Of a DNA stretch of 64,000 nucleotides, positions 1 through 64,000 are shown piece by piece (within the stretch, counting starts at the first letter, position 1; each line of letters begins with the position of its first letter). The notes beneath the pieces are model-generated. The model ran no database searches, was not told the DNA's origin, and worked only from the letters and a program-made list of their open reading frames with translations. Source of the stretch: Chlorobium sp. (lineage in GTDB: Bacteria > Bacteroidota > Chlorobiia > Chlorobiales > Chlorobiaceae); the NCBI GenBank assembly GCA_005843825.1, contig SZXX01000015.1, positions 1-64,000 of the forward strand, read 5' to 3'. The position numbers and the translations under genes are program-made.

Positions 1-216
1 GGCGAAAAGATCAAGTTTTTTAACCTCTTCACCCTGAACATTAACGTTGCCTGTGAACCCGAGAATGTCTACCAGGCCTGCTCGGACTACTTCACGTCTT
101 ACAAGTTTTGCGGCAAAAGCAACATCGTTCAGAAGGTCTGTAAGTTCTCCGCTTGCGTCCGGAAAATACTTCTGCTGTTCGAGGATGTGGCGTTCAATAG
201 TAATCAAATTACTCAT
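1..216 (-). CDS. fbp: fructose-1,6-bisphosphatase class I, N-terminal part (runs off window edge)
   Basis: Minus-strand frame from ATG at 216 reads [72 protein letters not shown], matching the FBPase class I N-terminus. Confidence 0.85.
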
Positions 217-398
217 ACTCAGTGGTTCTGATTGTTAGTGTATGATTGTCCTGCTCTGCGGTTTACTTATACCTTAAAGGTATAATTTTTTCAGATTTTC
301 TTTCCTATTCAGAGCCCAGTTGAGTGTCCTGTTTTTGTTAAGAAAGGCCGAAGTGTTATATACATTGACATTTTTCATTAGTCCTCCTCTACATTTTC

Positions 399-2108
399 AT
401 GAAACGATACCGCTGGAATATTCTCTCCCCTGATGACACGGCTGTTCTGGCGCTTTCTGAGGCAATCAATGTCTCATTGCCTGTTTCCAGAGCACTCTTT
501 AACCGAGGTATTCAGACCTTTGATGATGCAAAGGAATTTTTCCGGTCCTCGATAGAAGATATTCCATCCCCGTTTCTATTGCAGGATATGCAGAAAGCGG
601 TTGAACGAGTTTGTCGCGCGATAAGCGGGCATGAAAAAATAATGCTTTATGGCGATTATGATGTTGATGGCACAACAGGGACTGCTCTTCTTTATCTTTT
701 TCTGAAAGAACAGGGTGCCGAAGTTTCCTATTATATCAATGATCGTTTTACAGAAGGTTACGGGTTATCGTCGGAAGGAATCGATTCAGCCGTTGAGCGA
801 GGTGTCTCACTTATCATTACCGTTGATTGCGGAATAAGGGAGAATGAAGAAATACGCCGCTGTGCCGGTTATGGTATTGACGTGATTGTTTGCGACCATC
901 ATGAACCCGAAGACCTGCCTCCTGCGTATGCCATTTTAAATCCGAAGGTTCCGGGTTCCACCTATCCTTTCAGGGAGTTATGCGGTTGCGGTGTGGCATT
1001 CAAGTTTATTCATGCAATTGCTGAGCATTTACATAGTGATCAGGAAAGCTGGCTGAAATATCTTGATTTTGTTGCAATTGCTACTGCGGCTGATATGGTT
1101 GTCCTGGAAAATGAAAACAGGACCTTTGTTCGTGAGGGGTTGCGGCGAATGAGAATAAATCCAAGGCGCTCCTTGATGGTGATGTTTTCACTCATGAAGG
1201 TTGCTCCGGCAGAGCTAGGCATGTTTCATATTGCATTTGGGATTGCTCCCCGTATCAATGCTGCAGGACGAATGCACTCTGCTCATCTTGCCGTTGAATG
1301 GCTGCTTTCGGATTCGTTACAAGATTCCGAAGAGCATGCACACGAGCTTGATCGCATGAATACACTTCGTCGGGAAACTGACGCCGATATTATGGTGAAG
1401 GCTGAAAAAATGCTTGCAGGTCATTTCGCATCATATTGTTCTTCAATTGTTCTCTATGATGAATCGTGGCATCTAGGCGTTCTTGGAATCGTGGCATCAA
1501 AAATGATTGACAAGCACTATTTGCCTACGGTAATTCTTGGGGGAATGAATGGCCTCATCAAGGGCTCTGTCCGGAGTGTTGAGGGGTTCAACATCTATGA
1601 GGCTCTGCAGGAGTGCAGTGAGTATCTTGAACAGTTCGGGGGGCACCAGCAGGCTGCGGGAATTACTCTTCTGCCTGAGAATTTTGCAGGATTCCGCAAA
1701 AGGTTTAATGAAGTCTGCAGCAATCTTCTTTCAATCGGACAACGTCAGAAAGAGCTTGTTGTTGATTCAAAACTTGCATTGGAGGATATCAAGGCTAATT
1801 TTATCAATGTGCTTGAGCAGTTTTCTCCTTACGGACATGGTAACCGCGAACCGCTGTTTCTTTCTGAGGAACTTGCTCTTTTCGGTCGTCCACAACTTCT
1901 TCGCCAGCGACATGTGAAGTTTTTTGTCAGGGATAAAAATGGCAGAACCTTCGAGGTTATAGGTTTTGATCGTCCCGACATCTATACAGAACTCACTGCA
2001 AAGTCCCGTCCGGTATTTTCCATGGTTTACTCAGTTGAAAAACGGATGTGGAATAATAAAGAGCAGTGGCAGATAAAACTAAGGGATCTTGAAGTCAGAA
2101 AGGGATAA
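399..2108 (+). CDS. recJ: single-stranded-DNA-specific exonuclease RecJ
   Basis: DHH motifs (YGDYDVDGTTGTALLY, DCGIRENEEI, VCDHHEP), DHHA1 segment FGGHQQAAGITL. Confidence 0.95.
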   Translation: MKRYRWNILSPDDTAVLALSEAINVSLPVSRALFNRGIQTFDDAKEFFRSSIEDIPSPFLLQDMQKAVERVCRAISGHEKIMLYGDYDVDGTTGTALLYLFLKEQGAEVSYYINDRFTEGYGLSSEGIDSAVERGVSLIITVDCGIRENEEIRRCAGYGIDVIVCDHHEPEDLPPAYAILNPKVPGSTYPFRELCGCGVAFKFIHAIAEHLHSDQESWLKYLDFVAIATAADMVVLENENRTFVREGLRRMRINPRRSLMVMFSLMKVAPAELGMFHIAFGIAPRINAAGRMHSAHLAVEWLLSDSLQDSEEHAHELDRMNTLRRETDADIMVKAEKMLAGHFASYCSSIVLYDESWHLGVLGIVASKMIDKHYLPTVILGGMNGLIKGSVRSVEGFNIYEALQECSEYLEQFGGHQQAAGITLLPENFAGFRKRFNEVCSNLLSIGQRQKELVVDSKLALEDIKANFINVLEQFSPYGHGNREPLFLSEELALFGRPQLLRQRHVKFFVRDKNGRTFEVIGFDRPDIYTELTAKSRPVFSMVYSVEKRMWNNKEQWQIKLRDLEVRKG

Positions 2109-2128
2109 AAAGCCTGAGGACTGCTTCT

Positions 2129-3025
2129 TTATGGCATTGTATCCGGCTCCGGCATTTTCTTTTCATGACTGATCCTGGTCAGAATACCCGCAAGTGATGA
2201 GAGAGCTGAAATGGCAAAGAATATCAGCGACAGTGCCACGCCGATACTTGTTTCAAGTTGTATTGATCCCAGAAGATAAAGGAAGGTTATTTCTCTCGCG
2301 CCGGCTCCTCCGATGGTGATCGGGATAATGGTGGCTATTGTTGATATCAGAAAAATCGCCAGATAGTCGATTATGTTGGCATGATGCGACATTGCTTTGA
2401 GTATGAAAAACACGGAAACAACCTGGGTTACCTGAACCAGCATTGATTCAATGGCAGTGATGGTGAACACACCAATGAACTGCTTATAGAACAGTTTGTT
2501 CAAGAGATATGCACAGGGGTATATTGCTGCGAGCAAAACCCATGAATACACTGCAAGGTGGGGAAATTTCGTAGCGAAACTGCTTGGCAGCAACAGCACA
2601 ATCGCAAGAAACACAAGCGCAAAGATTCCGCAGATCCTGTCCCACAACACAGCGTGAAAGACATTGATCATTTTCAGATCATGGTTTTTCTGCAGTACAT
2701 AAATTTTATAGCCATCCCCACCTATACCTCCCGGAAGGAACAGATTATAGAACATCCCGAGATAGTAGAGCTTGAGGTTGTACATGGCCGACAGCTCAAT
2801 ACCTATAGCTTTGAAAAAGCGGTTCAGGCGAATCGCATTGAAGATTTTGGAAATATTGAAAAACAGGAGGGCCAGCAGAAGGTACCAAAGGTTAGCCCCC
2901 TGTATGATTCCTGCAAGTTTTGATGTGTCAGTTTTTTTTAAAACCAGATAAAGGGCCAGAGCGGTGACAAAAAGCTGGAGAAGTGGCTTGATCAGCTTTT
3001 TCAGGCCTGTTTTAGTGTTTGTCAA
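2129..3025 (-). CDS. flippase-like / lysylphosphatidylglycerol synthase TM family (UPF0104) membrane protein
   Basis: Multi-TM protein with LFLPGGIGGDGYKIY and PITIGGAGAREITFLYLLG motifs; TTG start at 3025 preferred over the track ATG at 3094 because it limits overlap with the upstream gene. Confidence 0.75.
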   Translation of the reverse strand: MTNTKTGLKKLIKPLLQLFVTALALYLVLKKTDTSKLAGIIQGANLWYLLLALLFFNISKIFNAIRLNRFFKAIGIELSAMYNLKLYYLGMFYNLFLPGGIGGDGYKIYVLQKNHDLKMINVFHAVLWDRICGIFALVFLAIVLLLPSSFATKFPHLAVYSWVLLAAIYPCAYLLNKLFYKQFIGVFTITAIESMLVQVTQVVSVFFILKAMSHHANIIDYLAIFLISTIATIIPITIGGAGAREITFLYLLGSIQLETSIGVALSLIFFAISALSSLAGILTRISHEKKMPEPDTMP

Positions 3026-3947
3026 CGATCTTTTTAACGATATAGGGTTTCTTGTTTTGCGACTCGTAATAGGTCCGCATGATGAATTCGGCAATAAACC
3101 CTGTGGTAATGAGCTGAATGCCGATAAAGGTCAGAATTATGCCTAATGTGAGTAGTGGGCGGCCTCCGATATCGTTACCTAAAATTTTGACGGCGAGAAG
3201 ATAAAGGTTGAGGGCTACTCCTATAAACAAAGATATAAATCCAAGGCTTCCGAAAAGATGCATTGGCTTCTGACTGTATTTCTGGAAAAAAACCATGAAT
3301 AACAGGTCACTAAGCACCTTGAATGTACGACCGATTCCATATTTCGATTTTCCGAATATCCTTGGGTGATGCTGCACATCAACCTCTTCCATTCTGGCGC
3401 CATAGAGCTGAACGAGCACAGGTATAAAGCGGTGCAGCTCGCCGTAAAGCCCAAGATTTTTTGCAACATCCTTTTTAAATACCTTCAGTGTACAACCATA
3501 GTCGTGAATGTGCACATTGGTTAAATTTCGGATGATGGCATTGGCTATCTTGCTTGGGATTTTTCTCAAAATCATTCCATCCTGTCGTCCTGCCCGCCTT
3601 CCTGCCACCACATCAAGATCGTGGTCATAAAGGTACTGCATCATCATAGGAATATCCGACGGGTCATTCTGCAGGTCGCCATCTATGGTGGCTATCAGTT
3701 CTCCTTGCGCGTGATCGATGCCGGCAGCCATTGCGGTTGTCTGCCCGTAATTTTTGTTCAGGACAACCAGATGTGAGTTGGCTGGAGCGTATTTCTGAAT
3801 TTCAGCTACGGTGTCATCGGTTGAACCATCGTCCACCAGAACGATCTCATGCTCAACAGCCGCGAGTGACGAAGCGAGAGCAGCAAACAATGGCTTGATG
3901 TTTTCAGCCTCATTCATGACAGGTATGACGACTGAAAGCTTCATCAT
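3012..3947 (-). CDS. glycosyltransferase family 2, dolichyl-phosphate mannosyltransferase/ArnC-like, with C-terminal TM helices
   Basis: LSVVIPVMNEAENIKPLF, LVDDGSTDDT, DGDLQNDPSDIP motifs. Confidence 0.9.
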   Translation of the reverse strand: MMKLSVVIPVMNEAENIKPLFAALASSLAAVEHEIVLVDDGSTDDTVAEIQKYAPANSHLVVLNKNYGQTTAMAAGIDHAQGELIATIDGDLQNDPSDIPMMMQYLYDHDLDVVAGRRAGRQDGMILRKIPSKIANAIIRNLTNVHIHDYGCTLKVFKKDVAKNLGLYGELHRFIPVLVQLYGARMEEVDVQHHPRIFGKSKYGIGRTFKVLSDLLFMVFFQKYSQKPMHLFGSLGFISLFIGVALNLYLLAVKILGNDIGGRPLLTLGIILTFIGIQLITTGFIAEFIMRTYYESQNKKPYIVKKIVDKH

Positions 3948-3954
3948 AGTTGTT

Positions 3955-5505
3955 TCATTGTTTCAGTTTTGCCAGCACAATACCGTATTTGCTATAGAGC
4001 AAAGAAGTATTTTGAAGATTTTTGAGCTCTTTTACTGTTGTCAACACAATTTCGCCCCGCTTCGGGGTACGTATTTCAGCAAGAGATTCAGAATATACAA
4101 AAAAAGAGGGGTTATAGACTTCCCACATCACGGTTTTAAAACCCTCTTTTTTAGCCAGAAGTGCGGCTTCTTTCACTGGTTTCTGCAGCAGATTTCCCGC
4201 TAGGGGCATGAGGTAGATATTGATGAGAAGAGCAAATACCACTCCTGTTGTTAACAGTTTACCGGCAGCGGAAACACGAGGTATGAATTGAATGGCTGCG
4301 ATACAGAGTATTGTGGCCATAATGATAAGAGTATGATGCTGCCCTGTAAGTTCGATTCCTCCAGTAAGGATTGCTTTGATAAAGTCATCATCAATTTTCT
4401 GCAACGCAATCGGCAGGAGATAAGGGAGGCTGGCAAGGAGAGCAAGCAGAAGCATAGGCAATGCCGCAAAACGTTCAGAATGCTTGCTGAGCGGCAGTGC
4501 TCTTGCCATGAGAATAAAAAGAGGCGTATAGCCGTAGATGGTGTAGTGCGGCAGCTTTGTGCCTGATAGGGAGAAAAATACAAACACAAAAACGAACCAG
4601 ATCAATAGAAACCGGTTAGTGCGGTCGCGAAGTAATGTTTTAATATTGAACATAACGGTAAACAGAAGGCCTGTAAACGGCATCATCCCAACAATAATAA
4701 CCGGAATGTAATAGAGAACGGAACCTGAGTGGCCTTCAAATGAGGTGTTAAAACGGCTCAGGTTGTGTTTGAAAAAAAAGCCTTCAATAAAAGCCATGCC
4801 CTGATCCCTGTATTCAAGCAGATACCAAGGCAATGCAATGGAGACGAAAAGCAATATTCCAACAGGATTAAAGATCATACGGATCCATTTTTTAAATAAT
4901 CCCTCCTCAATGGCGAACAAAAAAGAAACGGCAGCGGGTATAAGTATAGCTATCGGTCCCTTGGTGAGCATCCCGAAGCCTGCTGCGGTAAAAGCGAGAT
5001 AGAGTGAACGTTTTGAGCCCGTTTTGAAATGGTTGAGCAGGGAAAACATTGTTATCGCAAGGAGGCAGTTCAGCAATCCATCGGCTATGGCCGCTTTTGC
5101 GATTACAACTACCTGAAGCGACAGCACCATCATCGCGGCAGCTAGAAATGCCTGACGGTTGCCGGATTCTTTTCTAACAAAAAGAAAAATCGAGGCAGCC
5201 CAGGCTGTTCCGGCCAGCGCAGAGGGGAGTCTGAATGCAAACTCATTGATACCGAAAAACTTGACCGATAGCAGCTGAAACCAGTAAATAAGGATTGGTT
5301 TATCAAACCGGGGAGCACCATTCAGATAGGTTGTCAGATAATTCTTACTGATCATCATTTCCCGTGTCGCCTCGCTGAAAGCCCCTTCGTCGACATCAAA
5401 GAGCGGTGCGGATCCAAGACCTAAAAAGAAACTGGTGAGGATAAGAACTCCGAGTGCAGCCAGAAACCATGCGGTTTCAGATTTTCCGGGATGCTGAGAC
5501 ATCAA
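3955..5505 (-). CDS. glycosyltransferase family 39 (ArnT/PMT-like) membrane protein
   Basis: N-terminal FDVDEGAFSEATREMM, FDKPILIYWFQ, multi-TM; typical of ArnT-like glycosyltransferases. Confidence 0.85.
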   Translation of the reverse strand: MMSQHPGKSETAWFLAALGVLILTSFFLGLGSAPLFDVDEGAFSEATREMMISKNYLTTYLNGAPRFDKPILIYWFQLLSVKFFGINEFAFRLPSALAGTAWAASIFLFVRKESGNRQAFLAAAMMVLSLQVVVIAKAAIADGLLNCLLAITMFSLLNHFKTGSKRSLYLAFTAAGFGMLTKGPIAILIPAAVSFLFAIEEGLFKKWIRMIFNPVGILLFVSIALPWYLLEYRDQGMAFIEGFFFKHNLSRFNTSFEGHSGSVLYYIPVIIVGMMPFTGLLFTVMFNIKTLLRDRTNRFLLIWFVFVFVFFSLSGTKLPHYTIYGYTPLFILMARALPLSKHSERFAALPMLLLALLASLPYLLPIALQKIDDDFIKAILTGGIELTGQHHTLIIMATILCIAAIQFIPRVSAAGKLLTTGVVFALLINIYLMPLAGNLLQKPVKEAALLAKKEGFKTVMWEVYNPSFFVYSESLAEIRTPKRGEIVLTTVKELKNLQNTSLLYSKYGIVLAKLKQ

Positions 5506-6100
5506 GTTTTGTTTTGAAATACAGGTTATAGAGCAGAATTGAGGAAACGATCCCTAACCATGAGCCGGCAATGACATCGCTGATATAGTGCTGTGTAAGG
5601 AGAATGCGGCTGAATGCAATCAGTGCCCCTGAAAAAAGGAAGAGGATGCGCCATCTGGGATAAAGAGTTGCAAGGACTATTGCAGCACTGAAAGCCGTTG
5701 CCGCATGGCCGGAGGGAAATGAAGTCCATTCATACTCATAATGGAAAGAGTTGAATCCATAAAGTTGTTCACTGAAATATATGGTCGGCCTTGCTCGACC
5801 TGCAAAATATTTGATAATATCCGCACCCACTCCCGAAACTGCCACGGAAAGGGAGAGAAAAAGGCCCGAATATGCTCTTCCGGGGTTTGATTTTCGAAAA
5901 GCAGCAAAAAGGAGCACGCCCGCAATGAGATACCATTGTGATTCACCAAAATCCGTGATGAAGTTGAACACATCATTAACCAATTTGCTATTGAGAGTAT
6001 GGAACCATAATGCGGCACGAATATCAATAAAGATATAACTGAGGACGCAGAGCAGAATAACCGCCGTAAAGGCCATACTCCATTTGTAAGCTCTGTTCAT
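5477..6100 (-). CDS. PAP2-family phosphatase (lipid phosphatase)
   Basis: KYFAGRARP, SFPSGHAATAFS, SRILLTQHYISDVIAG = PAP2 signature motifs. Confidence 0.9.
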   Translation of the reverse strand: MNRAYKWSMAFTAVILLCVLSYIFIDIRAALWFHTLNSKLVNDVFNFITDFGESQWYLIAGVLLFAAFRKSNPGRAYSGLFLSLSVAVSGVGADIIKYFAGRARPTIYFSEQLYGFNSFHYEYEWTSFPSGHAATAFSAAIVLATLYPRWRILFLFSGALIAFSRILLTQHYISDVIAGSWLGIVSSILLYNLYFKTKLDVSASRKI

Positions 6101-6430
6101 GAGGGTAATAATGCTTTTTTTAACTCAGTAAGCGATTGATTGCAAAAATACATTAAATTTTGAATGCGTATATGCATATAAGTAAAGATGATAATAATGA
6201 AGCCTGAACGAACGGTTATGCCCGATAAAATCACCGGGTAGTTGGTTTTGTTTCCCGGTACGATCATTGCCTTCTTGAAATTCTTTGGAGTCTCTCGTTC
6301 TTGTCAAGGCTTTTCGTTTTCATGCCAAACACTGGATTATTGTAAATGGCAAAAAAACTGTAGTATTTGATTCAATTGCTGTTCTCAAGGTAGCATATTG
6401 AACTGTAGTAACGGAAAGTGTTGTTAACTC

Positions 6431-6466
6431 ACTTGCAGAACTTGCAGAACTTGCAGAACTTGCCGC
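6431..6466 (+). repeat. 9-bp tandem repeat (ACTTGCAGA x3 plus one degenerate unit)
   Basis: acttgcaga acttgcaga acttgcaga acttgccgc read directly. Confidence 0.9.
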
Positions 6467-6515
6467 ACTGCCGTCAATTATGGTAACGACAACCCGGGTT
6501 TATACGCCCTATCTT

Positions 6516-7454
6516 ATGAGTAATACAACGTCAGGAGCTTGTACGCATGATGCACATGACCATCATCACGATCATCATCATGGCCACCATCACCATCATG
6601 CCTCAGGAAACATCAAACTTGCTTTTTTTCTTAATCTTGGATTTGCCTCGATTGAAATTATTGGAGGAGTTTTAACCGGGAGTACGGCAATCCTTGCCAA
6701 TGCAGTTCATGATCTTGGAGACTCGTTTGCTTTGGGTCAGGCATGGTATTTTGAAAAGGTTTCTCTTGGTAAAAGCAATCCGCGGTATTCTTACGGCTAT
6801 AAACGTTTCTCCCTTCTTGGTGCGCTTATCAGTACGGTGGTGCTCCTCACCAGCTCGCTTGTTATCCTTGCCCAGGCCATACCCCGTATTTTTGAAGCGC
6901 ATCATCCCGATGCTGGCGGTATGATTCTGCTTGCTGTTGTTGGAGTTAGCGTCAACGGTTTTGCGATGACAAGACTTTCAAAAGACAAGGGTATGAATTC
7001 ACGCGTTGTTGCCCTGCATTTGCTGGAAGATGTGCTTGGATGGGTTGCAGTACTTGTGGTTGCCGTTATTCTGTATTTTTTTGATGTTCCAGTGCTCGAT
7101 CCGGTTCTTGCCGTTTTGATTACCCTCTATATTCTTGGAGGAGTCATAAAAAATCTCAGGGCAATGCTGCCTGTTTTTCTCCAGGCAGTTCCACCGGAAC
7201 TTGACCTTGCTGTTATTACCCGGGAAATCGAGCATCTGCAGCATATTCATGCGGTGCATCATGCTCATATATGGTCGCTTGATGGCGAGCATTCTGTTTT
7301 TACAGCGCACCTTGAACTAAATACTTTGCTTGACGTTGAAGCCTATATGCAGCTCAAGGAAGAGATCAGAATACTTGTTGAACGTCACGGACTTTATCAC
7401 TCAACTGTTGAAGTTGAGTATCCTGGAGAAGCCTGTAGAAATACGATTTCATAA
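6516..7454 (+). CDS. cation diffusion facilitator (CDF/ZitB-like) metal transporter with His-rich N-terminus
   Basis: HDHHHDHHHGHHHHH N-terminus; LTGSTAILANAVHDLGDSFALG; HHAHIWSLDGEHSVFTAHLEL C-terminal domain. Start at 6480 or 6516. Confidence 0.9.
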   Translation: MSNTTSGACTHDAHDHHHDHHHGHHHHHASGNIKLAFFLNLGFASIEIIGGVLTGSTAILANAVHDLGDSFALGQAWYFEKVSLGKSNPRYSYGYKRFSLLGALISTVVLLTSSLVILAQAIPRIFEAHHPDAGGMILLAVVGVSVNGFAMTRLSKDKGMNSRVVALHLLEDVLGWVAVLVVAVILYFFDVPVLDPVLAVLITLYILGGVIKNLRAMLPVFLQAVPPELDLAVITREIEHLQHIHAVHHAHIWSLDGEHSVFTAHLELNTLLDVEAYMQLKEEIRILVERHGLYHSTVEVEYPGEACRNTIS

Positions 7455-7474
7455 TCTTAAAAACCCTAACAGCC

Positions 7475-7993
7475 ATGATAAAAAAACTTTGTGTGCTTGT
7501 CATTATGCTCCTCGCCGGATGTATGGGTATTCCCCGCGGGGTTACGGTCGTTGATAATTTTTCTCTTGATCGTTTTCTGGGAACATGGTATGAGGTTGCC
7601 CGCATTGATACCTCATTTGAAAAAGATCTGGAACAGGTATCAGCCTTATATACACTTGCTGAAGACGGGAGTGTGAAGGTATTGAACAAAGGGTATGACA
7701 GAAAAAAAAGAGAGGTGCAAACTATTGAGGGCCGTGGGGTTTTTGTTGGAGATACCCATAAAGGAGCGTTGAAGGTATCGTTTTTCGGCCCTTTTTATGC
7801 CAGTTACAACATCATTGCGCTCGATAAGGCTGGTTACCGCTGGGCAATGGTGTGTGGCCGTGATCCCGCATATTTCTGGATTCTGTCAAAAGATCCTGAA
7901 ATGGAGCCTAAGCTTTTAAGAGAATTGGTCATACGAGCAAAATCATTGGGCTTTGACACTGATCATCTCCACTATTTTGGAAAACATCCTTGA
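7475..7993 (+). CDS. blc: bacterial lipocalin (Blc-like lipoprotein)
   Basis: Lipobox-like LLAGCMG, LDRFLGTWYEVARIDTSFEKDLEQVSA, YRWAMVCGRDPAYFWILSKDP. Confidence 0.9.
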   Translation: MIKKLCVLVIMLLAGCMGIPRGVTVVDNFSLDRFLGTWYEVARIDTSFEKDLEQVSALYTLAEDGSVKVLNKGYDRKKREVQTIEGRGVFVGDTHKGALKVSFFGPFYASYNIIALDKAGYRWAMVCGRDPAYFWILSKDPEMEPKLLRELVIRAKSLGFDTDHLHYFGKHP

Positions 7994-8018
7994 CCCGGAT
8001 GTCTGGATGGAGACGGAT

Positions 8019-9746
8019 TTAAATCAGAGTCTCTGCCGCCTCATGCTGTAGTGACCACATCCGTTTGTAGAGTCCGTCTTTTTCCATCAGCTCATGGTGC
8101 CGGCCCTCTTCTGTTATGGCTCCTTTGTCGAGTACAAGGATGTTGTCATATTGCTCCATTGCTTTCAACCGGTGTGTGATGGTAATGAGGGTTTTGCCGG
8201 TGGAAATGGTCTTAAGGGTTTCAGTCACCTCTTTTTCAGTCACTCCGTCAAGGTTTGCCGTCGCTTCATCAAGTATTATTATTGGAGCGTTTTGCAGCAG
8301 AATACGCGCAATGGCTATTCTCTGCCTCTCACCTCCACTGAGTTTCATGCCGTGCTGGCCGGTCCAGTCATCAAGTTTTGAGGTAAAGTGGGCAAGGCCG
8401 GCCGCAGAAAGCGCTTTTTTAAGTTCATCATCCGACCCGCCAGGTTTAGCAAGTATCAGGTTTTCCCGGATTGTCTCTGCGAAAAGGTATGTTCGCTGCG
8501 AGACCAGTGAAATATTGCGCCGCAGCTCTTCCGGGTCAAAAAGGTTGATGTTGTGACCACCGAGCGTAATCTGCCCCTTTGAACAGTTCCAGAACCGCAT
8601 AAAGAGGGCTGTTAACGTTGATTTCCCGGCCCCGCTCGGTCCGACAAGGGCAACGTGTTGGCCGGTATGTATGGAAAAAGATATGCTGTCAAGTGTTTTC
8701 GAGCTGCTTTCAGGATACCTGAAACTGAGATTTTCTACGCTGATGTCATGGTTCGACGGCAAAGGCAGTGGGGTGGCAGGTGCCACTGTTTCCGGCTTTG
8801 CATCAAGTATTTCAAAAAGGCGTTCCCCGGCATGTTTGTCTGCTTCGAGGTGCTTGACGGTGGCTGGCAGAGGAAGAAATGGTTCAAACGATGCTATGAC
8901 GGCCAGCGTTATGACTGCCAGTGAAATTCCGTTTACACCTCCGGTTGAAACGGTTGGTATAAGTGCCCATAAAATGGATATGACAGCCGCGTTCATAAGA
9001 AGCCCGGTGAGTGAATCGTGCATCCCCTCTATCAATGCATTTTTTCTCTGGAGCTCAAGTTTGCTTTTTTCTGCAGAGCGCATATGTTCGAGGTGTTCCG
9101 GAAGTTTTCCGTACACCTGGAGTTCACCGATTCCCTGAAAGAGATCGAGGGCAAGAACCTGCTGAACGGTTTTATGCTTCATGATTCCTACCTGTATCCC
9201 CCGGCTTAACAGAGTGCTGAAGAGAGGTACTCCAATGCCTGCAAGAATATGGAAAAGGAGGATGAGGAGTGCAGCCTCTATTGAGTATACTCCGAGCAGA
9301 AACCACATCAAAGCACTCACAAGTATAGCTGTCAGTGGCGGTGCGAGAACTCTTGTGTATATATTTTCAAGGCTTTGAATGTCATCGACAATACGCTGCA
9401 GCAGGTCACCGCTTTTGAAGTGCATGAGGCGTGCTGGTGCAAGTGGTTCGATGGCGTCATAAAACCATAAGCGCAGTTTTGTCAGAATCTTGAAAGTGAT
9501 GTTATGGGATATCAGACGTTCAATATACCGTAACACTCCCCGGGCCAGGCCGAAAACTCTTACGCCCGCAATGCTGAGCTCCAGGGCTGCCATAGGCGGC
9601 TGTGAAGCCGCTTTCGCGATGATATAGGCTGAAGTCATCAGAAGTCCAATACCGCTTCCTGTTGTGGCAAATCCGATGATAGCCGCAAGCGCCATCCACC
9701 AGAAATATGGCTTGACGAGTGACGTTAATCTGAAAAATATTCTCAT
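8019..9746 (-). CDS. cydC: thiol reductant ABC exporter subunit CydC-like
   Basis: ABC TM + NBD (GPSGAGKST, LSGGERQRIAIARI); located directly after cydD-like gene; start placed at MRIFFRLTSLVKPYFWW (9746), track ORF starts at 9824. Confidence 0.8.
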   Translation of the reverse strand: MRIFFRLTSLVKPYFWWMALAAIIGFATTGSGIGLLMTSAYIIAKAASQPPMAALELSIAGVRVFGLARGVLRYIERLISHNITFKILTKLRLWFYDAIEPLAPARLMHFKSGDLLQRIVDDIQSLENIYTRVLAPPLTAILVSALMWFLLGVYSIEAALLILLFHILAGIGVPLFSTLLSRGIQVGIMKHKTVQQVLALDLFQGIGELQVYGKLPEHLEHMRSAEKSKLELQRKNALIEGMHDSLTGLLMNAAVISILWALIPTVSTGGVNGISLAVITLAVIASFEPFLPLPATVKHLEADKHAGERLFEILDAKPETVAPATPLPLPSNHDISVENLSFRYPESSSKTLDSISFSIHTGQHVALVGPSGAGKSTLTALFMRFWNCSKGQITLGGHNINLFDPEELRRNISLVSQRTYLFAETIRENLILAKPGGSDDELKKALSAAGLAHFTSKLDDWTGQHGMKLSGGERQRIAIARILLQNAPIIILDEATANLDGVTEKEVTETLKTISTGKTLITITHRLKAMEQYDNILVLDKGAITEEGRHHELMEKDGLYKRMWSLQHEAAETLI

Positions 9747-11482
9747 AGCTCGCTCTCCTGTTGCAGCAGTAAGGCATCGTGATAGAAGCCCCCTGCAGTG
9801 AAGAGTTCGTCGTGTGTCCCACATTGGGTGATTTTCCCCTGACTGAAAACCACTATCTGGTCTGCTGACCTTATTGTTTCAAGCCGGTGAGCAATAATGA
9901 CGGTCGTTCTTCCTTTCATCAGTTCTTCCATGGAGTTTCGAAGCGCAGCTTCCAGCTCAGGGTCGGTATGAGATGTAGGCTCATCGAGTATCAGAAGCGG
10001 AGCGTTTTTAAGAAATGCCCTGGCTAGAGCTACCCTTTGCGCTTCTCCACCGCTTAATCTCGACCCTTGTTCACCTATCATTGTGTCCAGTCCGTCTGGA
10101 AGCGAATTGACAAACGAAGCAAGTCCGGTTTTTCTAAGTGCGGCATTCATTTCCACTTCCGATGCATCCGGACGTGCCAGAAGAATATTTTCTTTCAGGC
10201 TGGCGTTGAAAAGGTAAGGGTGCTGTGGAACCCACGATATCTGGCGGTGCCACTGCTCAAGAGGAATAGCATGAATTGGAGAGTTGTTAATTGTAATGCT
10301 GCCCGCGCCTGGTTCCAGAAAGCGCAAAAGCAGGTTGATCATTGTGCTTTTTCCAGAACCGCTTGGTCCTATTATTGCTGTGGTCTTGCTTTCGGGGATG
10401 ATAAAGTTAATGCCATCAATCGCTGGCAGGCTTGCATCTGGATAAGTGAAGGAGAGATTGCTGCAGAGAATAGGGTACGTTCCGGCACTATCCTGCTTAA
10501 TCAATCCGTTTTTATTCTCGCCTGCCCCGGAGCTCTGGTCCAGGATGGCAAAAATCTCTTTTGAAGCACTGACGCCTTCCATGCCGGCATGAAATTTTGT
10601 GCCGAGCTGACGCAAAGGAAGATAAAAGTCCGGTGTAAGCACTAACACGAAGAGGGCATGTTGAAAGGTTAGCTTGCCATCCATCATACGTAGTCCAATG
10701 CCGACAGCAACGATCGCAATCCCGATAGTCCCCACAAGTTCAAGGGTGAGCGAAGAGAGAAAGGCGATTTTCAGCACCCTCATGGTTGCGTGACGGAATG
10801 TCTCCCCTGTTTTTTCAATAGAATCTCGCTGTGATCTGCTTTGTGCAAAGAGTTTCAGAGTCGGGAGTCCCTGCAGCACATCAAGGAAGTAACCGCTCAT
10901 TCTGCTCATGGTTTTCCACTGTTTTTCAGTCATTGCACTTGCCGATTTTCCGATCACTATCATGAAAAAAGGAATAAGTGGCGCTGAGGCAAGCAGAATC
11001 CAGCCGGAAATCGGATCAGCGGGAAAGATGGTACAGACAATCAGGAGAGGGGTAAAAAGCGCAAAAAAGATCTGGGGGATATACTGGCTGTAATATGCAT
11101 CGAGGGCTTCAACGCCCTTAAGCAGTGTTGTGCTGAGACGTCCGCTTTGCACCGAACGGGTGTAGATCGGTCCGAGAGCACCTACCCTCTCTATAAGTCT
11201 GCTGAATATTTTTTCACGGATTGCAATTGTTCCCCGGTTGGCTTCACTGTGGGATGCCCAGTTGAAAGCCATGCGAAGCAGGCTGAAAAACGCAAAAAAG
11301 CTAAGCAGAGGCAGAAGCTTTTCTAACCCGATTTTTTGTATGAAAGCGCTGTCAATGATTTTGCTGAGATAAAAGGCCTGAGCGATCAGCAACCCCGATG
11401 CAATAACTCCTGAAATCAGAGATATAATAAATGGCGCTCGCTCTTCTTTAAGAAGTTGAAAAAGGCGCCTGTCGATGTTCAT
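9743..11482 (-). CDS. cydD: thiol reductant ABC exporter subunit CydD-like
   Basis: ABC TM + NBD (GPSGSGKST, LSGGEAQRVALARAFL); paired with cydC. Confidence 0.8.
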   Translation of the reverse strand: MNIDRRLFQLLKEERAPFIISLISGVIASGLLIAQAFYLSKIIDSAFIQKIGLEKLLPLLSFFAFFSLLRMAFNWASHSEANRGTIAIREKIFSRLIERVGALGPIYTRSVQSGRLSTTLLKGVEALDAYYSQYIPQIFFALFTPLLIVCTIFPADPISGWILLASAPLIPFFMIVIGKSASAMTEKQWKTMSRMSGYFLDVLQGLPTLKLFAQSRSQRDSIEKTGETFRHATMRVLKIAFLSSLTLELVGTIGIAIVAVGIGLRMMDGKLTFQHALFVLVLTPDFYLPLRQLGTKFHAGMEGVSASKEIFAILDQSSGAGENKNGLIKQDSAGTYPILCSNLSFTYPDASLPAIDGINFIIPESKTTAIIGPSGSGKSTMINLLLRFLEPGAGSITINNSPIHAIPLEQWHRQISWVPQHPYLFNASLKENILLARPDASEVEMNAALRKTGLASFVNSLPDGLDTMIGEQGSRLSGGEAQRVALARAFLKNAPLLILDEPTSHTDPELEAALRNSMEELMKGRTTVIIAHRLETIRSADQIVVFSQGKITQCGTHDELFTAGGFYHDALLLQQESEL

Positions 11483-11711
11483 AGTTCATGTATGGTTACT
11501 TCCGTATTCAATCCGCTCACTCCGGAATAAAGAATAAAACCGGGAGCAGAGGCAGCTGCAAATGTATTGCGTAAGACGCAGGTGTTACAGTTTCAGTAAA
11601 AATAACACGGTTGTCTTAAAATAGGTTTAAAATAGTCCGTTTAATTGTCAAACCAAAATAGTAAACGTTCTGCATGGAATGAACTGAAAGGTTTGAGCTG
11701 TGGCTCAATGT

Positions 11712-11750
11712 AAAAAAAAGACCAGACTTTGTTGAGCCGGTCATTTTTTA
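11712..11750. terminator. rho-independent, probably bidirectional terminator
   Basis: A-tract / GACC...GGTC stem / T-tract downstream of the DUF2442 gene. Confidence 0.55.
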
Positions 11751-11785
11751 TTGTCTTGCTGGACTTGCTTAGTGGGAGAAATGAG

Positions 11786-12055
11786 TTAAGGTTTCGCATT
11801 GCTTACAAGCGGAAAAGCATCAGGGTTACGAATTGATTCAATTGAAAGATCAATATCTAATAATGGCCAATACAAGTGCTCTGAGTGATGGAGTTCTACA
11901 TTGCAGATTTTGCTAACGGTAGCCTCTTTGAACCAGGGAAACTCAGTGTATTGTAAAAATAGCTCTTCTTCTCCAATCAAAAGCCAAAAGCCATAAGTGG
12001 AAATATTTGTTACTTCAACAAGGGAAGTGCTGGATCCATGCGTTGTGTATGTCAT
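11786..12055 (-). CDS. DUF2442-like protein
   Basis: SLVEVTNISTYGFWLLIGEEELFLQYTEFPWFKEATVSKICNVE..HHSEHLYWPLLDIDLSIESIRNPDAFPL fits the DUF2442 pattern. Confidence 0.7.
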   Translation of the reverse strand: MTYTTHGSSTSLVEVTNISTYGFWLLIGEEELFLQYTEFPWFKEATVSKICNVELHHSEHLYWPLLDIDLSIESIRNPDAFPLVSNAKP

Positions 12056-12131
12056 TGTTGTGCTCAGTAATGAGGTAAAGCGCTTCAGTTATTTCATACT
12101 GAGAAAGTCCTGTTGTAATCGGAATATAGTT
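12015..12131 (-). pseudogene. C-terminal remnant of a DUF4160-like gene
   Basis: Frame NYIPITTGLSQYEITEALYLITEHNNDIHNAWIQHFPC* with an in-frame stop (TAA, 12132-12134) just upstream and no usable start; overlaps the DUF2442 start as intact DUF4160-DUF2442 pairs commonly do. Confidence 0.55.
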
Positions 12132-12163
12132 TTAACAATCCTTTGTCGTTATTTGAAAAAAAG

Positions 12164-12889
12164 TCAGGGGTGTTTCCGGAAAATCTCTCTTTCAATAATT
12201 TCTTTCACGAATGCTGGTATTTCTTTTTCGAGTGAGTGAGCCTTTGTCTTTAGTTGTTCATAAATGTCTGTTTCATCGCCTTGCCAGACAAGATCCAGAC
12301 GTCTGATCTGACGCATGGCAATATGAGTGTAACTGTCCGGGTATGCCCAATAGCATGTCAGACAAATTTTCCTGTCTTTGATGTTGTTCCAATTCTCACA
12401 ATGCTCACAAGACCACGATTTCGCCCGGTTTGCAGAGCCGGAAAGCAACATGAAGTCTTCAGAGTTATATTCAGTGCCGTCACCACCGACTTCATAAGGA
12501 ACGCGATGATCAATTTGCAATTCTCGCTCGTCTATTTCTTCAAGATAAATGAAGCACTTGCAACCATATCTTTCAGTCAGGGCATCCTTGATTTTCTTTG
12601 ATAGTCCTGTTCTGCCTGATAGTTTTGTAAATTGTTTGCTCTGTACATCGCCGAAACGATATGCTGCTATTTTACGTCCATCAGAACCGTTAACTCGGAA
12701 TGTTGTGATAGAAATGCCATGTTCACGAACATCTCGTACTGCCCTTGGCGGATGGTTGTACCCGTAAGTTACTTTCAACTCCTCTGTTGTTATAAAGCCA
12801 TGTTTAAGAATATGGTCAATAACGGTTTTGGGTCGTTTGGCAGTAATGGAGTGGCATAGATCAATAAAATCTTTTGGGAGTTCAGGCAT
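12164..12889 (-). CDS. HNH-type (probable type II) restriction endonuclease
   Basis: ELQIDHRVPYEVGGDG...NSEDFMLLSGSANRAKSWSCEHCENW...CLTCYWAYP: HNH core with Cys pairs; overlaps the adjacent DNA adenine methylase. Start MPELPKDFIDLC at 12889; track ORF extends to 13126 in an overlapping frame. Confidence 0.8.
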   Translation of the reverse strand: MPELPKDFIDLCHSITAKRPKTVIDHILKHGFITTEELKVTYGYNHPPRAVRDVREHGISITTFRVNGSDGRKIAAYRFGDVQSKQFTKLSGRTGLSKKIKDALTERYGCKCFIYLEEIDERELQIDHRVPYEVGGDGTEYNSEDFMLLSGSANRAKSWSCEHCENWNNIKDRKICLTCYWAYPDSYTHIAMRQIRRLDLVWQGDETDIYEQLKTKAHSLEKEIPAFVKEIIEREIFRKHP

Positions 12890-13808
12890 ATTCGGTATGA
12901 GGTTCGAGCAAGGAGTACTGCTGCATTTTTGGTTGATGGTAATCAGCCGGTATGTGGTTGAGCTTTGCTGATAATGAGGGCGAAAGGTATAAGGATTCGT
13001 AGGTAACCTCATCGCGCCCCAGTAACGTTGCCTGACTCGAACGCCCTGCATCCAGTTCAACACGAGTGAGTTCAAGGGATTCAGGAAGTAACATTCCAAA
13101 GGTTTTTTCTCCTCTGCGACCGTCATAGCTAACGATATATGAAATTTCCCGTCTATTTAGCTCGGCAAGGGCAATGACAAATTCCTCATGGTCAATGCCG
13201 GAAAAATAACGGGAATCTCGATCTCCGCATACTCCCTGATAGGGCGGGTCCATATAAACAAGATCGTTTTTTTTAGCTTTTACCAATACCTCTCTGAAAT
13301 CCACTGAGGAGAATTCTGTTTTGTTGTTAAGTAAAGTAGAAACACCGTAAATATTTGAGCGCATTGTTTGAGGTAGGGTTCCATGACGTCTCTTGTCAGG
13401 ACTTTGATTGAACATCCCGTCAGCATTGTATCGAACCGAACCTTTGACGCATCTTGCCAATACATAAAGGAAAAGACGCGGGTCTTGTGTACTGTTGAAC
13501 TCTGCACGAGTTCTGTAGTAATGCTCTATGGAGTCACCATGCTGCTCATTCCATAACTTCTCATAAAATGATGCAGTATCAATGGGAAACTGAACAATTA
13601 AGCGCAATAACTCGGCTAAAGGTCTGTTTAGATCATTGATGAGATAGGTTTTTGCCATCTGACGAGCTGCAGCGGCAATAGTGATTGCGGCAGAGCCTGC
13701 AAATGGCTCAATCAAGCAGTCAACATTTTTGGGGATATAGCGCAAAATAACGTGAGCCAAGTTGCGCTTGCTCCCTTGATATTGAATTGGATGAGGAATG
13801 CTTGCCAT
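12882..13808 (-). CDS. D12-class N6-adenine DNA methyltransferase
   Basis: IPHPIQYQGSKRNLAHVILRYIP, EPFAGSAAITIAAA, LVYMDPPYQG (DPPY), YIVSYDGRRGEK. Confidence 0.92.
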   Translation of the reverse strand: MASIPHPIQYQGSKRNLAHVILRYIPKNVDCLIEPFAGSAAITIAAAARQMAKTYLINDLNRPLAELLRLIVQFPIDTASFYEKLWNEQHGDSIEHYYRTRAEFNSTQDPRLFLYVLARCVKGSVRYNADGMFNQSPDKRRHGTLPQTMRSNIYGVSTLLNNKTEFSSVDFREVLVKAKKNDLVYMDPPYQGVCGDRDSRYFSGIDHEEFVIALAELNRREISYIVSYDGRRGEKTFGMLLPESLELTRVELDAGRSSQATLLGRDEVTYESLYLSPSLSAKLNHIPADYHQPKMQQYSLLEPHTEYA

Positions 13809-13854
13809 TATCGTTTTTGTAAATATTCGTGAGTGTCGATGGTCTTAAGAATGT

Positions 13855-13923
13855 TTAGTGTTCTATAATCAGGTGAATGGTATCCAAATGTCCCTCAGCT
13901 GTAGCTGTCCAGTGGACTTTCAT
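13855..13923 (-). pseudogene. N-terminal fragment of a ParE/RelE-type toxin gene
   Basis: ATG at 13923 overlaps the antitoxin stop as ATGA; reads MKVHWTATAEGHLDTIHLIIEH*, a ParE-like N-terminus that stops after 22 codons. Confidence 0.65.
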
Positions 13924-14135
13924 TCCGATAAACCGTATTTAGCGCGGACTTCCTGCACATCCTTGGTTCGGCCTGCATTGCTGTCCGCCAAGCCACGTTC
14001 AATTGCTTCGCGGATGTATATCTCACGCATCAGGTTCTCCCATGTAGCTTGCTGATGCATAAGGTCAATGAGGTTATGCACTTTGTCCCTTTTTATTACT
14101 TTTGACTTCACGCAACAGATCTTTGTTTTCTTCAA
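13920..14135 (-). CDS. antitoxin-family protein (partner of ParE/RelE-type toxin)
   Basis: ATWENLMREIYIREAIERGLADSNAGRTKDVQEVRAKYGLSE fits small antitoxins upstream of RelE/ParE toxins; N-terminal boundary uncertain. Confidence 0.6.
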   Translation of the reverse strand: MKKTKICCVKSKVIKRDKVHNLIDLMHQQATWENLMREIYIREAIERGLADSNAGRTKDVQEVRAKYGLSE

Positions 14136-14198
14136 ACTATTCGGTCCAAGTTTCTATGCATACCTCTAAGTCTGACTCATTAGTCGTGTGGTAGTCGT

Positions 14199-14945
14199 TT
14201 AGGATGCTTGTCTCAGCGAAGGACATAACTGATCTGCGATTCGCTCCCATAGACTGATATAACCTTCGAAAATATCACCCCAATGGTGTTCATCCGATTG
14301 AAGGTGTTTGAGTCGAGAGTTTGATTCGATAGACGATACCATTAATTTTCCTGGTGAAAATCCAGTAGGAAGTGGGGCATTCTTTGGGAAATTCAGCAAA
14401 CGATTAACAGCAGACTTGAATTGCAGCTTTGCTGCGTCTGAGTTGTGAGCAACCCTGTTTCTTAAGACAATAGCAAGATCAAGATATTCAACGTCCAGTG
14501 GTGAAATTAATTGGAAAACATTCCCTTTTCCGAAGTGAATTTCAGACGTTGCTTGAACCCAGTGAAAGTTACCCCATCGCATCCTCCTCTCTGCATCACG
14601 CTTGTTTCTTTCTCCGGCAGCGAGCAGAAGAGCGTGAGTCTTGTTTTGCGCTTTGCCATAGCGTAGTTTTGGTAGGTATCCGCTTTCGGTTGGATAGCCG
14701 CTTAAGTATCCAAGGTAAATATTAGATATGAAATCCTCCCATGCTGATACAGCAGATAGGAATGCGAGGCCTACCACCTTTGCTGCTACGTTGGGTTGAT
14801 AAGATGTATTCTCAAATGAGTTATAGTCATAAATGCTCATCTCACGAGCAGGGTAATAGATCCGGCTCGCAGTTGTCAGCGAAGAGATGAAGTCGGCTTT
14901 GGTTCGGATCTGAGTGCTTGTCCCTCGGATCATATGATGATACAA
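14199..14945 (-). CDS. HEPN-like domain protein, function unknown
   Basis: AFLSAVSAWEDFISNIY helix and RNRVAHNSDAAKLQF (R-X4-H HEPN RNase-like motif). Confidence 0.5.
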   Translation of the reverse strand: MYHHMIRGTSTQIRTKADFISSLTTASRIYYPAREMSIYDYNSFENTSYQPNVAAKVVGLAFLSAVSAWEDFISNIYLGYLSGYPTESGYLPKLRYGKAQNKTHALLLAAGERNKRDAERRMRWGNFHWVQATSEIHFGKGNVFQLISPLDVEYLDLAIVLRNRVAHNSDAAKLQFKSAVNRLLNFPKNAPLPTGFSPGKLMVSSIESNSRLKHLQSDEHHWGDIFEGYISLWERIADQLCPSLRQAS

Positions 14946-15119
14946 TTAATATTTGAATCTCTATGGATGTATTCTCCTAAGCTTTGCTTCGTGACAGAAT
15001 CGATGAAAAATGTATTCATGCCACATAGCTCTGCTAAGGGGTAGTTGATTATCCATAAAATACGCAAAATTCCAACACCTTAAAATTAACAAACCCTTCA
15101 AGCGGTTATGCCACTTTTC

Positions 15120-15794
15120 TCACCACCCCTTCACCATAAACCACACCCCCGTCGCGATCATAATAATACTTGCTATTCGGTAAAATCGTTTCCTCATTTT
15201 GTTGCTGATAGTATTCACTACCTTTCCCACAAGAATGAGCGCAGGGGAAGTTCCTATGCCGAAGAGCATCATCATTATGGCGCCTTGAATCATTCCGGCA
15301 AAGGGATACTTGCTCTCCATGCCACCCCTTGCGGCGGCAAGCAGGGCTGTAAAGGTAAGGCCACAAGGAAGAAAACCGAGAACGACTCCCATAGGGTAAT
15401 AGGAACCAATGGATCGAGGTACCTTGAAGAGCGCCATAATCTTTTGCATGACTGAGCTGCCGGGGTTGCAGCTATTTTTTTGAGGGAGAGGCAACCACTC
15501 TGCTGTAGAAAGTCCCATGAGGATTATTGAGAGTCCCGCTATGATCATAATGGCATGCTGGAGTTGCTCGATAGAGGCTGTAAGGACAAGAAATGATCCC
15601 GAGAGTCCTGCTGCTCCACCCAGGATTGTATATGTGGTTACTCGTCCCAGATTGTAAAGCAGGTGGTGAAGTAATCCTTTTCTCGTTTCACCAAAGGTGA
15701 GTGTTGCAACAACCGGGCCGCACATGCCGATGCAGTGGCCGAAACCCCCGGCTAATCCAGCGAGGAGCATGGCGAGAAAGGGTGCGCTGTTCAT
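15120..15794 (-). CDS. sulfite exporter TauE/SafE-like membrane protein of cbb3 oxidase clusters
   Basis: AGLAGGFGHCIGMCGPVVATLTFG, VVLGFLPCGLTFTALLAAA; directly follows ccoS. Confidence 0.85.
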   Translation of the reverse strand: MNSAPFLAMLLAGLAGGFGHCIGMCGPVVATLTFGETRKGLLHHLLYNLGRVTTYTILGGAAGLSGSFLVLTASIEQLQHAIMIIAGLSIILMGLSTAEWLPLPQKNSCNPGSSVMQKIMALFKVPRSIGSYYPMGVVLGFLPCGLTFTALLAAARGGMESKYPFAGMIQGAIMMMLFGIGTSPALILVGKVVNTISNKMRKRFYRIASIIMIATGVWFMVKGW

Positions 15795-15973
15795 GGTTTT
15801 TTTTTCTCTGTAGGCTTTGCCTGTTTTGCAGGTTCGTCGTCATCGTCAAGCATCCGGTATTTTGGCGCTTCCGGGTCGTCGAACTGGCCGCTTTTGACGG
15901 CCCAGATGAAGAGCAGCCAGGCGGCAAATCCGACAAAGAGACCTATGCCGATCAGATAAAAGGTGGAGATCAT
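15791..15973 (-). CDS. ccoS: cbb3-type cytochrome oxidase assembly protein CcoS
   Basis: Short one-TM protein LIGIGLFVGFAAWLLFIWAVKSGQFDDPEAPKYRML. Confidence 0.92.
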   Translation of the reverse strand: MISTFYLIGIGLFVGFAAWLLFIWAVKSGQFDDPEAPKYRMLDDDDEPAKQAKPTEKKKP

Positions 15974-15983
15974 AATTGCTTTG

Positions 15984-18413
15984 TCAGATTTTTTTCAGCC
16001 GCAAAGAGTTGCTTACTACAACAAGCGAGCTGACCACCATGAGCAGTGCGGAAACAATGGGGTGGAGAACTCCCGTCACGGCAAGTGGCAACGCTATGAG
16101 ATTATACGAAAAGGCCCAGACAAGGTTTTGCCTGATGATGGAAAAACATCGTGAGGAGCTTTTGATCAGGGTGTTGATCAGTCTGAGATCATCGTTCAGG
16201 ATGGCAACGCTTGCGCTCTCAAGAGCAATGCCGGAAGCGTGGCCGAGGGTGACTCCGATATCGGCTTCGGTCAGCGCAGGAGCATCGTTGATGCCATCGC
16301 CCACCATCATGACGCACTCGCCTTTCTGTTTTAGGGCGTGGATAACTGCAGCTTTTTCGAGCGGTCCCAGCCCGGCATGAACATCGGTTATGCCGCATTT
16401 GGCGGCAATGAAGTCTGCTACACCCTGATTGTCGCCGGTGAGGATTTTCAGCGAAAGACCTTTATTGCGGAGTACTTTTATCAGGGGCAGGGCATCCTCA
16501 CGCAGGTCGTCAATCATGCCGATTATACCGGCAAGCTTGTTGCCGCAGGCGACCATCACGATTGTTTTTCCTTCAGCTTCGAGCCTTGAGGCATAGCTTT
16601 CATGGATCGGCTGAAGCTCAACCCCCTCCTCTGTCATGAAAGCTTTTGAGCCAGCCCGCCAGATGGTTTCTGCAATTACCCCTGAGACTCCTCTGCCCGG
16701 TATTGCCCTGAACTGCTCAGTTGTAAGGAGTTCCCCCTGCCATGCAGCCGCAATAGTGCGGCCGGTGGGGTGCTCTGAGGCGGATTCAAGCGAGGCGACA
16801 TGTTGTAAGAATGACGGGGAGTGGCCGTAGTCGTTCAGGTCGGTCAAGGAAGGCTTGCCGGTAGTGATGGTGCCGGTTTTGTCGAGTACAACCATGGTGG
16901 TTTTTGACACACTCTCAAAAACATCTCCCCCTTTGACGAGAATTCCTCTCTTTCCTGCACTTGTTGTACCGACAAGAATAGCCAGTGGGGTAGCGAGACC
17001 AAGGGCACACGGGCATGCAATAACCAGCACCGAAACAGAGTTCATAAGGGCGGTCACGGTACTGGCGGAGGTGAGTTTCCAGTAGAGAAAGGTAGCAAGG
17101 GCGAGAAAAATGGTTGCCGGTACGAAATAACTCGCAGTTTTATCAGCAATGCTTTGAATGGGGGCCTTGCGAGCCTGAGCCTCCTCCACTGTGCGGATAA
17201 TCTGAGCAAGCAGCGTGGAGCCAGCATTTCCGCTGACGCTAATGCTGAGGCGACCGTTTATCGAAAAACTTCCTGCAAAAACTTTGCAGCCCGGCTCTTT
17301 AAATACAGGATTTGACTCTCCGGTCAGCATCGCTTCGTTCACCTCAGCCTCACCATCAACTACCGTACCGTCAAGCGGAATTCTGTCACCGGGTATTATC
17401 GCTATTCTATCTCCACTCTTCAATGTGGTGATGGGCACCATCATGCTTGTTTCGCCATTCATGGAGAGCAGCAGTGCCTCATGTGGCTGCAGCTCGGCCA
17501 GCTCGGCAATGGCATTGCCCGCCTTCAGCCTTGAGCCTGCCTCCAGAAATCTGCCAAGCAGAATGAAGGTTATGATCATCGATGCGGTGTCGAAAAACAT
17601 TTCACCGCCATAGAAAATCATGACAATGCTGTAAAAATAGGCAGACAGGGAACCAAGCGCCACGAGAACATCCATGTTGAGCGTCATCCGTCTCAGTGAC
17701 CTTAAAGCGCTTGAGAGAAAGGGATATCCGGAGTAGAAAAGCACCGGGGTAGCCAGAGCCCATGAAATGAGTTGAAAGGCCAGACGGTAGCGATCCTCAA
17801 TTCCTTCAAAAAATCCCGCGTAGAGAGCGGCGGTAAAAAGCATAAGCTGCATGGAGAAAAATCCTGCTGTTCCGAATCGAAGCAGCAGATCCTGTTTCTC
17901 CTGAGCAAAAAGATCAGCAGTTCCATTCCCATGGCATGGGTGGGGCAGATAGCCGATAGAGCGGAAGGCTTGCAGAATAGTGTCTATGGTAACTTTTTCT
18001 CCATTCCAGGTAATGGTTGCCTTGTGGGTTGCATAGTTGACCCTTATCGAAACAACACCATCGATCTTCATCAGAAACTTTTCGATGAGCCAGACGCATG
18101 AGGCGCACCGGATGCCCGAAAGCAGCAGCTCAATGCGGTGCTCGTTGCCGGAGATGGTAACGGTGTCACTGAAGGCCGAGGCCTGCAGGTTTACCTCAGT
18201 TGCCGGAGGGCCTGGTTGCCAGTCGCAACGCTGGTTGTAAAAGGCATCAAGCGAATTATTGTGGATAAGTTCATAGACCCCAAGGCATCCTTTGCAGCAG
18301 AATACTTTGCTCTCTCCGTTTATTTCAACGATAATGGCCGTCGCCCTGCTGGTTTTCTGGAGGCAATGGCTGCAGGGTACCATCTCTGTTCCGGATGTAT
18401 CACTCCCTGACAT
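15984..18413 (-). CDS. ccoI: copper-translocating P-type ATPase CcoI/FixI
   Basis: N-terminal CSHCLQK...CCKGC, CASCVWLIEKF, CPCALGLATP, DKTGTITTGKPS, GDGINDAPAL. Confidence 0.93.
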   Translation of the reverse strand: MSGSDTSGTEMVPCSHCLQKTSRATAIIVEINGESKVFCCKGCLGVYELIHNNSLDAFYNQRCDWQPGPPATEVNLQASAFSDTVTISGNEHRIELLLSGIRCASCVWLIEKFLMKIDGVVSIRVNYATHKATITWNGEKVTIDTILQAFRSIGYLPHPCHGNGTADLFAQEKQDLLLRFGTAGFFSMQLMLFTAALYAGFFEGIEDRYRLAFQLISWALATPVLFYSGYPFLSSALRSLRRMTLNMDVLVALGSLSAYFYSIVMIFYGGEMFFDTASMIITFILLGRFLEAGSRLKAGNAIAELAELQPHEALLLSMNGETSMMVPITTLKSGDRIAIIPGDRIPLDGTVVDGEAEVNEAMLTGESNPVFKEPGCKVFAGSFSINGRLSISVSGNAGSTLLAQIIRTVEEAQARKAPIQSIADKTASYFVPATIFLALATFLYWKLTSASTVTALMNSVSVLVIACPCALGLATPLAILVGTTSAGKRGILVKGGDVFESVSKTTMVVLDKTGTITTGKPSLTDLNDYGHSPSFLQHVASLESASEHPTGRTIAAAWQGELLTTEQFRAIPGRGVSGVIAETIWRAGSKAFMTEEGVELQPIHESYASRLEAEGKTIVMVACGNKLAGIIGMIDDLREDALPLIKVLRNKGLSLKILTGDNQGVADFIAAKCGITDVHAGLGPLEKAAVIHALKQKGECVMMVGDGINDAPALTEADIGVTLGHASGIALESASVAILNDDLRLINTLIKSSSRCFSIIRQNLVWAFSYNLIALPLAVTGVLHPIVSALLMVVSSLVVVSNSLRLKKI

Positions 18414-18822
18414 GAAAGGTAAATGTCGGATTTTTAAGTTCTTCGGAGAGAATCGTTACCAGCCAGATCGTCCGCCTGCTCATACACCGGACAATAATTC
18501 CTTTACCATCGTAGAGGCAAGAGCTTTTTTTGACAAGCGTGATCTGGTTTTTTCCCATCTGCATGCCCGGCATTGAAAGATCGAGGATCAGCTTGTCAGG
18601 CAGTTTGTCGCATGGTGTTATCCTCAAGTTGAAGGTGAGCTCCTGCATGGCCTTAACCGGTTTCGGTTCAATGTTGAGTGTGATGGAGTGATTTCCTGCG
18701 CTTATAGTGCAGGGTCCCCCGTGGATATTACTCTCCTTTGCCATGAGCCTGCTGCCCGAAAAAAGTATAAAAACGGAGAAGAGAAGAAAGGTCAGCCGAT
18801 TTATTTGACGTTGAAAAACCAT
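18400..18822 (-). CDS. exported FixH/YtkA-like domain protein
   Basis: Signal-like N-terminus; LDLSMPGMQMGKNQITLVKK motif; between ccoI and fixH-like gene. Confidence 0.5.
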   Translation of the reverse strand: MVFQRQINRLTFLLFSVFILFSGSRLMAKESNIHGGPCTISAGNHSITLNIEPKPVKAMQELTFNLRITPCDKLPDKLILDLSMPGMQMGKNQITLVKKSSCLYDGKGIIVRCMSRRTIWLVTILSEELKNPTFTFHVRE

Positions 18823-19241
18823 TTTTTACTGGTGATAAGTTGCTGCTGTAGCTTTAGGTCAACTCTTGTAAACCACTTGCCCTTGAAGGGAATAATTGTG
18901 GTGGCCTGGTAGATTCCCGGAGAGAGTTCTTGCATGGACATCGTTGAGTCGTAACGGGTGTTCGAGAGGTTGCCGATGAAGAGTGAGAGAACACCCTCTT
19001 TAAGCGGTTGGCCGTGCGATGTTGCGTTGACCCGAATGACATTGTGTCCCAGTTTTAGAGTGTCGGGTCGGCTGATTGCAATTCCAAGTTTTTCTTCAAT
19101 AGCTTTTGTCTGGAAATAGCGTCGGCTGTTTTCGTAATAGTTGTTGTCTACCAAGCCGTCAGTGCTCCTGTATGCGATATAAATGCCGCAGCCCATGGCA
19201 AAGAAAAAAATCGGGTAAACGATGTAGAAAAAGAGTTTCAT
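18801..19241 (-). CDS. ccoH: FixH family protein (CcoH)
   Basis: Single N-terminal TM then NNYYENSRRYFQTKAIEEKLGIAIS; position between ccoG and ccoI. Confidence 0.75.
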   Translation of the reverse strand: MKLFFYIVYPIFFFAMGCGIYIAYRSTDGLVDNNYYENSRRYFQTKAIEEKLGIAISRPDTLKLGHNVIRVNATSHGQPLKEGVLSLFIGNLSNTRYDSTMSMQELSPGIYQATTIIPFKGKWFTRVDLKLQQQLITSKKWFFNVK

Positions 19242-20341
19242 AAAAAAACGGTCTCTCTGTTGAGTGAAATGCCGCTTCCGGAAATGTTGAAATGCAGTTG
19301 CTCCAGCTTGCTTCTTGATTTGACTAATATACTTCCGCTCTTGGCTGAAAATGGATGCAGTCGGAGTAAGTGTTCACCAAGAAGCGTGACGTTATCAGGT
19401 GAGGAGAGTTCAAGAGTAAGCTCTCTTCCTAGATTGTTGTATATGGTGTAGGAGTACCTGTTCAATCCCGAAGGAAGAAAAGTATTGTCGCGGGTGACAA
19501 AAAAGTCAACGGGTGGACGGCTCCAGAGCATCAGAAAAAGAGCGATGCCAGCAGCGACTGTTGCACCTCCAAGCCAGAATGTTTTTGGACGTACTATCCG
19601 GCCCTTGTAGTTCGGGAAAGGGGGCATTCCTCTTTTTTCACTGAGCACCCGGCAGGCGTCGATGCATTCGGCGCAGGCAATGCAGGCTGAGCTTAACCCG
19701 TTCTTGATATCGATACCGACAGGGCAAACTCTGACGCAATCATCACACTTCATGCAGGTAGCATCACGGGAAACATCGTACTCAATAATAAGGGTATCCT
19801 TATCGAAAAGGGCATTCTGCAGCATGGCGTATGGACAGATCGAGGTGCAGAATTTTCTTCCCAGAAACGCCAGTTCCAGGAAGACCGCTATCCACAGAAC
19901 CAGAAAAAAAGAGGTAATGGTTGTTGAAAAAGAAAGGATTTTCAGCGTTTCAACAGGTGGAACAAAGTACCAGATCATAGTGATCGATACCAGAGCAGAG
20001 AACGGGATCAGAAGAAGAGATTGTATGGTTTTCTTGTATTTTCTGCCAAACAGTTTCGCAATGCTTTGGCTCAAATCTAGCAGTACTGTCTGGGGGCAGA
20101 GCCAGCCGCACCAGATTCTTCCAAAAATGACAGTAACGAAGGCAATGAAAAGCAGGAAAAACAGTACAACACCCACAATGAGATAGAATTCCCTTATCCA
20201 GATAACCGAACCGAAAACATAGAGCTTGAGTGTTGGAATGTCAAACCGGAAAGCACTTTGGCTGTTGATGGAAAGAAACGGCAGGCCGGTCAGGATGAAG
20301 GCATGTAGTATCTCTATTGATCTTCTGTATTGTTTCCACAA
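19238..20341 (-). CDS. ccoG: cytochrome c oxidase accessory protein CcoG (FixG/RdxA), 4Fe-4S
   Basis: WCGWLCPQTVLLDLSQSI, CMKCDDCVRVCPVGIDIKNGLSSACIACAECIDAC. Confidence 0.95.
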   Translation of the reverse strand: MWKQYRRSIEILHAFILTGLPFLSINSQSAFRFDIPTLKLYVFGSVIWIREFYLIVGVVLFFLLFIAFVTVIFGRIWCGWLCPQTVLLDLSQSIAKLFGRKYKKTIQSLLLIPFSALVSITMIWYFVPPVETLKILSFSTTITSFFLVLWIAVFLELAFLGRKFCTSICPYAMLQNALFDKDTLIIEYDVSRDATCMKCDDCVRVCPVGIDIKNGLSSACIACAECIDACRVLSEKRGMPPFPNYKGRIVRPKTFWLGGATVAAGIALFLMLWSRPPVDFFVTRDNTFLPSGLNRYSYTIYNNLGRELTLELSSPDNVTLLGEHLLRLHPFSAKSGSILVKSRSKLEQLHFNISGSGISLNRETVFL

Positions 20342-20368
20342 AATGGCAAGCTCCCGACTTGGCGAAAA

Positions 20369-20836
20369 TTATTTTATTCTCAGGGGCTCCAGAAAAGCTA
20401 TCACCTTGCTGATTTTTTCTGAACCGATCTGCTGAAGAAATGGGGGCATTCCGTTGGGTCGCCCATTGGCAATGGACTCATAAAGATCCTTATGGGTTAC
20501 TCCGTATTTGAGTTTTGCCAAAGTAAGGTTGGGGCCTATTCCTCCTTTTGCATCAGCGTTGTGGCAAGGGGCACAGGTGTTTGCAAAGATCTCTTTGCCC
20601 TCCCTGATAGCTTCCTTGTCGCCGGTATACTCCTTGACAACATTCGGTTTTTCGGTTTTGGAGGCTGCAGCCATCTCTTTTTCAAAATTATGGTAGAAAG
20701 ACCATCCTGAAATGGCTGGTGTAAAGGATACGATATAACCAACAAGAAAGATAATGCATCCGAAAAAAAACAGCAGCCATCCTTTGGGGATTTTGTTATG
20801 ATTCTCCTGGGGTTCTCCGGTATCATGCATGGTCAT
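20369..20836 (-). CDS. ccoP: cbb3-type oxidase subunit III (CcoP-like), single-haem form
   Basis: IPKGWLLFFFGCIIFLVGYIVSFTPAISGWS plus one CAPCH haem site and GMPPFLQQIG; start at 20836 or 20830 (track start 20902 overlaps ccoQ). Confidence 0.85.
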   Translation of the reverse strand: MTMHDTGEPQENHNKIPKGWLLFFFGCIIFLVGYIVSFTPAISGWSFYHNFEKEMAAASKTEKPNVVKEYTGDKEAIREGKEIFANTCAPCHNADAKGGIGPNLTLAKLKYGVTHKDLYESIANGRPNGMPPFLQQIGSEKISKVIAFLEPLRIK

Positions 20837-20861
20837 CTCCTTTTCGCTCAATTCTATTTGT

Positions 20862-21005
20862 TCAGTTATCTTCATCCAGCATTCTGTGTTTTGGCTCCTC
20901 AATCTTCTGTTTTCGTTTCGGATTGTAGTAGTATGCTATGATTCCTCCCGAAATTATGGTGAGAAGCACTGTGAACACCAGATAAGCCAAGCTTGAAAAA
21001 CTCAT
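20862..21005 (-). CDS. ccoQ: cbb3-type oxidase subunit CcoQ (47 aa, absent from the ORF track)
   Basis: Hand translation: MSFSSLAYLVFTVLLTIISGGIIAYYYNPKRKQKIEEPKHRMLDEDN*; ATGA overlap with ccoO end. Confidence 0.88.
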   Translation of the reverse strand: MSFSSLAYLVFTVLLTIISGGIIAYYYNPKRKQKIEEPKHRMLDEDN

Positions 21006-21673
21006 TTTGCGGCCTCCATCATTTTAACATCCCGTCCAAGTTTCTGAAGGTAGGCAATCAGGGCGTCCATCTCAGTCAGCTCCTTCTGCAGTTCTCGGGG
21101 AGTTACTTTGCTGCGGCTCTCTTTTGATGGGTAATTATCATCAGTGACGGTTGCTCGGTATTGGTCAATCTGTTTATGGACATCGCTTTCAGAGTAGCCA
21201 TAGCCGAGTGTGGATGTTTTTTTGAACGAGTACTGAATGTCGAGCCGGTTTTTGGCAAGCCATCCGTAAGGTGGCATGTTGGATTTTTCAAACATGCTCT
21301 GCGGGCTGTCAAGATGTTTGTAATGCCAGGAATCAGGATATTTCCCTCCGACTCTGTTCAAATCGGGCCCTGTGCGTCGGGAGCCCCAGAGAAAGGGCCT
21401 GTCATAAGCGAACTCCTCCGGTTTTGAGTACTCGCCATACCGGAGTACCTCTGTTCTCAGAGGTCGAACGGTCTGGGTGTGGCAGTTGTTGCACCCTTCA
21501 CGCATATAGATATCGCGCCCCTCCTGTTCAACCGCTGTATAAGGCTTTATGTATGCGCTGACAGGCTGCGTCGAAGGCATCAAGAGAGGAATAAAAACGG
21601 TTACTGTGGTACCGATCAGGATGACAACGGCTGCAAGAACAGCAAAAACAACCGGTTTTGAAGTAATCCCCAT
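21002..21673 (-). CDS. ccoO: cbb3-type cytochrome c oxidase subunit II (CcoO)
   Basis: CNNCHTQTVRPLRTEVLRYGEYSKPEEFAYDRPFLWGSRRTGPDLNRVGGKYPDSWHYKHL. Confidence 0.97.
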   Translation of the reverse strand: MGITSKPVVFAVLAAVVILIGTTVTVFIPLLMPSTQPVSAYIKPYTAVEQEGRDIYMREGCNNCHTQTVRPLRTEVLRYGEYSKPEEFAYDRPFLWGSRRTGPDLNRVGGKYPDSWHYKHLDSPQSMFEKSNMPPYGWLAKNRLDIQYSFKKTSTLGYGYSESDVHKQIDQYRATVTDDNYPSKESRSKVTPRELQKELTEMDALIAYLQKLGRDVKMMEAAK

Positions 21674-21703
21674 GATGGCAGCTCCTGTTTGTTGATGTGT
21701 CGG

Positions 21704-23104
21704 TTATGCTTCAGCCTGCCTTGGCTGTTTCCTGACGGTCATACCGAGATTCCAGACAAAAACCAGTATGCCGATAAAGTAGATGACCCCTGCAGCAAAC
21801 CGCAACTTGTAATAAGGGTAAAGGGATGTTACTGAATCAAGAAAATTGTACATCAGTGAACCATCCGGGTTTGTGGCTTTCCACATGGCACCTTGCTGGA
21901 TTCCAGCAATCCACATGGTGATGGTCCAGGTGAACTGGCCAACCAGAATAAGCCAGAAATGGGTGTTGGCCAGTTTGACGCTGTAAAGCTCTGTATTGGT
22001 AATGCGTGGAATCATGTAATAGAATGATGCCGAAATAACCATTGTGACCCATCCCATGGTTCCCATGTGCACATGACCGACAACCCAGTCTGTATAGTGG
22101 AAGAACGCATTGAGGGTTCTCAGCCCCTGCAAAGGTCCCTGAAGTGTCTGGAGACCGTAAAAGGTAATGCCGGCAATGAAAAACTTGACAAGATAATTCG
22201 TTCGCATCTGATCCCAGTTTCCCTGGAGCGTGTAATATCCATTGACCACTGAACCCCATGAGGGAGCAATCAGGAATATGCTGAAGGCTATTGCAACAGT
22301 CTGAATCCATTCGGGCAGGGGAGTCAGCATAAGGTGGTGTGCTCCTGTCCAGAGGTAGGCAAAGTTCAACGCCCAGAAAGAGATGATAGAGAGTCTGTGG
22401 CTGTAGATTGGAAGACCGGTGGATTTTGGCAGAAAATAGTAAAACATCGCAAGTATGGGGACCGTAAAGATAAATCCAACGATGTTATGGGCATACCACC
22501 ATTCAACATTGGCATCATTTGCTCCTGCATAGACTGAGTAGGATTTGAAGAGAGTGACGGGAATTGCAAGGTTGTTGACAATATAGAGAATGGCAATGGC
22601 CACAGTCATGGAAATGATGTACCAGAGTGAGATGTACATCTGCTTTTCCTTCCGTTTTATCAGTGTACCGAAAACATTGATGGCAAACATGACCCAGAGC
22701 ACAACGACGCCTATATCCAGAGGCCATTCAAGTTCAGCATACTCTTTTGTAGTATTCATTCCGGCAAAGAGACTCAGGGCCCCCAGGGCTATAACGGTAT
22801 TGAAGAAGTAGAGATGAGCTTGAGCAAGACGAGGAAAGAGGATAGGAATTCGTGTAAGGCGTTGAAGGATATAATATGATGTTGCAAAAATAGCAGCGAG
22901 TCCAAAACCGAGTCCAAGTCCGTTAGTATGAACAACTCTGAGACGTCCGAAGCCTAGCCATGGCGTAAGATTCAGTGCCGGATTGAACATTTCAAAAGCA
23001 ATCCAGAGACCGACAATGAGACCAATTACAAGCCAGAACAGTGCAGAAAAAGCAAAACCACGTACAATTGTAAAATTGTAGTTTTCACTTCTCGTTTCAC
23101 TCAT
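21704..23104 (-). CDS. ccoN: cbb3-type cytochrome c oxidase subunit I (CcoN)
   Basis: RLRVVHTNGLGLGFG, EWWYAHNIVGFIFTVP, WTGAHHLMLTPLP, TDWVVGHVHMGTMGWV haem-copper ligands. Confidence 0.97.
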   Translation of the reverse strand: MSETRSENYNFTIVRGFAFSALFWLVIGLIVGLWIAFEMFNPALNLTPWLGFGRLRVVHTNGLGLGFGLAAIFATSYYILQRLTRIPILFPRLAQAHLYFFNTVIALGALSLFAGMNTTKEYAELEWPLDIGVVVLWVMFAINVFGTLIKRKEKQMYISLWYIISMTVAIAILYIVNNLAIPVTLFKSYSVYAGANDANVEWWYAHNIVGFIFTVPILAMFYYFLPKSTGLPIYSHRLSIISFWALNFAYLWTGAHHLMLTPLPEWIQTVAIAFSIFLIAPSWGSVVNGYYTLQGNWDQMRTNYLVKFFIAGITFYGLQTLQGPLQGLRTLNAFFHYTDWVVGHVHMGTMGWVTMVISASFYYMIPRITNTELYSVKLANTHFWLILVGQFTWTITMWIAGIQQGAMWKATNPDGSLMYNFLDSVTSLYPYYKLRFAAGVIYFIGILVFVWNLGMTVRKQPRQAEA

Positions 23105-23226
23105 CCCATCCTCCGGATTTTTTTAGAACGTAGACTTGCAAAGAAATAAAAATGAACAGCCTTTTCATTTTGTCATATAGAAAATCACTGTATATAATTT
23201 ACAATTTAATCATGACAGGAATAAAA

Positions 23227-23251
23227 AAACCGGGTAGATAATACCCGGTTT
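23227..23251. terminator. bidirectional stem-loop terminator upstream of ccoN / downstream of mtnA
   Basis: AAACCGGGTA-loop-TACCCGGTTT stem flanked by A/T tracts. Confidence 0.7.
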
Positions 23252-23297
23252 TAGAAAAAAGAATCAGCAGTGTTTCTTTTACTGTAATTAATAGCTT

Positions 23298-24356
23298 TTA
23301 CACGATTAGTTTAAGTTCACTCTCATAGTTTCCTACAACCGCCTTTTTATCGGTGATGATACCTCTGAGGTATTTGCCCGGAGTGACATCAAAGGCATAG
23401 TTGAGCACCGGAGTGGTCGGGGTAGCTACCTGAGTGCCGAAAATCGTTCTCAGCTCGTCAGCGTTTCGCTCTTCAATGGGAATCTGTGTTCCATCCGTGA
23501 GCGTGATATCTATTGTGGATACCGGAGCGGCAATGTAGAATGGAAGATTGTGATGCCAGGCGCTGATGGCATGGGCACAGGTGCCGATTTTGTTTGCTGT
23601 GTCTCCATTAGCAGCAATTCTGTCAGCTCCCACGATACCGAAATCAATCATTCCTCTCTGCATCAGAAATGCTGATGATGAATCGGATATTGAGATAAAC
23701 GGTATTTTTTCCTGCTCAAGCTCCCATGCCGTAAGACGAAGCCCCTGCAAAAGCGGACGGCTCTCTGCAGTGATGACTCTTTCAATCAATCCCTCCTGCC
23801 ACGCCAGCTTGATGACACCGAGTGCAGTGCCGGAGCCTCCGGTTGCAAGGGTGCCTGTGTTGCAGTGCGTCAGCACGTTAAGTTTACGTGTCTTAAGAAT
23901 TTCAGCAAGGTCACTCTTGATCAGGTCAACTCCATGCCGTGACATGGCGTCGCAGTTGGCGATTTCATCATCATGGATTATACGGGCAGCTTCCATCATC
24001 TTTGCAAAAAGAGCCTCGATGGTATCGTTCTGAAAATGCTCGTCATAGACCTTTTTCAGGCGTGCAGTTGCAAAAAAGAGATTGACTGCGGTGGGGCGAG
24101 AGGCTTCCACGTCAGCGATAAGTGTTCCAAAAAAATCGGGGAACTCCTCTTTGGTTCCTTTGAAGCTGTTGATGCCGAGTATGACCGTATAGGCTGCAGC
24201 AACTCCGATAAGTGGCGCGCCACGGACAGCAAGCGTTTTAATAGCCTCTATGGCCTCCTGATGGCTTCTGGTTGACACATATTCCTCTCTCAGAGGCAGA
24301 TAACGCTGGTCCAGATAGCGAAGGGTCTTGTCGTTGAACGAAATGGCGTCTATCAT
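23298..24356 (-). CDS. mtnA: S-methyl-5-thioribose-1-phosphate isomerase
   Basis: VRGAPLIGVAAAY, LTHCNTGTLATGGSGTALGVIK, VGADRIAANGDTANKIGT. Confidence 0.95.
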   Translation of the reverse strand: MIDAISFNDKTLRYLDQRYLPLREEYVSTRSHQEAIEAIKTLAVRGAPLIGVAAAYTVILGINSFKGTKEEFPDFFGTLIADVEASRPTAVNLFFATARLKKVYDEHFQNDTIEALFAKMMEAARIIHDDEIANCDAMSRHGVDLIKSDLAEILKTRKLNVLTHCNTGTLATGGSGTALGVIKLAWQEGLIERVITAESRPLLQGLRLTAWELEQEKIPFISISDSSSAFLMQRGMIDFGIVGADRIAANGDTANKIGTCAHAISAWHHNLPFYIAAPVSTIDITLTDGTQIPIEERNADELRTIFGTQVATPTTPVLNYAFDVTPGKYLRGIITDKKAVVGNYESELKLIV

Positions 24357-24371
24357 ACTTTTTAATGGAGG

Positions 24372-25193
24372 TTAAAGGTTAGCAACAACTGCTTTGAATA
24401 TTGTGGTCATTTTTGGTTCTGCATGATTTGATACTTCAATGATCTCTTCAATGCTGACAGCTTTGAGGTTGTCAGGGAAGCATTCATCGGTAATGATGGA
24501 CATGCCGAACACTTCTGTTCCCTGATGCACTGCCGCAATCACTTCAGGAACAGTAGACATGCCTACGACATCTGCTCCAAGGGCTCTAAGCATTCGGTAT
24601 TCTGCCCTTGTTTCAAGGCATGGCCCTGAAAGAGCGATATAGACACCACGCTGAAGCTTTATTTTGTTATCAAGAGCCACCTTTTCAGCAAGCTCAAGGA
24701 TACGGGGCGAGTAAGGGGCGCACAAGTCAGGGAAGCGCGACCCGGTTTGAGGGTCGTTCGGTCCGATCAGGGGATTTCCTCCAAGCAGGTTGATATGGTC
24801 GTCGATCAGCATGATATCACCCTTTCTGTAAGAGGGGTTAAGCCCGCCACACGCATTGGTGATGCCGAGGGTTTTAACACCGAGATACTTCATGACCCTT
24901 ATCGGAAAAACAATCTGATGCATGGAGTAGCCTTCATAAAAATGGAAGCGGCCCTGCATTGCAACAACTTTCTTTCCGGCAAGTGTTCCAAAAATCAGCT
25001 TTCCATGGTGGGTTTCCACTGTAGAGACAGGAAAGTTCGGGATATCGCCGTAGTCGAGTGATAACTCGATATCAATCTCTTTGGCCAGTCCACCAAGACC
25101 TGTTCCTAAAACAATTCCTATCGGGTATTCACCCGCTGTTTTTTTTCTGATAAAGGCGACCGCTTCCTGGATTTTTGCCTGTTGTGAGATCAT
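24372..25193 (-). CDS. purine nucleoside phosphorylase (possible MTA phosphorylase role)
   Basis: IGIVLGTGLGGLA, ETHHGKLIFG, GRFHFYEGY, LGITNACGG, GPCLETRAEYRMLRALGADVVGMS. Confidence 0.9.
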   Translation of the reverse strand: MISQQAKIQEAVAFIRKKTAGEYPIGIVLGTGLGGLAKEIDIELSLDYGDIPNFPVSTVETHHGKLIFGTLAGKKVVAMQGRFHFYEGYSMHQIVFPIRVMKYLGVKTLGITNACGGLNPSYRKGDIMLIDDHINLLGGNPLIGPNDPQTGSRFPDLCAPYSPRILELAEKVALDNKIKLQRGVYIALSGPCLETRAEYRMLRALGADVVGMSTVPEVIAAVHQGTEVFGMSIITDECFPDNLKAVSIEEIIEVSNHAEPKMTTIFKAVVANL

Positions 25194-25307
25194 GATACGG
25201 TGTTTTTATAGGTTAATGACGAGCGTTAAAAGTTGTTATGTAAATGATATTGTCCGCATTCAGAGCCAGATACAGGTATGGATGCGTCACAGACGAGGCA
25301 GTATCAT

Positions 25308-25997
25308 TCATCGCCAGCCGAAAATTGCTGATCCGACACGGATCATGGTTGCACCTTCATGAATCGCCTCTTCAAAATCGCCACTCATGCCCATGGAAAG
25401 TTCAGTAAGCTTCAGCGGATCGGGTGATATCTTTTTTAAATCTTCCAGCAGCAGGCGAAGGTTACGGAACTCCTGCCGTGCTTTTGCGGTCTCTGGAGAG
25501 GCTATGGTCATAAGACCGCGAAGGATGATGTTAGGCATGCGAAAAAGGCTTTCAGCTGCAGCCAGAACCTCATCGTGCTGCATGCCGTACTTTGATGGCT
25601 CACCGGAAGTGTTGACTTCAAGAAGATAATCTACTTGCAGATTGTGCTGAACTGCCCGTTTTGAAAGTTCTTCAGCCGTTGAAAGCCTGTCTATACCGTG
25701 AACAAGGCTGACCTTGTCGATAATAAAGCGCACCTTGTTTGATTGCAGATGGCCTATAAAATGCCATTTGACAGGCATCTTTTCGAGTATGGGATCCTGG
25801 TACTTGTCAAGAAACTCCTGAACATAGCTCTCTCCAAAATCAATCTGTCCTGCCAGAAAAGCCTCTTTAATCATCGATGCCGGCTTTGTTTTGGAAACAG
25901 CAATCAGGCGAACCGATTCAGGCTCTCTGCCTGCCGAGAGGCAGGCAGAGTTTATCTGCTCTTGAATGTCCTGAATGTTAACAGCAATGCATGCCAT
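25308..25997 (-). CDS. YggS-family PLP homeostasis protein
   Basis: LIAVSKTKPASMIKEA, FGESYVQEFLDK, WHFIGHLQSNKV, ELSMGMSGDFEEAIHEGATMIRVGSAIFG. Confidence 0.95.
   Translation of the reverse strand: MACIAVNIQDIQEQINSACLSAGREPESVRLIAVSKTKPASMIKEAFLAGQIDFGESYVQEFLDKYQDPILEKMPVKWHFIGHLQSNKVRFIIDKVSLVHGIDRLSTAEELSKRAVQHNLQVDYLLEVNTSGEPSKYGMQHDEVLAAAESLFRMPNIILRGLMTIASPETAKARQEFRNLRLLLEDLKKISPDPLKLTELSMGMSGDFEEAIHEGATMIRVGSAIFGWR
25925..25950. repeat. perfect 11-bp inverted repeat with 4-nt loop inside yggS-like CDS
   Basis: CTCTGCCTGCC GAGA GGCAGGCAGAG. Confidence 0.9.
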
Positions 25998-26007
25998 GGT
26001 TTGGCCT

Positions 26008-26499
26008 TTATGACTTTACAACAGGTACAATGGTGGTTATAATGACAGGTACAAGAGGGTTGTCGTTTGGATCGGTCTTGACTGCCGCAACTTGTTCCAC
26101 AATATCCATTCCTGATTCAACCACACCGAATACTGTATACTGACCGTCCAGAAAGCCATTGTCGTTGTGATTAATATAGAACTGGCTGCCTGATGAGGCT
26201 TTCTGAGGGTTGTTGTCCCTAGCCGCAGCAAGCGTCCCTTTTTTGTTCGGATGCTTTATCTCGGCAGGAATACGATTTGACGGTCCTCCGGTGCCATGCA
26301 GTGAGCGCTTCTCCTCATGTCTTGAAAGCGGATCTCCAGTCTGGATCATGAACCCCTCGATAACCCGGTGAAACCGGATGCCATCGTAGTAGTTTTCGGC
26401 AACAAGTTTGGCAAAGTTATCCCGGTGCAGGGGAGTGTCGTCATAAAGAGAGATGGCAATGTCACCAAGATTTGTTTTGATAATGAACTGTTCTGGCAT
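26008..26499 (-). CDS. peptidyl-prolyl cis-trans isomerase, cyclophilin type
   Basis: FAKLVAENYYDGIRFHRVIEGFMIQTGDP, SSGSQFYINHNDNGFLDGQYTVFG. Confidence 0.95.
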   Translation of the reverse strand: MPEQFIIKTNLGDIAISLYDDTPLHRDNFAKLVAENYYDGIRFHRVIEGFMIQTGDPLSRHEEKRSLHGTGGPSNRIPAEIKHPNKKGTLAAARDNNPQKASSGSQFYINHNDNGFLDGQYTVFGVVESGMDIVEQVAAVKTDPNDNPLVPVIITTIVPVVKS

Positions 26500-26551
26500 G
26501 GTAAGCTTATTTAAACGTAATGGAATAAGTAGTACAAAGAGTTACAGGATG

Positions 26552-27235
26552 TTATTTCAGTTTTCCGGAAATTTTCCAGAGAGATCTCTGCGCCAAAGCT
26601 GCACCTGTTGAGCCCGGGTAGTCGGCAATAATCCTGGTATACAGTTCGGATGCTTTTTGAAGCTGGTTAAGGGCCTGGTAACTGTCGGCGGCATGAGCAA
26701 GATATTGTGCTTTGAGTACCGTGTTTTCAGCTTTTTTTGAAGCTTCCTGGTAAGACTCTGCGGCCAGGCCCAACTGATTTTTACCGACGTATGAGTCTGC
26801 GGTGCCTGCCAGAGCGGCAGCGGCAAGGTCCTTGTTTTCAATCGAAACAGCTTTAAAGACTTTTAAGGCAGAATCAAAATCCTTGATCGAATAATAGGCA
26901 TTGGCAAGCAGTAACGTCGCCATATTTCCGCTTGGAGTGCCACTGTAGTCATCGGAAATCTTTTTCAATCCAGGAATTTTTGCTGCTCCGTTAATGGCAG
27001 TTTTATACTCTCCACGGTCAAGAAATGGAGCTACCCTTGACAGTTGCAGTGCCGCTTCCTCTTCACTGGTTTTCTGATGCTGCATCCAGAAGAATGTTCC
27101 CCCACCGGCACACAGGAGCAATACAATGGCAGCAATAATTACGGCTTTATATTTAATGGCAACATAGAGCAAATTGTCTTCTGCCGATGGTTTCGCCTGT
27201 TGTTGAACGGGAGCGCCTGATTCTATTTCTTTCAT
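26552..27235 (-). CDS. TPR-containing membrane-anchored protein (YfgM-like)
   Basis: Single TM AVIIAAIVLLLCAGGGTFFW followed by TPR-like repeats. Confidence 0.65.
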   Translation of the reverse strand: MKEIESGAPVQQQAKPSAEDNLLYVAIKYKAVIIAAIVLLLCAGGGTFFWMQHQKTSEEEAALQLSRVAPFLDRGEYKTAINGAAKIPGLKKISDDYSGTPSGNMATLLLANAYYSIKDFDSALKVFKAVSIENKDLAAAALAGTADSYVGKNQLGLAAESYQEASKKAENTVLKAQYLAHAADSYQALNQLQKASELYTRIIADYPGSTGAALAQRSLWKISGKLK

Positions 27236-27371
27236 AATTTATTTTCTGGTTGCTCTAATCTGTTGTGGGTTACCGGAAGTTTCTTTTCCGGTATTCCGGC
27301 CTCAAACCTAAGCAAGTTTGCCTGAATTTCAAAATAATTGCGCAGTGATGCTTAACTATCATCCTAAGGCG

Positions 27372-28145
27372 TTATGGTGCTGATAATCTAAACAAATCAA
27401 AGGTATTCTGTGCAATGCCTTTCGCTGCTTCCAGTAGCGGTATCCCCCTGATAAGAGCGATGTTAGCAGTGACTATGGGAACAAAGGAGGGTTCGTTTCT
27501 TTTTCCCCTGTGGGGTACAGGGGATAGGTAAGGTGCATCAGTTTCCGTGAGCAGATCAGCAAGTGAAACAGTTCTGATAACCTCCGGCAGCTGAGAGTTT
27601 TTATAGGTTACCGTACCGGGTATGGAGAGCTTGAACCCTTTCCTGATGCACTCCCTTGCTATACCGGTATCTCCGGAAAAGCAGTGCATCACTCCGCGCA
27701 TGGCGGAATGGTTCTCTTCCGTAAGGATCTGCAGCATATCTTCCCAGGCATCACGGCAATGGATAACAACCGCCATATCAAGAGTGCGCGCAATGCTCAG
27801 CATCAGGCGGAACGCATCCTTCTGTGCCTGCCGATTACAGTCAGGGTAGTGGTAGTCGAGTCCTATTTCGCCTATTGCGACTACTTTCGGTGATTTTGCA
27901 AGAGCCTCAAGTTCTCCAAAAATGCTCTCTTTAACATGATCTGATGCTTCGTGAGGGTGCAGGCCGACATTGGCAAAAATAAAATCGTACTCCCTGGCAA
28001 GTTCAATTGATTTTTTGCTGGTCGCCACGTTAATACCCGGATCAATGAGCACCGTGACCTGTTCTTCAGTCAATCGAGCAATAACTTTTTCCCTGTCATG
28101 GTCAAACTCGGGGAATGACAGGTGACAGTGGACATCAACGAACAT
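27372..28145 (-). CDS. TatD-family hydrolase/DNase
   Basis: [67 protein letters not shown]. Confidence 0.95.
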
Positions 28146-28644
28146 TATTTTTCTCAGTTGTAATGCTCTCAGGAAAGATCTTGTTATGAAACAGAATCAG
28201 GATACAGGCGCCTATCGTGATAGCAGAGTCCGCTACATTGAAAATAGGCCATAAAGAGAGATAGGTGCCAAAAATTTTCCCGTGATAGAGGTCAAAATAA
28301 ATGAAATCAACAACCCGGCCAATGATCACCCGATCAATCATATTACCAGCCCCGCCGCCGACAATGAGAGCAAAAGGGATAAGAAAAAGAGTTGTCCGGT
28401 TTTTTGAAAGGATAACATAGAGAAGAACAGCGACAGTAATAAGTCCTGTCAGAAGCAGGAGGACTGCTGGTGCTGCAAATTCCATCCCGAAGGCCACTCC
28501 TTTGTTTTCAGTATAGGTCAGCGAAAGCAGGTCAGGAATTATGGAAATACTTTGAGCTGCATCCCTGAGAATCCTGATGGCAAGTTTTTTTGTCAGTTGA
28601 TCAACGGCGACAACGAGAAGAATAAGGGTGAAAAACAATTTCAT
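28135..28644 (-). CDS. lspA: lipoprotein signal peptidase (signal peptidase II)
   Basis: [52 protein letters not shown]. Confidence 0.95.
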
Positions 28645-28689
28645 AGGTTCGACTGATAAACATGTTGATTTTTTATGAAGTGCCCTGTG

Positions 28690-29565
28690 TCACTCTGTAC
28701 TCTTCATTTGCATTTCATGAAGAAGAGCAGCTCTCACCCGAGATACCGGCATCTGCATTCCTGTCCATAGAGTAAATGAACGTTCAGCCTGGCCGATCAG
28801 CATTTCAATTCCTGATATGGTTTTTGCGCCCGCCCGCTGAGCTGCCTGCAAAAGAGGGGTAACAAGAGGGTTGTATACCATGTCATAAACAATCTGGTTA
28901 TGATTTATCAACTCGCAGTCGAGAGGAATAATGCTTGTAATGCCCTCATTGTCCCGACCTCTGGTTCCGATAGGAGTGGCGTTGACAATAACACTGCACT
29001 CCCTGATTTTTTCCAGTTCATCAGACCTCACTATTGTGACAGGAGAAGATGCTTTATAGCCGGTTTCATTGAGGATATCCCGGGCTTTTTGTGGGTCACG
29101 GACAAAAAGCAGAATCTCTTTCGGCGAAAAAAATCGATTAAATGCCTCGATTGCCGCCAGAGCTGCTCCGCCTCCACCGAAAATACAGACTGTTGTACCT
29201 GTTATGCGTTCTTTATAGCCGAGGAGAGGAGATGCAAAACCTGCAATATCCGTGTTATGTCCCGAAAGTTTGCCATGTTGATTGACAATGGTGTTGACTG
29301 CCTTTATAGATGATGCTTCCTCTGAGAGCTCATCAAGAAAAGGTACGACGTTTTTTTTGTAGGGTATGGTCACATTAAATCCGGCAATGCCGAGCGCTTT
29401 TGCTCCACGGAGGGCATCATGTATCATATCCGGATCTGCAATGTTAAAAACCGTATAATAATAGGGTATGCCGAGTATGTCGCATGCCGTATTATGGATA
29501 AGAGGGGAGTATGAATAATCCACTGCACGGCCGATAAGACCGAGTATTTTTATTGCTTTCGTCAT
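28690..29565 (-). CDS. aroE: shikimate dehydrogenase
   Basis: [67 protein letters not shown]. Confidence 0.95.
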
Positions 29566-29591
29566 GCAGGGTTTCCGCAGTCGCTATATGA

Positions 29592-30995
29592 TCATGAAAT
29601 GCCGAGCATCAGCCTGACCGAATCCTGCTGATAAAGTTCTGGAAAAGTGCTCTGAAAAAGCTGTTTTTTATCAGGATCAATCTTGAACGCTTTGCTTAGT
29701 GCTTTCAGTGTGCTGAGTTTGTCGCCCATGGCAAAATATGCCGCGGCAATTTCAAAATGAGCATCTGCTGAAAGAGGCTGAAGCTTGAGAGATTGCTGGA
29801 GAGCATCGATAGACTCATTTATCTGCCCGGCTTCTCTAAGAACAATGGCAAAATCAACCCATATCTGTGGACTCTCAGCATCCAGCTTTATAATTTCACG
29901 ATAGGTCGCAATGGAGTTCTCAAGATGATTGAGATTGTACTCAATCTCCGCTTTCAGTAAAAGAAACTCAATACTGTCCGGTACTGTTTTCAGAGCCTCC
30001 TCAGTTGCGGTATATGCCTCTTCATACTCTTCGAGAGCTTCATGGCAGCATGCAAGAGCAAACCATGCATCAGCAAAATCTTCATTGCCCTCTATACAGC
30101 GGCTGTAGCAGTGAATTGCTTCACCATACTCCTCAAGTTCTTCGTAAGCTATGCCGAGATTATAAAGCGCATTCATATCCTCCGGTTCATACTCCAGAGT
30201 TTTCAAGTAGCTTTCAGCAGCTTCTTCAATACGTCCAGTAATGGCAAGAACGTTAGCCCTGTTATACCAAGCCGAACTGAAATCATCAGAAATAGCAAGG
30301 GCCATGTCGTATGAGTCAAGCGCCTCGTCATAGCGCTTCATCTTGCTCAGTACAAGACCATTGTTGTACCATGCATTAATATTATACGGATCCTGGTCAA
30401 GAGTTTTCCGGTAACAGGAGGTGCTTGCATCAAGATTTCCAAGAATGTCTTTGCAGTAGGCAAGTTCATACCATGCATCCGCAAAATCGGGATCAATTTC
30501 CAGGGAACGCTCAAAATTCGATTCAGCCTCAGTGAAACGTTCAAGTCTCTGCAGAATTATTCCCTGATAGTAATGGTACTCCTTTTCAATAGAGGAGTCC
30601 ACAATGATCTCAGTGAGCTCATCAAGTGCCTCATCCAGATTGCCGGTATTAAAGTATGCCAGCGCAAGATTGAGTTTCATTTCGCTGTCTGAGGGACTGA
30701 ATACAACTGCCTTCTCAAACGCTTTCAGAGCATCATCAAAGCAGCCGTTCAGGGTCAGACAGTTGCCCAGGTGGAACCAGGTTTCTGTGTTGAATGGCGC
30801 AATATCTTCAAGACGGTGAGCAACTGCCAGCGCCTCAAGCAGAAAGCCATCCTCGTTATATTGGTTGACCCGGTCAAGAAGTTCATCCGAATCAAACATG
30901 GAATCAAGCCCTTCAAGGTCAGGCGGTTCTTTTCCTGACGACCCTGTGGGGTTAGAGTAATTATCGTCAAAAAAATCAGGTGCGTTCATAAACAA
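29592..30995 (-). CDS. tetratricopeptide-repeat protein
   Basis: Around ten TPR units, e.g. [28 protein letters not shown]. Confidence 0.9.
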
Positions 30996-31101
30996 TCGTA
31001 AAGAGTTTCTCTGTCAGCGGTCATATTCTCACTTCATAAATATAACAGAATTTTATTAAGAAAACATTCTGACTGCTTGGCAGGCGGAGAAGCATAACCG
31101 T

Positions 31102-32985
31102 TCATGGATTATAAAAACGGTATACAGTTTCAGCAATTTTTGCTCCTGTTACAGCATTGAGTTCTTCTATTGTGGCATGTGAGATGCCGTCAACAGAGCC
31201 GAAGTGTTGGAGCATTCTGAATGCTGTTTTTTCTCCAACTCCTGCAATCGTAGTGAGTTCAGTCTGCAAGGTTCTTTGTGTTCTCAACTTCCTGTGATAA
31301 GTAATGGCAAAACGGTGTGCTTCATCACGAAGCTGCTGGAGCAGTTTAAGCGCCGGAGAAGTTTTCGGCAGGTTGAAAGCGTCTGTGGTTTCAGGTAAAA
31401 AAATTTCTTCAATGCGTTTAGCCAGTCCAATAACGGAAATTGATAAACCAAGAGTGTTCAGGGCATGAAAAGCAGTGTTTACCTGACCTTTTCCTCCGTC
31501 AACTACAATAAGATCAGGTAGTGGAAGTTCTTTTGAAAGTAAGCCGCCGTAACGACGTACAATTACTTCCTTCATTGCAGCATAATCATCTGACCCCTCA
31601 AACGTATGCAGTTTAAATTTTCTGTAATCAGATTTTTTGGGCTTTCCTTTCTCAAAGCAAACCATTGAACTTACGTAATCAGTGCCTTGAAGATGAGAAT
31701 TATCAAAGCACTCAATTCGCAGAGGGATTTTCGGCAGGTGCAGCAACTGCTTGAGGGCAGTAGTGCCATGGTGCTCGCGGGCTATCTCGCCCCGTTTCTG
31801 TTTCTGGATAAGGTACTCCTCAAGGTGGTGTCGAGCGTTTTGTCGGCACATTTCCACCAGATGCGCTTTTTCTCCGATTTGAGGTACAAGGAACCTGATA
31901 TTTTTTTTCTCCTGATTCTCCTCTTTCTGTTTTTCCACTATAAAGGCTCTCAAAGCATCCTCCTCATCAGCAGCAAGCTCACTCTGCAGAAGGATTTCAT
32001 CCGGAATCAGCTCAAGGGTTTCCAGATAATATTTTTCAACTACTCTTGCCTGCAGTTCGCCGTCTGTTTCCCCATGGGTATTATTCATGTACATATGCTG
32101 TGAGCCAAGCAGTTTCCCCTCACGTATTTTAAATACAACTCCGCAACCTTCATTTTCGGACGCTGCCACAGCAAACACATCTCTGTCAAGGCCATCTCCC
32201 GCTACCATTTTCTGCCGTTCAGCATATCGTTTCAAGCTGTCGAGCTGTGCTTTTATTTCAGCAGCCTGTTCGAACTTCAGCTCTCGGGCCATTGTCTGCA
32301 TGGTGTCAGTGAGTGAGCGTATCATGCTTGAGGTTTTTCCTTTCAGCAGTCGTTTGATCTCAATGATCATACTGAGATACTCCTCTTCCTGCACAAGTCC
32401 TTCGCATGGCCCTTTGCATTTATGGATGTGGTAGTCGAGGCAGACCTTGTATTTTTTTGATGCAATATTTTCCTCACTGAGGCGGTATTTACAGCTTCGT
32501 AAAGGGAATATCGATCCGATAAGATCAAGAATCAGGCGAAGTTGACGAGCTTCAGTATAAGGGCCGAACCATGTGGAACCATCTTTTTTCAGCTGGCGGG
32601 TAAAGAATATCCTGGGGAAAGGCTCATTGGTGATAACCAGATAAGGATAGGTTTTGTCATCCTTCAGGTTCACATTGTAGCGTGGTTTCAGCTCCTTGAT
32701 CAGATTATTCTCTAATATCAGTGCTTCAACCTCCGAAGAGGTTATGATGACTTCGAAATCGGTTATGTGAGAGACCAGTACCAGTGTTTTACCATAGTGC
32801 TGCTGCTGATTTCTGAAATATGATCGAACCCGGTTACGAAGGTTTTTTGCCTTGCCGACATAGATAATTTTTCCCGCAGCGTTCCTGAATTGATAAATCC
32901 CTGGATTTACAGGCAGTGTGGCAAGTTTTTCATCAAGAGCTTTTTTTAATCCCCGATGTGGTGAAAGAGCATCCTGATTATCCAT
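31102..32985 (-). CDS. uvrC: excinuclease ABC subunit C
   Basis: GIYQFRNAAGKIIYVGKAKNLRNRVRSYF, IECFDNSHLQGTDYVSSMV, DLIVVDGGKGQVN, HhH C-terminus. Confidence 0.97.
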   Translation of the reverse strand: MDNQDALSPHRGLKKALDEKLATLPVNPGIYQFRNAAGKIIYVGKAKNLRNRVRSYFRNQQQHYGKTLVLVSHITDFEVIITSSEVEALILENNLIKELKPRYNVNLKDDKTYPYLVITNEPFPRIFFTRQLKKDGSTWFGPYTEARQLRLILDLIGSIFPLRSCKYRLSEENIASKKYKVCLDYHIHKCKGPCEGLVQEEEYLSMIIEIKRLLKGKTSSMIRSLTDTMQTMARELKFEQAAEIKAQLDSLKRYAERQKMVAGDGLDRDVFAVAASENEGCGVVFKIREGKLLGSQHMYMNNTHGETDGELQARVVEKYYLETLELIPDEILLQSELAADEEDALRAFIVEKQKEENQEKKNIRFLVPQIGEKAHLVEMCRQNARHHLEEYLIQKQKRGEIAREHHGTTALKQLLHLPKIPLRIECFDNSHLQGTDYVSSMVCFEKGKPKKSDYRKFKLHTFEGSDDYAAMKEVIVRRYGGLLSKELPLPDLIVVDGGKGQVNTAFHALNTLGLSISVIGLAKRIEEIFLPETTDAFNLPKTSPALKLLQQLRDEAHRFAITYHRKLRTQRTLQTELTTIAGVGEKTAFRMLQHFGSVDGISHATIEELNAVTGAKIAETVYRFYNP

Positions 32986-33050
32986 CGGTCATTCTCATTG
33001 GATTAGTTACGTACATACTTTTTTAGGGTACCGAAACACTATAAACAAAA

Positions 33051-33086
33051 AAAGGGAAAGCCGCATAAACATGCGGCTTTCCCTTT
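33051..33086. terminator. strong rho-independent terminator
   Basis: Perfect 16-bp stem AAAGGGAAAGCCGCAT-AAAC-ATGCGGCTTTCCCTTT followed by A/T tract. Confidence 0.9.
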
Positions 33087-33110
33087 AAAAAAAGAACAGG
33101 TAGAAGCTCT

Positions 33111-33341
33111 TTAACTATCTTCCAGGGTGTCGTATTCACCTTTCAGGGCAAACACCCCGAAGGTTATAAGACTGAATGCGATAATCGGCATAAGTACGAC
33201 AATAACAATAGACCAGAAAATCCAGTTCTCTTCACTGGGTTTTGCTGCGATCTCCTTCATTGCCTGCTTTATTACCAACGGAACTATCCCGACACCCATG
33301 AGTGCCCAGACAAGTCCGAAAATCCTTTTTATTGCTGACAT
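33111..33341 (-). CDS. small two-TM membrane protein next to an MFS transporter
   Basis: 76 aa, two hydrophobic segments, only a 28-nt gap after the MFS gene. Confidence 0.6.
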   Translation of the reverse strand: MSAIKRIFGLVWALMGVGIVPLVIKQAMKEIAAKPSEENWIFWSIVIVVLMPIIAFSLITFGVFALKGEYDTLEDS

Positions 33342-33369
33342 AATTCAAATTGATTTAAAAGGTTCTTGG

Positions 33370-34944
33370 TTACTCGACGTCCATGTTGTTGGTCTTGTTG
33401 GATATGTATAGTGATCCGATGACAAAACTTACACCGGCAATCAATATCGGGTACCATAGACCTGCAAGCGGATCAGCAGGAGGCAGGCCGGGGCCCGGAC
33501 GGGTTGCTTCAACAAGACGGGTTGAAATAAGCGGCACCAGACCACCGAAGACGCCGTTACCGATGTGGTAAGGCAAAGACATCGACGTGTAGCGGATGCG
33601 TGTCGGGAAAATTTCAACCAGGAACGCGGCAATCGGTCCATACACCATGGTGACAAAAATCACCTGAATAAGAACAAGACCGATCATTTTGTAATAGAGG
33701 TCTTGAGGAAGGGTTACTTCCTTTTTGGTTTCAGGTTTCAATTTGTCTTTAGGCAGGGCTGCTTTAAGAGCCGGATCAACAGGGAACTTGGCTTTCACAG
33801 TTTCCTTGTATGTTGTTCCATCGGTAAACGCCTTCGTAGTGACGGTTGTGATCAGGGAGTCGGCACCTTTAACCGCATTTTTTACCGTTACCACCTTCTT
33901 TTCGACGATCTCAACTTTATTTTTGAGGTTGGCATCGCTGTACATGATGGTGTAGATAGGGCGATAAGCGATAACCGCGATCAGCATACCGGCCATCATG
34001 ATGTACTTGCGTCCGATTTTATCTGAAAGCGAACCGAAGACAATAAAGAAAGGTGTACCGATAAGCAAGGCTATCGAGATGATAAAGTTGCTCTGTACAA
34101 ACTCAACGTTACAGGCGTTCTGAAGGAATGAAAGCGCGTAGAACTGCCCGGTATACCATACAACACCCTGACCGGCTGTTGCACCAAGCAGTGCAATCAG
34201 CACCATCTTAAGGTTGCCCTTCTGCTTGAAGCTCTCTGCGAGAGGGTTAGCGGAGGTTTTTCCTTCCTTTTTCATTTTGACAAACAGCGGTGACTCCGAC
34301 ATTCTCATGCGGATGAAGACCGAAATTGCAACAAGGAATACTGAAAGAATAAACGGAATGCGCCATCCCCAGTCACTGAAGGTTTCAACACCGAGCGATT
34401 GACGTACAATAAGAATAACGCCGAGTGCGAGGAATAGACCCAGGGTTGCCGTTGTCTGGATAAAGCTTGTCCAGAAGCCGCGCTTTCCTGCAGGAGAGTG
34501 TTCCGCGACATAGGTTGCCGCTCCGCCGTACTCACCTCCAAGAGCAAGTCCCTGAAGCAGCCTTAAAAAGAAGACAATGGCCGGTGCAACAAATCCAATG
34601 GTTTTATAGCCGGGAACCAGACCGATGGCGAAGGTGGAGCCGCCCATGATCACAAGGGTAACAAGGAATGTGTACTTCCGGCCGATAAGATCACCAAGGC
34701 GCCCGAAGAACAATGCACCGAACGGCCGGACAACAAAACCAGCGGCAAAGGTTGCAAGTGTAGCAAGCAGAGCAGCCGTAGGATTGTCTTTAGGGAAAAA
34801 CTGTTCGGAAATAATTTTCGCAAGAGTACCGAAAATATAAAAGTCATACCACTCGATGAGCGTACCGACCGACGACGCGGCGATAACCCTCCGTGTACTG
34901 GTTACCTCTTCGTTAGTGGAAACGTCTCTGACATTTTGTGCCAT
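33370..34944 (-). CDS. MFS transporter, metabolite:H+ symporter (MHS)-like, with hydrophilic loop insertion
   Basis: GTLIEWYDFYIFGTLA, RPFGALFFGRLGDLIGRKYTFL, LQGLALGGEYGGAATYVAEHSP. Confidence 0.9.
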   Translation of the reverse strand: MAQNVRDVSTNEEVTSTRRVIAASSVGTLIEWYDFYIFGTLAKIISEQFFPKDNPTAALLATLATFAAGFVVRPFGALFFGRLGDLIGRKYTFLVTLVIMGGSTFAIGLVPGYKTIGFVAPAIVFFLRLLQGLALGGEYGGAATYVAEHSPAGKRGFWTSFIQTTATLGLFLALGVILIVRQSLGVETFSDWGWRIPFILSVFLVAISVFIRMRMSESPLFVKMKKEGKTSANPLAESFKQKGNLKMVLIALLGATAGQGVVWYTGQFYALSFLQNACNVEFVQSNFIISIALLIGTPFFIVFGSLSDKIGRKYIMMAGMLIAVIAYRPIYTIMYSDANLKNKVEIVEKKVVTVKNAVKGADSLITTVTTKAFTDGTTYKETVKAKFPVDPALKAALPKDKLKPETKKEVTLPQDLYYKMIGLVLIQVIFVTMVYGPIAAFLVEIFPTRIRYTSMSLPYHIGNGVFGGLVPLISTRLVEATRPGPGLPPADPLAGLWYPILIAGVSFVIGSLYISNKTNNMDVE

Positions 34945-35011
34945 AAAGGTTTTCTTTGATTGTTAATAAAAAATGTGTTCAGTTTGTTGCTTTCAGAAAG
35001 TAAGTAGCTGC

Positions 35012-35449
35012 TTACTTGATAAACTCGTGTTCATTCTCCTTGACCACAAGCACCGGGCAGGGAGCACGGCGTATTACATGCTCAGCAACACTGCCGAGAA
35101 TCATGCGTTTCAGGCCGCGGCGACCGTGTGAACCCATAATAATGACATCAGCTTCCTGACGTTTGGCATAGTCGAGGATGCACTCTTCAGCAAATCCTTC
35201 ATAAATCACATAATCCGCAACAATGCCGGCCATCTTCTCTTCTTCAATTAAAGAGGCAAGTTGTTTCTCTGCATCAGCACGTTCTTTTTCAAGTCCGTGT
35301 GAATAATTGATGGTTGGATCATTCTCGATAACACCGACTAGAAAGACCTCTCCGCCGGAGAGTCTCGCAAATTCGTTGGCGTATTGCAGCGCTTTGCGCG
35401 ACAAACCCGAGAAATCAACCGGGCAAATGATTTTTTTAATGGTAATCAT
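35012..35449 (-). CDS. universal stress protein (UspA family)
   Basis: KIICPVDFSGLSRKALQYA, DVIIMGSHGRRGLKRMILGSVAEHVIRRAPCPVLVV. Confidence 0.95.
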   Translation of the reverse strand: MITIKKIICPVDFSGLSRKALQYANEFARLSGGEVFLVGVIENDPTINYSHGLEKERADAEKQLASLIEEEKMAGIVADYVIYEGFAEECILDYAKRQEADVIIMGSHGRRGLKRMILGSVAEHVIRRAPCPVLVVKENEHEFIK

Positions 35450-35835
35450 AGTACCGCTGTTGTGTTTTAGTTATTGAAATAATGCGGTTTAATGTTGATT
35501 GATAGCAAAAAAAGAGCAAGAAATAGTGCATAAAAGCTACGCCATAAAGTGTAGCAAAACGGGATTCAACAAAAAAAGTCTGCAACTTTATTCATAAAAT
35601 CGCAGAATCTTTTAGTACTACAGGATCAAAGCCTTTTAGAGAGGCGATTACTGTATGTCGAAAAGAAAATGTAAAGGAAAATGTAAAAAAGCCGTTTCGT
35701 GCCGTCTGTTCATGGTCGCCTTGTCATGCTTTCACGAATGGCTCCCTTGTAATATCGTTAAAATTCCTGAAGTAACAATTGTTTCTTTCATGGAACAGTG
35801 GCCTTAACGAAATATAATAGGCGAAACTACAGGAA

Positions 35836-35865
35836 AAAAAAGCCGCAGTTTCCTGCGGCTTTTTT
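35836..35865. terminator. rho-independent terminator downstream of porin
   Basis: AAAAAAGCCGCAG/CTGCGGCTTTTTT stem-loop. Confidence 0.85.
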
Positions 35866-35884
35866 CTACACGATAAACAATGAT

Positions 35885-37006
35885 TTAGAAGGTCACTGTT
35901 GCTATGAGTTCTGAACGAAGACGTGTGTTGTCTGGATTATGAACGCCAGCGCTATCAGATTTTGAAGAGAGGTAACGCAGGGTTGGTATAATGGAAACGG
36001 TACCTTTAGCTGATTCATGTACACTGATCTTGTACTGAGCCCAGATGAAGTTGTTGGTGTATTCCTGGCGAACAGCGGTTGATTTGTCTGTTGTGCTGTT
36101 GTGGTCATACCATGCAAGGAACGGACCGTACTCACCCTTGATTCTGAAGAGATCTCCAAAATAATTGGTCGCTGCACCAGCCACTGCACCTGGAGTCAAA
36201 GCTCCAACAGGAGTTGTTCCGCTGCCTCTTGTATAGAATGCACTTGCAGTCCATTTAATACCGCCAACAGGAACGGCAATGTTAGTGCCAAAGGTGACCG
36301 GCCTGAACCCATAATGTAGTGGGACCCCAGAGGTTCCTGTTATTGTTTGTTGCCATACATCGGCTTTTGTCAGAACGTAAGCTACTTGCGGGTCAAGGGT
36401 AACGTTTCCGACGTTGAACTTGTAGGAGCTGATTAGCGCATAACCGTCGTTAAAGAGACCGTCACCACTTCCAAGAGCGTTGCCTTTCGAGTTGTCGTCA
36501 AGCACTGCAATTGTAGCATTCAGCTGACCCTCACCTACCTTATGACCGTAGTTGGCTGCATAGATACGGTCAAGATTAATGGTATTAACCGGAAGATCTA
36601 ATGGCTGGGTAGGATAGAAGGCCAGGTCAAAGATTGGATTGTTGACTGAGCCAAGCGGGATACGACCAATCGCATAGTGGTCGCATGAAGAGTTGTGACC
36701 GAAATAGAGCTGAGAAATCTGAAGTGGATAAGCCTCAACATTGCCATAAGTAACCGATCTCCATCCGCCAGCCTGATCTGTATCATCCGTGACTAAAGCC
36801 TTGAAGAAATAGCCATCACCAAGATCAGCTGCTGCCCTCAGGTTTATGCGGTAATACCAGGCATTATTATCGATAGTCTGACTACCGGTATCGCTTGTGT
36901 TTCTAAAACGGACAGAGGCGTCGCCCCCTATGTTCAGCTCAGCGGATGCCGGTGATGCGTATGACAGCGCTGCAAACATTGCAGCAAGCGATATCATTTT
37001 TTTCAT
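35885..37006 (-). CDS. putative outer-membrane porin-like beta-barrel protein
   Basis: Signal peptide MKKMISLAAMFAALSYASPASA, aromatic-rich alternating strands, terminal aromatic (ELIATVTF). Confidence 0.7.
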   Translation of the reverse strand: MKKMISLAAMFAALSYASPASAELNIGGDASVRFRNTSDTGSQTIDNNAWYYRINLRAAADLGDGYFFKALVTDDTDQAGGWRSVTYGNVEAYPLQISQLYFGHNSSCDHYAIGRIPLGSVNNPIFDLAFYPTQPLDLPVNTINLDRIYAANYGHKVGEGQLNATIAVLDDNSKGNALGSGDGLFNDGYALISSYKFNVGNVTLDPQVAYVLTKADVWQQTITGTSGVPLHYGFRPVTFGTNIAVPVGGIKWTASAFYTRGSGTTPVGALTPGAVAGAATNYFGDLFRIKGEYGPFLAWYDHNSTTDKSTAVRQEYTNNFIWAQYKISVHESAKGTVSIIPTLRYLSSKSDSAGVHNPDNTRLRSELIATVTF

Positions 37007-37277
37007 GTGTGTTCTCCGTTAGGTTGTGTGTGTGTTAACAAGAAACAATAGTTCCGGCCGTTTATGCCTGGCTCGGAACGGGTTGCAAAAGAACTTACAT
37101 CGTTACAATATTGTTAAATGTAATAAAAATAGCATTAAAAGACCAAATCTGACCAGTTCGTGCATTTAGTTCAGTATCTCTTTGATTCCCGTTATCTTAT
37201 TGTTAAATATAGACTTTCCTCTACTACTGTTTTAATATCTTAAGCTACACTTTTTTCAATTATACATTTAATTTACT

Positions 37278-37784
37278 ATGTCTTGGGTCAAATTAAGGGT
37301 CAGTGCTTTATGTATAAGGGATGGTCATGTTCTGCTTATTGAACACAAAAGTTTTGCTCCTCTTGATCCTCAGCTTCCTCAAAGTTACTGGATTCTTCCT
37401 GGTGGTGTTGTTGAACGGGGTGAAACTCTTGATGAAGCTTTGAAGAGGGAGATGATGGAGGAGACAGGGCTTGAGTGTGAAGTCGGCACTCTGCTTTTTA
37501 TCAAGGAGCTGCTCTATCCATATCCCGGTGTTCAGGAACAGGGAAGTATTCATCACTCTGTATCGCTTGGGTTTTTCTGTACGGTTACCGGAGGTGAGAT
37601 GATAACCGGCAAAGACCCTGAATATGCCGATGACCAGCAGGTAATTCTCAAGGTGAGTTGGCTTCCGCTTACCGATCTGGATCGATATGATCTCTATCCG
37701 CCCTTTCTTCCCGACTACATTCTTGCTCAAAAGGCTGAAGAGGTTCAGAATGCCGTTCCTGAGTTTTTCAGTGCTTTGCAATAA
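37278..37784 (+). CDS. NUDIX hydrolase
   Basis: [29 protein letters not shown] = Nudix box. Confidence 0.92.
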
Positions 37785-37788
37785 TCGT

Positions 37789-37820
37789 CACTCCTGCATG
37801 TAATCGGTTGTGCAGGAGTG
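37789..37820. terminator. bidirectional stem-loop between convergent genes
   Basis: CACTCCTGCA...TGCAGGAGTG between NUDIX (+) and DUF1207-like (-). Confidence 0.55.
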
Positions 37821-37838
37821 TCGGGCAATACACATGGT

Positions 37839-38723
37839 TTAGATATCAATAATCATCCCGAGTGTGGTAAAGCTTTCGGGATGGTAGAAGTACATTCCCT
37901 GTATGCTCATTCCCGAAAAATAGTTGCATGCCACTCTCACTTTTTCAAGACCTATGGCTTTGAGGCGCATACCGGCCTGGAGATTCCATGTTCCCCTGTA
38001 CCCGCTTGTTTCCTTGAGTGATGACTGCCATACCGGCAGCAGTTTAAAATCTGCAGCTAGATAGGTGTTGCAGGGAGTGGAGAGTTCTCCGCCGGCATGG
38101 AAAGAGCTTGGATTAATACCGCTTGGCAAGGTGTGGTAGATATACTGGTAACCGGCGTAGACCCGGTGCCCCGGAGCACTCAGCGCAAGAACGAGATCCA
38201 GGAACTCCCGGCTGTAGGTGAAGGGAATAGCAGGGCCGGCGGGCTCAGGAATCCATCCGCTGCCATCGGGTTCGTAGTGGCCGTCTTCAAAATGGGCAGA
38301 GATGTGGCTCAGCCTCACTCTTCCGCTGAATTCATCAAAAGGCAGTGTTTGGCTGGTGATCTTTTCTTTCCAGCTCGTATTGACGCCAAAAAGATAACTG
38401 ACAGCATCAACCGGAAATTTGAAGTTGTCACTTTCCCGCAGGAGTGACCATGTTCCGAAATCAACGCCTATGGCAAAGGTTTTGCCCTTGTTCTGGTAGA
38501 GATCAGCGGTGGTTCCGATATCGAGATTCAGAAAACGCTGGCCAACGTATGGCATCACCGAAACCTGGGGTTCAGTAGGGTCGGCCATGAGTGGTGTAAA
38601 GATAGTTTTAGTCGTAGGGTTCAGAAGTTGATCTGCCGAAGCATTTTTCAGCGAGATCAAGAGCAGAACTGTCACGATGAAAACTGTTCTGCAGAGTCGG
38701 AAGGTGTTGTTCATGGTTAACAA
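37839..38723 (-). CDS. DUF1207-like outer-membrane protein
   Basis: Signal peptide, TPLMADPTEPQVSVMPYVG, GVDFGTWSLLRES..FPVDAVSYLFGVN. Confidence 0.6.
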   Translation of the reverse strand: MLTMNNTFRLCRTVFIVTVLLLISLKNASADQLLNPTTKTIFTPLMADPTEPQVSVMPYVGQRFLNLDIGTTADLYQNKGKTFAIGVDFGTWSLLRESDNFKFPVDAVSYLFGVNTSWKEKITSQTLPFDEFSGRVRLSHISAHFEDGHYEPDGSGWIPEPAGPAIPFTYSREFLDLVLALSAPGHRVYAGYQYIYHTLPSGINPSSFHAGGELSTPCNTYLAADFKLLPVWQSSLKETSGYRGTWNLQAGMRLKAIGLEKVRVACNYFSGMSIQGMYFYHPESFTTLGMIIDI

Positions 38724-38756
38724 AATAAAGCGGTTACAGGGTTTCAGAATTGTTTG

Positions 38757-39683
38757 TTATTGTGCAAGAAGAGTGTTCAGTACCGCCATGCGGACAGCAA
38801 CACCGTTAGTCACCTGTTCAAGCAGCATGCTTTTCGAGTAACCTGGCGGCTGTATGCGGTCGGCAACATTGTTTGATATTTCAATTTCACGGTTGATCGG
38901 TCCCGGATGAAGTACGAGAAGATGTTTCTGGATTCGTTCCAGGCGTTCGTCTGTAAGGCCATAATAGACTGAGTACTCCTCAAGGGAGGGGAGGTATCCT
39001 CCTGTAGCTCGTTCAAGCTGCAGACGAAGAACGATTGCAGTATCAGCCCAGGCTATGGCCTGGTCGAGGTCTGTGAACAGGTTGACACCCAGTTGTGCAG
39101 CATCAGGCGGTATAAGGGTTACAGGAGCGCACAGTCCAACCTCTGCACCGGCGGTAAGGAGTCCGTAAATATTGGAACGCGCGACCCGACTGTGGAGAAC
39201 ATCACCGATAATGATAACCTTGAGACCTTCAATTTTTCCAAAATAATCACGAAGTGTAAACATGTCGAGCAGAGCCTGTGTCGGGTGCTCATGAGATCCG
39301 TCTCCCGCATTGACTACCGGTTTCGATGTTATTCCGGTTATGAGATCTGCAGCTCCGGAAGAGGGGTGGCGCAGCACAAAGCTGTCAACCTGCATTGCTT
39401 CAAGGTTTTTAATGGTATCGCTCAGTGACTCCCCTTTGCTGACGCTGCTTGAAGCTGCGCTGAAGTTCAGGGTTCCGGCACCAAGATGCCGTGCTGCCAA
39501 TTCAAACGAAAAACGGGTGCGGGTTGAGTTTTCAAAAAAAACCAGTGCAATGCGTTTGTTGGAGAGGGTGGGTTTAAAAGAGGGGTTGGCAGTGGTCAAC
39601 TCTTTCTTAAAGCCGGCGGCCATGTCGAGTATGCGGGTGATATCACTGGCCGGAACATTGCATAATCCAGTAAGGTGCTTCAA
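38757..39683 (-). CDS. pyrB: aspartate carbamoyltransferase catalytic subunit
   Basis: VFFENSTRTRFSFELAARHLG, HPTQALLDMFTL, VLHPGPINREIEI. Confidence 0.97.
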   Translation of the reverse strand: MKHLTGLCNVPASDITRILDMAAGFKKELTTANPSFKPTLSNKRIALVFFENSTRTRFSFELAARHLGAGTLNFSAASSSVSKGESLSDTIKNLEAMQVDSFVLRHPSSGAADLITGITSKPVVNAGDGSHEHPTQALLDMFTLRDYFGKIEGLKVIIIGDVLHSRVARSNIYGLLTAGAEVGLCAPVTLIPPDAAQLGVNLFTDLDQAIAWADTAIVLRLQLERATGGYLPSLEEYSVYYGLTDERLERIQKHLLVLHPGPINREIEISNNVADRIQPPGYSKSMLLEQVTNGVAVRMAVLNTLLAQ

Positions 39684-39823
39684 ATTCGACCTTTATTTGT
39701 GACTTTTCAGAAATATATTTTCATCAAAGGTACAAAAAAATTGATGATCAAAAACTACCTTACAGCAGTTACGTTCCTATGTTATTCCGATATTTTGTTC
39801 ACGTGTCAATCCGAACCTCCACA

Positions 39824-39850
39824 CGTCATTCCGAACGAAGTGAGGACTCT
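39824..39850 (+). repeat. dispersed short repeat, copy 1 (CGTCATTCCGAACGAAGTGAGGACTCT)
   Basis: Matches repeats at 53968 and 57279. Confidence 0.8.
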
Positions 39851-39890
39851 AATCCGGCCCGGCTGCTGAATAGATTTTATATGTACCAAT

Positions 39891-40235
39891 ATGCATGAAA
39901 TGAGCATAGCGCTTTCCATTGTAGAAGCAGTCGAGGCCAAAGCACGAGAGGAAGGAGCCGCAAGCATTTCCGGAATTGATCTTGTGATAGGAAAGCTTGC
40001 CGGAATTGAAGCGGAGTCATTGAAATTCTGTTTTTCAGCTGCGGCAAAAGGCACGCTTGCCGAAGAGGCATTGCTTCAGGTTGAGGAACCGGAAGGTATG
40101 GGTGAGTGTGGAGAGTGTGGAAGAATGTTTCCCGTTTCTTTTTATTATGCGGAGTGTCCCGATTGCCGTTCACTGCGGGTGAAGATCGTGTCGGGAGAAG
40201 AATTTTTAATACAATCAATAACAATAGAAGAATAA
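39891..40235 (+). CDS. hypA: hydrogenase nickel incorporation protein HypA
   Basis: MHEMSIALSIVEAVEAKA, CGECGRMF...CPDCRSL zinc site. Confidence 0.95.
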   Translation: MHEMSIALSIVEAVEAKAREEGAASISGIDLVIGKLAGIEAESLKFCFSAAAKGTLAEEALLQVEEPEGMGECGECGRMFPVSFYYAECPDCRSLRVKIVSGEEFLIQSITIEE

Positions 40236-40239
40236 GAGA

Positions 40240-41055
40240 ATGTGCGATACCTGCGGTTGTTCAGCGGATGGCGGGGCAGTGCTCCGCAAGCCAGGGCTTA
40301 GTGATTATCATGTTCATGTCACCGGGAGCAGTGGTCATGGAGAGCATCATCATCATGAGGCCGGTCATGATCATGAACACCATCACCATCATGAAAAAAA
40401 GAGCCGCACTATTGCGCTTGAACAGGACGTCCTTCAAAAAAACAATCTTCTTGCCCAGAGAAACCGAGGATATTTTGAGGCCCGGAATATTTTTGCGCTT
40501 AATTTCCTGAGTTCTCCAGGTTCAGGAAAAACCTCGCTGCTTGAAAAAATCATTCCGGCACTTCAGCAGCATATACCGGTGGCTGTTATAGAAGGTGATC
40601 AGCAGACAACCAACGATGCGGATCGAATTCATGCACTCGGTGTGCCCGTGATCCAGATAAATACCGGTTCGGGATGCCATCTTGATGCGTTGATGGTTCA
40701 CACTGCCGTCAAGGAGCTTGAGCTTCAGGATAACTCACTGCTCTGTATTGAAAATGTCGGCAATCTGGTCTGTCCGGCAATGTTTGATCTTGGTGAAGCC
40801 CTTAAGGTAGTCATCATCAGTGTTACTGAAGGTGACGACAAGCCTCTGAAGTACCCGACCATGTTTCATGAGGCTGATATTTGCATTCTCAACAAAATCG
40901 ATCTTCTCCCTTACGTTGACTTTGATGCCATGAAGTGCAGGGAGAATGCCCTGCGGGTTAATCACACCCTTGAATGGTTTGAAGTATCGGCGAAAACCGG
41001 CGAGGGTCTTCCCGTCTTGCAGGAGTGGATTGCAAACAAACTGAAACAGCACTGA
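40240..41055 (+). CDS. hypB: hydrogenase nickel incorporation GTPase HypB (His-rich N-terminus)
   Basis: MCDTCGCS, His-rich stretch, LSSPGSGKTSLLEK, IEGDQQTTNDADR, NKIDLLPYV. Confidence 0.96.
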   Translation: MCDTCGCSADGGAVLRKPGLSDYHVHVTGSSGHGEHHHHEAGHDHEHHHHHEKKSRTIALEQDVLQKNNLLAQRNRGYFEARNIFALNFLSSPGSGKTSLLEKIIPALQQHIPVAVIEGDQQTTNDADRIHALGVPVIQINTGSGCHLDALMVHTAVKELELQDNSLLCIENVGNLVCPAMFDLGEALKVVIISVTEGDDKPLKYPTMFHEADICILNKIDLLPYVDFDAMKCRENALRVNHTLEWFEVSAKTGEGLPVLQEWIANKLKQH

Positions 41056-43343
41056 TTGCCAAGGATCATACCGCTGAAGAGCGGAGGCGCCTGCAGGTCA
41101 ATGGTATCGTGCAGGGAGTTGGATTCCGGCCGTTTGTCTATCGGGTTGCCACCGAGTACGCTTTAAAAGGTTTTATCCGCAATACCTCGTCAGGCGTTCT
41201 GATTGAGGTTCAGGGCTCCTCTTCTCTCCTCGACAAATTCTGTCGGACACTCAAGCAAGATGCCCCTCCGCTGGCTAGAATAGAAGCAATCGAGGAGTGT
41301 GCTATAGACTGTATTTCCGAAGATGCTTTTATGATCGGTAGTTCAAGCTCCTGCGCTGAAGTCGAGACTCTTGTTCCTCCGGATATTGCGCTCTGCAGCG
41401 ACTGCCGTCGTGAGCTTTTGGATCCTCGAAACCGTCGGTTTCGTTATCCGTTTATAAACTGCACCAATTGCGGCCCTCGCTATACTATTGTCGAACGTCT
41501 GCCCTATGACCGGCCGTTTACCTCGATGCAAGGCTTCACAATGTGTCCTGAATGTGAACAGGAGTACCACGATCCTCTCGATCGTCGTTTTCACGCCCAG
41601 CCCAATGCATGCCCTGCGTGCGGCCCGGCTCTCTCTCTGCTCGACTCGTCAAAACCCTGCAGTGTAAAGGATCCCGCCGCTGAAGCAACAGTGCTGCTAA
41701 AACAGGGACGGATTGTTGCGTTGAAAGGAGTTGGTGGATTTCATCTTTCGGTTGATGCACGTAATGGCGAGGCGGTTCGCCGATTGAGAGAGCGAAAGGG
41801 TCGAGAAGCCAAACCCTTTGCCGTAATGATGCGCGATGAGGCTGTTGTCCGGCACTTCTGTGAACTCAATGAGGGCGAATGTGCAGCACTGAACTCTCCG
41901 GAAGCCCCTATTGTTCTCCTGAAAAAGAAAATCCTAGAAGGGCTTGCTCCATCAGTTGCGCCACTCCATGACAGGCTGGGAGTTATGCTTCCCTATTCAC
42001 CATTGCATGTTCTGCTTTTCGATGACGAAATTGATGTTCTTGTTATGACCAGCGCAAATTTCAGCGAGGAGCCTATTGTCAATGAAAATGATGAAGCGCT
42101 CTTGCGTCTCCATGGCATTGCTGACGCTTTTCTCATGCATAACAGGCCAATCCATCTGAAATGCGACGATTCTGTAACCATCCATCTCTCCGGATCGCTT
42201 CGCCATATAAGGCGCAGCAGGGGGTATGTGCCCGCGCCGGTTTACCTCCGCGAGGATGGGCCGGTTGTTCTTGGAACAGGAGGTGAGCTTAAAAATACGG
42301 TTGCTCTTTTGAAAGGGACTCACGCCTTGATAAGCCAGCATATCGGGGATATGAAAAACTACGAGGCATACCTGCATTTTCAGCATGTTGCAGACCATCT
42401 TCAGCATCTTTTTCAGGCCACACCTGAACTTCTGGTTCACGACCTTCACCCTGGATACATGACAACAGGGTGGGCACTGAAGCAGGACATTCCATTGCTT
42501 GGTGTCCAGCATCATCATGCCCATCTTGCTTCATGCCTTGCTGAAAACAAGGTGGCAGGGCCTGCAATAGGTCTTATACTTGATGGTACTGGTTATGGAA
42601 TAGACGGGATGATATGGGGCGGAGAGGTTCTGATTGGCGATGCTGATGGAGTGCATCGGTTTGCCTCGTTTGAGCCCATGCCGCTGCCGGGTGGTGATGC
42701 AGCAGTCGAGCAGCCTTGGCGAGCCGCCCTTGGTTACCTCTCCCGAAGTTTTTCCACCATACCTGATCTGCCGTTTATGAAAGGAAGGTCGATTGAACCT
42801 GTTCTTGAGCTGCTTCAAAAGAGGGTCAGTGTCTATGAAACATCAAGTTGCGGCAGACTTTTTGACGCTGTAGCCGCTCTTTGCGGATTGCAGGGAGAGA
42901 TAAGCTATGAGGGAGAGGCTGCTATACAATTGATGCTGGCAGCTGGAGGTACAATGGGTAGTGAGTCATTCCGTTACGCCCTTGAGGAGCACGACGGGCG
43001 ATGGATCATGAAAGTGTCACCGGTTATTCAGGATGTTATTGCCGCAGTCATGAAAGGGGTTTCGGTTGTTGACATCAGCCGGCGTTTTCATCGCACTCTG
43101 GTCAACTGTTTTTCTGATATTATTAGAAAGGCTTCCGAAGCAACAGGTATCAATACGGTTGCTTTGAGTGGGGGTGTTTTTCAGAATGCACTCCTCTTTG
43201 AGACTCTTGTATGTAATCTGGAAAAAGCAGGTTACAGGGTGCTTACCCATGCCCTTGTACCATCAAACGATGGAGGCATCTCTCTCGGGCAGGCAGTCAT
43301 CGGTCGCAGCTATCTTGCCGGTCGATACCGGGGTATTCATTAA
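41025..43343 (+). CDS. hypF: carbamoyltransferase HypF
   Basis: Acylphosphatase VNGIVQGVGFRPFVYR, zinc fingers CSDCRRE/CTNCGPRYT/CPECEQEYHDPLDRRFHAQPNACPACGP, HHHAHLASCLAEN. Confidence 0.96.
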   Translation: MDCKQTETALIAKDHTAEERRRLQVNGIVQGVGFRPFVYRVATEYALKGFIRNTSSGVLIEVQGSSSLLDKFCRTLKQDAPPLARIEAIEECAIDCISEDAFMIGSSSSCAEVETLVPPDIALCSDCRRELLDPRNRRFRYPFINCTNCGPRYTIVERLPYDRPFTSMQGFTMCPECEQEYHDPLDRRFHAQPNACPACGPALSLLDSSKPCSVKDPAAEATVLLKQGRIVALKGVGGFHLSVDARNGEAVRRLRERKGREAKPFAVMMRDEAVVRHFCELNEGECAALNSPEAPIVLLKKKILEGLAPSVAPLHDRLGVMLPYSPLHVLLFDDEIDVLVMTSANFSEEPIVNENDEALLRLHGIADAFLMHNRPIHLKCDDSVTIHLSGSLRHIRRSRGYVPAPVYLREDGPVVLGTGGELKNTVALLKGTHALISQHIGDMKNYEAYLHFQHVADHLQHLFQATPELLVHDLHPGYMTTGWALKQDIPLLGVQHHHAHLASCLAENKVAGPAIGLILDGTGYGIDGMIWGGEVLIGDADGVHRFASFEPMPLPGGDAAVEQPWRAALGYLSRSFSTIPDLPFMKGRSIEPVLELLQKRVSVYETSSCGRLFDAVAALCGLQGEISYEGEAAIQLMLAAGGTMGSESFRYALEEHDGRWIMKVSPVIQDVIAAVMKGVSVVDISRRFHRTLVNCFSDIIRKASEATGINTVALSGGVFQNALLFETLVCNLEKAGYRVLTHALVPSNDGGISLGQAVIGRSYLAGRYRGIH

Positions 43344-43442
43344 ACGATCAAATTTCTGTTGTCCCTGTTCAAACCAAAAACTTACTGACCGGGCAACTTA
43401 TTTTTTTTATTATTCTCCTAAATCAATAAAACATACTCCTCA

Positions 43443-43715
43443 ATGTGCCTTGCCATACCCGGAAAACTTCTTGAAATAGTTGATGAAAACGGTCTAAAAA
43501 TGGGGACTGTTGATGTGAACGGGTCAAAAACAAGGGCGTGCCTTGAATATGTGCCCGACATTCAGGTAGGGCAGTATACCATTATCCATGCAGGGTTTGC
43601 CCTGAAAATTATTGACGAAGAGGAGGCCGCCGAAAGCCTCAAGCTATGGGAAGAGCTTTTCGAGAGTGGAGCGTTTCTGCCCGATGAGGAGCCACCTTCA
43701 CCTGAATCTCTGTGA
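43443..43715 (+). CDS. hypC: hydrogenase assembly chaperone HypC
   Basis: [33 protein letters not shown]. Confidence 0.96.
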
Positions 43716-44824
43716 GGCCCGCTCCAATGAAATATATTGACGAATATCGTGATCCGCAGCTGGCCCGGAACCTCCTTGACCAAATCCGGAAAATAACTAC
43801 CCGCCACTGGACGATTATGGAAATCTGTGGCGGTCAGACCCACTCCATTCTTCGTAACGGTATAGATCAACTGCTTCCTGATTCCATAGAGCTGGTGCAC
43901 GGACCTGGTTGCCCGGTCTGTGTCACACCGCTTGAATCGATTGAGCGAGCGCTGGTAATTGCATCACGAAAAGAGGTGATTTTTACCAGTTTCGGTGATA
44001 TGCTGCGTGTTCCCGGCAGCTCTAAGGATCTCTTTATGGTGCGCAGTGAAGGCGGAGATGTGCGCATTGTCTTTTCGCCGCTCGATGCCTTGCAGATAGC
44101 CCGCGACAATCCCCACAAAGAGGTTGTGTTTTTCGCTGTAGGGTTTGAGACTACTGCGCCTGCCAATGCCATGGCCGTCTATCAGGCGGCACGCGAAGGT
44201 ATCCGGAATTTCAGTGTCATTGTGAGCCAGGTCATGGTTCCACCGGCAATGCGGGCTATTCTCTCATCGCCCGATAACCGCGTTCAGGGATTTCTTGCCG
44301 CTGGGCATGTTTGTGCCATCATGGGTTATGCGGAATATGAGCCGGTTGCAATTGATTTCCATGTTCCGATTGTGCCCACAGGGTTTGAGCCGGTCGATCT
44401 GCTTGCCGGTATTCTGAAAACGGTTGAGCTGCTTGAAGAGGGCAGGGCAGAGGTTGTGAACCGCTACGGGCGTGTTGTAAGCCGTGAAGGAAACCTTGTT
44501 GCACAGGAGACGATCTGTAAGGTTTTTGAGGTAACCGACCGCCAGTGGCGCGGGATCGGTCTTATTCCCGGCAGTGGCCTCGGTCTCAGGGCAGAATTTT
44601 CGCAGTACGATGCCGAAAAAAAGTTCGATGTCACTCATATATGCACTGGAGAGTCACCACTCTGCAAGAGCGGAAGTGTGCTTCAGGGTATACTGAAACC
44701 GGACGGCTGTCCTGCATTTGCCAGAGAGTGTACTCCAGAGCACCCGCTTGGAGCGACAATGGTATCCTCCGAAGGCGCCTGTGCTGCCTATTATAACTAT
44801 CACCGTAATGTTTATTCCCTATGA
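43712..44824 (+). CDS. hypD: hydrogenase formation protein HypD
   Basis: [67 protein letters not shown]. Confidence 0.97.
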
Positions 44825-45864
44825 CGATTGCCCCGGTCTGTCCCGCCCCGATTTTGCAGCATGAAACTGTTCAGATGGCGCATGGTGCCGGAGGCAGGTT
44901 ATCGCAGACACTCATGCAGCGGGTATTTATGCCGCATCTGCACAACGCCTTTCTCGATCTTCTTGACGATCAGGCAAAGCTTGACCTGCCCGGAGGTCGA
45001 ACAGCCTTCACTACAGACACCTATGTGGTGAGTCCGGTCTTTTTTCCGGGAGGCAATATCGGAGAGCTTGCCGTAAACGGAACCGTCAACGATCTCGCGG
45101 TCGGTGGAGCAAAACCGATGTATTTGAGTGCCGGCTTTGTGCTTGAAGAAGGGTTCTCTTTAGTCGAGCTTGAAACCATTGTCAGGAGTATGGCTGAGGC
45201 TGCCCGCAAGGCAGGGGTCATGATTGTGACTGGTGATACCAAAGTGGTCGGAAAAGGGCAGTGTGACAAAATTTTTATCAATACCTCTGGTGTCGGCACT
45301 GTAAGGGAGGGTACCGCTCTTTCCTGTCGTAACCTGAAGCAGGGTGACAGTATTATCCTTTCAGGCACGGTGGGAGATCATGGCATGGCTATCATGACGT
45401 CGCGCGAAGGACTCTCCTTCCAGTCAACCATAGCAAGTGACTGTGCCGCATTGAACGCCATGATTTCGGCAGTGCTCGATCTAGTCCCCGCTGTTCATGC
45501 CATGCGTGATCCTACAAGGGGTGGGGTGGCTGCTACCTTGAATGAACTGGCTGCTTCTTCTTCCGTTGGTATTGAAATCGATGAAACAACTATTCCTGTA
45601 AAGCCGGATGTCCGGGGGGCCTGCGAACTGCTTGGTATTGATCCCCTTCATGTAGCAAACGAAGGCAAGCTGGTGCTTGCTGTTGCGCCTGAAGATGCTG
45701 GTACGGTCGTGGATGTGCTTCGCTCTTTTGACCCCGGCAGGGATGCCGTTATTATTGGATCGGTTGTCAACGATCATCCCGGTATGGTTGTGATGCGTAC
45801 AGCATTCGGCAGCCGCCGTATTATTGATCTGCCTCTTGGCGAACAGCTGCCGAGGATCTGCTGA
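44821..45864 (+). CDS. hypE: hydrogenase maturation protein HypE
   Basis: [50 protein letters not shown]-terminal PRIC. Confidence 0.97.
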
Positions 45865-45869
45865 TTGTT

Positions 45870-47306
45870 CTACATGTTCAGGGCGCGCTTTTCAATTGCT
45901 AACGCTGCTTCCCGTACCACTTCGGAAAGGCTCGGGTGCGGGTGGCAGGTACGGGCAATGTCTTCGGATGAAGCCCTGAACTCCATGGCGAGCGCTGCTT
46001 CAGCAATGAGGTCGGAGGCACTTGCCCCGATGATGTGGACACCGAGTATCTCATCCGTTTTCGCATCGGCAAGCATTTTAACAAACCCTTCAGCATCTCC
46101 GAGGCCAAGTGCCCGGCCGTTGGCTGCAAAGGGGAACTGCCCGGTTTTATAGTCCTTCCCTTCGGCGCGAAGCTGCTGCTCGGTTTTACCAACCCAGGCA
46201 ATTTCAGGCGTGGTGTAGATAACCCAGGGCATGCTGTTATAGTCGAGGTGGGGTTTCTGTCCGGCAATCAGCTCGGCAACCATAACTCCCTCATCTTCAG
46301 CTTTGTGGGCAAGCATTGGTCCTCGGACGACATCACCGATAGCATACACGCCGGGAGCTGCCGTTGCGCAATGGTCGTTGACGGGAATAAATCCGCGTTC
46401 ATCGATCTGCAGACCGATTGTTTCAAGGTTGAGGTTTTCTGCGTTTGGAGTGCGCCCTACCGATACAATAAGCTTGTCACATTCGAGGGTATGTTCGGAT
46501 CCCTGGTCGTCAGTATAGTCTATGCTGATTCCGTTTGCGGTTTGTTTTGCCTGACCGATCCTTACTCCGAGCTTGATATGCAGACCCTGTTTTAAGAAGA
46601 GCTTTGAAGCCTCCCTCGAAACGCTTTCATCAGCGGCACCGAGGAAGGAGGGCATAACTTCAAGTACGGTTACTTCTGCTCCCAGTCTGCGCCATACTGA
46701 TCCTACTTCAAGTCCGATGACGCCGGCACCGATAACACCGAGTTTTTTTGGAGCTTCACTGAATTTGAGTGCGCCTTCGTTGTCGCAGATGGTGACGTTG
46801 TCAACCTTCACGTTAGGGATATGGCGGGCTTTTGAGCCGGTGGCAATAATGACTTTCTGGGCAAGCACCTCTTCATTTCCCTCTTTGCCGGTGATTGTGA
46901 TGCGGTATCCGGCATCAGTTTTTCCTGCAAATGAGCCTCGACCTTTGAGGAGAGTGATTTTATTTTTGCGGAAGAGAAACTGAATGCCTGAAGTCATTTT
47001 GGTGACAATAGCCTCTTTGCGTTTCTGCATTTGTGCAACATCCATGCTGACTCCGCTGACGGTGATGCCATGGTCCAGGAGGTGATGCGACACCTTTTCG
47101 TATACCTCAGATGATGCAACAAGCGCCTTGAGGGGAATACATCCTGCGTTGAGGCAGGTGCCGCCGAGGCGTGGTTCCCCTGTGGGGTCATCATAAACGC
47201 TGAACTCGCAGCAGGCTACCGAAAAACCAAGTTGTGCGGCCCGGATTGCGGCGATGTATCCGCCCGGCCCGGCTCCGATAACAAGAACGTCAAATTGTTT
47301 ATTCAT
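45870..47306 (-). CDS. lpdA: dihydrolipoamide dehydrogenase
   Basis: GAGPGGYIAAIRAAQLG, GGTCLNAGCIPLKAL, AIGDVVRGPMLAHKAEDEG. Confidence 0.96.
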   Translation of the reverse strand: MNKQFDVLVIGAGPGGYIAAIRAAQLGFSVACCEFSVYDDPTGEPRLGGTCLNAGCIPLKALVASSEVYEKVSHHLLDHGITVSGVSMDVAQMQKRKEAIVTKMTSGIQFLFRKNKITLLKGRGSFAGKTDAGYRITITGKEGNEEVLAQKVIIATGSKARHIPNVKVDNVTICDNEGALKFSEAPKKLGVIGAGVIGLEVGSVWRRLGAEVTVLEVMPSFLGAADESVSREASKLFLKQGLHIKLGVRIGQAKQTANGISIDYTDDQGSEHTLECDKLIVSVGRTPNAENLNLETIGLQIDERGFIPVNDHCATAAPGVYAIGDVVRGPMLAHKAEDEGVMVAELIAGQKPHLDYNSMPWVIYTTPEIAWVGKTEQQLRAEGKDYKTGQFPFAANGRALGLGDAEGFVKMLADAKTDEILGVHIIGASASDLIAEAALAMEFRASSEDIARTCHPHPSLSEVVREAALAIEKRALNM

Positions 47307-47330
47307 AATGTGGTTTTCTCATGTTATCTC

Positions 47331-48557
47331 TTAGAGATCAAGTAAGAGGCGCGCCGGATCTTCCAGTGCATCCTTGATGGCTACCAGGCCAAGCACAGCT
47401 TCGCGCCCGTCGATAATACGATGGTCGTACGACATGGCCAGATAGTTCATCGGTCTGATGACAATCTGCCCGTTTTCTACAACAGCCCTGTCCGTTGTGG
47501 CGTGGATTCCGAGAATGGCCGATTGGGGAGGGTTGATAATCGGCGTTGAAAGCATGGAGCCGAATACACCGCCGTTGGAGATGGAGAACGTGCCGCCGGT
47601 CAGCTCTTCAAGCGAGAGGTTGCCCAATTTAGCCTTGGTGGAGAAATCGGCAATTTTGCGCTCGATTTCGGCAATGCTCATCTGGTCAGCATTTCGCAGT
47701 ATGGGGACAACAAGACCTCTCGGAGAACTGACGGCAATACCGATATCGAAATAACCGTGGTAAATGATGTCCTTACCTTCGACGGAGGCGTTCAGGACAG
47801 GGTATTTGCGCAGTGCGTGAACAGCCGCCTTGACAAAGAAGGATACAACCCCGAGTTTGACACCGTGTTCTTTTTCGAACGTTGCTTTGTACCGGCTGCG
47901 CAAGTCGATGACTGCCTGCATGTTAACCTCATTGAAGGTCGTGAGAATGGCGTTGGTGGCCTGGGATTGCAGCAGTCGTTCGGCAATGCGTGCCCGGAGG
48001 CGTGTCATGGGAACGCGCTGTTCCGGACGTTCTGTGATGAGTGGACTCTCAAGGTGAGCCTCTACCGGTTTGAGTTTGGGTTGTGGAGGAGTGACTGGCG
48101 AAGCCGGTTCAGCTCCGCTTGCCACAGCAGCAAGAACGTCGCCTTTTGTAATTCTGCCCTCCCTGCCGGTTCCCTCAACCTGTGAAGCTGTCAATCCTGT
48201 TTCGGCCATAAGCTTTGCTGCTGCCGGCATCACGATTCCCGTAATTGCTGATTGCTGACTGCTGACTTCCAACTGCCCACTGCTGACTGCCGACTGCTCA
48301 CTGCCAACTGACTTCCCTTCCGTGTCGATGCGTGCAAGAATCTGATTGGCCACTACCGTTCCACCGTCGCCGACAAGGATTTCAAACAGGATCCCGGATG
48401 AAGGGGATGGGACATCGAAGACCACCTTGTCGGTTTCGATTTCAAAGAGGATTTCATCTTCAGCAACAGCATCGCCTGGTTTCTTTTTCCAGTTGAGCAG
48501 CGTTGCCTCTGCAACGGATTCCGATAACTGGGATATGGTGACATCTATGATTGCCAT
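47331..48557 (-). CDS. sucB: 2-oxoglutarate dehydrogenase E2, dihydrolipoyllysine succinyltransferase
   Basis: [26 protein letters not shown], lipoyl [24 protein letters not shown]; start placed at MAIIDVT (48557). Confidence 0.95.
48244..48313. repeat. degenerate 7-bp tandem repeat (about 10 units, consensus ACTGCNN) inside sucB linker
   Basis: attgctg attgctg actgctg acttcca actgccc actgctg actgccg actgctc actgcca actgact. Confidence 0.92.
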
Positions 48558-48567
48558 TCGTCGGATA

Positions 48568-51399
48568 TTATTTGTTGAAAAAAACACTGAATTCACCGAA
48601 AGCCTGATCCAGCAGCGCTTTCTGCTGCAGGGCATGAGTTGCCGCGTACCCGCATGCGGTAGATGCCGAGGCAAGACGACCTGCATAGCCGAACTGCTGG
48701 CCGGGTGTCATGGCTTTCATGATATAGTGCTGGAGAAAACGCCAGTACCCCTGATTTTTAGGTTCATCCTGACACCAGACTATCTCTTTGAGTGCAGGAT
48801 AGTGCCGGAGTTGGGCAGTGAACTCTTCAGCCGGGAACGGGTAGAGCTGTTCAATGCGGATGATGGCAACATTTTCAGCTGTGTTTTCGCGCCGACGATT
48901 GATAAGATCGTAATAGACCTTGCCGGAGCATGCGATAAGCCGCTTGACTTTTTTTGCCTTGGCCGTTGTGTCGCCGATAATGTTCTGGAAATTTCCTGTA
49001 GAGAGATCGACAAGCGGTGAGACCGCCTCTTTGTTTCTCAGCAGCGATTTAGGCGTGAGAATGACCAGAGGCTTTCTAACCATAGAGGTTATCTGACGAC
49101 GGAGCAGGTGAAAAATCTGTGCAGGATTTGTCGGCTGACAAACCTGAATGTTGTTTTCTGCACAAAGCTGCAGAAAACGCTCCGGTCGGGCGGAGGAGTG
49201 TTCAGGACCCTGACCTTCATAACCGTGGGGCAGCATAAGCGTAAGCCCGGATGCAAGACCCCATTTCACCTCTCCTGAGGTGATGAACTGATCGATTAGT
49301 ACCTGTGCTCCGTTGGCAAAGTCGCCGAACTGGGCTTCCCAGATGACGAGGGTATCAGGCGCGGAGATGGAGTAGCCGTATTCGAAGCCAAGCACAGCCT
49401 CTTCTGAAAGCACGGAATCGATAACGGTAAATGGTGCCTGATTATCGGTGACGTTCTGAAGCGGGATATAGCTCCCTGAATCCCATTTTTCACGATTCTG
49501 GTCGTGCAGTACCGCGTGACGGTGGGAAAAGGTTGCCCTGCCGCTGTCCTGACCGGTAATACGAATCGGGTATCCGCCTGTAACCAGCGACCCGAAGGCG
49601 AGGTGTTCACCCATACCCCAGTCGAGGGGCTGCTCTGCGCGACCCATTCTGGCCCGGTCATTGATAACTTTTTCTACAAGCGGGTGAAGTTTGAACTGAT
49701 CGGGTACTTTTGTAATCCGTTCTGCAATCCGCTTTAACTCGGCAAGCGGAACGCCGGTTTCTGATATCTCGTTACGGCCGGAAGCCGGTTCAGAGGTAAA
49801 GATGGTTTTATTGACCAGTATCGGATTGGCGCTGTATTTGCCTTCGTCAAGATCTTTGCGGAACTGTTTGCTGAGAGTGTCGGCGTAGGTATCACCGATG
49901 ACGCCCTGAGACTGGAGTCTTTCGGAGTATAGTTTACGGGTGCCGGGGTGCCGGTCGATCTTCTTGTACATCAGAGGCTGGGTCATGGCAGGTGTATCCT
50001 GCTCATTATGGCCAAGTTTCCGGAAACAGATGATATCGATCACGACATCGCGTTTGAATGCCTGACGGTAATCAAGTGCCATCTGTGTTGCCAGCACAAC
50101 CGCATCTGGGTCATCACCATTGACGTGCAGTACAGGAGCCTCAATCATTTTGACAACATCGGTGCAGTAGGTTGTTGAGCGGCTGTCGCGGGGATCGGAT
50201 GTAGTAAATCCGATCTGGTTGTTGATGACGATGTGAACCGTGCCTCCGGTGCCGTAACCACGGGTGAGCGCGAGGTTCAGGGTCTCCATGATGACCCCCT
50301 GTCCGGCAAACGCTGCATCACCATGAACGAGTATGGGCAGCACCTGCGAGCCATCCCTGTCGCCCCTGCGAACCTGACGTGCTTTAACGGCACCCTCAAC
50401 CACCGGATTTACAATTTCAAGGTGCGACGGGTTGAACGCGAGTGAGAGATTGATCGGACCGCCAGGAGTCGCAATATCACTGGTAAATCCCTGATGGTAC
50501 TTCACGTCTCCCGAAGGAAGCTCATCGTCATGTTTCCCTTCAAATTCAGCAAAGAGGTCGAGCGGATTTTTGCCCATGATATTAACGAGCACATTGAGTC
50601 GTCCGCGGTGCGCCATGCCGATGACAATCTCCTGAACGCCTGCTTTGCCTGCACGTTGAATCAGCTCATCCATTGAGGCAATAAAGCTCTCTCCACCTTC
50701 AAGAGAAAAACGTTTCTGACCGATAAAGCGGGTATGCAGATAGCGTTCAAAGCCTTCGGCAGCGGTTAGGCGTTCGAGAATATGCTTTTTCTTGTCAGCA
50801 GAAAAATCCGGTTTTGAACGGATGGTTTCAAGCTTTGCCTGCCACCAGCGCTTTTCTGTCTGGTCCGTGATGTACATGAATTCTATACCGAGGGTGCCGC
50901 AGTAGGTTTCGCGAAGGTTCTGCAGCAGCTCGCGAAGCGCCATGGTCTCCCGTCCGAAATAGGTATTGCTTGTATTGAAGACAATATCCATGTCGGTGTC
51001 GGAGAATCCATAAAAAGAGGGCTCGAGATCGGGCAGAGCAGGACGTTCCTGACGTTTCAGAGGATCGAGATCAGCCCAGCGGGAACCGATGTTACGGTAT
51101 GCGGCTATCAGCTTTTGAACCGATACCCGTTTACGTCCGAGTTCAGCATCGGGGCTCGCTACTACCCGGCAGATCGGGCCCATGCGTGCTCTTTCGGCAA
51201 ACGAAGCCTGAACAGGTGAATGTGCGATATCACGGCTGTCGGTGCCGTTTGATCCCGGAACGTTTTGCATGGCGTCAAAGTACGCCCGCCATTGTTCAGG
51301 GACGGAACCTGGATTGCTGAGATAGTCTTCGTAAAGATCTTCAATGTACGGGGCATTGCCTCCGAAAAGATAGGAACTGCTGCTATACTGCTGCATCAT
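48568..51399 (-). CDS. sucA: 2-oxoglutarate dehydrogenase E1 component
   Basis: [81 protein letters not shown]. Confidence 0.97.
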
Positions 51400-51629
51400 G
51401 GTATGACGTGCTTTTTTCGATAGGGTTTGCTGGACAGGATAAAAGACCGGGGAGCCTCATGCGCGGAATGCGGGAAGAGTTTAAGCAAAAAGGGATGACG
51501 GAGTGATCCATTCTCATGTAAGTGCTTTTCGCTAAGCCTGTGAATCAATCTGAAGTATAAGACATATCAGTGCTTATTTCGAAGAAATTTCGGAAAATAA
51601 AGACAAACCATCTGTCCTGAGGCTAAGGA

Positions 51630-53075
51630 TCAGGCAGACAAAAAAGTCAGCATAAATTTTGTTCCAATATTCGGTGTGCTTTGCACTGCTAAAGTTATCT
51701 GCTGAAGATCAGCAAGTTTTTTTACAATAGAGAGACCTACTCCAACACCTCCGGTTTGAGAGTTTCTCGACTCATCAACACGATAAAACCTGTCAAAAAT
51801 CTTCGGTATATTTTTTTCCGGGATTCCGATACCCTGATCAGCAATACAACAGGTAATAACACTCTCATTATGCTCAATGGCAATTTTTATTGCTGAACTG
51901 GCCGGAGAATATTTGATTGCGTTCGAAAGAAGATTCTCAAAAATCATTTCAAGCATTGCGTGGTCCGCATTAACCCGCTCTTTTTCAGCCCCCTCCACCC
52001 TGATTGAAATATCTTTTGCAACTGCAGCAGCCTGCATCCTTGCGACTACATCGTCAATAAGCTGCGGAAGTAGTATCTCCTCAATATTTGGACTGATTTT
52101 GTTCCCTTCATAAAGGGCAAGGACTAGAAGTTTATCGATTATTCGCTTCATCCGGTTTAATTCGATAAGGCAGAACTGGACTCTGGCCTCATAGTGCTCT
52201 ATCTCTCTTGGTTTGCGTATCAGAACTTCCAGTGTGCCTTTAACGACTGACAGCGGGGTGTTCAGTTCGTGTGATGCATCAGCCGTAAACTGCTGCTCGC
52301 GCAGGAATGCGTCCTGTAAACGGTCAAGCAGGGCATTGATGGTCAGTGATAAACGATGCAGTTCATCCTGATTGAGGGGAAGAGGTATACGCTGATTAAG
52401 GTTTGTCTTTGTGATTTTTTCAGCAGTCTTGATAACATCATCAATCGGCTTAATGCTTTCTCCGGCAATAAAGCGGGTCACAACAAAAAGAATCAGAATA
52501 ATAACTGGAAATGAAAAGAGAAAGATGAACTGTAATTCCTCCAGGAACGCCAGCGCATTCACAAGAGAATGAGCAACAATAAGATAGCCTTTCGTGACAC
52601 CATCAGGATTTACAAGGGGTACTTGCAGGTGCCGTAACATCGACCCGTCAACCATGCCGTTAAAGTATACGGGGTCTGAGTTGCCGGTTTTACAAATCAG
52701 TGTTTTGCTGGAAAGATTTTCTGATTTCCGGAGAACCCTTCCTTGATTGTCGACCAGTTGAATAAATTCAAGATCGATATCAAAATTCATTTGTCTTATT
52801 TTTTTTTCTTTATAGTTCTCGTCGTCATCATCAAATTTATTTGCGTGCGCAAGATCATTAAAATCGCGGCCTTTCAGTTTTAAGTTCGATATTTCCTCGG
52901 TCATCTCATACATCAGAGCATTATCGTTATGACTGGAAACAGCTCTATCAACCAGGAATAAAATCCCGCAGAAAATAAGTCCTATCAAGAGTGATGTTGC
53001 GACGGTATAGTGTATCGCAATACGGTTACGCAAACTTATCCGGAAAAGTCTTTTGTCTAGTGCTTTAATGCTCAT
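51630..53075 (-). CDS. sensor histidine kinase
   Basis: HAMP region, ADASHELNTPLSVVKGTLEVL (H box), NLLSNAIKYSP, DQGIGIPEKNIPKIFDRFYRVDESR. Confidence 0.95.
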   Translation of the reverse strand: MSIKALDKRLFRISLRNRIAIHYTVATSLLIGLIFCGILFLVDRAVSSHNDNALMYEMTEEISNLKLKGRDFNDLAHANKFDDDDENYKEKKIRQMNFDIDLEFIQLVDNQGRVLRKSENLSSKTLICKTGNSDPVYFNGMVDGSMLRHLQVPLVNPDGVTKGYLIVAHSLVNALAFLEELQFIFLFSFPVIILILFVVTRFIAGESIKPIDDVIKTAEKITKTNLNQRIPLPLNQDELHRLSLTINALLDRLQDAFLREQQFTADASHELNTPLSVVKGTLEVLIRKPREIEHYEARVQFCLIELNRMKRIIDKLLVLALYEGNKISPNIEEILLPQLIDDVVARMQAAAVAKDISIRVEGAEKERVNADHAMLEMIFENLLSNAIKYSPASSAIKIAIEHNESVITCCIADQGIGIPEKNIPKIFDRFYRVDESRNSQTGGVGVGLSIVKKLADLQQITLAVQSTPNIGTKFMLTFLSA

Positions 53076-53758
53076 AACAGGTCTTGTTCACGCACGACGT
53101 AGCCTATGCCATAGATGGTTTGAATAATCTTTCTTCCTCCCGCTTTTTCTAATTTTCTTCGTATAAATGTGATAAAAACGTCAACTACGGAAGTGTCAGA
53201 TTCTGGCGGGATTTCCCAAACCTCTTGGAGAATGCGATTTCTCGTGCATACACTGTCCATGTTGTGAACAAGGTATTCGAGCAAGGAAAATTCCTTTGGT
53301 GTAAAGATGATCTCTTTCGAATCGAAAAATACCTGATGGCTCAGGGTATTAATCGTGAGTTTTCCAACAGTGAGCGTATTCTCCTCTTTCAGGCTTTTTT
53401 TGAGCTGAGCATTAATTCGAACCAGCAGTTCCTCAAATTCAAAAGGTTTTTTGATGTAGTCATTCGCGCCTGCTTCGAAACCGATGAGAAGGTCGTCCAG
53501 ATTTTTTTTTGCAGTAAGAAATATTATCGGCACCATACTTCCTGTCTTTCGAATCTGATTGCATACCTCAATGCCACTCAAAACAGGAATCATCCAGTCA
53601 AGTATGATCAGGCTGTAGGTATTGCTCAAAGCCATATCAAGTCCGCTTTTCCCATCACTGGCGATATCAACGGAATATGATGCCTCTTCGAGTCCTTCTT
53701 TAAGAAAACTCGTTATTCCCGGTTCGTCATCGACGATGAGCAGCTTCATATTTTTCAT
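53072..53758 (-). CDS. OmpR-family response regulator
   Basis: LLIVDDEPGITSFLKEGLEE, LILDWMIPVLSGIEV, winged-helix C-terminus; start at MKNMKLLIVDDE, track ORF is longer. Confidence 0.95.
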   Translation of the reverse strand: MKNMKLLIVDDEPGITSFLKEGLEEASYSVDIASDGKSGLDMALSNTYSLIILDWMIPVLSGIEVCNQIRKTGSMVPIIFLTAKKNLDDLLIGFEAGANDYIKKPFEFEELLVRINAQLKKSLKEENTLTVGKLTINTLSHQVFFDSKEIIFTPKEFSLLEYLVHNMDSVCTRNRILQEVWEIPPESDTSVVDVFITFIRRKLEKAGGRKIIQTIYGIGYVVREQDLL

Positions 53759-53967
53759 AAGAGGTTGAGTGTTCAATAGATGGTAGTTTCTGAATTGTAA
53801 CCCTGAGTTGTATCCTTCATTATCAGATGTAAATATAATCAATAAGGGTATGTAAAAATTCTCGGATTCTTGCAAAATCATTAAGTAATGCTTAAAAAAC
53901 TCGTTGATCACCTGAGCATTAACCGTGATTCCTTCTCTCATTCGAGGATACACCCGTTTCTCTCCTT

Positions 53968-54015
53968 CTGTCATTCCGATACGAAGTCAGGAATCTATCT
54001 TGTTTCCAATTCGAG
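53968..54015. repeat. dispersed short repeat, copy 2, overlapping the 3' end of the HAD-GH65 gene
   Basis: CTGTCATTCCGATACGAAGTCAGGAATCTATCTTGTTTCCAATTCGAG. Confidence 0.85.
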
Positions 54016-57000
54016 ATACCTTCCTTTGCTCAATTGAAACACACAGGTAGTGTTGCTGATTAATTCACAAATCTTGTCATCGATACTTAAAGAGATCGGT
54101 GGCGCTGAGCTGTCACTTCCATGGATGGTGAGCGAGTCGTGAGTCAGTCGAAGATAGAGTGAATGTCCGCGGTAGCGGATTCGCATGTCGAGGCGTTCTA
54201 TTTCCCTCGGTAATTCAGGATGAAGTCGAAGAACATTGTCTCTTACCTCTATACCTGTCAACACTCGCTGTACAAAATCAATGGTGCCGGCCATAGCTCC
54301 AAGGTGGACGCCCTCTGCTGTTGTTCCATGCTGAATATCGCCCACGTCACTCTGCAGTGCCTCCGCAAAAAAATGCATCGCACGCGGCCGGTCAGAACGC
54401 GCCAGTACCCAGGCAGACACAACACGGGAAAGTGTTGAACCCTGACTCGAACGATCAACATAGTACCCGATGTTTCGTGGAATGGTTTCGTATTCAAAAG
54501 GATAACCCAGACGTTTAAACAACTCTCCGATCTCTTCAGCAGAAAAGAGGTAGAATAACATCAGCACGTCTGGCTGTTTGGAGAGCTTGTAACGGTTGGC
54601 AGAATCGTTCTCCTGCTCAAGAATGAGGTCGAGACGCTGAATATTCCCGTAACGGGTCCGGTAGTCATCCAGGTTAATCTCTTGCAGATTTTCGTAGCCC
54701 TCGAACTGACTGATGATGCCATTATCCTGAAACGGCACATAGATCCGTCGGCTGATATCCTCCCATCGCACGATTTCCTCCGCCGATATGGCAAGCTGGG
54801 TTGTGATCTCAGCACGACGGCCATCGGAAAGCAGATCAAGCACCTCAAGAGCCCTGCAGAAGACCCATACGGCCATGATGTTGGTATAGGCATTGTTATT
54901 GAGGCCAGGTATTGCAGAATCAGGATAGGCATCGTGAAACTCGTCAGGTCCCATCACTCCATGAATCTCGTAGCGCTCTCTATCGGGATTGAAGAGAGCG
55001 ATGCTCGACCAGAAGATGGCGATATCCAGGATCATCTCTGCCCCGTAAGAGTAGAGGAACTCGACATCATGCGTAACCTGATAGTAATGCCATACATTAT
55101 GAACGATTGCACTGCCTACATGGCGTTGCAAAAAAGAGTTATCAGGCACCCAGCGCTGCGACCGCGGATTCAGGTTGAACTTCTGGGTCTCTTCCTGACC
55201 GTCGCTTCCACTCTGCCAGGGGAACATCGCCCCCTTATATCCTGCCTCTTTTGCAGCAGCGCGAGCCTCTTTCAGACGCCGATAACGATACATCAGAAGC
55301 GATCGTGTGATTTCAGGCATACGAAAATTGAAAAACGGGAAGATGAACAGTTCATCCCAGAATATATGACCCTGATAGGCTTCCCCTGTCCAGCCTCGCG
55401 CCGGAATTCCTGTGTCGAGTCCGATTGAGTTGGGTGATACTGCCTGCAGCAGGTGAAACGTGTTCAGGCGAAGGAGCATCGGGGCGTTTAACGGTAACGT
55501 TTGCGTCGTTCGTATAGCAATGTCAAAACGATGCCACAGGTACTTCCAGGTTAACAGATGCTCCCCGAGGACGGCAGTAAAGCGACCGGCATTGGCGATT
55601 GACCTGTGTGCCTCAAATCCGCACTCCGAAATGGCAAGATCGCGTGCGGTATAGAATGTGGATACTTTTTCCAGAATCAGTGTCTCACCTTGTTTGAGAT
55701 CGACATCAAATTCCTCGGCGATGTATTCCGGCTCCTCAAAATGACGGCGCTCAACATTGAGAAGCTCTCCATTGAGGAATGCCTGTGTTCGTGCCAGCTC
55801 CGCGACATGAATATTAGACTGATTTGTACGCACCAGCATGAACACTCCATCTTCACCGGCGGAAGAGCTTGCAACAGGTTCCAGGTGCTTGTTCCTGAAT
55901 TTATCGTAGAGCTTCGCACCTGCATTGACGATCCGTCCATCGATAGCCGATCGCACTGTGACTCCTGCCGACCAGTTTTCAGCGGTTAACGTCAGTTCCA
56001 GTGCGCCAAGATGCATACTGCTCATTGATACAAGAGATCGCTCTTTGAGCGTAGTGCGTCGGCCCGGAGCGTCCTCGAAGCAGATGCTTCGCAGTAACAT
56101 CCCTCCCCGCAGATCAAGTTCCTGGTGGTAGGACAAAAGTGTAACATTTCCTGGATCGAACCACTCCTTTCCGTCAATCCGAAACTTGAGCATGAGCCAG
56201 TTGGGGAAATTCACGATATCCTCATTTTCGATCACACGACCGGCAATCTCAGTGCATAGCCGATTGTAAATGCCGGCAAAATAGGTGCCCGGATAGTGAA
56301 TACCATCGGCTACCGACCCGACAGCAGCTCCGCGCATTGTGACATAGCCATTCCCAAGGGAACACAAGGCTTCACGGATACCTTCCTCGGCCGGATCAAA
56401 GCCATCAAACCAGAGTGACCAGGATGAAGATGATTGTGACTCTTCCGCACGAACTTGAGCCAGATCGGACACCACAATATCAGCACCGGCATCTCGTAGA
56501 GCACGGGCATGACCGTTACGATCAACACCAATGACGCAACCGAATAAACCGGCATGGCCGGCCTCAATCCCTGCAATCGCGTCCTCTATGACAACGGCAC
56601 GTAACGGTTCTACTCCGAGAAGCCTTGCCGCTTCCAGAAAACTATCCGGCGCAGGCTTTCCCTTGATGTTGAGACGGGTGATCTCTATTCCATCGATATG
56701 TGCGTCAAAAAGCTGCGACAGCCCGGCAGCCTCGAGTACTTCTCTACAATTATTACTCGATGAGGTGACCGCCGTTTTAATGTTGAGTGCACGAAGTTTT
56801 TGCACCAAAGCTACCGATGATTCATAAGCCTCGACACCCTCCTGTTCGATCAGTAACATGAAATACCGGTCTTTCAGATTGCCCAGCGCGCAAACACTTT
56901 GAACATCTGGACCGTCTACGGGTGATCCCCACGGGAGATCGATTCCGCGTGAACTGAGAAAAGCGGAGGCTCCATCGTACCGTGGTTTACCATCAACATG

Positions 57001-57198
57001 AAGCAGGTAGTCAGAATCTCTATCAAAAGGAACGAACGGGTAGCCGTTTATTGTGGCGCGTTGCTCGAGAAAATTGTCGAACAGCCGTTTCCATGCAGCG
57101 GCATGTAATTTCGCCGTGTTGGTCAGAACGCCATCAAGATCAAACAGAACTGCGTCATAGTCCTGAGGATAGAGTGTGATGGCAATGGAGATATCCAT
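53995..57198 (-). CDS. beta-phosphoglucomutase-like HAD domain fused to GH65 disaccharide phosphorylase
   Basis: HAD: AVLFDLDGVLTNTAKLHAAAWKRLFD, VIEDAIAGIEAG; GH65: GNGYVTMRGA, GYKGAMFPWQSGSDGQEETQ, GVMGPDEFHDAYPDSAIPGLNNNAYTN. Confidence 0.93.
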   Translation of the reverse strand: MDISIAITLYPQDYDAVLFDLDGVLTNTAKLHAAAWKRLFDNFLEQRATINGYPFVPFDRDSDYLLHVDGKPRYDGASAFLSSRGIDLPWGSPVDGPDVQSVCALGNLKDRYFMLLIEQEGVEAYESSVALVQKLRALNIKTAVTSSSNNCREVLEAAGLSQLFDAHIDGIEITRLNIKGKPAPDSFLEAARLLGVEPLRAVVIEDAIAGIEAGHAGLFGCVIGVDRNGHARALRDAGADIVVSDLAQVRAEESQSSSSWSLWFDGFDPAEEGIREALCSLGNGYVTMRGAAVGSVADGIHYPGTYFAGIYNRLCTEIAGRVIENEDIVNFPNWLMLKFRIDGKEWFDPGNVTLLSYHQELDLRGGMLLRSICFEDAPGRRTTLKERSLVSMSSMHLGALELTLTAENWSAGVTVRSAIDGRIVNAGAKLYDKFRNKHLEPVASSSAGEDGVFMLVRTNQSNIHVAELARTQAFLNGELLNVERRHFEEPEYIAEEFDVDLKQGETLILEKVSTFYTARDLAISECGFEAHRSIANAGRFTAVLGEHLLTWKYLWHRFDIAIRTTQTLPLNAPMLLRLNTFHLLQAVSPNSIGLDTGIPARGWTGEAYQGHIFWDELFIFPFFNFRMPEITRSLLMYRYRRLKEARAAAKEAGYKGAMFPWQSGSDGQEETQKFNLNPRSQRWVPDNSFLQRHVGSAIVHNVWHYYQVTHDVEFLYSYGAEMILDIAIFWSSIALFNPDRERYEIHGVMGPDEFHDAYPDSAIPGLNNNAYTNIMAVWVFCRALEVLDLLSDGRRAEITTQLAISAEEIVRWEDISRRIYVPFQDNGIISQFEGYENLQEINLDDYRTRYGNIQRLDLILEQENDSANRYKLSKQPDVLMLFYLFSAEEIGELFKRLGYPFEYETIPRNIGYYVDRSSQGSTLSRVVSAWVLARSDRPRAMHFFAEALQSDVGDIQHGTTAEGVHLGAMAGTIDFVQRVLTGIEVRDNVLRLHPELPREIERLDMRIRYRGHSLYLRLTHDSLTIHGSDSSAPPISLSIDDKICELISNTTCVFQLSKGRYLELETR

Positions 57199-57278
57199 TG
57201 AGCGGCATTAGTGTTGGTTAATAAGCAAAGAAAACCATCAAGGGGCTTCGGGATCGGGAGCCCAACTTCAACCTGATT

Positions 57279-57345
57279 CCTGTCATTCCGATACGAAGTG
57301 AGGAATCTCTATTAGCACCGAATCTATCTTGCTCCCAATTCGAGC
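57279..57345. repeat. dispersed short repeat, copy 3, between HAD-GH65 start and phosphoketolase stop
   Basis: CTGTCATTCCGATACGAAGTGAGGAATCTCTATTAGCACCGAATCTATCTTGCTCCCAATTCGAG. Confidence 0.85.
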
Positions 57346-57350
57346 TCCTA

Positions 57351-59750
57351 TTACTGCCCCCATTTCCAGTTCCGTATTTCAGGCATATCCTCACCATAGG
57401 TACGGATATACTCTTTATGGGCTATAAGACGCTCCTGTACATATTTTTTTACATACGCAGCCCTCTGTTGGAGGCGGGGGACACGATCAACGACATCGGC
57501 GACAAGATGGAATCGGTCAAGATCGTTCATAACCACCATATCGAACGGAGTGCTCGTCGTTCCCTCTTCCTTATAACCCCGAACATGCATATTATCATGA
57601 TTGGTTCTACGGTATGTCAGTCGGTGAATAAGCCATGGATAGCCGTGATAGGCAAAAATGATCGGCTTGTCGGCGGTGAAGATATCATCGAAATCCCGGT
57701 CCTTCAGGCCGTGAGGATGCTCTTCGGGAGGCTGAAGAGTCATGAGATCAACGACGTTGACAACACGAATCTTGAGGTCTGGAATTTTATTCCGTAAAAT
57801 ATCGACAGCAGCGAGGGTTTCAAGTGTTGGAACATCCCCTGCACAGGCCATGACCACATCCGGCTCACCATCCACAGTGTCATTTGATGCCCACTCCCAT
57901 ATTCCGACTCCGATCGTGCAGTGTTTTACGGCAGCTTCCATGTCGAGCCACTGCCATTCCGGCTGTTTACCGGCTACAATAACATTGATATAGTTGCGTG
58001 AACGCAGGCAGTGATCGGTGACCGACAGCAGCGTGTTCGCATCGGGTGGCAGATAGACCCGGATCACACCAGCTTTCTTGTTGACGACATGATCGATAAA
58101 ACCGGGATCCTGATGGGAAAAGCCGTTATGATCCTGTCGCCAGACATGCGAGGTCAGCAAATAGTTCAAAGATGCTATCGGACGGCGCCAGGGGATTTGA
58201 TAGTGGGTTATCTTCAGCCATTTTGCATGCTGATTGAACATCGAATCAATGATATGGATAAAGGCCTCATAGCAGGAAAAAAATCCATGACGTCCGGTCA
58301 GCAGATATCCTTCAAGCCAACCCTGGCAGGTATGCTCGGAGAGTATTTCCATGACTCGCCCACTGGGTGAAAGGTGATCGTCGTATGGCATGATCCGATC
58401 CATCCAGACACGGTCGGTAACCTCAAAGAGTGATCCAAGTCTGTTGGATGCAGTTTCGTCAGGTCCGAATACCCTGAAATTAGATGTTTGTTCGTTCATT
58501 TTCATGACATCCCGTAAAAACATCCCCATAACCCTTGTGGCTTCAGCCTCAACTGCACCCGGAGAAGGAACGGAAACAGCATACTCTCGATAATCGGGCA
58601 AATGCAATGGCTTCAGAAGAAGCCCGCCATTGGCATGAGGGTTATCTCCCATTCGTTTCTGCCCTTTTGGTGCAAGCTCCTTGAGTTCCGGTTTGAGTGT
58701 TCCTGACTGCGTGAAAAGCTCTTCAGGCCGGTAGCTTCGCATCCACTCTTCAAGCAATATGAGATGAGCAGGATTTTCACGAACTTCGCTAAAAGGAACC
58801 TGGTGCGAGCGCCAGAAATCCTCGGTTTTTTTGCCGTCAACCTCTTTCGGGCCGGTCCATCCTTTCGGGGAGCGCAAAATAATCATGGGCCAGCACGCTC
58901 TTTCCTGAACGCCAGGCCCCCTTGCTTTCCGTTGAATTCCTGCAATTTCATCAAGGCATGCATCAAGTGCGGCAGCCATAGCCTGATGCATGGTTTCAGG
59001 ATCCGAACCTTCAACAAAATATGGTCTGTACCCGTAGCCGTTCATCAACTTCTCAAGTTCATCGTGCGGTAAGCGGGCGAGAAGAGCTGGATTGGCGATT
59101 TTATAACCGTTCAGGTGCAGAATAGGCAGAACAGCTCCGTCACGGGCAGGATTAAGGAATTTGTTTGAATGCCATGATGTGGCAAGCGGGCCTGTTTCAG
59201 CTTCTCCGTCACCCACAACACAGGCAGCAACAAGATCAGGATTGTCAAAAACAGCCCCGAATGCATGGGAAAGTGAATACCCGAGCTCTCCACCTTCATG
59301 GATTGAGCCAGGGGTTTCAGGAGCAACATGGCTCGGAATTCCTCCGGGAAATGAAAACTGCCTGAACAGATTTTTTATACCGGCCTCATCTTCCGATATA
59401 TTAGGATAATATTCGCTGTAGGTACCTTCAAGCCATACATTTGCCACAATGGCAGGGCCGCCATGACCCGGTCCGGCAATGTAAATGACATCAAGGTTCC
59501 GCTCGCGGATCGCTCGGTTAAGATGCACGTAAATGAAATTGAGTCCCGGAGTGGTGCCCCAATGTCCGAGAAGCCGGGGTTTTACATGTTCAGGTTTCAG
59601 CGGTTCCTTGAGCAGAGGATTGTCCATCAGGTATATCTGTCCGACAGAGAGGTAGTTCGCTGCACGCCAGTATGCATTGATTGCCTGGAGTTCCTCTTGA
59701 GAAAGCGGTGTCAGAGGCACATTTTCTGCTGTTTGATTGCTTGTTATCAT
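57351..59750 (-). CDS. xfp: phosphoketolase (Xfp/XpkA)
   Basis: [77 protein letters not shown]. Confidence 0.97.
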
Positions 59751-59780
59751 CGTATTCTCAATGGTTAGATTTCATTTCGC

Positions 59781-61022
59781 TCAGAGATTCAGCTTTTTCA
59801 GGATTTTCATGGTATGGCGGGCAATCATCAACTCCTCGTTGGTTTTAATAATCCGTATTTCCACTTCTCCTCTTTTTTGTGATATAACGGATGAATTTTT
59901 ACTGTTTTTTCTTTTGTCAACCCTGATGCCAAGAAACTCGAGGCCGCTGCAGATTCGGCTTCTGATTTCGGAGGAGTGTTCACCAATTCCGCCGGTAAAG
60001 ACCAGGGTGTCGAGTCCTCCAAGGACAACGGAAAGAGCCCCGATATTTTTACGGGCCTGATAACAAAAAAGCTCAATAGCCTGTTTCGCAGCATCGTCAA
60101 CCTGTTCAGCATTGAGCAGTTCTCTCATGTCGTCAGTGCTCCCGGAAACTCCGAGCAGTCCGGACTGACGGTTCACCATCTCTTTGATTGCCCGAGGGGT
60201 CATCTTGTTCTGTTGCAGCAGAAACAGAATCACTCCGGGATCAAGATCGCCGGTACGAGTACTCATTACCAGTCCTCCAGCCGGTGAAAACCCCATTGTG
60301 GTTTCAATGCTTTTTCCGTTTTTAACTGCTGCCATGCTGGCTCCATGACCAAGATGAGCCAGAATAATCCGCTTTTTCACTGCCTCGGCGCCAAGTTGAC
60401 GTTTGAGCTCAAGAAGGATATACTCATAAGAAAGGCCATGAAACCCGTAACGCTGAACACCCTCTTTCCGAACTGATTCGGGAAGCGCATAAAGCTTTGC
60501 AACATCAGGTATGTTGGAGTGAAACGAGGTGTCAAAACAGGTCACCTGAAGAGTTTCTGGAAATAGCCCGGCTACATGCCTGACTGCATTTATTGCTTGA
60601 GGAAGATGCTCGGGAGCATAAGGGCTCAGAGTATCGAGTGCAGTAATAAGTTCAGGTGTCACAATCTGCGGTGCTGAAAAGAGGGGGCCTCCATGCACTA
60701 TGCGATGACCTACAGCATCAGGGTTTCGTCCCTCATTCTGTGCCAGGATCCATGAAAAGACATAATCGCATGCGGCATCATGGTTTTCGGTCGCAACACA
60801 CTCACTTTTTATGGAGTTTCCTTGTTTGTCCTGAACAGAAAACCGACCATCCCTGTTGCCGATTCTGGTCAGTGAACCTGAAAAAACAAGCCGTTCAGCG
60901 TTACCGACCTCATACCATGCAAACTTTATACTTGATGATCCGGTGTTTAAGGCTATAATTTTTTTTGACAATTGCATAGAGGGCTGAACATATTTGCATT
61001 TTTGTTTGATACTCGATCTCAT
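59781..61022 (-). CDS. ackA: acetate kinase
   Basis: IIALNTGSSSIKFAWY, GHRIVHGG, FDTSFHSNIPDVAKLYALP, AHLGHGASMAAVKNGKSIETTMGFSPAGGLVMSTRTGDLDPGV. Confidence 0.96.
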   Translation of the reverse strand: MRSSIKQKCKYVQPSMQLSKKIIALNTGSSSIKFAWYEVGNAERLVFSGSLTRIGNRDGRFSVQDKQGNSIKSECVATENHDAACDYVFSWILAQNEGRNPDAVGHRIVHGGPLFSAPQIVTPELITALDTLSPYAPEHLPQAINAVRHVAGLFPETLQVTCFDTSFHSNIPDVAKLYALPESVRKEGVQRYGFHGLSYEYILLELKRQLGAEAVKKRIILAHLGHGASMAAVKNGKSIETTMGFSPAGGLVMSTRTGDLDPGVILFLLQQNKMTPRAIKEMVNRQSGLLGVSGSTDDMRELLNAEQVDDAAKQAIELFCYQARKNIGALSVVLGGLDTLVFTGGIGEHSSEIRSRICSGLEFLGIRVDKRKNSKNSSVISQKRGEVEIRIIKTNEELMIARHTMKILKKLNL

Positions 61023-63565
61023 ACTTTATTGATGACCCAGTGATAAAACCAGCGCTTTGTCATCTCTGCCGATATAATGTATAAGCCTACAATCAAAAGG
61101 ATCCAGAAATAGAAAGTGAGAGGCAGCCGGGTAAATCCGAATAGTGAAGCGAGGGGCGAAACCGGCACCGCCAGAACAGCCAGCACAACGATGAGTGTAG
61201 CTATAGTCAGGTACTTGCCGGGCAGACTTTTAAAAAAGGGAAGGCGGGTTCGGATTACCAGAACGATAAGCGATGCTGAGATAACTGACTCCACAAACCA
61301 TCCGGTTTGAAAGAGGTTTTCTTTAGCATGGAGGATGAAGAGCAATACACCGAACGTTATAAAGTCGAACACTGAGCTGAGCGCTCCGAAAGTGATCATA
61401 TAACGTTGGATAAAGTGAATATTCCACCGATGAGGCTTCTCAATATTTATGGCATCGACCCGATCACTCGCAATGGTCATTTCAGGAAAATCGGTCAGGA
61501 GGTTGGTGAGCAGTATCTGCTTTGGAAGCAGCGGGAGAAAAGGGAGAAAAAGAGATGCGCCAGCCATACTGAACATATTGCCGAAATTGGCGCTTGTCGC
61601 CATAAAGACATACTTCATTGTATTGGCAAAGGTTTTTCTTCCCTCTATAATACCGTTTACCAGCACCTTCAGATCTTTGTTCAGCAGAACAATATCTGCA
61701 GCCTCTTTGGCAACATCAACAGCCGTGTCCACTGAAATACCTACATCAGCATCATGAAGAGCCGATGCGTCGTTAATCCCGTCCCCCATAAATCCGACGA
61801 CATTTCCTCCTTTTTTCAGGGCAATAATGATTCGCTCTTTCTGGTTAGGTTCCACTTCAGCAAAAATATCAGTGTGAACTGACTTCCTGAGCAATGCGGC
61901 GTCATTCATTCTCCGCATCCCGGAACCGGTAAGAATGACAGGTTTAGCAATGCCAATCTGTCTGCCGAGACTGCCGGCAACAAGAGCATTATCACCGGTA
62001 ATAATTTTCAGCTGCACCCCAAGTCTTTTCAGCTCCTTGATTGTGTCCTGAACATGTGGTTTCGGAGGGTCAAAAAAGGTGACAAATCCTAGAAATACCA
62101 TCTCTTTTTCATCCTGCCTGGTAAAGTTCTCTGCACTATTCCCGGCTTTATAGGCAACGCCGAGCGTTCGATACCCCTCTTCGCTGAGCTTCGTATAGCG
62201 ATCCATTATCTCAGACCGTTTTTCATCCAGAGCGACCCTATTCCCGTCATCAGTTTCGGCCAGTGTGCAAACTTCAATCACCTGTTTAAGGGCCCCTTTG
62301 GTGATCACAATATTTTGAGATTCATTACGGATCTGCACCGTCAGACGTTTTCGAATAAAATCATAAGGGACTTCGCTTTGTACCGCAAAAGAGACGAGTG
62401 TATCTGGGCGGCTGCTGACAATCGAAGCATCAATAGGGTTATGGAATCCCTGTTGCAGTGACGCATTAAGCCATGCATACTCCAATACTTTGTCCGATGG
62501 TTCTCCTGAAACTGATAAGGCGGCGTTCAATTGCACTTTTCCCTCTGTAATGGTGCCGGTTTTGTCCGAACAGAGGATGTTCATGCTGCCAAAGTTTTCT
62601 ATTGAGGAGAGGCGCTTGACGATGACCTGCTGGCTGGCCATATTGCGGGCGCCTGAAGCCAGGTTAACTGTAATGATAGCCGGGAGTAACTGCGGGGTAA
62701 GGCCTACGGCTAAAGCGAGTGAAAAAAGGAAGGAGTCAAGAACCGGTTTGTGGAGAAAAACATTGGTCGCGAAAATAATAAGCATAAGAAGCAGGGTAAT
62801 CTCCATAAGCATATACCCGAACCGGCGGACCCCGCGTTCAAAATCGGTTTCCGGCGGCTTGAGTCTCAGGCTGTCAGAAATTTTACCAAACTCAGTCTCT
62901 CGAGCTGTTTTCATAACCAGCACTTTGGCTCTGCCGCTGATAACATGTGCTCCCATAAGAACCGTATTGATTCGGTTGGCCAAGGGGGTATCGGGGGGTA
63001 AAACAGTAACGGTTTTTTCTACAGGGTATGTTTCGCCGGTAAAAACAGCTTCATCAACAAACAACTCTTTTGACTCAAGCAGCAGGCTGTCGCCGGGGAT
63101 CAAGTCACCTGCCGTAAGCAAAACCACATCTCCTTTAACGACCTCTTCGACATGAATCTCTTTTTCATGCCCGTCACGCAAGACACGGCAGTTGATCTGC
63201 ACCATTTTCATCAGCTTGTCGAGAGCGTTGGCAGCGCCTTTCTCCTGCCACCAGCCAAGCAGACCGCTGACCAGAACAATGATCAAAATGATTATGGCGT
63301 CTGTATTGTCCTTGAGAGCAAGCGAAAGCATTGCGGCGGCGATAAGCAGTAACGTAATCGGGCTTTTGAACTGAAGAAGGAAGAGTGTGACAGGAGATGT
63401 TTTCGGCCCACCTTTCAGGGAATTTGGTCCGTCCTGCTTTAATCTTTCCTGGGCCTCTTTTTCCGATAAACCCTGCCCGTCACTGCTGACTTTTCCGATA
63501 GCCTCTGACGTGGAGCAATTCCAGAAAATATCTGTTGAAGACTGATGGTATAGCGGAGTTTTCAT
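61019..63565 (-). CDS. mgtA: magnesium-translocating P-type ATPase (MgtA/MgtB-like)
   Basis: LCSDKTGTITEGKV, GFVTFFDPPKPHVQDTIKELKRLGVQLKIITGDN, FMGDGINDASALHDADVGISVDTAVDVAKEAADIVLLNKDL. Confidence 0.93.
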   Translation of the reverse strand: MKTPLYHQSSTDIFWNCSTSEAIGKVSSDGQGLSEKEAQERLKQDGPNSLKGGPKTSPVTLFLLQFKSPITLLLIAAAMLSLALKDNTDAIIILIIVLVSGLLGWWQEKGAANALDKLMKMVQINCRVLRDGHEKEIHVEEVVKGDVVLLTAGDLIPGDSLLLESKELFVDEAVFTGETYPVEKTVTVLPPDTPLANRINTVLMGAHVISGRAKVLVMKTARETEFGKISDSLRLKPPETDFERGVRRFGYMLMEITLLLMLIIFATNVFLHKPVLDSFLFSLALAVGLTPQLLPAIITVNLASGARNMASQQVIVKRLSSIENFGSMNILCSDKTGTITEGKVQLNAALSVSGEPSDKVLEYAWLNASLQQGFHNPIDASIVSSRPDTLVSFAVQSEVPYDFIRKRLTVQIRNESQNIVITKGALKQVIEVCTLAETDDGNRVALDEKRSEIMDRYTKLSEEGYRTLGVAYKAGNSAENFTRQDEKEMVFLGFVTFFDPPKPHVQDTIKELKRLGVQLKIITGDNALVAGSLGRQIGIAKPVILTGSGMRRMNDAALLRKSVHTDIFAEVEPNQKERIIIALKKGGNVVGFMGDGINDASALHDADVGISVDTAVDVAKEAADIVLLNKDLKVLVNGIIEGRKTFANTMKYVFMATSANFGNMFSMAGASLFLPFLPLLPKQILLTNLLTDFPEMTIASDRVDAINIEKPHRWNIHFIQRYMITFGALSSVFDFITFGVLLFILHAKENLFQTGWFVESVISASLIVLVIRTRLPFFKSLPGKYLTIATLIVVLAVLAVPVSPLASLFGFTRLPLTFYFWILLIVGLYIISAEMTKRWFYHWVINKV

Positions 63566-63809
63566 TGGATACGTTATCCATTTCTACCTGTTTTTCAGCC
63601 TCTGCGGCCACCAACCTCTCAATAGGCAAGTATTGGGGAGTTCGCAAAGAGTATTACTGCAACTCCAGCTGCGGTCAAAAAAAAGTTGTTCAAGGTCACA
63701 CCTTTGTTAGCTGACAACAAAATCAGAACACTCCTATCGCAACAATTCCAATGGAAATACAGGATTAAAAGTTGCCTTGAACGGGGAAAGACGAGAAGGG
63801 TATGTCAGA

Positions 63810-64000
63810 TCATTGTGATCTGTTGCTTCGTTTAAGCATAAGGGCCATATAGAGGACAACAGTGAGGTTGATGGCTGCGAAGCATATTTTGAGCCATGTA
63901 AAACCTTTTGCAAGTTCATAGAACTCAATCGGCAGATAAATTCCCCCGCTTAACAAAGCAAACCATTCAGACCATCGTTTTGCGAACCAGAGACCGAAGC
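63810..64000 (-). CDS. DUF2127-like membrane protein, C-terminal part (runs off window edge)
   Basis: Minus-strand frame FGLWFAKRWSEWFALLSGGIYLPIEFYELAKGFTWLKICFAAINLTVVLYMALMLKRSNRSQ*; absent from ORF track because truncated. Confidence 0.65.
   Translation of the reverse strand, partial: FGLWFAKRWSEWFALLSGGIYLPIEFYELAKGFTWLKICFAAINLTVVLYMALMLKRSNRSQ

Follow-up and report, generated by a model that had tools for sequence, protein, structure and literature searches.

We favor a model in which the interval between tauE and cydD is a hotspot, genus-wide, for the integration and decay of toxin–antitoxin (TA) and restriction–modification (R-M) systems, with a D12 methyltransferase/nuclease cassette as one mobile resident and with deletions that spare antitoxins; we consider this the probable history of the locus. 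The window (the whole stretch of 64,000 nucleotides analysed) comes from a 2.55 Mb assembly, in 57 contigs, of a Chlorobiaceae-type genome, and the nearest relatives of its R-M genes carry Chlorobiaceae names. Every island feature in the window lies on the minus strand. Reading from 15.8 kb down to 9.7 kb, one meets in turn tauE, a gene for a 244-aa HEPN-like protein, an antitoxin gene, a ParE relic, the D12 methyltransferase, the nuclease, a DUF4160 relic, DUF2442, a terminator and cydD. The left border, tauE (sulfite exporter/TauE-like; 15120–15794), also borders the island in many relatives within the genus, and the right border, a cydD-like ABC transporter gene (9743–11482), flanks the interval in relatives. 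Ahead of cydD the island ends in an intrinsic terminator (11711–11743; RNA fold −11.6 kcal/mol, z −3.8), which is kept in G016, G034 and G005. Between tauE and the antitoxin, the 244-aa protein (14199–14933) bears a weak resemblance to HEPN_RiboL-PSP (Pfam E 0.01, below the cut-off); it is absent from close relatives, has only two weak matches (27–30%) in 87 Chlorobiaceae genomes and looks like lineage-specific cargo.

The two genes that adjoin the R-M pair are truncated toxin genes, as the initial annotation had proposed, and relatives carry intact homologues of both. On the tauE side, the antitoxin frame of the ParE module (RelB/ParD-like; 13920–14111) ends at 13920 and overlaps, through ATGA, a 22-codon frame (MKVHWTATAEGHLDTIHLIIEH, then a stop; 13923–13855), just where these had been placed. 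In relatives the corresponding antitoxin precedes an intact toxin of 94 aa, which hits the ParE_toxin profile (PF05016, E 3e-17). Codons 1–17 of the short frame (13873–13923) share 82% amino acid identity with this intact ParE (G019, G023, G213, G006 and G112); the homology ends at codon 17, position 13873, and no origin could be detected for the last five codons (LIIEH). Measured against the full-length domain of ~90 aa, the frame is a relic of ParE and not a ParE. The accompanying antitoxin had been called intact, but its codon 1 is AAG (14108–14106) where relatives carry ATG, the sole start option is an in-frame GTG just before it (a possible start at 14111), and its 5′ context is foreign compared with that of relatives. 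It is 74% identical to intact antitoxins, and its dN/dS against five relatives is 0.23–0.48, whereas two other copies compared with each other give 0.085. This orphaned antitoxin thus appears, from its sequence, to be decaying itself.

On the cydD side, a startless frame that ends at 12015 overlaps a complete DUF2442 gene (11786–12055; PF10387, E 1e-14), again as first described. In relatives DUF2442 is preceded by an intact 79-aa homologue that matches PF13711 (E 4e-15). The window's homology to it begins at 12116, codon 47, and the remaining 33 codons (47–79; 12015–12116) are 76% identical at the amino acid level to the intact DUF4160 of G005, G023, G213, G012 and G112, with the DUF4160–DUF2442 overlap geometry preserved. 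With a dN/dS of 0.11–0.23, DUF2442 is under purifying selection. When the 22- and 38-codon fragments were run alone through the profile search that had been suggested for them, neither gave a Pfam match even at E 10; their assignment to ParE and DUF4160 stands on the intact homologues in relatives rather than on profile matches of their own, and by this comparison they are, we judge, genuine relics, beyond chance. DUF4160 and DUF2442 were shown to form a toxin–antitoxin pair in Dickeya (DhiTA, PMC8198452), and a Thermus plasmid that lacked only its DUF2442 gene gave no transformants, which supports the same assignment (PMC12724237). Since this is a known TA pair, both broken genes in the window are toxins (ParE and a DhiT-type toxin) and both kept genes are antitoxins. 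The window shares with the Dickeya and Thermus systems the domain pair, the order of toxin before antitoxin and the gene overlap, but unlike them it keeps only the antitoxin and the 33 toxin codons. Beyond DUF2442, alignment with the closest relative, G016, reveals a 527-bp deletion at an ATTTC microhomology; the junction (CTCATTTC, 11778–11785) was placed by alignment with G016 and G034, and in G016 the bases missing from the window contain a zeta relic and what remains of another DUF4160/DUF2442 module. This deletion, the sole resolved junction, is unrelated to the R-M genes.

The content of the tauE–cydD interval differs in each genome mapped, as expected of a defence island or integration hotspot. 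We mapped ten TA genes (five pairs) in the interval across 15 genomes and 19 island stretches, most relatives being fragmented assemblies. Antitoxins were complete in 43 cases and broken in 12, whereas toxins were complete in 18 and broken in 27 (Fisher p 1.7e-4, uncorrected for shared descent and tandem copies); the module counts are not independent, and the long zeta toxin accounts for 16 of the 27 broken toxins. With pairing by adjacency, read from the mapping table, each of the 18 complete toxins stands next to its complete antitoxin, while 24 of the 43 complete antitoxins lack a complete toxin; for one further antitoxin the toxin is cut by a contig end. Toxin loss with the antitoxin kept, previously suggested to be tolerated, is therefore the rule here, and the asymmetry is what addiction predicts. 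Outside the 15-genome set, an almost complete ParE in G029 (C24; L169:1–430) stands beside an antitoxin reduced to its last few codons, near a contig edge, the only such case.

Orphan antitoxins are known from other bacteria (a Klebsiella survey, PMC7192599), and the present locus resembles them in that antitoxins are kept without a functional toxin; it differs in that, for five families within a single island, relics of the toxins and a part of the deletion junctions can still be read. Defence islands in which R-M and TA systems cluster have likewise been reviewed (PMC3874152), and in this locus, as in those, R-M and several families of TA genes share one site on the chromosome, with a patchy distribution across strains and with rearrangements. 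It is distinct as a single Chlorobiaceae hotspot where decay can be seen at many stages at once, and the literature searched yielded no description of a tauE–cydD hotspot in Chlorobiaceae. Two further observations concern the island in relatives. tauE and parts of the copper ATPase gene recur within it in G023, G014, G019 and G213 (L224, L227, L229 and L231), which suggests tandem amplification of the island border. Zeta toxins are often reduced to ~60 codons: in G005, G019 and G023 an internal deletion has fused the N-terminal region with the P-loop to a short tail (..VSILKDF and a stop) (L058:6924–7109, L228:5179–5352), and similar 58-codon zeta relics occur in G112, G213 and G324.

The R-M pair itself combines a methyltransferase of known class with an adjacent restriction endonuclease, as in Type II systems. 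The D12-class N6-adenine methyltransferase (12882–13808; PF02086, E 2e-35; TIGR00571; PADLOC MTase_II, E 8e-72) overlaps by 8 nt the nuclease that ends at 12164 (12164–12889), in agreement with the original coordinates. The latter had been described as an HNH nuclease: an HNH-like motif is present and the protein matches a PADLOC Type II endonuclease model (REase_II PDLC03566, E 5e-57), but in Pfam it matches the HTH_39 winged helix (PF14090) instead of an HNH family. A search for solved structures gave none for the nuclease. With its Dam-family (TIGR00571) methyltransferase overlapping a small endonuclease gene and its mobile, patchy occurrence, the pair resembles Dam/DpnII-like Type II systems, from which it departs in an endonuclease that joins HTH_39 to an HNH-like motif and has no solved relative. 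A dN/dS of ~0.1 for both genes, against four or five relatives, shows purifying selection on a functional-looking pair.

The proposal that these genes form a mobile unit of ~1.7 kb is upheld by their unrelated placements and by the limits of the shared sequence, which extends from at most ~20 bp before the methyltransferase ATG to ~20 bp after the nuclease stop. Related pairs occur in Methylobacter (78% amino acid identity), Thiothrix (68%) and other Chlorobiaceae, and the pairing of methyltransferase and nuclease is conserved in the first two. The cassette lies in the tauE–cydD interval in G023, upstream of cydD in G014 and elsewhere in G091. In Thiothrix it follows a ribosomal L27-like gene (read from the translation), and in Methylobacter it sits between intact ubiJ and ubiB, a second genome of the genus also having it after ubiJ. 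Because ubiJ and ubiB are both intact, arrival of the cassette need not truncate its neighbours, although the Methylobacter intergenic region is too variable for an empty-site comparison to give exact ends. Direct repeats common to the cassette ends in all contexts were not found, the pair AAACAACGATA/AAATAACGACA in G027 being absent from the others. Two D12 R-M copies, in G279 and G366 (L072 and L079), have a nuclease cut at an identical point, ~39 aa remaining; the RhuM-like and VapBC-like genes that come next are the same in both, despite differing upstream contexts.

The initial annotation had read the two truncations as the result of a single R-M entry that replaced the DNA between two tandem TA modules, removing the 3′ portion of parE along with the 5′ portion of the DUF4160 gene. 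Of the two histories that are possible, we favor this one less and consider it unlikely. Both genes are indeed truncated on the side that faces the R-M genes, Chlorobiaceae copies of the cassette often have truncated neighbours elsewhere, in at least two further contexts, lying beside a zeta relic (G279, G014, G006 and G023), a methylase C-terminus (G014, G006 and G023) or a 5′-truncated frame before a CopG-like antitoxin (G027 and G091), and R-M movement is known to accompany rearrangements (PMC3874152). Yet relics like those in the window are found where this R-M system is not adjacent. In G134, G012, G010, G018 and the third G019 copy, ParE is cut after the same codon as in the window, through a 207-bp in-frame deletion between ATCCACG repeats that leaves 25 codons. 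The same short fragments in relatives without the R-M genes had been named in advance as evidence against replacement, and for the toxin they exist (ParE cut after codon 16/17), though with a different tail. We rejected the idea that the window's relic is this 25-codon mini-ORF: its first 51 nt are 90% identical to the expected deletion product, but its last 27 nt are 30% identical, which is chance level. Loss of the 5′ part of DUF4160, with DUF2442 kept and away from this R-M system, is likewise common, with cuts at codon 50 (G339), 61 (G134), 69 (G016) and 56–57 (G014, G019, G029, G032 and G003).

Gene order and the junctions also weigh against replacement. In G005, G023, G112 and G213, and as relic forms in G134, the DUF4160–DUF2442 module lies upstream of antitoxin–ParE, opposite to the window, and none of the 87 Chlorobiaceae genomes showed an empty site in which parE and DUF4160 were both intact. 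The near base-resolution breakpoints that had been expected did not emerge, as each R-M junction holds a filler of ~25–45 nt whose source could not be traced. For the stretch that separates the ParE relic from the 5′ leader of the R-M genes (13829–13872), no convincing match was found in the fetched loci or the 87 genomes, the best, 34 bp long and 85% identical, lying next to an unrelated G015 gene and being judged a chance match; on the other side (12117–12163), comparison with other cassette copies identifies the cassette's 3′ edge (AAATAACGACA, common to G027) followed by short filler. The window's exact ParE and DUF4160 breakpoints are private to it. In G023 the D12 cassette follows an antitoxin–ParE module, 3.6 kb farther downstream and with the same orientation and order, so a simple deletion could yield something like the window's left junction. 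Since relatives show that erosion is general to the hotspot, R-M arrival is not necessarily its cause.

A second alternative, which we consider very unlikely, is that the antitoxin, together with the short start of the toxin, has been retained as a functional leader, the antitoxin promoter or translation through the mini-ORF driving and regulating the R-M operon. The conserved Chlorobiaceae cassette starts at most ~20 bp from the methyltransferase ATG, and TA genes or their remnants precede methylase genes repeatedly: an antitoxin with the 25-codon ParE relic directly before hsdM in G134, G012 and G010, antitoxin–ParE before another (N4/N6) methylase in G019, G213, G006 and G112, and, in G279, a zeta antitoxin with ~21 zeta codons that run in frame into the methyltransferase. 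Two Methylobacter copies, by comparison, have a promoter-like site just upstream, TTGTCA-16-TACAAT, which ends ~7 nt before the ATG (L078:5961–6001, L268); its position suggests a leaderless mRNA, and it is not conserved in Chlorobiaceae copies. No promoter consensus was found upstream of the window's methyltransferase, a region with fewer sites than its shuffles. The 25-codon relic (first 17 and last 8 codons) recurs in five diverged copies (L108, L111, L112, L123 and L229:8482–8559) with hsdM-type sequence after it, and the constant length hints at a possible leader-ORF role. However, the window's antitoxin, deprived of its ATG and of its former upstream region, evolves faster, a decay that argues against a leader or regulator role there, and in G366, G027 and G091 no intact antitoxin of like orientation immediately precedes the R-M genes. 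It is very doubtful that the R-M cassettes of these islands lack a promoter of their own and persist where they land downstream of an antitoxin, its toxin trimmed to a short leader and the antitoxin itself regulating the R-M operon. If this were true, a TA remnant would have been recycled as an R-M control element, for three R-M types and two TA families.

Returning to the hotspot model, we envision that type II TA modules and R-M systems integrate into the tauE–cydD interval throughout the genus and that deletions at short direct repeats or microhomology reshape the island. Deletions that break a toxin but spare its antitoxin would survive, whereas loss of an antitoxin beside a live toxin would be lethal or costly. 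The window would then represent an end state: ParE codons 1–17 and DUF4160/DhiT codons 47–79 are left as relics, each next to its kept antitoxin, and a selected R-M pair separates the two. We infer the order of these events, and also that the truncations need not stem from the arrival of the R-M genes.

With these corrections the original observation largely holds. The locus belongs to a known kind, of which it is a rich example: defence hotspots where toxins die first. It offers a dense natural series of TA module death, with five families in one island, the toxin lost first and some of the deletion junctions readable to a few bases, and it carries a warning that broken genes beside a mobile cassette are no proof that the cassette broke them.
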